DNA of 15,563 nucleotides from Natrinema soli (lineage in GTDB: Archaea > Halobacteriota > Halobacteria > Halobacteriales > Natrialbaceae). The translations under genes were made by a program, and so were the position numbers. Where the stretch lies: the NCBI RefSeq assembly GCF_028618695.1, contig NZ_JAQIVI010000502.1, forward strand, positions 1 through 15,563. The letters are read 5' to 3'. Position 1 is the first letter of the stretch, and each line of letters begins with the position of its first letter. The notes beneath the pieces are model-generated. The model saw nothing but the letters and a program-made list of their open reading frames with translations. It was not told where the DNA came from and made no database searches. Of the stretch, positions 1-15,563 are shown piece after piece.

Positions 1-483
1 CTCGCGCTCGGCCTTCGGGCCGGCGATCCCGTCACCGCACGGACCTGGGGGAACACCCGTACTCGCCGGAACTTCCACCGACGGGGCGAGGCCCACGTGC
101 AGTTCGTCGACGACCCCGTCGACTTCGCCGATGCCGCCCTCTCGATCGTCGAACGCGAGGAGCCGATCCTCGAGTCCGCGAGCGCATGGGCGCGCGTGAG
201 CGTCGAGCGCGTCGAGTCCGGAACCGACGGCGGCACCGACTGGGAGGCGTGGACGCTCACCCCGCTCGAGTCGAGGACCGTGAACGAACGGGTCCCGACG
301 ATCGACCGCGGATTCGGAGCCGTCGTCGAGGCGACTGTCGCCGCCTCGCGGCTCTCGGTCGCAGGCTACGACGAAGCCGAACTCAGCGATCGGCTCGCCC
401 ACTGTGCCTCGGTCGTCGATCGGGCCGGGGGACCGCGCGAGCGCGAGGCGCTCGAGCGAGTGCGGGAGCACTCGAGCTGGTAG
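1..483 (+). CDS. DUF447 family protein, C-terminal part (5' end outside window)
   Basis: The reading frame is open from the first base and ends at the TAG at 481-483, giving 160 residues without a start, so the gene begins upstream. The stretch LGLRAGDPVTARTWGNTRT followed by FVDDPVDFADAALS is typical of archaeal DUF447 proteins, which adopt an FMN-binding split-barrel fold; a function has not been firmly assigned. The C-terminal half is helical and acidic, with a conserved VPTIDRGFGAVVEATV segment. A GTG at 97 could be read as a start, but the conserved family motif lies upstream of it, so this is an internal codon. It is followed after 82 bases by the ribosomal protein S17e gene, which has its own promoter. 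The family call rests on recalled sequence patterns. Confidence 0.8.
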   Translation, partial: LALGLRAGDPVTARTWGNTRTRRNFHRRGEAHVQFVDDPVDFADAALSIVEREEPILESASAWARVSVERVESGTDGGTDWEAWTLTPLESRTVNERVPTIDRGFGAVVEATVAASRLSVAGYDEAELSDRLAHCASVVDRAGGPREREALERVREHSSW

Positions 484-533
484 CCTCGACGGAGGTGTGA
501 CTCGATCGATATTCCGGAGCGGCGAAGAGAAAG

Positions 534-541
534 GGATTAAG
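534..541 (+). promoter_or_regulatory. TATA-like element for rps17e
   Basis: GGATTAAG is preceded by a purine-rich BRE-like stretch (gaagagaaa). It is centred about 28 bases before the ATG at 566, so the mRNA should be leaderless or nearly so. Confidence 0.55.
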
Positions 542-565
542 AGCCTCTGGACGGAACCACTCCAC

Positions 566-757
566 ATGGCAATCAAACCGGCCTACGTCAAGAAGACCGG
601 GACCCTCCTCCTGGAGCGGTATCCGGAGGCGTTCACGACCGATTTCGAGCAGAACAAAGAGAGCGTCACGAAGCTCACGAACGTCGAGTCCAAGGGCGTC
701 CGCAACCGCATCGCGGGCTACGTGACTCGAAAGAAAGGCGCGGAAGTCCCCGCGTAA
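566..757 (+). CDS. rps17e: 30S ribosomal protein S17e
   Basis: This 63-residue protein begins MAIKPAYVKKTGTLLLERYP and contains FTTDFEQNK, VTKLTNVESKGVRNRIAGYV and a basic C-terminus, which is diagnostic for the archaeal/eukaryotic S17e family of the small ribosomal subunit. The length is normal for archaea. An ORF in this frame extends upstream to 404, but the family start is the ATG at 566, and the TATA element at 534-541 places the transcript start there. The overlap of the longer frame with the upstream gene is therefore not coding. It is monocistronic, followed by about 450 bases without a plus-strand gene. Confidence 0.97.
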   Translation: MAIKPAYVKKTGTLLLERYPEAFTTDFEQNKESVTKLTNVESKGVRNRIAGYVTRKKGAEVPA

Positions 758-952
758 GTCGGTATTCTCGCCGCGAACAGTACGTATATCCGATGACAGC
801 GAGCCGCGGGACTCGTCCGGCTCGCTCGAAAGCCGTCGACCGACAGTCAGCGCGGCACCGCCGAAGAGCGGTTTATGGGTTGGCCGTCGTCACTGAACAG
901 GTGAGGAAGCGTCGACGATCGAGAGCCGGTCGTACCGCGGCCGAAAACCGAG
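758..952. other. Intergenic region downstream of rps17e, with a perfect 8-base inverted repeat
   Basis: No credible gene is present. It holds an inverted repeat, AGCGAGCC at 798-805 and GGCTCGCT at 819-826 with a 13-base loop, that could be a 3' structure for rps17e, although no T-tract follows. A TATA-like GGTTTATGG near 870-878 points towards a GTG at 901, but the ORF there is extremely arginine-rich and antisense to the membrane protein gene, so it is not called. Confidence 0.5.
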
Positions 953-1210
953 TTATTCGTCGAGACCGGGTTCCATGTAGACCGCGGCGACGAGCGCCAC
1001 GAGGGCGATACCGAGCCCGAACAGGAGCCCGACGAGACCCGTCAAAATGGAGAGCTGGTAGCCGATTCCCGGCAACACGCCGTCGATGAACCCGAGATAG
1101 CCGAACGCGAGGGCCAACAGTGCCGCGACGGCCGCAAGGGCCGCCGCACCCATGCTGAACCGCGTCTCGAGCAGTCCCCGATCGCTCGTACTCGTGGTCG
1201 AACTCGTCAT
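953..1210 (-). CDS. Small membrane protein, unknown function
   Basis: I do not recognise the family. The 85-residue product starts MTSSTTSTSDRGLLETRF and has a hydrophilic N-terminus of about 20 residues, two hydrophobic segments (about 21-43 and 52-80) separated by a short glycine-rich turn (FIDGVLPGIGYQ), and an acidic tail PGLDE. The ATG at 1210 is chosen over the in-frame GTG at 1219 because a good Shine-Dalgarno sequence (AGAGGTGG) lies 5-6 bases upstream of the ATG and overlaps that GTG. The promoter at 1286-1293 implies a ~50-base leader that contains a 17-codon ORF (1207-1260), whose TGA overlaps this ATG as ATGA. It is divergent from asd. Confidence 0.75.
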   Translation of the reverse strand: MTSSTTSTSDRGLLETRFSMGAAALAAVAALLALAFGYLGFIDGVLPGIGYQLSILTGLVGLLFGLGIALVALVAAVYMEPGLDE

Positions 1211-1260
1211 CGGGACCACCTCTGGCCGGCGGCCTTGAGTCGATCCTGTCGGTAGTGCAT
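1207..1260 (-). CDS. Leaderless upstream ORF, 17 codons, coupled to the membrane protein gene
   Basis: Reading the minus strand from the ATG at 1258-1260 gives MHYRQDRLKAAGQRWSR and then TGA at 1207-1209, overlapping the next ATG by four bases (ATGA). The ATG lies about 29 bases downstream of the TATA-like element at 1286-1293, exactly where a leaderless start would be. The ORF also contains the Shine-Dalgarno of the downstream gene, so its translation could control access to that site. Chance occurrence is possible; the support is positional only. The peptide is basic, unlike most haloarchaeal proteins, so a cis-acting role is more likely than a functional product. Confidence 0.4.
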   Translation of the reverse strand: MHYRQDRLKAAGQRWSR

Positions 1261-1285
1261 CGGTCGCTAGGAGCCGCTCCCGTTT

Positions 1286-1293
1286 CTTAATAT
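1286..1293 (-). promoter_or_regulatory. TATA-like element for the 1210-953 gene
   Basis: The minus strand reads ATATTAAG with an A/G-rich BRE-like stretch upstream (gatagaag). The expected start, 25-29 bases downstream, coincides with the ATG of the short upstream ORF at 1260. Confidence 0.5.
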
Positions 1294-1428
1294 CTTCTAT
1301 CCGACCGTCGCGACCCGCTGTCGAGACACGTCGGAACCGTCGGACGGGGGCAGTTCGCTCGGAGCGGTCGGCGAAACGTTCCCCTCACGGCAACTCCGTC
1401 GGTTGACACGCGCTACCGAAAACCCAAA

Positions 1429-1438
1429 CGGTTTTGCG
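1429..1438 (+). promoter_or_regulatory. TATA-like element for asd
   Basis: CGGTTTTGCG, preceded by GAAAACCCAAA, is centred about 27 bases before the ATG at 1462, giving a leaderless transcript. Confidence 0.45.
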
Positions 1439-1461
1439 GACACGACCCGGAGTGGCGGAAA

Positions 1462-2496
1462 ATGGCAGTACGAGTAGGCGTACTCGGTGCGACCGGCGCC
1501 GTCGGACAGCGACTCATCCAACTTCTCGACCCCCACCCGGAGTTCGAGATCGCAGCGTTGACCGCGAGCGACGCGAGCGCCGGCAAGACGTATCGACAGG
1601 CCGCGAAGTGGCGCGTCGACAGTCCCATCCCGGCGGACGTGGCCGACACAACCGTTACGGCAACCAACCCCGGCGAGGTCCCCGACGATATCGATCTCCT
1701 GTTCTCGTCGCTCCCCTCGAGCGTCGGCGCGGAAGTCGAGCCCGGCTTCTGTGAGGACGGCTACGTCGTCTCCTCGAACTCCTCGAACGGCCGCATGGCC
1801 GACGACATCCCACTCGTCATCCCGGAGGTCAACGCCGAGCACCTCGACTTGCTCGAGGTCCAGCGCGACGAGCGCGGCTGGGACGGCGCGATGGTCAAGA
1901 ACCCCAACTGCTCGACGATCACCTTCGTCCCCACGCTCGCGGCCCTGACCGACTTCGGCCTCGAGACGGTTCACGTCTCGACGCTGCAGGCCGTCTCCGG
2001 CGCGGGCTACGACGGCGTCTCTTCGATGGAGATCATCGACAACGCCATCCCCTACATCGGCAGCGAGGAGGACAAACTCGAGACCGAGTCGCGCAAACTG
2101 CTCGGCGACTTCGACGGCGCGTCGCTCAGCCACAACGACATGGCAGTCTCGGCGTCGTGTAATCGTATCCCGACGATCGACGGCCACCTCGAGAACGTCT
2201 GGGTCGAGACCGAAGACGAACTCACCCCCGAGGCGGCCGCCGAGGCCATGCGGGAGTACCCCTCGCTCGACCTGCGCTCCTCGCCCGACCCGCTCATCCA
2301 CGTCTTCGAGGAGCCGGATCGACCGCAGCCGCGGATGGACCGCACGCTCGGCGGCGGGATGGCAGTCGCCGCGGGCGGCCTACAGGAGTCCCCGTTCGGC
2401 CTCCAGTACAACTGTCTCGCACACAACACGATTCGCGGTGCCGCCGGCGCGAGCGTCCTCAACGGCGAACTGTTGCTCGAGAACGGCTACATATAG
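1462..2496 (+). CDS. asd: Aspartate-semialdehyde dehydrogenase
   Basis: It catalyses NADP-dependent reduction of aspartyl-4-phosphate to aspartate semialdehyde, the branch point to lysine, threonine and methionine. The 344-residue protein has the N-terminal nucleotide-binding motif GATGAVGQRL (residues 9-18), SSNSSNGRM, the catalytic cysteine C150 in NPNCSTI, the substrate-binding stretch QAVSGAGYDG (177-186), EEDKLETESRK with the conserved Glu/Lys, and the general base H242 in NRIPTIDGHLENV. Length and motif order fit the archaeal/fungal-type ASADH. The promoter position favours the ATG at 1462. A hairpin with a short T-run follows at 2522-2543. Translated in other frames this region gives long ORFs on both strands, which are high-GC artefacts. 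Confidence 0.97.
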   Translation: MAVRVGVLGATGAVGQRLIQLLDPHPEFEIAALTASDASAGKTYRQAAKWRVDSPIPADVADTTVTATNPGEVPDDIDLLFSSLPSSVGAEVEPGFCEDGYVVSSNSSNGRMADDIPLVIPEVNAEHLDLLEVQRDERGWDGAMVKNPNCSTITFVPTLAALTDFGLETVHVSTLQAVSGAGYDGVSSMEIIDNAIPYIGSEEDKLETESRKLLGDFDGASLSHNDMAVSASCNRIPTIDGHLENVWVETEDELTPEAAAEAMREYPSLDLRSSPDPLIHVFEEPDRPQPRMDRTLGGGMAVAAGGLQESPFGLQYNCLAHNTIRGAAGASVLNGELLLENGYI

Positions 2497-2521
2497 AGAC
2501 GACGGCTCGAGCGGTTACTTC

Positions 2522-2543
2522 CTATCGACGCGACCGATAGTTT
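2522..2543 (+). terminator. Possible terminator of asd
   Basis: CTATCG (2522-2527) pairs perfectly with CGATAG (2535-2540) around a 7-base loop, followed by TTT. It lies 26 bases after the asd stop. The T-run is short, so this is tentative. Confidence 0.35.
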
Positions 2544-2601
2544 CGCCTGCATCGAGCGGGTCGGACGGATACCGATGCGATCGTGAGCAGCCCGCGAAAC
2601 G

Positions 2602-2623
2602 GGCGCCGCTTCCCGGCGGCGCC
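2602..2623. repeat. GC-rich perfect inverted repeat upstream of the HTH gene
   Basis: GGCGCCG (2602-2608) and CGGCGCC (2617-2623) form a 7-base perfect stem with an 8-base loop, ending 17 bases before the TATA-like element of the regulator gene at 2685. It could be an operator or a 3' structure of the upstream transcript; the sequence does not decide. Confidence 0.35.
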
Positions 2624-2639
2624 GACCGGAAAGTGAGAC

Positions 2640-2647
2640 AGTATAAC
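2640..2647 (+). promoter_or_regulatory. TATA-like element for the Bat-type regulator
   Basis: AGTATAAC is centred about 42 bases before the ATG at 2685. This predicts a leader of about 15 bases carrying GGGAGA as a weak Shine-Dalgarno, so this gene is unlike the leaderless majority here. Confidence 0.45.
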
Positions 2648-2684
2648 AAGGGCTCGGGACGGACGTCGAGAGGGAGAGACTGTT

Positions 2685-3329
2685 ATGGTCCTTATTGTCG
2701 AGTACGAGATCGAGACGCCGATTCTCCGGCGAACGGTCGACGCCGTCTCGAGGATCGACGTCGAAGAGATTTATCGATCCGAGACGGGAGAAACGAAGCT
2801 CATCTGTTGGGCCTACGGCGACAGCCTCGAGGACGTTGACGTAGCGCTGGACGACGACGAGACGATTCGCGAGTACTCGCTCCTCGAGGAAGCGGACGGC
2901 CGTCGTCTCTACAGCGTGACGCTATCGGAGCAGGGGCAGAAACACTTGACCTATCCCACGGCGGCGGAGTACGATATCGGCTTTCACGAGATTACCGTCA
3001 TGGCGGTGACGAAGATTCGCGCGCGGGTCCCGACGCGGGAGGCGCTGTTCGCGTATCGTGACGTCTGTCGCGAAAAGGATATTCCGTTTCGGATTCAGCG
3101 ACTCTTCCGGGAATCGAACCCGTCCAGCGATCGATACGGGATCACCGACAGCCAGCGAGAAGCGTTGCTGGTCGCTCTCGAGGAGGGCTACTTCGACGTC
3201 CCGCGGGGAACGACGTTATCGGCGGTCGCCGAGCAGTTGGATATCTCGGCTCAAGCGCTGTCCGCTCGTCTTCGACGAGGGCAGGCCAATCTGCTCCAGA
3301 ATACGGTGAGCGAACGGACCCCCTCTTAA
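2685..3329 (+). CDS. Bat-type (HTH-10) transcriptional regulator
   Basis: The 214-residue product ends in the bacterio-opsin-activator type HTH (about residues 153-204): ITDSQREALLVALEEGYFDVP, then LSAVAEQLDISAQALSARLRRGQANLL, the hallmark of the large haloarchaeal HTH-10 family. The N-terminal ~145 residues form a family-typical sensor region starting MVLIVEYEIETPIL, with no PAS or GAF motif that I can name and no membrane segment. It probably binds DNA near haloarchaeal promoters; the regulated genes are unknown. The stop lies 53 bases before a HalOD1 gene on the same strand with no clear promoter between, so the two may be co-transcribed. Confidence 0.9.
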   Translation: MVLIVEYEIETPILRRTVDAVSRIDVEEIYRSETGETKLICWAYGDSLEDVDVALDDDETIREYSLLEEADGRRLYSVTLSEQGQKHLTYPTAAEYDIGFHEITVMAVTKIRARVPTREALFAYRDVCREKDIPFRIQRLFRESNPSSDRYGITDSQREALLVALEEGYFDVPRGTTLSAVAEQLDISAQALSARLRRGQANLLQNTVSERTPS

Positions 3330-3382
3330 TGGGTTGACCATCCAATCGTAGTCACTTCCCGCGTTGGACCAGTACGCGAGGT

Positions 3383-3691
3383 ATGGAAACTGAGTCACCA
3401 ACTGGCGAGCGACAACTGCGCAACGAGAGCGGGGCGTATCAGTTCGAGTCGAACAAACCCCTCAGCGAAGCGGTCCTCGCTGCGGTCGCGTCGGAATCTG
3501 GGCTGGACGCGCTCGAGCTCGCGGACGAGTTCGGGCCGCTGTACGACGTGGTCGATCCGACCGCGCTCGATTCGCTGTTTCAGTCGGCTGGGGAGAACGG
3601 ACGGTCCGTCGGTTCCGTCACGTTCGAGTACGCCGCCTATCGAGTCACGGTCGACCAGACGGGACGCATCGAACTCGTAGAGCAGCAGTAA
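3383..3691 (+). CDS. HalOD1 output-domain protein
   Basis: This 102-residue acidic protein matches the haloarchaeal HalOD1 pattern: a variable N-terminus, then LSEAVLAAVASESGLDALEL, an LYDVVDPTALDSLF segment, and a C-terminal beta region GSVTFEYAAYRVTVDQTGRI. HalOD1 is thought to be an output module in haloarchaeal signalling; stand-alone copies like this have no proven partner. The ATG at 3383 is preceded directly by GCGAGGT, too close to act as a normal Shine-Dalgarno, and no TATA element is obvious, so expression from the upstream regulator's promoter is plausible. The domain call is from recalled family features. Confidence 0.85.
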   Translation: METESPTGERQLRNESGAYQFESNKPLSEAVLAAVASESGLDALELADEFGPLYDVVDPTALDSLFQSAGENGRSVGSVTFEYAAYRVTVDQTGRIELVEQQ

Positions 3692-3777
3692 CGGTAGTTT
3701 CGGACGGTCAAACAGGAACTAAGACGGACGTCGGCGGATGGAAATCCGGCTGCGAGCTATATTCGGTCTACTCCCCT

Positions 3778-4209
3778 CTATCCCTCGTTTCGCGGCAGTG
3801 CAACCACCGGGACCGAGGCCTCCTTCACCAGCCGGTGAGCCACGTCGCCGGTGAGCAGTTCCACGAACCGATTGCTCTCGCGAGGCTCGAAGACGACGGC
3901 GTCGACGTCGCGCTCCACTGCGGCATCGAAGATCGTCTCGACGACGTCGGTCCCGAAGAGGACCGCCGTCTCGACCGACCCTGCCCGCTCCTCGAGCGGG
4001 GCGCGAGCGCGCTCGAAAATCTCTTTGGCGTACTCCTCGCGCTGTTCCACCGACGCCTTGTCGGGCGCGCCGCCGGCCTTCTCGATCACGTTGACGACGA
4101 TCACCCGACTCGAGGGAGAGAGATACGGCGCGAGCGCCGCCGCGGTCCGCTCCCCGTCGTCGGGATCGGCTGCGGGGACGAGAATCGTCCCGTCGAACGT
4201 CAGCGGCAC
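3778..4209 (-). CDS. UspA-type universal stress protein
   Basis: This is a 143-residue single-domain protein of the HUP (alpha/beta, nucleotide-binding) fold. The N-terminal strand TILVPAADPDDGE replaces the usual ILVPxDGS, and the C-terminal end GDVAHRLVKEASVPVVALP is typical of the family. The classical ATP-binding motif G-x2-G-x9-G-S/T is mostly missing: FEPRESNRFVELLTGD stands where GSRGRSG...GS normally occurs, so it may not bind ATP in the usual way. The start is the GTG at 4207-4209, preceded by GGGTGGT at 5-6 bases. The promoter at 4304-4313 implies a leader of ~75 bases carrying a 27-codon ORF that overlaps this start by 10 bases. Confidence 0.88.
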   Translation of the reverse strand: MPLTFDGTILVPAADPDDGERTAAALAPYLSPSSRVIVVNVIEKAGGAPDKASVEQREEYAKEIFERARAPLEERAGSVETAVLFGTDVVETIFDAAVERDVDAVVFEPRESNRFVELLTGDVAHRLVKEASVPVVALPRNEG

Positions 4210-4283
4210 GGGATACCACCCGTTTCGTCCGCTCGTACGGTGTGCCTCGCTCGCTCGGTTCCATCGACCAATGACAGGTCCAT
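4200..4283 (-). CDS. Leaderless upstream ORF, 27 codons, overlapping the usp start
   Basis: The minus strand from the ATG at 4281-4283 reads MDLSLVDGTERARHTVRADE and seven more residues, with TGA at 4200-4202. The usp GTG is at 4207-4209, so the two frames overlap by 10 bases. The ATG is ~25 bases from the centre of the TATA-like element at 4304-4313, the spacing of a leaderless start. No protein family is recognised. Ribosomes finishing this ORF would arrive at the usp start, which suggests coupling by re-initiation. Confidence 0.38.
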   Translation of the reverse strand: MDLSLVDGTERARHTVRADETGGIPCR

Positions 4284-4303
4284 ACTCACGATTCGTGGGA
4301 CGG

Positions 4304-4313
4304 GATCAAAAAG
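4304..4313 (-). promoter_or_regulatory. TATA-like element for usp
   Basis: The minus strand reads CTTTTTGATC. Nearly the same element (GTTTTTGATC) serves the D-2-hydroxyacid dehydrogenase at 5373-5383. Confidence 0.5.
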
Positions 4314-4376
4314 GTGAGTCGAACGGCTCGAGCGGCGGTCAGGTGAGGTCGGTGTCGATCCGATCGGACGGTGTCG

Positions 4377-5351
4377 TCAGGGCGATACCTGATTCTCGAG
4401 ACCGGCATCGTCCCCGTCGTCGTCGATCCGCGCGACGTTTTCGGCGACGATGTCGGCCAACCGCTCGTAGTACTGCGGCGTGTGACCCGCGTTGTGGGGC
4501 GTGATCTGGACGTTTTCGAAGGTCCAGAGCGGGTGCTCCTCGGGCAGCGGTTCGGGGTCGGTGACGTCCAGGGCGGCGCCGCGGATCCAGTTCGACCGCA
4601 GGGCCTCGACCAGCGCGTCCGTCTCGACGACCGGTCCGCGGGCGACGTTGACCAGCACCGCCTCGGGATCGATCGTCACGAACGCCTCGCGGTCGAGCAG
4701 GCCGCGGGTCGTCTCCGTCAGCGGACAGGCTAGCACGAGGTAGTCCGTGCGCGCGAGCGCGTCGTCGAACGCCGCGCTCTCGAATCCGATCACCTCGTCG
4801 GTCGGCCCGCCCTTCTCGGGCGTGTAGCGCACACCGAGGTGGTCGACGCCGAACGGCTCGAGCCGGTCACAGACCGCCCGTCCGATCGCGCCCAGTCCGA
4901 CGACGGTGACCGTCGATCCCTGCAGTTCGTGGGCCCTGTAATGTCGCCACTCGCGGCGCCGCTGGCGGCGCGCACCGACGTGGAACCGCCGGGTGAAATG
5001 CAAGATCGCCCCCAGCACGTGCTCGCCGATGTTCGGCCCGTGGACCCCCGAGGCGTTCGTCACCGCGACGCCGCGCTCCTCGAGTTCCTCGAGGGGGAGG
5101 TGACCGGTTCCCGCGTACGCGCAGGCGAAGACCTCGAGGTTCTCGGCCGCGTCGAGCAGGTCCTCCTCGAGGGTCATGCCGGTGACGAACGTCGCGTTCC
5201 GAATGGCCTCGCGCTCCTCAGCCGGCGTGCGCGCGAGCGCGACGGTGTGGTCCGGCAGTCGGTCGCGGATCGCGTCGGCGTACGCTTCGATCGGAATACC
5301 GTGAGTCCCCTTCCGGAGGACGAGCACGTCCGGCGCGGTAGTATCACTCAT
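4377..5351 (-). CDS. D-2-hydroxyacid dehydrogenase (NAD(P)-dependent)
   Basis: This 324-residue enzyme oxidises or reduces a D-2-hydroxyacid/2-oxoacid pair; the exact substrate cannot be read from the sequence. The Rossmann motif VVGLGAIGRAV sits mid-protein. The catalytic Arg is in NVARGPVV, the Glu in DPEPLPEEHPLW and the His in ITPHNAGHTP. The N-terminal catalytic half contains FACAYAGTGHLPLEELEERG and NASGVHGPNIGEHVLG, typical of the family. The ATG at 5349-5351 (MSDTTAPDVLV) is preferred over the upstream TTG at 5378, because the TATA-like element overlaps that TTG and sits 27 bases before the ATG. Haloarchaea are known to have such enzymes (for example in Haloferax mediterranei). Confidence 0.92.
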   Translation of the reverse strand: MSDTTAPDVLVLRKGTHGIPIEAYADAIRDRLPDHTVALARTPAEEREAIRNATFVTGMTLEEDLLDAAENLEVFACAYAGTGHLPLEELEERGVAVTNASGVHGPNIGEHVLGAILHFTRRFHVGARRQRRREWRHYRAHELQGSTVTVVGLGAIGRAVCDRLEPFGVDHLGVRYTPEKGGPTDEVIGFESAAFDDALARTDYLVLACPLTETTRGLLDREAFVTIDPEAVLVNVARGPVVETDALVEALRSNWIRGAALDVTDPEPLPEEHPLWTFENVQITPHNAGHTPQYYERLADIVAENVARIDDDGDDAGLENQVSP

Positions 5352-5372
5352 GTCCGGGGACTCGTCCAGTGC

Positions 5373-5383
5373 GATCAAAAACG
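5373..5383 (-). promoter_or_regulatory. TATA-like element for the D-2-hydroxyacid dehydrogenase
   Basis: The minus strand reads CGTTTTTGATC, centred 27 bases upstream of the ATG at 5351, indicating a leaderless mRNA. Confidence 0.55.
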
Positions 5384-5413
5384 TTCGTCTCGCGGCACGG
5401 TGCTCGATGTGAG

Positions 5414-5450
5414 AGACGGACGGCAGCCCCCGTAAAAACGGAGTCCGTCT
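5414..5450. repeat. Perfect 8-base inverted repeat in a divergent promoter region
   Basis: AGACGGAC (5414-5421) and GTCCGTCT (5443-5450) enclose an inner CCGT-AAAA-ACGG hairpin. It lies between the minus-strand dehydrogenase promoter and the plus-strand promoter of the 42-residue protein, so it may be an operator for one or both. No regulator is implicated. Confidence 0.4.
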
Positions 5451-5510
5451 GAACAGGGTCTACGCCCCTTCAAGCCAGTCTCCGACCGCGAACCGAGTGA
5501 TCAGATCATC

Positions 5511-5519
5511 ATGTTTAAG
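5511..5519 (+). promoter_or_regulatory. TATA-like element for the 42-residue membrane protein
   Basis: ATGTTTAAG is centred ~29 bases before the ATG at 5545, the same geometry as the other leaderless genes here. Confidence 0.55.
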
Positions 5520-5544
5520 CGGGGGAGATGCGAAGTCGATTGCA

Positions 5545-5673
5545 ATGCCTTCAGACGAGTTCCTCGATGGCGAAACGCTTACCGGACGGCAGGCGACGAT
5601 CATCTTCATCGGTTTCCTCGGTTTCGTCGTCCTCTCCGGAGTCTTGCTGGTGCTTCTCAGGGGATTCTTTTAA
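5545..5673 (+). CDS. 42-residue single-span membrane protein, unknown function
   Basis: The product starts MPSDEFLDGETLTGRQ, then has one strongly hydrophobic segment (about residues 18-38: TIIFIGFLGFVVLSGVLLVL) and ends LLRGFF. The acidic N-terminus followed by a clean transmembrane helix is the layout of haloarchaeal small membrane proteins. The TATA-like element at 5511-5519 places transcription at the ATG. It is below usual ORF cut-offs and easily missed. I recognise no family. It stands alone between the dehydrogenase (divergent) and the intergenic repeat at 5683-5842, which starts 10 bases after its stop. Confidence 0.65.
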   Translation: MPSDEFLDGETLTGRQATIIFIGFLGFVVLSGVLLVLLRGFF

Positions 5674-5682
5674 CGTCGACGA

Positions 5683-5842
5683 ACCGATCGCACAGTCTGC
5701 GGTTCGCGCTCCCTTCGAACGCTCACGGCTCGCTTCGCTCACCGTTCGCATTTCGCGGTTCTCGCTCACTCTGTTCGCTCCGAACCGCGCATCGCTCCGA
5801 ACCGCGCATCTCCGAACCGCGCTCCCGTCGTTTGATCGGGTG
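5683..5842. repeat. Intergenic dispersed repeat, copy A
   Basis: This ~160-base non-coding block matches, in inverted orientation, the block at 14372-14515. Shared features in order are accgatcgcacag, cgctcacggctcg, ctcaccgttc, a 27-base identical block at 5754-5780, gctccgaaccgcgc and gatcgggtg. Copy A is longer because ccgaaccgcgc occurs three times (5780, 5797 and 5812) against once in copy B. The ends carry imperfect inverted repeats (accgatc versus the complement of gatcgggt). No transposase is present, so it behaves like a MITE or other small non-autonomous repeat. Confidence 0.75.
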
Positions 5843-5898
5843 CAGTGACGTTCAGTGGTTACTATCGCAGCCATCCAAGCGAGAGCGTACCGTCGGAC

Positions 5899-5920
5899 GG
5901 ACCGATTCGGAGATCGGTCC
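5899..5920. repeat. Perfect 7-base inverted repeat upstream of the flavoprotein promoter
   Basis: GGACCGA (5899-5905) and TCGGTCC (5914-5920) with an 8-base spacer end 23 bases before the TATA element. It may be a regulator binding site for the gene at 5978. Confidence 0.35.
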
Positions 5921-5942
5921 ACTGCGCAGACATTCACCTCGC

Positions 5943-5953
5943 AGTTTTTATAA
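5943..5953 (+). promoter_or_regulatory. TATA-like element for the flavoprotein gene
   Basis: GTTTTTATAAT is one of the strongest TATA boxes in the window, about 28-30 bases before the ATG at 5978, so the transcript should be leaderless. Confidence 0.65.
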
Positions 5954-5977
5954 TGGCTCGCTGAGTCCCCACGGCGT

Positions 5978-7369
5978 ATGGAACGCGTAGACGTCGCGAT
6001 CGTCGGCGGCGGTCCCGCTGGTGCGTCCGCGGCCGAGCAGGCTGCTGCGCACGGTGCCGAGACGGTTCTCTTCGAGCAGGGGGTGCCCCGAGAGGACCGG
6101 GACGGGCCGGGGCCGGATTCGACCGACGCCGCCGGGATGCTCGACTATTGGATCGACATCATGGAGTTCGACTACCGGGAGATTCCCGACGAGGTCATTC
6201 ACCGGGAGCTCGAGGCCACGGAGTTCGTCGGCCCGAACAGCAGCGTCGAGTTGCGGACGACCGGGATGGAGGCCAGCTACCCCAAATTCGGGTACACCTT
6301 CCACCGCACGCGCATGGACGACTGGCTCTACGAGCGAGCGACCGACGCGGGTGCCGATCTTCGCGTCGGGGCGGGCGTCACGGACCTCGAGACCGATCTG
6401 CGAGCGTCCGGTCCGCAGGGACCGACCCACACGCTGACGCTCTCGAGCGGCGACGAACTCGAGGCCCAGTACGTCGTCCTCGCGGACGGCCCGCAACGCC
6501 GGGTCACGCTCGAGGCGCTCGACCAGTTCACGGCGCCCGGCCGGAGCGTCTCCGATCACCTCTCGCCGCCGAAAGCGAATCACATCGCCTATCAGGAGTA
6601 TCGAGAGTTTCCCCCCGAACTGTTCGCGGAGTTCGAGGACCGACTCAAATTCTGGTGGGGGTACATGCCCGGCGAGACCGCCTACCCGTGGATCTTCCCG
6701 AACGACGGCACGGTCGCCCGCGTCGGCCTGACGATGCCCATCGGGATGGACCTCGCCGACGTCGAGAATCCCGGCTCCTACAAGCTCCTGCGACCGGACG
6801 ACGACCGGATCCCATCGGGTGCCGAGTACATCAGCCGCCTCCTCGAGCAGGAGTACGGCGACGAGTACGATATCGAGACGGACATTCCGCGAGTCGAAGA
6901 CCGCGGGAAGTCGAAGGGGACGGAAACCTATCCGATCTCCTCGACGCGCCCGATCGAGTCGCCCGTCGGCGCGAACATCGCCGTCGCCGGCGGCGCGATG
7001 GGCACGACCTCGGCGTTCCACGAGGGCGGCTACCACGTCGCCGTCCGCACCGGCAAGATCGCCGGCCGACTCGCCGCGACGGACTCGATCGAGAACTATA
7101 ACGACATCTGGAAGCGCGCGATCGGCGACGAGATCCTGCGGAATGTCGCCTTCGCGGACATCGTCGCGGACTACGGGCCCGACGACTGGGACTGGGCCTT
7201 CGACACCGTCAACGATATGCAGGGCAACGGGTCGGACAACGCCCTGATCAACAAGCGCTACACCGCCGGAATCGACGCCGCGAAGATCATCACCGCGTAC
7301 AAGCGCCAGAAGTTCAAGTACCGCGACGGTCGCTACGTCCAGCTTTCGGAAGACGACTACTTCTACTGA
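5978..7369 (+). CDS. Geranylgeranyl-reductase-like FAD-dependent oxidoreductase
   Basis: This 463-residue protein has an N-terminal FAD-binding Rossmann motif VDVAIVGGGPAGASAAEQA (residues 4-22) and the acidic strand end VLFEQ. An RTRMDDWLYERATDAGADL segment and YVVLADGPQRRVTLEAL follow the geranylgeranyl reductase/FixC-type layout. In archaea such enzymes saturate the isoprenoid chains of membrane lipids or related polyprenyl groups. The second FAD motif, usually GDAAG, here reads AVAGGAMGTTSAFHEGG (near residues 335-351): the Asp is replaced by Gly. It is therefore probably a paralogue of the lipid reductase, and its substrate is open. The ATG at 5978 fits the promoter spacing. Confidence 0.83.
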   Translation: MERVDVAIVGGGPAGASAAEQAAAHGAETVLFEQGVPREDRDGPGPDSTDAAGMLDYWIDIMEFDYREIPDEVIHRELEATEFVGPNSSVELRTTGMEASYPKFGYTFHRTRMDDWLYERATDAGADLRVGAGVTDLETDLRASGPQGPTHTLTLSSGDELEAQYVVLADGPQRRVTLEALDQFTAPGRSVSDHLSPPKANHIAYQEYREFPPELFAEFEDRLKFWWGYMPGETAYPWIFPNDGTVARVGLTMPIGMDLADVENPGSYKLLRPDDDRIPSGAEYISRLLEQEYGDEYDIETDIPRVEDRGKSKGTETYPISSTRPIESPVGANIAVAGGAMGTTSAFHEGGYHVAVRTGKIAGRLAATDSIENYNDIWKRAIGDEILRNVAFADIVADYGPDDWDWAFDTVNDMQGNGSDNALINKRYTAGIDAAKIITAYKRQKFKYRDGRYVQLSEDDYFY

Positions 7370-7521
7370 GTCGGCCGGTTCCAGTGGTTCGGGATCGAGC
7401 CAGTGGACTCGAGTGCCGACGAACCGATCGTGTGGGAGTCCGAAATCGCAGCTGACTCTAACAAATCCATAATTGCTTGTACGCGGTGAGCCTTTTTCGG
7501 GGCCGACGTGGAAGCGGGAAT
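7370..7521. promoter_or_regulatory. Intergenic region with the coxC promoter
   Basis: The TATA-like element CCTTTTTCGG at 7491-7500 is ~27 bases before the ATG at 7522. No gene is present in the rest of the interval. Confidence 0.5.
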
Positions 7522-8430
7522 ATGGACTCTGGTGGACGCACCAATACGTCCGATGAAGCCCCCCCTCGAGCCGACGGCTCTGGACATCGCGTTCCCGAGG
7601 GGCAGGCACCCGAGGAGTACGGCGACCATCGCGGCCACGGTGACCACGACGAGCACGAACACCGGAGTCGCTGGCCGCTCGTCGCCGCCGCCGGAGCCGC
7701 TGGACTCTACGGCGGGGTTGCGATCACCATCCTCGGGAACGAAACCGGCCTCCTCCCGCCCCTAGCTGGCATCGGTCTGGCCGTGGCTGGGACGATCGTC
7801 CTCCTGGCCGGCATCGCGGGCTGGGTCGAACAGGCGTTTCTGTCACCGGCTCGAGACGCGCAGGGCCCCCTCAAATCGCGCGAATCGTACGTCTCGACGA
7901 CGCTGCTCTTTCTCGCGACCGACGTCTCGACGTTCGGCGCGCTCTTTATCTACTACTTCTTCGTCAGGATCGGATCCTGGCCGCCCGAGGAGTTACCGCC
8001 CCTGTTGGGCTCGCTCATCGTCGTCAACACCACGATCCTCGTTGCTAGCAGTATCACCTTCCACTACGCACATCAGGCGCTCGAGGAGGACAACCGGCGA
8101 CGATTCCTCGGGCTGCTCGGAGCGACGCTCGGACTCGGCCTCGTTTTCCTCGCCGGGCAGGTCTACGAGTACTACGAGTTCGTGGCTCACGAGGGGTTTT
8201 CGCTCGCGAGTGGCATCTTCGGGAGCGCGTTCTTCGGACTGACCGGGCTCCACGGGCTCCACGTCACGCTGGGCGTCGGCGGCATCGCCGTGCTCTGCTG
8301 GCGGGCGCTTCGGGGCCACTACGGCCCGGAACGGGATACGTCCGTCGCGACCGTCTCGCTGTACTGGCACTTCGTCGACGTCGTCTGGCTCTTCCTCGTC
8401 GTCGTCCTCTACGTCGGCGCGTCGGTGTGA
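7522..8430 (+). CDS. coxC: Cytochrome c oxidase subunit III
   Basis: This integral membrane subunit of the haem-copper oxidase has 302 residues and about seven hydrophobic spans (from residue 52 to the C-terminus). Signature segments are STTLLFLATDVSTFGALFIY (125-144), GLTGLHGLHVTLG (239-251) and SLYWHFVDVVWLFLVVVLYV (279-298). The Glu normally found in helix III is Asp (D134). The N-terminus is hydrophilic and His-rich: H36, H39, H42, H45 and H47 lie within a GDHRGHGDHDEHEHR stretch, just before the first span. The ATG at 7522 is preferred over the ORF start at 7477 because the promoter lies between them. coxC is separated from coxA/coxB by about 2.6 kb containing other genes. Confidence 0.94.
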   Translation: MDSGGRTNTSDEAPPRADGSGHRVPEGQAPEEYGDHRGHGDHDEHEHRSRWPLVAAAGAAGLYGGVAITILGNETGLLPPLAGIGLAVAGTIVLLAGIAGWVEQAFLSPARDAQGPLKSRESYVSTTLLFLATDVSTFGALFIYYFFVRIGSWPPEELPPLLGSLIVVNTTILVASSITFHYAHQALEEDNRRRFLGLLGATLGLGLVFLAGQVYEYYEFVAHEGFSLASGIFGSAFFGLTGLHGLHVTLGVGGIAVLCWRALRGHYGPERDTSVATVSLYWHFVDVVWLFLVVVLYVGASV

Positions 8431-8464
8431 GGAGACCGGACGACCGAGCATCCGTCGGGACGGG

Positions 8465-8647
8465 TTATGGTATTTCGTCGTGATCGAGATCGGTCTCGAG
8501 GACCTCGAGCGCGGGAGACGCACAGTCACAGAAATTCGACTGACCGAGCGGCTGGAGGCTACCGTCGGGCCAGATCTGGACGATCCCGATCTCGTCGCAC
8601 TGTTCGCATTTCGCCGCCGCTCGTTGTTTCTCATCGTTGTTACCCAC
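8465..8647 (-). CDS. Small zinc-ribbon-like protein
   Basis: This 60-residue soluble protein has four cysteines arranged C14-x2-C17 ... C40-x-C42 (AAAKCEQCDEIG and NFCDCASP), the pattern of a single zinc ribbon. It also has a central IVQIWPDGSLQPLGQ strand region and an acidic tail. The start is the GTG at 8645-8647 (MGNNDEKQR), because GAGGTGA, a near-perfect Shine-Dalgarno, sits five bases upstream; a GTG inside that Shine-Dalgarno (8656) is the alternative start. It is convergent with coxC, with 34 bases between the two stops. Function is unknown; metal delivery to the oxidase is only a guess from position. Confidence 0.75.
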   Translation of the reverse strand: MGNNDEKQRAAAKCEQCDEIGIVQIWPDGSLQPLGQSNFCDCASPALEVLETDLDHDEIP

Positions 8648-8689
8648 CAGGGTCACCTCATGTGTCGGCTTCGTACGACAGCGAACGGG

Positions 8690-8699
8690 GAAAAACCCC
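8690..8699 (-). promoter_or_regulatory. TATA-like element for the zinc-ribbon gene
   Basis: The minus strand reads GGGGTTTTTC within a GGGG-TTTTT-CCCC palindrome. Transcription would start near 8666, giving a leader of ~20 bases with the Shine-Dalgarno GAGGTGA. Confidence 0.4.
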
Positions 8700-8766
8700 G
8701 TGGCCAGTCGAGCAACGACGGACCACGGCCGGCGCGAACCGGCCCGCGACGTAACCGAGCGCCGCG

Positions 8767-9168
8767 TTACTCGAGGCCGACGGTGACGAACCGCTGACTG
8801 GCGGCTCCCGGTGGTTCCCGGACGGCTCCCAGCTCGAAGGATCTATCCGGCTCGAGGGTCGCCTCGGACTCGGTAAGAAGGAAGGCGCGATACGACGGCG
8901 CGTGATCGTAGGCGATCACGTTAGCCTGATAGGTGTCTTCGAACCGGCCGGGATACCAGTCGAGATCGGACTCGACGACTGTGAACTGACTGCCCGGGGT
9001 GAATTGATAGGGGAGCATCATGCCGTAATCGGTCGTTTCACCGATGGAGTCGGTGGGTTTCGATCCCGTTTCGGCAGATGCTCCGGAGGCCCCCAACAGC
9101 GTTCCCGTCGTCACTGCGCCGTACTTGACGAACGCGCGTCGTGACGTTGACCATCTATCCTCAGTCAT
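8767..9168 (-). CDS. Tat-exported protein, unknown function
   Basis: The 133-residue product begins MTEDRWSTSRRAFVKYGAVT followed by TGTLLGASGASAETG: a twin-arginine motif, a short hydrophobic region and an ASA-type cleavage site, so it is exported folded. The mature part (about 100 residues) is acidic and probably beta-rich (QFTVVESDLDWYPGRFEDTY, EATLEPDRSFELGAV, SQRFVTVGLE), with no cysteines or recognised metal motif. The ATG at 9168 is used instead of the longer ORF start at 9336, because the Tat signal starts there and a TATA element lies 27-30 bases upstream. It is divergent from the manganese catalase, so the pair may respond to the same stress. Confidence 0.78.
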   Translation of the reverse strand: MTEDRWSTSRRAFVKYGAVTTGTLLGASGASAETGSKPTDSIGETTDYGMMLPYQFTPGSQFTVVESDLDWYPGRFEDTYQANVIAYDHAPSYRAFLLTESEATLEPDRSFELGAVREPPGAASQRFVTVGLE

Positions 9169-9193
9169 GCGCTGATTCCCGACCACCGGGGTC

Positions 9194-9203
9194 GGTATAA
9201 CTG
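9194..9203 (-). promoter_or_regulatory. TATA-like element for the Tat protein gene
   Basis: The minus strand reads CAGTTATACC, centred ~30 bases upstream of the ATG at 9168, so the mRNA is probably leaderless. Confidence 0.5.
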
Positions 9204-9342
9204 TTTGCCATGATGACACAACGATCGGCGTGTTTGCCGTGTGGAGCGATATCGTCCCGGAGCGCATTTCTCCCGCAGGATCCGAGTAATCGATGCCGGA
9301 TAATCGCCAGTTTATCAAAATATCACTACGAGTCATAACAGT

Positions 9343-9351
9343 TGTTTATCC
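9343..9351 (+). promoter_or_regulatory. TATA-like element for the manganese catalase
   Basis: TGTTTATCC is centred ~31 bases before the ATG at 9378. A second AT-rich stretch, AGTTTATCAA at 9310-9319, lies further up and is identical over ten bases to the element before coxB. Confidence 0.5.
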
Positions 9352-9377
9352 CACTGGATGTGGGCAGGGATGAGTGG

Positions 9378-10220
9378 ATGTTCTTCCATGAACCGGAGCT
9401 CCAGTACGAGGTTACCGTCGAAGAACCGGACCCGCACTTCGCGAAGCTCCTCCAGCAAGCGATCGGCGGCCAGGAAGGCGAAATGCGCGTTGCCATGCAG
9501 TACATGTTCCAGGCCTGGGCCCTCCCCGAGGGGTACGAGGAGTATCGGAACCTGTTGATGGAGACCGCCACCGAGGAACTCGGCCACATCGAGATGCTCG
9601 CGTCGGCCGTCACGAAGAATCTCCGGGGCTCGTCCCAGCAGATGAGCGAGGACGCCCAGGAGACCGCGGCCACTGCTGCAGCGATGACCGGACAGAACCC
9701 GCGTCAGTTCCTCTCTGCGGGCGAATCGGCCATGCCCGTCGACAGTAACGGTGCCCCGTTCACCGGCAACTATATCGTCGCGTCGGGGAACCTCGCCGGC
9801 GACCTCTACGCGAACGTGATGGCTGAATCGACCGGTCGGACCCTCGCAACGCGGCTCTGGGAGTACACCGACGACCCCGGCATGAAGGACATGCTCTCCT
9901 ATCTGATCGCACGGGACACTATGCACCAAAACCAGTGGCTACAGGCCCTCGAGACGCTCGACGATCCGGTTCCGGTTCCCGCAAGCTTCCCGCAGGAACA
10001 GGAGAACCAGGAGTTCAACTACACGTTCATGTCGACCAGACGGGAAGAACAACCGAATCCCGAGTACCCCTGGACCCAGGGCGAAGCCCCGGACGGCAAG
10101 GGGCAGTTCTCCTACGCCGCCGAACAGCCGGGTGACGGCGAAGTGATCGCTCCCCAACCCAGCCCGATGACGAACGACACGCCGAACAGGACGAACGAAT
10201 CGTCCGACTCGAGCGAATAG
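9378..10220 (+). CDS. Manganese catalase
   Basis: This non-haem catalase dismutates hydrogen peroxide with a dinuclear Mn centre. The 280-residue protein (MFFHEPELQYEVTVEEPDP) has a four-helix ferritin-like core with all five expected ligands: E35 in QEGEMRVAMQYMF, E67 and H70 in TEELGHIEML, E150 in NVMAESTGRTLATRL and H183 in RDTMHQNQWL. The C-terminal part (SFPQEQENQEFNYTFMSTRR) is the usual subunit-binding extension, and the final ~30 residues are a polar, Ser/Asn-rich haloarchaeal tail. The ATG at 9378 is preferred over the TTG at 9342 because family members begin MFxH and the TATA element sits between. It lies amid cytochrome oxidase genes and is divergent from a Tat-exported protein. 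Confidence 0.95.
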   Translation: MFFHEPELQYEVTVEEPDPHFAKLLQQAIGGQEGEMRVAMQYMFQAWALPEGYEEYRNLLMETATEELGHIEMLASAVTKNLRGSSQQMSEDAQETAATAAAMTGQNPRQFLSAGESAMPVDSNGAPFTGNYIVASGNLAGDLYANVMAESTGRTLATRLWEYTDDPGMKDMLSYLIARDTMHQNQWLQALETLDDPVPVPASFPQEQENQEFNYTFMSTRREEQPNPEYPWTQGEAPDGKGQFSYAAEQPGDGEVIAPQPSPMTNDTPNRTNESSDSSE

Positions 10221-10390
10221 AATCGAATCGACGCGGCCTGTCGGCCGCCCGCTCTGGCCACCAGCCATCCGACCCGCTGATTTCGCTCGAATTCGCCGTC
10301 CACGGCTGGCTGTCATCGTCCTCTCTCGTTCCGAGCGCCGAACACGGACAGCGCCACCACGGATTTCCCGGACGTGACCGGGCAGCGTGC

Positions 10391-11011
10391 TCACTCCGTC
10401 CGACCGTTCCGCATGCGCTCCTCGAAACCGGCCATCTTCCGATAGATCGGCGGCGTCAGGACGCCGAGGATCCCCACGATGATCGCGATGGCACCGATCG
10501 GGAAGAGCAACGGGGCAACCTCGAGGCAGGAGTTCAGAGACGCGATCTGAACGTAGTAGCGAGCGCCTTCGTATTCGACGATCGCCCCCTCGAGCAGCGT
10601 CTCCCGGTTCGACAGTTCGCCAGCGACCGTGCCCTCCTGAAGCGGGCTGTCGATCGCCTCCTCGAGGGCCTCCCGTTCGGCCGCCGAGAGATCCTCGGCG
10701 GGCAACGTCTCGATGGTCGTCAACGCTCCCTCGTATTCGTCGGCCGGCGTCGCCGTGAGGGTGGGTTCCCCACAGAGGCCGACGCCGTCCTGGACGACGA
10801 CGTAGCCGCCGACGATCGCGAGGGGGAGCCCGACGGCGATCAGGACGACACCGAGAAAGGGCGCGGCGTACGTCAACAGCAGCGACTCGGCGGAGGCGGT
10901 CGGTTCCACCGGTCCCGTCTCGTCCGTGGCGGGCGGTACGTCAGTAGTGGGAGGTTCGTCGGCAGCGGGAGGTTCGTCCGTGCCGGGAGATGTGCCGTCA
11001 CTGTCGCTCAT
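10391..11011 (-). CDS. Two-span membrane protein coupled to coxA, unknown function
   Basis: The 206-residue product starts MSDSDGTSPGTDEPPAADEP, a Pro/Thr/Asp-rich disordered stretch of ~40 residues. A hydrophobic helix follows (about 44-73, LLLTYAAPFLGVVLIAVGLP...), then an external acidic domain of ~95 residues with two cysteines (VGLCGEPT and LNSCLEV) that could form a disulfide, a second helix (APLLFPIGAIAIIVGILGVL) and a basic cytoplasmic tail. Its ATG overlaps the coxA TGA as ATGA (11008-11011), so it is in the coxA operon and translationally coupled. I recognise no family. It may be an oxidase accessory subunit or assembly factor, inferred only from the coupling. Confidence 0.8.
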   Translation of the reverse strand: MSDSDGTSPGTDEPPAADEPPTTDVPPATDETGPVEPTASAESLLLTYAAPFLGVVLIAVGLPLAIVGGYVVVQDGVGLCGEPTLTATPADEYEGALTTIETLPAEDLSAAEREALEEAIDSPLQEGTVAGELSNRETLLEGAIVEYEGARYYVQIASLNSCLEVAPLLFPIGAIAIIVGILGVLTPPIYRKMAGFEERMRNGRTE

Positions 11012-13296
11012 TCGTTCTCGTCCTCCCCCGTCGACGGGCGGCGTCGGCGACCGCCGAGATACGTGATCGTTCCCGCGAGTCCGAGCCCGTAGATCCAGTG
11101 AGCGAGCGGGACGAAGATGAGGAACGTCACCAGTTCGAGGCCGGTCTGTCCGGTGTAGAAGGCGAGCGCGAACCCGGGTGAGATGACCGTCGCATACCAC
11201 AGTCCGGTGACGAGGGTGAGCTCGCCCGGCAGGTACTCGCCCAGCGAGAGGAACAACAGGGGCCAGACCGTCGTTCCGGCGATGAGGAAGAGCCCGTAGC
11301 CGAGAGCGAGATCCGACGGCAACCCGACGAACGTCGTGAGAGTCGCGAAGGACTCGAGATCGAACGCACCGAGAAGGACAGCGATAGCGAGCACACCTGA
11401 CATGAGCATCGTCCCGACGAAGCCGCCGACTGCACCGGTACTCGCATCGTTCGCGACGGTCCGGGCGACCGGCTTGATACGGCCGTACAGCGACAGCGGC
11501 CGGTCGTCCTGTGCGGGCACGTAGGACGGACGCACTTTGTCCGGTTCGCTCGGCGGGACCCCGCGCTCGCGCTCGAGTCGATCCTCGAACCACTGCCACT
11601 CGGGTGTGAACTGCTCCGTCGCCTTCAGTTCCCAGGGGTCAGCGGTCTCGATCGGCGTCCCCTGGAAGTACGACCAGATCATGTTGTAGAGCCACATGAG
11701 GACGCTGATCCCGATGAGAAACGCGCCGACGGTCGCGACCACCTGCAGCACCGAGTATCCCGCCGGGTAGGTCGCGTACCGGCGTGGGAGCTCGAGGAAG
11801 CCGAGCGCCATCAGCGTCATGAACGTGACTGCGGAGCCGACGACCAGCAACGACGACTGGAAGATCGCGAGTCGGCGGTCGTACATCCGGCCGGTGAGCA
11901 TCGGATACCAGTAGTAGCTCGCGGCGAACATCATGAGGGGAATTATCCCCATGAGGATGAGATGGAAGTGGCCGACCACGTAATAGGTGCCGTGATAGAT
12001 GACGTCGACCGGGATGACCGCGAGGAAGATGCCGGTGACGCCACCGACGATGAACAGGCCGATCGAGCCGACACAGAGGATCGTCGGCGCAGCGAGTTTG
12101 ACATCGCCGTTCCACATTGTGGTGATCCAGTTAAACACCTTGATCGCGCTGGGAACGGCGATGGCGATCGATGTCGCCATAAAACTCGCCCGGACACGTG
12201 GGTCGACGCCCGTCACGAACATGTGATGGGCCCAGACGCCGAACGAGAGGACGCCGATGGCGATCGTCGAGTAGACGATGAACTTGAATCCGAACAGCTT
12301 CCGTCCGACGAACTTCGGCAGTATGAGGCTCATCAGCCCGGTCGCTGGCAAGAAGATGATGTAGACCTCCGGATGGCCCCAGAACCAGAGCAAGTGCTGC
12401 CAGAGGATGGGGCCACCTCCCTCGACCGCGAAGAACGTCGTCCCGAAATTGCGGTCGAACAGGAGCATGAGCAACGCGGTGCCGAGCAGCGGGAACGCGA
12501 AGATGATGATCGCGCTCGTGATGAGCATGTTCCAGGAGAAGATGTCGAGGTTCGCCCACCCGATCGACTCGTCGCGCTCGTAGATGATCGTCGTGATGAA
12601 GTTGATCGCACCGATCGTGGTAGCGATGCCACTCAAGTGGAGCCCCAGGAGGAGGAAATTCGTCTGCGGATTCGGTGCCAGCGATAAGGGCGGATACATC
12701 GTCCACCCGATCGCCGGCTCCTGAAACGCTAACAGGACCGAGATCCAGTCCGTCGGGACGACGACGGCCAGGACCGCTCCCGTTACTTCGGCGACGATCC
12801 CCAACCGAGCGAGCAGCAGTGAGGGCGGCAACAGCCAGAATCCGATAGCGTTGAGCCGCGGAAACGCCATATCGTCGGCGCCGATCAACAGCGGCAGGAA
12901 GTAGTTCCCGATTCCGAAGAACACCGGAGTGACGAAGAAGATCAACATCGTCAGCCCGTGCATCGTGAACAGTTCGTTGTACGTCTGTTCGGTCCAGAGG
13001 TTGGCCTCCGGGGTCAACAGATGCGTCCGGATCATCATCGCATCGATCCCACCCCAGATCGCCGCGACGGTGCCGAACGCGATGTAGAGCAGTCCAATCT
13101 CGCGGTGGTTCGTCGTCGTCGTCCACCGAACGGCGGCCGCCTTCGCGTCGCCGAGTCCGAGCCGGCGCTGGCGACCCGTCACATAACCGCCGTCCGGCGA
13201 CGGCTCGACTCGTAACCGTTGTGCGACGAGGACGACCAATAGACAGCCAACGACGACAGCTCCGAACAACGAGACCTCAGCGAGTGCACGGTTCAC
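11008..13296 (-). CDS. coxA: Cytochrome c oxidase subunit I with C-terminal membrane extension
   Basis: This is the catalytic subunit of an A-type haem-copper oxidase, 762 residues. Ligands are H113 (MHGLTM) and H445 for low-spin haem, H443 (HFHLILMG) for the active-site haem, and H308, H357 and H358 for CuB, with cross-linked Y312 in WGHPEVY. Proton-channel residues are D142 (GADDMAFP), N131, E310 and K386 (VPSAIKVFNW), i.e. an A1-like set. Standard subunit I ends near residue 570; beyond that are a linker and four further hydrophobic segments (about 620-755) resembling a haloarchaeal DUF6789-type four-helix domain rather than subunit III. The GTG start at 13294-13296 has the Shine-Dalgarno AGGGGTGA six bases upstream, and a 16-codon upstream ORF ends over it (GTGA). 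It is divergent from coxB. Confidence 0.95.
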   Translation of the reverse strand: MNRALAEVSLFGAVVVGCLLVVLVAQRLRVEPSPDGGYVTGRQRRLGLGDAKAAAVRWTTTTNHREIGLLYIAFGTVAAIWGGIDAMMIRTHLLTPEANLWTEQTYNELFTMHGLTMLIFFVTPVFFGIGNYFLPLLIGADDMAFPRLNAIGFWLLPPSLLLARLGIVAEVTGAVLAVVVPTDWISVLLAFQEPAIGWTMYPPLSLAPNPQTNFLLLGLHLSGIATTIGAINFITTIIYERDESIGWANLDIFSWNMLITSAIIIFAFPLLGTALLMLLFDRNFGTTFFAVEGGGPILWQHLLWFWGHPEVYIIFLPATGLMSLILPKFVGRKLFGFKFIVYSTIAIGVLSFGVWAHHMFVTGVDPRVRASFMATSIAIAVPSAIKVFNWITTMWNGDVKLAAPTILCVGSIGLFIVGGVTGIFLAVIPVDVIYHGTYYVVGHFHLILMGIIPLMMFAASYYWYPMLTGRMYDRRLAIFQSSLLVVGSAVTFMTLMALGFLELPRRYATYPAGYSVLQVVATVGAFLIGISVLMWLYNMIWSYFQGTPIETADPWELKATEQFTPEWQWFEDRLERERGVPPSEPDKVRPSYVPAQDDRPLSLYGRIKPVARTVANDASTGAVGGFVGTMLMSGVLAIAVLLGAFDLESFATLTTFVGLPSDLALGYGLFLIAGTTVWPLLFLSLGEYLPGELTLVTGLWYATVISPGFALAFYTGQTGLELVTFLIFVPLAHWIYGLGLAGTITYLGGRRRRPSTGEDENE

Positions 13297-13343
13297 CGTC
13301 CGTCACCCCTGATGGCCCGACCGCACCGCTCATCGCCGTGCAT
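13293..13343 (-). CDS. Leaderless upstream ORF, 16 codons, coupled to coxA
   Basis: The minus strand from the ATG at 13341-13343 reads MHGDERCGRAIRGDGR and then TGA at 13293-13295, overlapping the coxA GTG as GTGA. The ATG is 29 bases from the centre of the TATA-like element at 13367-13377, the leaderless spacing. The coxA Shine-Dalgarno lies inside this ORF. The peptide contains one Cys and is otherwise unremarkable. Together with 1207-1260 and 4200-4283 this repeats the same layout, which makes chance less likely. Confidence 0.42.
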   Translation of the reverse strand: MHGDERCGRAIRGDGR

Positions 13344-13366
13344 AGCGGTGGACTCATTATCGACCC

Positions 13367-13377
13367 CCATAAAGATC
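13367..13377 (-). promoter_or_regulatory. TATA-like element for coxA
   Basis: The minus strand reads GATCTTTATGG. The predicted start near 13343-13345 gives a leader of ~48 bases for coxA. Confidence 0.5.
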
Positions 13378-13427
13378 AACTAACTATTTCCTTACTTTCC
13401 TCGATACAGACAGTTAGTCGGCCGTCT

Positions 13428-13491
13428 TTCACCGCCTATAACCAGTTCGTAATCGTGAAAGTTTATCAATTCGTGAATGACGTATTTCACG
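13428..13491. promoter_or_regulatory. coxB promoter with repeated TTTCAC/CGTGAA half-sites
   Basis: The TATA-like AGTTTATCAA (13460-13469) is flanked by CGTGAAA (13454-13460) and TTTCACG (13485-13491), a perfect 7-base inverted pair. CGTGAAT (13472-13478) and TTTCAC (13428-13433) add two further half-sites. This suggests an operator over the coxB promoter in the coxA/coxB divergent region. The cognate regulator is unknown. Confidence 0.45.
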
Positions 13492-13512
13492 CCGGTTATT
13501 GAATCACCGCTA

Positions 13513-14286
13513 ATGGGAAGCCGCCGTCGCACGATCGTCGCACTCACCGTCGCGGCGCTCTCGAGTCTCCTCGCACTGACGGGAACGGCCGCTGCACAGT
13601 CGGAAAACCGAGAACTCATCGACGGTCTCGAGTACCAGTTGCTCTACGTAGCCCTGCCGCTGACGCTGTTCGTCCTCGTGATTCTGGTCTACGCGGCCGT
13701 CAAGTTCCACGACAACGACGATCCCGAACCCACCACGGAGGATCCCGCCCTGGAGATCACCTGGACCGTTGCAACGGCGCTCATCCTGTTGTTCGTCGGT
13801 CTCTCCGGTTACAGCGTCCTCGTCAACCCGTACGTGTCTCCATCACAGGCACTCGACAGCGACAACCGCAGTCAGGAAGGGTTCGAATCGTTCGACGATC
13901 TCCCCGAGACCGGCGACGAGGAGGTGTACGTTACCGGTTACCAGTGGGAGTGGCAAGCATCCTATCCCGGAGCAAACGTTACGACTGAAAACGAAATCGT
14001 GATACCCGCCGACGAGAACGTAACGCTCTGGCTCACGAGCGACGACGTTATCCACTCGCTGTTCGTGTCCGATCTGGCCGTCAAACAGGATGCATTCCCC
14101 GGCCGTTACACCCGCGCCCGTACCACTGTCTCCGAACCCGGCCGGTATGACGCCGTCTGTACCGAGTTCTGCGGCGCCGGCCACTCGCGAATGGACGCCG
14201 ACATCGTCGTCGTCGAACCGGAAACGTACGACCGGTGGCTCGAGACGAACGAGGGTAACGTCACCGCAGCACCGGAACCCGGATGA
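13513..14286 (+). CDS. coxB: Cytochrome c oxidase subunit II
   Basis: This subunit carries the CuA centre that receives electrons from the external donor. The 257-residue product begins MGSRRRTIVALTVAALSSLL and ends its signal-like region at TAAAQS. Two transmembrane helices follow (about 41-63 and 82-103), then the external cupredoxin domain with the aromatic patch GYQWEWQASYPG. CuA ligands are all present: H181 (DDVIHSLFV), C216, E218, C220, H224 and M227 in CTEFCGAGHSRM. The ATG at 13513 is preferred because it begins the signal peptide; an in-frame ATG at 13477 would add 12 residues. The region before 13513 has no clear Shine-Dalgarno. No haem-c motif (CxxCH) is present. Confidence 0.95.
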   Translation: MGSRRRTIVALTVAALSSLLALTGTAAAQSENRELIDGLEYQLLYVALPLTLFVLVILVYAAVKFHDNDDPEPTTEDPALEITWTVATALILLFVGLSGYSVLVNPYVSPSQALDSDNRSQEGFESFDDLPETGDEEVYVTGYQWEWQASYPGANVTTENEIVIPADENVTLWLTSDDVIHSLFVSDLAVKQDAFPGRYTRARTTVSEPGRYDAVCTEFCGAGHSRMDADIVVVEPETYDRWLETNEGNVTAAPEPG

Positions 14287-14371
14287 TCGCTCGCAGTCCC
14301 AGTCGTTACTCGAGGCGAACTGTGTACCGGAGCTCCCCCTCTGGCTTCTAACTATCGTAGCCAGACAGTCA

Positions 14372-14515
14372 CACCCGATCGAACAACGAGAGCGCGGTTC
14401 GGAGCGACGCGAGCCGTGAGCGAACAGAGTGAGCGAGAACCGCGGGGCGTGAACGGTGAGTGAAACGAGCCGTGAGCGTCCGACGTGAGCAAGAAGCGCA
14501 GCCTGTGCGATCGGT
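14372..14515. repeat. Intergenic dispersed repeat, copy B (inverted relative to copy A)
   Basis: This ~144-base block is the reverse complement of the copy at 5683-5842, with a 27-base identical block at 14418-14444. Its own ends are imperfect inverted repeats: tcacacccgatcgaaca on the left against the complement of the right end, tgacacaccgatcgcaca. The octamer ATCGTAGC lies on both sides (14354-14361 and 14522-14529) in direct orientation, resembling a target-site duplication. It is non-coding, between coxB and the guide RNA gene. The interval 14287-14371 holds nothing else that I can identify. Confidence 0.72.
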
Positions 14516-14537
14516 GTGTCAATCGTAGCAGTTGGTA

Positions 14538-14545
14538 CTATATAC
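14538..14545 (+). promoter_or_regulatory. TATA-like element upstream of the guide RNA
   Basis: CTATATAC predicts a start near 14569. A second candidate, GAGTTAAACG at 14576-14585, predicts a start near 14608, right at the first hairpin (14606). Either could drive the RNA. Confidence 0.45.
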
Positions 14546-14603
14546 ACGACGCGCCGCGAGGACTCGAGTCTACAAGAGTTAAACGGGTCGCGTTCCTAGA
14601 TGA

Positions 14604-14788
14604 GGTGCGTGCCTTTAGTCCCCGTCCGAGCAGACCCATTCGGGTGCGATGACAGTACGGCGAACCCGGGCACGCGACAATAGTACCCGGAGAGCTCCCA
14701 CGAGTTCTCCCGCCCGGCACGAGGGTTAGCCAGCCGACGCGGCACGCCGCCACGGGATGAGGCTGGACGTTAGTGTTCCGGGCGCACA
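14604..14788 (+). ncRNA. Double-hairpin H/ACA guide RNA (sR-h45-like)
   Basis: Two long hairpins each end at an ACA. Hairpin 1: lower stem TGCGTGCC (14606-14613) with GGCACGCG (14669-14676), then ACA at 14677; upper stem CCGT/ACGG (14622-14625/14657-14660); right pocket AACCCG, 14 bases from the ACA. Hairpin 2: lower stem CGCCCGG (14711-14717) with CCGGGCG (14778-14784), then C and ACA at 14786; upper stem CCAGCC/GGCTGG, capped by a kink-turn-like GA ... TGA pair; left pocket GAGGGTTA (14721-14728) and right pocket GTTA (14769-14772). The pockets fit the conserved haloarchaeal 23S segments GUAAC-U-AUGACCCUC and GGGUU-U-AGAC, the type of sites guided by sR-h45 in Haloferax volcanii (from memory). 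A small hairpin lies between at 14690-14709. The ends are approximate. Confidence 0.72.
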
Positions 14789-14905
14789 TTGACTACGTAG
14801 AGCGGTTGCTCTCGTTCGTCGACGTCACGACTTCCCCAGTAATCCTCGGTTACTCGGCCCTCTCCAATAGCGATCGATACGAGAGACTGTCCAGCACGCA
14901 AGTAG
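14789..14905. other. Intergenic region downstream of the guide RNA
   Basis: A short hairpin AGAGC-GGTT-GCTCT (14799-14812) follows 10 bases after the last ACA and could help end the RNA, although no T-tract is seen. Otherwise nothing is identifiable before the stop of the DUF7344 gene. Confidence 0.3.
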
Positions 14906-15325
14906 CTACGTTGGACTCTGATCGTCGCGTTCAGTTAACAGTTCGCTGTAAAGAAACGACTCAGTAGAGTTGTTGATGGTTATATCGGGCTCTTCAACCG
15001 CCCGTGCCTGTTCCACTGTCGACCGTATCGCATCGAATCGATCACCCACGATAATATCACCACTTCGGCGGTCGTAGTTCACCAACCCATGATCAACCAA
15101 TCGTGGAAGATGATTGTGCACTAACGACAGCGTTACCGTGTTCAGCGCGTCTTCAGAAACGTTCTCGATCGGAATATCTTGCTCCCACCCAGCGATCTGG
15201 AGTGATACCCCGTCGACGTTTGCGTACTCACTATCCAGTAAGTAATACAGGACGTATCGACGATATGAGTCGGACAGAAGCCCGTAAAGCGCGTCGAAAT
15301 CCGCATCGTCTACCCCTGTATCCAT
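14906..15325 (-). CDS. DUF7344-type winged-helix regulator
   Basis: This 139-residue acidic protein has the haloarchaeal wHTH pattern: DALYGLLSDSYRRYVLYYLL near the N-terminus, a middle insert GWEQDIPIENVSEDA, then TLSLVHNHLPRLVDHGLVNY (recognition helix) and the wing DRRSGDIIVGD. It has no transmembrane segment or extra domain. Such DUF7344 proteins are presumed transcription regulators with unknown targets. The ATG at 15325 lies 27 bases from a TATA-like element, so the transcript is leaderless. It is downstream of, and on the same strand as, the rRNA operon, but separated from it by a terminator-like hairpin and its own promoter. Confidence 0.87.
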   Translation of the reverse strand: MDTGVDDADFDALYGLLSDSYRRYVLYYLLDSEYANVDGVSLQIAGWEQDIPIENVSEDALNTVTLSLVHNHLPRLVDHGLVNYDRRSGDIIVGDRFDAIRSTVEQARAVEEPDITINNSTESFLYSELLTERDDQSPT

Positions 15326-15348
15326 GTCTTGCGCTTTCGGATACTACT

Positions 15349-15357
15349 GAATAAGTC
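15349..15357 (-). promoter_or_regulatory. TATA-like element for the DUF7344 gene, with adjacent palindrome
   Basis: The minus strand reads GACTTATTC, 27 bases before the ATG. CCAAA-CATA-TTTGG at 15363-15376, directly upstream, is a possible (auto)regulatory site. Confidence 0.5.
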
Positions 15358-15440
15358 CCGTCCCAAACATATTTGGTACTGATTTGATATCGATTCGGCG
15401 GCTTTCGTCCAGTATACCAATCGCTAGCGTGTATAACTGC

Positions 15441-15484
15441 AGAAAACCCTACATAGCAACTGCCGACCCAGCCGCTCTGTAGGG
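15441..15484 (-). terminator. Terminator-like hairpin downstream of 5S rRNA
   Basis: On the minus strand CCCTACA, one mismatch, AGCGGCTG, a loop GGTCGG, then CAGTTGCT, and TGTAGGG form a 15-pair stem (two G-U pairs), followed at once by TTTTCT. It lies ~20 bases past the 5S 3' end. It is either an rRNA operon terminator or a processing stem. Confidence 0.65.
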
Positions 15485-15504
15485 AAGAAAGTCTGCGTAT
15501 GAGT

Positions 15505-15563
15505 GGAGGCGGCGAAACGAGTTTCCCAGAGGCTCGCGCACTCCAGTACTCACCGTAACGCTG
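15505..15563 (-). rRNA. rrf: 5S ribosomal RNA, 3' half (5' part outside window)
   Basis: The minus strand reads CAGCGTTACGGTGAGTACTG, then GAGTGCGCGAGCCTCTGGGA and AACTCGTTTCGCCGCCTCC, which matches the 3' half of haloarchaeal 5S rRNA (compare Haloarcula: AGCGUUCCGGGGAGUACUGG ... CGCGAGCCUCUGGGAAA ... UUCGCCGCC). About 59 of ~122 bases are visible, and the 5' part lies beyond the right edge. The rest of an rRNA operon (16S-23S) is expected further right. No tRNA-Cys, often present after haloarchaeal 5S, is seen downstream. The 3' end is placed by comparison and may be off by a few bases. Confidence 0.9.

What the first reader, a model, noticed from the sequence alone, without database searches (positions are those of the whole stretch)
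14604..14788. Probable H/ACA pseudouridylation guide RNA between coxB and a DUF7344 regulator
Two hairpins with long perfect lower stems both end at an ACA, have an internal pocket, an upper stem and kink-turn-like GA/UGA elements. The pocket sequences fit conserved 23S rRNA sites known to carry pseudouridine in haloarchaea. Single-sequence ORF calling would fill this stretch with false ORFs on both strands. It resembles Haloferax sR-h45, so it is probably a homologue rather than a new class, but it would be missed by standard annotation.
Basis: partly seen in the sequence, partly recalled or inferred. Interest (0 to 1): 0.78.

Follow-up and report, generated by a model that had tools for sequence, protein, structure and literature searches.

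The report
Haloarchaeal rRNA-modification guide RNA, known kind
This stretch very probably encodes a small RNA that tells the cell which three spots of its ribosomal RNA to modify; it is the local version of a guide RNA already described in salt-loving archaea, and tracing it turned up a second candidate guide next to the ribosomal RNA genes of its relatives.

Summary
The finding holds. Window 14606-14788 (+) carries two H/ACA hairpins with k-turn-like elements, pockets and ACA boxes. Aligned with 56 (HP1) and 57 (HP2) relatives, the stems stay paired through double changes: 97.5% and 97.1% of cells paired, 12 of 21 and 9 of 17 pairs with double changes, 0 of 500 shuffles as high on cells paired. 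Scored against the U's of a relative's 16S and 23S rRNA with one unpaired nucleotide, HP1 ranks U2618 first and HP2 U1953 and U1955. With a constant offset of 3 these are Psi2621, Psi1956 and Psi1958, already assigned to HP1/HP2 of Haloferax and other halobacteria. So it is an orthologue of a known guide (recalled name sR-h45); Rfam 15 gave no match. The window ends inside a 5S gene. Transcription and modification were not tested. Side result, possibly new: a second conserved H/ACA-like hairpin, 472-855 nt upstream of 16S, same strand, in all 52 of 70 loci that hold a 16S start, with 23S U2604 as predicted target.

The parts
14570..14587 (+). Promoter-like block CTACAAGAGTTAAACGGG, its TTAAAC 22-27 nt upstream of the first stem
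   Evidence: AAGAGTTAA sits 33-34 nt before the stem in the window and in 27 of 27 genus loci; outside the genus only 5 of 40 loci have GTTAA in the 45 nt before the stem. Promoter role inferred.
14606..14679 (+). Hairpin 1 (HP1): lower stem, pocket, upper stem, k-turn-like element, ACA box
   Evidence: Alignment A1, pair counts, consensus fold
14614..14620 (+). HP1 5' pocket; its last three bases GUC pair with GAC 3' of the target U
   Evidence: U2618 first at one unpaired nt; GUC in 55 of 57 sequences
14663..14667 (+). HP1 3' guide AACCC, pairs with GGGUU 5' of the target U; 14 nt from the upper stem to the ACA box
   Evidence: AACCC in 56 of 57 sequences
14677..14679 (+). HP1 ACA box (ACA in 52, ATA in 5 of 57 sequences)
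14689..14710 (+). Small spacer hairpin between HP1 and HP2
   Evidence: Spacers of 0-180 nt in 68 loci; 42 of the 64 spacers of 20 nt or more fold better than all 60 of their mononucleotide shuffles
14711..14788 (+). Hairpin 2 (HP2): lower stem, pocket, upper stem, k-turn-like element, ACA box
   Evidence: Alignment A2, pair counts, consensus fold
14721..14728 (+). HP2 5' pocket GAGGGUUA, complementary to 23S ..UGACCCUC.. in two registers
   Evidence: U1953 and U1955 each first at one unpaired nt
14769..14774 (+). HP2 3' guide GUUAGU (GUUA for U1953; UAGU for U1955)
14786..14788 (+). HP2 ACA box, one nt further from the stem than in most relatives
   Evidence: of 58, ACA directly 32, after one nt 19; ATA directly 6, after one nt 1
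15504..15563 (-). 3' half of a 5S rRNA gene, cut by the window's end
   Evidence: Sub-threshold Rfam match, 19.6 bits against a gathering score of 38, model 63-120; colinear with L002, where a full 5S and the 23S follow

Best explanation
The stretch is the gene of a two-hairpin archaeal box H/ACA guide RNA, orthologous to the halobacterial HP1/HP2 RNA. Its RNA would assemble with L7Ae, Cbf5, Nop10 and Gar1. HP1's pocket holds 23S rRNA around U2618 (Natrinema numbering; Haloarcula 2621) and HP2's pocket holds U1953 and U1955 (1956, 1958) in two registers, so that Cbf5 converts these uridines to pseudouridine. Shown here: sequence, conserved structure, covariation, box conservation, complementarity, and a Cbf5 match in three close relatives. 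Inferred: transcription, assembly and modification.
For: DNA match in 67 of 80 relatives, and both hairpin models hit 6 of the 13 missed genomes. Covariation in lower and upper stems of both hairpins; HP1 columns 26-61 appear as UA, CG, GC, UG and AU. ACA/ATA box in 57 of 57 HP1 and 58 of 58 HP2. Pocket targets rank first among the U's of 16S+23S at one unpaired nucleotide and equal the published HP1/HP2 sites with one offset. Upper-stem end to ACA is 14 nt in HP1, within the published 14-16 nt. Promoter-like block in the window and 27 of 27 genus loci. Cbf5 over its cut-off in 3 of 3 relatives. The HP2 model hits 74 of 246 genomes of the phylum, some outside the order.
Against: No transcript data. 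Single-sequence folding is unremarkable. The HP1 target leads its runner-up only narrowly (7.5 against 7.1 of 9), and if two unpaired nucleotides are allowed other sites lead in all three registers, at lower scores: 6.65 of 9 for HP1, 8.1 and 7.7 of 10 for HP2. HP2's U1953 register leaves 17 nt to the ACA in the window, outside the usual 14-16; the literature solves this with an adjusted fold. Two same-genus genomes, 99% complete, show no orthologue (G002, G003); both are drafts of 120 and 30 contigs and the gene flanks an rRNA operon, so an assembly gap is likely but unproven. The promoter-like block is not kept outside the genus (5 of 40). The window's own 23S was not available; that of the nearest held genome was used. 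Each of the three Cbf5 matches runs over one TGA, not looked into.
Confidence: 0.95

Rival explanations
1. The hairpins are a processing or termination element of the neighbouring rRNA operon or of coxB, not a guide RNA.
For: In the genus the element sits 410-1161 nt beyond a 23S 3' end in 15 of 27 loci, and coxB lies upstream in the window.
Against: It is on the strand opposite to the rRNA in all 15 of those (convergent). Two of 27 genus loci show no 23S in about 1.5 kb, and 36 of 40 loci from other genera show none in the bases held, 227-2071 nt. Pockets, boxes and k-turn bases are conserved and fit known sites.
Confidence: 0.03
2. It is an H/ACA RNA but HP1 aims at another site, for example 23S U2592 in the A-loop region (GUUCGCC[U]), where a longer uninterrupted match exists.
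For: 12 contiguous pairs with U2592 in a scan without fixed geometry, second in the HP1 list after U387 with 13.
Against: It needs the 3' strand of the upper stem to open, gives 18 nt to the ACA box, and the complementary GGCGAAC is kept in only 39 of 57 sequences, whereas the guide AACCC is kept in 56 of 57.
Confidence: 0.04
3. The stretch is protein-coding on either strand.
For: An 83-aa antisense ORF covers 14538-14789.
Against: No Pfam match; relatives differ by spacers of 0-180 nt; changes are compensatory for RNA pairing.
Confidence: 0.01

Closest known systems
Haloferax volcanii / halobacterial H/ACA RNA HP1+HP2 (Hvo1, Hvo2a/b; recalled name sR-h45)
   Same: Two hairpins with a spacer between them, same three 23S sites, HP2 serving two sites (PMC2584109 section 24; PMC4652768 section 14).
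   Different: Only species, sequence detail and spacer were seen to differ; the spacer here is 28 nt (as counted) with one hairpin, while the paper speaks of a long spacer. The Haloferax sequence itself was not compared letter by letter.
Pyrococcus Pf7/Pab40 and Archaeoglobus Afu4 H/ACA RNAs
   Same: Published as related: HP2 homologous to Pf7 stem III, HP1 apparently to Pf7 stem II. The HP2 model also hits genomes outside the order, unnamed here.
   Different: Pf7 has three hairpins, adjacent; its stem I equivalent was not found in Haloferax according to the paper.
Eukaryotic H/ACA snoRNAs U19 / snR191
   Same: Guide the equivalents of Psi1956 and Psi1958 with one RNA (stated).
   Different: Eukaryotic; no sequence relation tested.

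Membership tests
Archaeal box H/ACA guide RNA | Stem - internal pocket - stem hairpin | tested here: met
Archaeal box H/ACA guide RNA | ANA (ACA) box 3' of the lower stem | tested here: met
   ACA or ATA in 57 of 57 HP1 and 58 of 58 HP2; one nt off the stem in 20 of 58 HP2, the window among them
Archaeal box H/ACA guide RNA | K-turn in the upper stem (GA ... UGA) | tested here: met
   By sequence only: HP1 GAUGA and the GA opposite invariant or at least 90%; HP2 likewise. L7Ae binding not tested.
Archaeal box H/ACA guide RNA | 14-16 nt from upper-stem closing pair to the box | tested here: met
   HP1 14 nt; HP2 15 nt in the U1955 register. The U1953 register gives 17 nt in the simple geometry (not met there; for the published adjustment).
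Archaeal box H/ACA guide RNA | Pocket complementary to sequences on both sides of a U | tested here: met
   each expected site ranks first at one unpaired nt, not at two
Archaeal box H/ACA guide RNA | RNA made and bound by Cbf5/L7Ae/Nop10/Gar1 | not testable with these tools
   Only the Cbf5 gene was searched, and found in 3 of 3 relatives
Halobacterial HP1/HP2 RNA (sR-h45) | Two hairpins, HP1 for Psi2621 and HP2 for Psi1956/1958 | tested here: met
   with offset 3; definition
Halobacterial HP1/HP2 RNA (sR-h45) | Sequence homology to the Haloferax volcanii RNA itself | not tested
Halobacterial HP1/HP2 RNA (sR-h45) | The three uridines are pseudouridine and depend on this gene | not testable with these tools
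   Needs mapping in wild type and deletion strain

The most novel reading that the evidence does not exclude
Haloarchaea carry a second, so far unreported H/ACA guide: a single hairpin, similar in plan to HP1, that lies 472-855 nt upstream of a 16S rRNA gene on the same strand, and that directs pseudouridylation of a fourth 23S site, U2604 (Natrinema numbering; Haloarcula 2607 by the same offset). If so, the three-Psi picture of haloarchaeal 23S rRNA is incomplete, and in the window's genus both guides stand beside rRNA operons.
Probability: 0.5. Interest if true: 0.6.

Novelty: new member of a known kind. Interest (0 to 1): 0.35.

Why it matters
The window's gene itself is an expected housekeeping RNA; its value is as a covariation-backed annotation for an RNA to which Rfam 15 gave no match, and as the seed that exposed a second, rRNA-operon-linked candidate guide. 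That second candidate predicts one further modified nucleotide in 23S rRNA, which can be tested directly by mapping that position.

Tried and rejected
Rfam scans found nothing at gathering scores over the window and nothing up to E 5 over 14300-14950. A single-strand fold gave no support by itself. A first target scan without a fixed geometry put other sites on top; fixing the pocket ends from the alignment put the known sites first at one unpaired nucleotide. One search used a structure with one mistyped bracket and was replaced. The structure string given to model R3 was displaced by three columns on its 3' side; one search exposed this (30.7% of cells paired) and recounted with the right structure (92.7%). 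R3 hits therefore rest mainly on sequence. For the second hairpin, 16S U24 and 16S U991 were considered as targets and score lower (U24 6.71 at one and 7.12 at two unpaired nt; U991 7.44 at two; U2604 8.44 of 10 at one). A link of its target to the orphan Psi2589 of Thermococcus was considered and dropped, since the numbering could not be mapped.

Literature: PMC2584109 seen as section 24 and passages; PMC4652768 as section 14 and passages; PMC6138745 as section 7 and passages; PMC3608112 and PMC7921747 as passages; all other papers as search listings only. The listings of searches and the passages read showed no report of the second hairpin; they cover open papers and show at most 20 titles each. 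The Haloferax paper PMC3138572 is not held. Absence from print is not shown.

Full report
Observation. At 14606-14679 the plus strand folds into a hairpin with a lower stem of nine pairs, the two end pairs U-G (14606-14614 with 14668-14676), ending in ACA. At 14711-14788 a second hairpin has a lower stem of seven pairs (14711-14717 with 14778-14784) and an ACA one nucleotide further on. Between them lies a small hairpin, 14689-14710.

Is it more than chance. One sequence alone would not convince: folding energy z -1.15, with 31 of 200 shuffles as good. Comparison does. The 201-nt stretch has a DNA match in 67 of 80 relatives, 38 of 46 genera. Both hairpins were located in the 67 loci taken from those genomes and in the window. 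Of these 68, 57 were aligned for HP1 and 58 for HP2; the 11 and 10 left out, to thin close kin, are all of the window's genus. HP1: 97.5% of cells paired, 12 of 21 pairs with changes on both sides, 0 of 500 shuffles as high on all five measures. HP2: 97.1%, 9 of 17 pairs, 0 of 500 on four measures and 1 of 500 on the fifth. Sliding the partner strand by 1 to 3 columns drops pairing to 21-53% and 22-45%. Shuffle controls ignore kinship, so the slid versions and the pair types are the better guide: HP1 columns 26-61 occur as UA 29, CG 19, GC 3, UG 2 and AU 1, with 3 unpaired.

The 13 genomes without a DNA match were searched with the two covariance models. HP1 hits 8 of 13, but the hit in G003 belongs to the second hairpin described below, leaving 7; HP2 hits 6 of 13, all among those 7. 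In all, 14 of the 16 other families sampled in the order have at least one hairpin; f13 and f16 have none. Two genomes of the same genus (G002, G003) show no orthologue. They are drafts, and since the gene borders an rRNA operon a gap in assembly is the likely cause, but this was not shown. Across the phylum HP2 hits 74 of 246 genomes, those outside the order at about 27-41 bits, in keeping with the published kinship to Archaeoglobus and Pyrococcus RNAs.

Targets. With the pocket ends fixed from the alignment, the U's of 16S and 23S rRNA of the nearest held genome (G001), those within about a dozen bases of an end excepted, were scored against the distinct guide pairs (4 for HP1, 2 for each HP2 register). 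With one unpaired nucleotide after the U, HP1 puts 23S U2618 (GCUGGGUU[U]AGACC) first, 7.5 of 9, with the runner-up at 7.1. HP2 puts U1953 first in one register (9.1 of 10, next 7.8) and U1955 first in the other (9.5 of 10, next 6.9). With two unpaired nucleotides other sites lead, at lower scores (6.65 of 9; 8.1 and 7.7 of 10). The literature assigns HP1 of halobacteria to Psi2621 and HP2 to Psi1956 and Psi1958, the hairpins separated by a spacer (PMC2584109 section 24); all three differ from our numbers by exactly 3. A later paper gives the folds Hvo1 and Hvo2a/b for the same sites (PMC4652768 section 14). The ANA box is ACA or ATA in every aligned sequence. The distance from the upper stem to the box is 14 nt for HP1 and 15 nt for HP2 at U1955; for U1953 the simple geometry gives 17 nt, which that paper answers with an adjusted fold.

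Context. The upstream neighbour is cytochrome oxidase subunit II, the downstream one a DUF7344 protein. The window's last 60 bases are the 3' half of a 5S rRNA gene on the minus strand (19.6 bits, below the gathering score of 38 and cut by the end), colinear with a relative in which the full 5S and 23S follow. In the genus, 15 of 27 loci have a 23S 3' end 410-1161 nt away, always convergent; 10 stop at a contig end first (171-1122 nt); L006 and L012 show none in about 1.5 kb. Of 40 loci from other genera, 4 show a 23S, all convergent, and 36 show none in the 227-2071 nt held. The window's own assembly is not held; its nearest genome shares 31% of sampled 31-letter words. A promoter-like AAGAGTTAA stands 33-34 nt before the first stem in the window and in 27 of 27 genus loci, but only 5 of 40 loci of other genera have GTTAA within 45 nt. 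The spacer varies from 0 to 180 nt in 68 loci; 42 of the 64 spacers of 20 nt or more fold better than all 60 of their own mononucleotide shuffles. So what is kept is mostly a spacer built of simple hairpins, not its sequence.

Mechanism. The most likely working is that of an archaeal H/ACA RNP: the RNA positions two stretches of 23S rRNA in its pockets and Cbf5 isomerises the uridine at the top. A Cbf5 match over the cut-off is present in 3 of 3 relatives tested; each match runs over one TGA, which was not looked into. Transcription, assembly and modification are inferred.

Second hairpin. The HP1 model returned a further hit in G003, and a search of 34 genomes found the same element in 10 of them at 34-44 bits; an eleventh hit, 24 bits, is unlike the others. 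It is a single hairpin with the HP1 plan: lower stem of eight or nine pairs, pocket, k-turn-like element and ACA or ATA, its pocket reading UAUCAU / CCUCC in most of the genus. A model built from ten copies hits 99 of 139 relatives at E 0.01, including all 29 of the genus, with a weak tail down to 29 bits, and 20 of 196 genomes of the phylum at E 0.001, none outside the order. The model does not hit the window itself. A pattern scan of named genomes listed 80 loci, 53 of them haloarchaeal, among them Halococcus, Halogeometricum, Halegenticoccus, Halorhabdus and Halalkalicoccus; the other 27 are bacterial and presumably chance. In 70 copies taken from the 99 genomes, the weakest left out, 92.7% of cells are paired with the correct structure and 12 of 20 pairs have double changes; shuffles reach the five measures 0, 1, 0, 36 and 0 times of 500. 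In 52 of the 70 loci a 16S start is held: all 52 lie downstream on the same strand, 472-855 nt away; 17 of the other 18 stop at a contig end within 610 nt, and L175 shows no 16S in 1479 nt.

Its best rRNA target is 23S U2604, AAAGGAGG[U]CGUGAGC: mean pairing 8.44 of 10 over 16 distinct guide pairs from 81 sequences (70 aligned plus 11 of 12 named ones tried; one could not be parsed), next best 6.71 with one unpaired nucleotide and 7.44 with two. The pocket base next to the stem alternates between U and C, as expected opposite a G. Of 100 and 200 random permutations of the guide columns, the best scores average 7.29 and 7.19; in the second set one of 200 ties the real score, at the same site and with two columns exchanged. 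Against it: four guide variants (CUAUC, AUCUC, CUCUC, GCUCC) break the pattern beside the stem; the site is the same in the five genomes whose 23S was read, including G053, in which R3 found nothing, so guide and site do not come and go together; [quoted passage not shown] No report of the element was seen in the listings of searches, which cover open papers only.

Verdict. The window's RNA is a new member of a known kind, with modest interest; the second hairpin is the part a specialist might find new.

Noticed in passing
L118:1690-1774 (+), L119:3153-3237 (-), L110:1537-1621 (-), L117:1592-1676 (+) and other loci: A second conserved H/ACA-like hairpin, 472-855 nt upstream of 16S rRNA on the same strand, with covarying stems and predicted target 23S U2604.
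   Followed up: yes
window 15504-15563: The window ends inside a 5S rRNA gene (minus strand): the contig appears to break at an rRNA operon.
   Followed up: yes
window 14683-14710; spacers of L043, L045, L046, L054, L059, L063: The HP1-HP2 spacer ranges from 0 to 180 nt and is often a chain of short hairpins of unrelated sequence.
   Followed up: partly
G006:C1:3469976-3470162 and G006:C1:1714667-1714853: One genome of the genus carries two copies of the guide gene with equal scores, and two copies of the second hairpin.
   Followed up: no
window 5692-5865: This stretch matches DNA just upstream of the guide gene in a relative (L002:1249-1425, 86% identity), as a dispersed repeat would.
   Followed up: no
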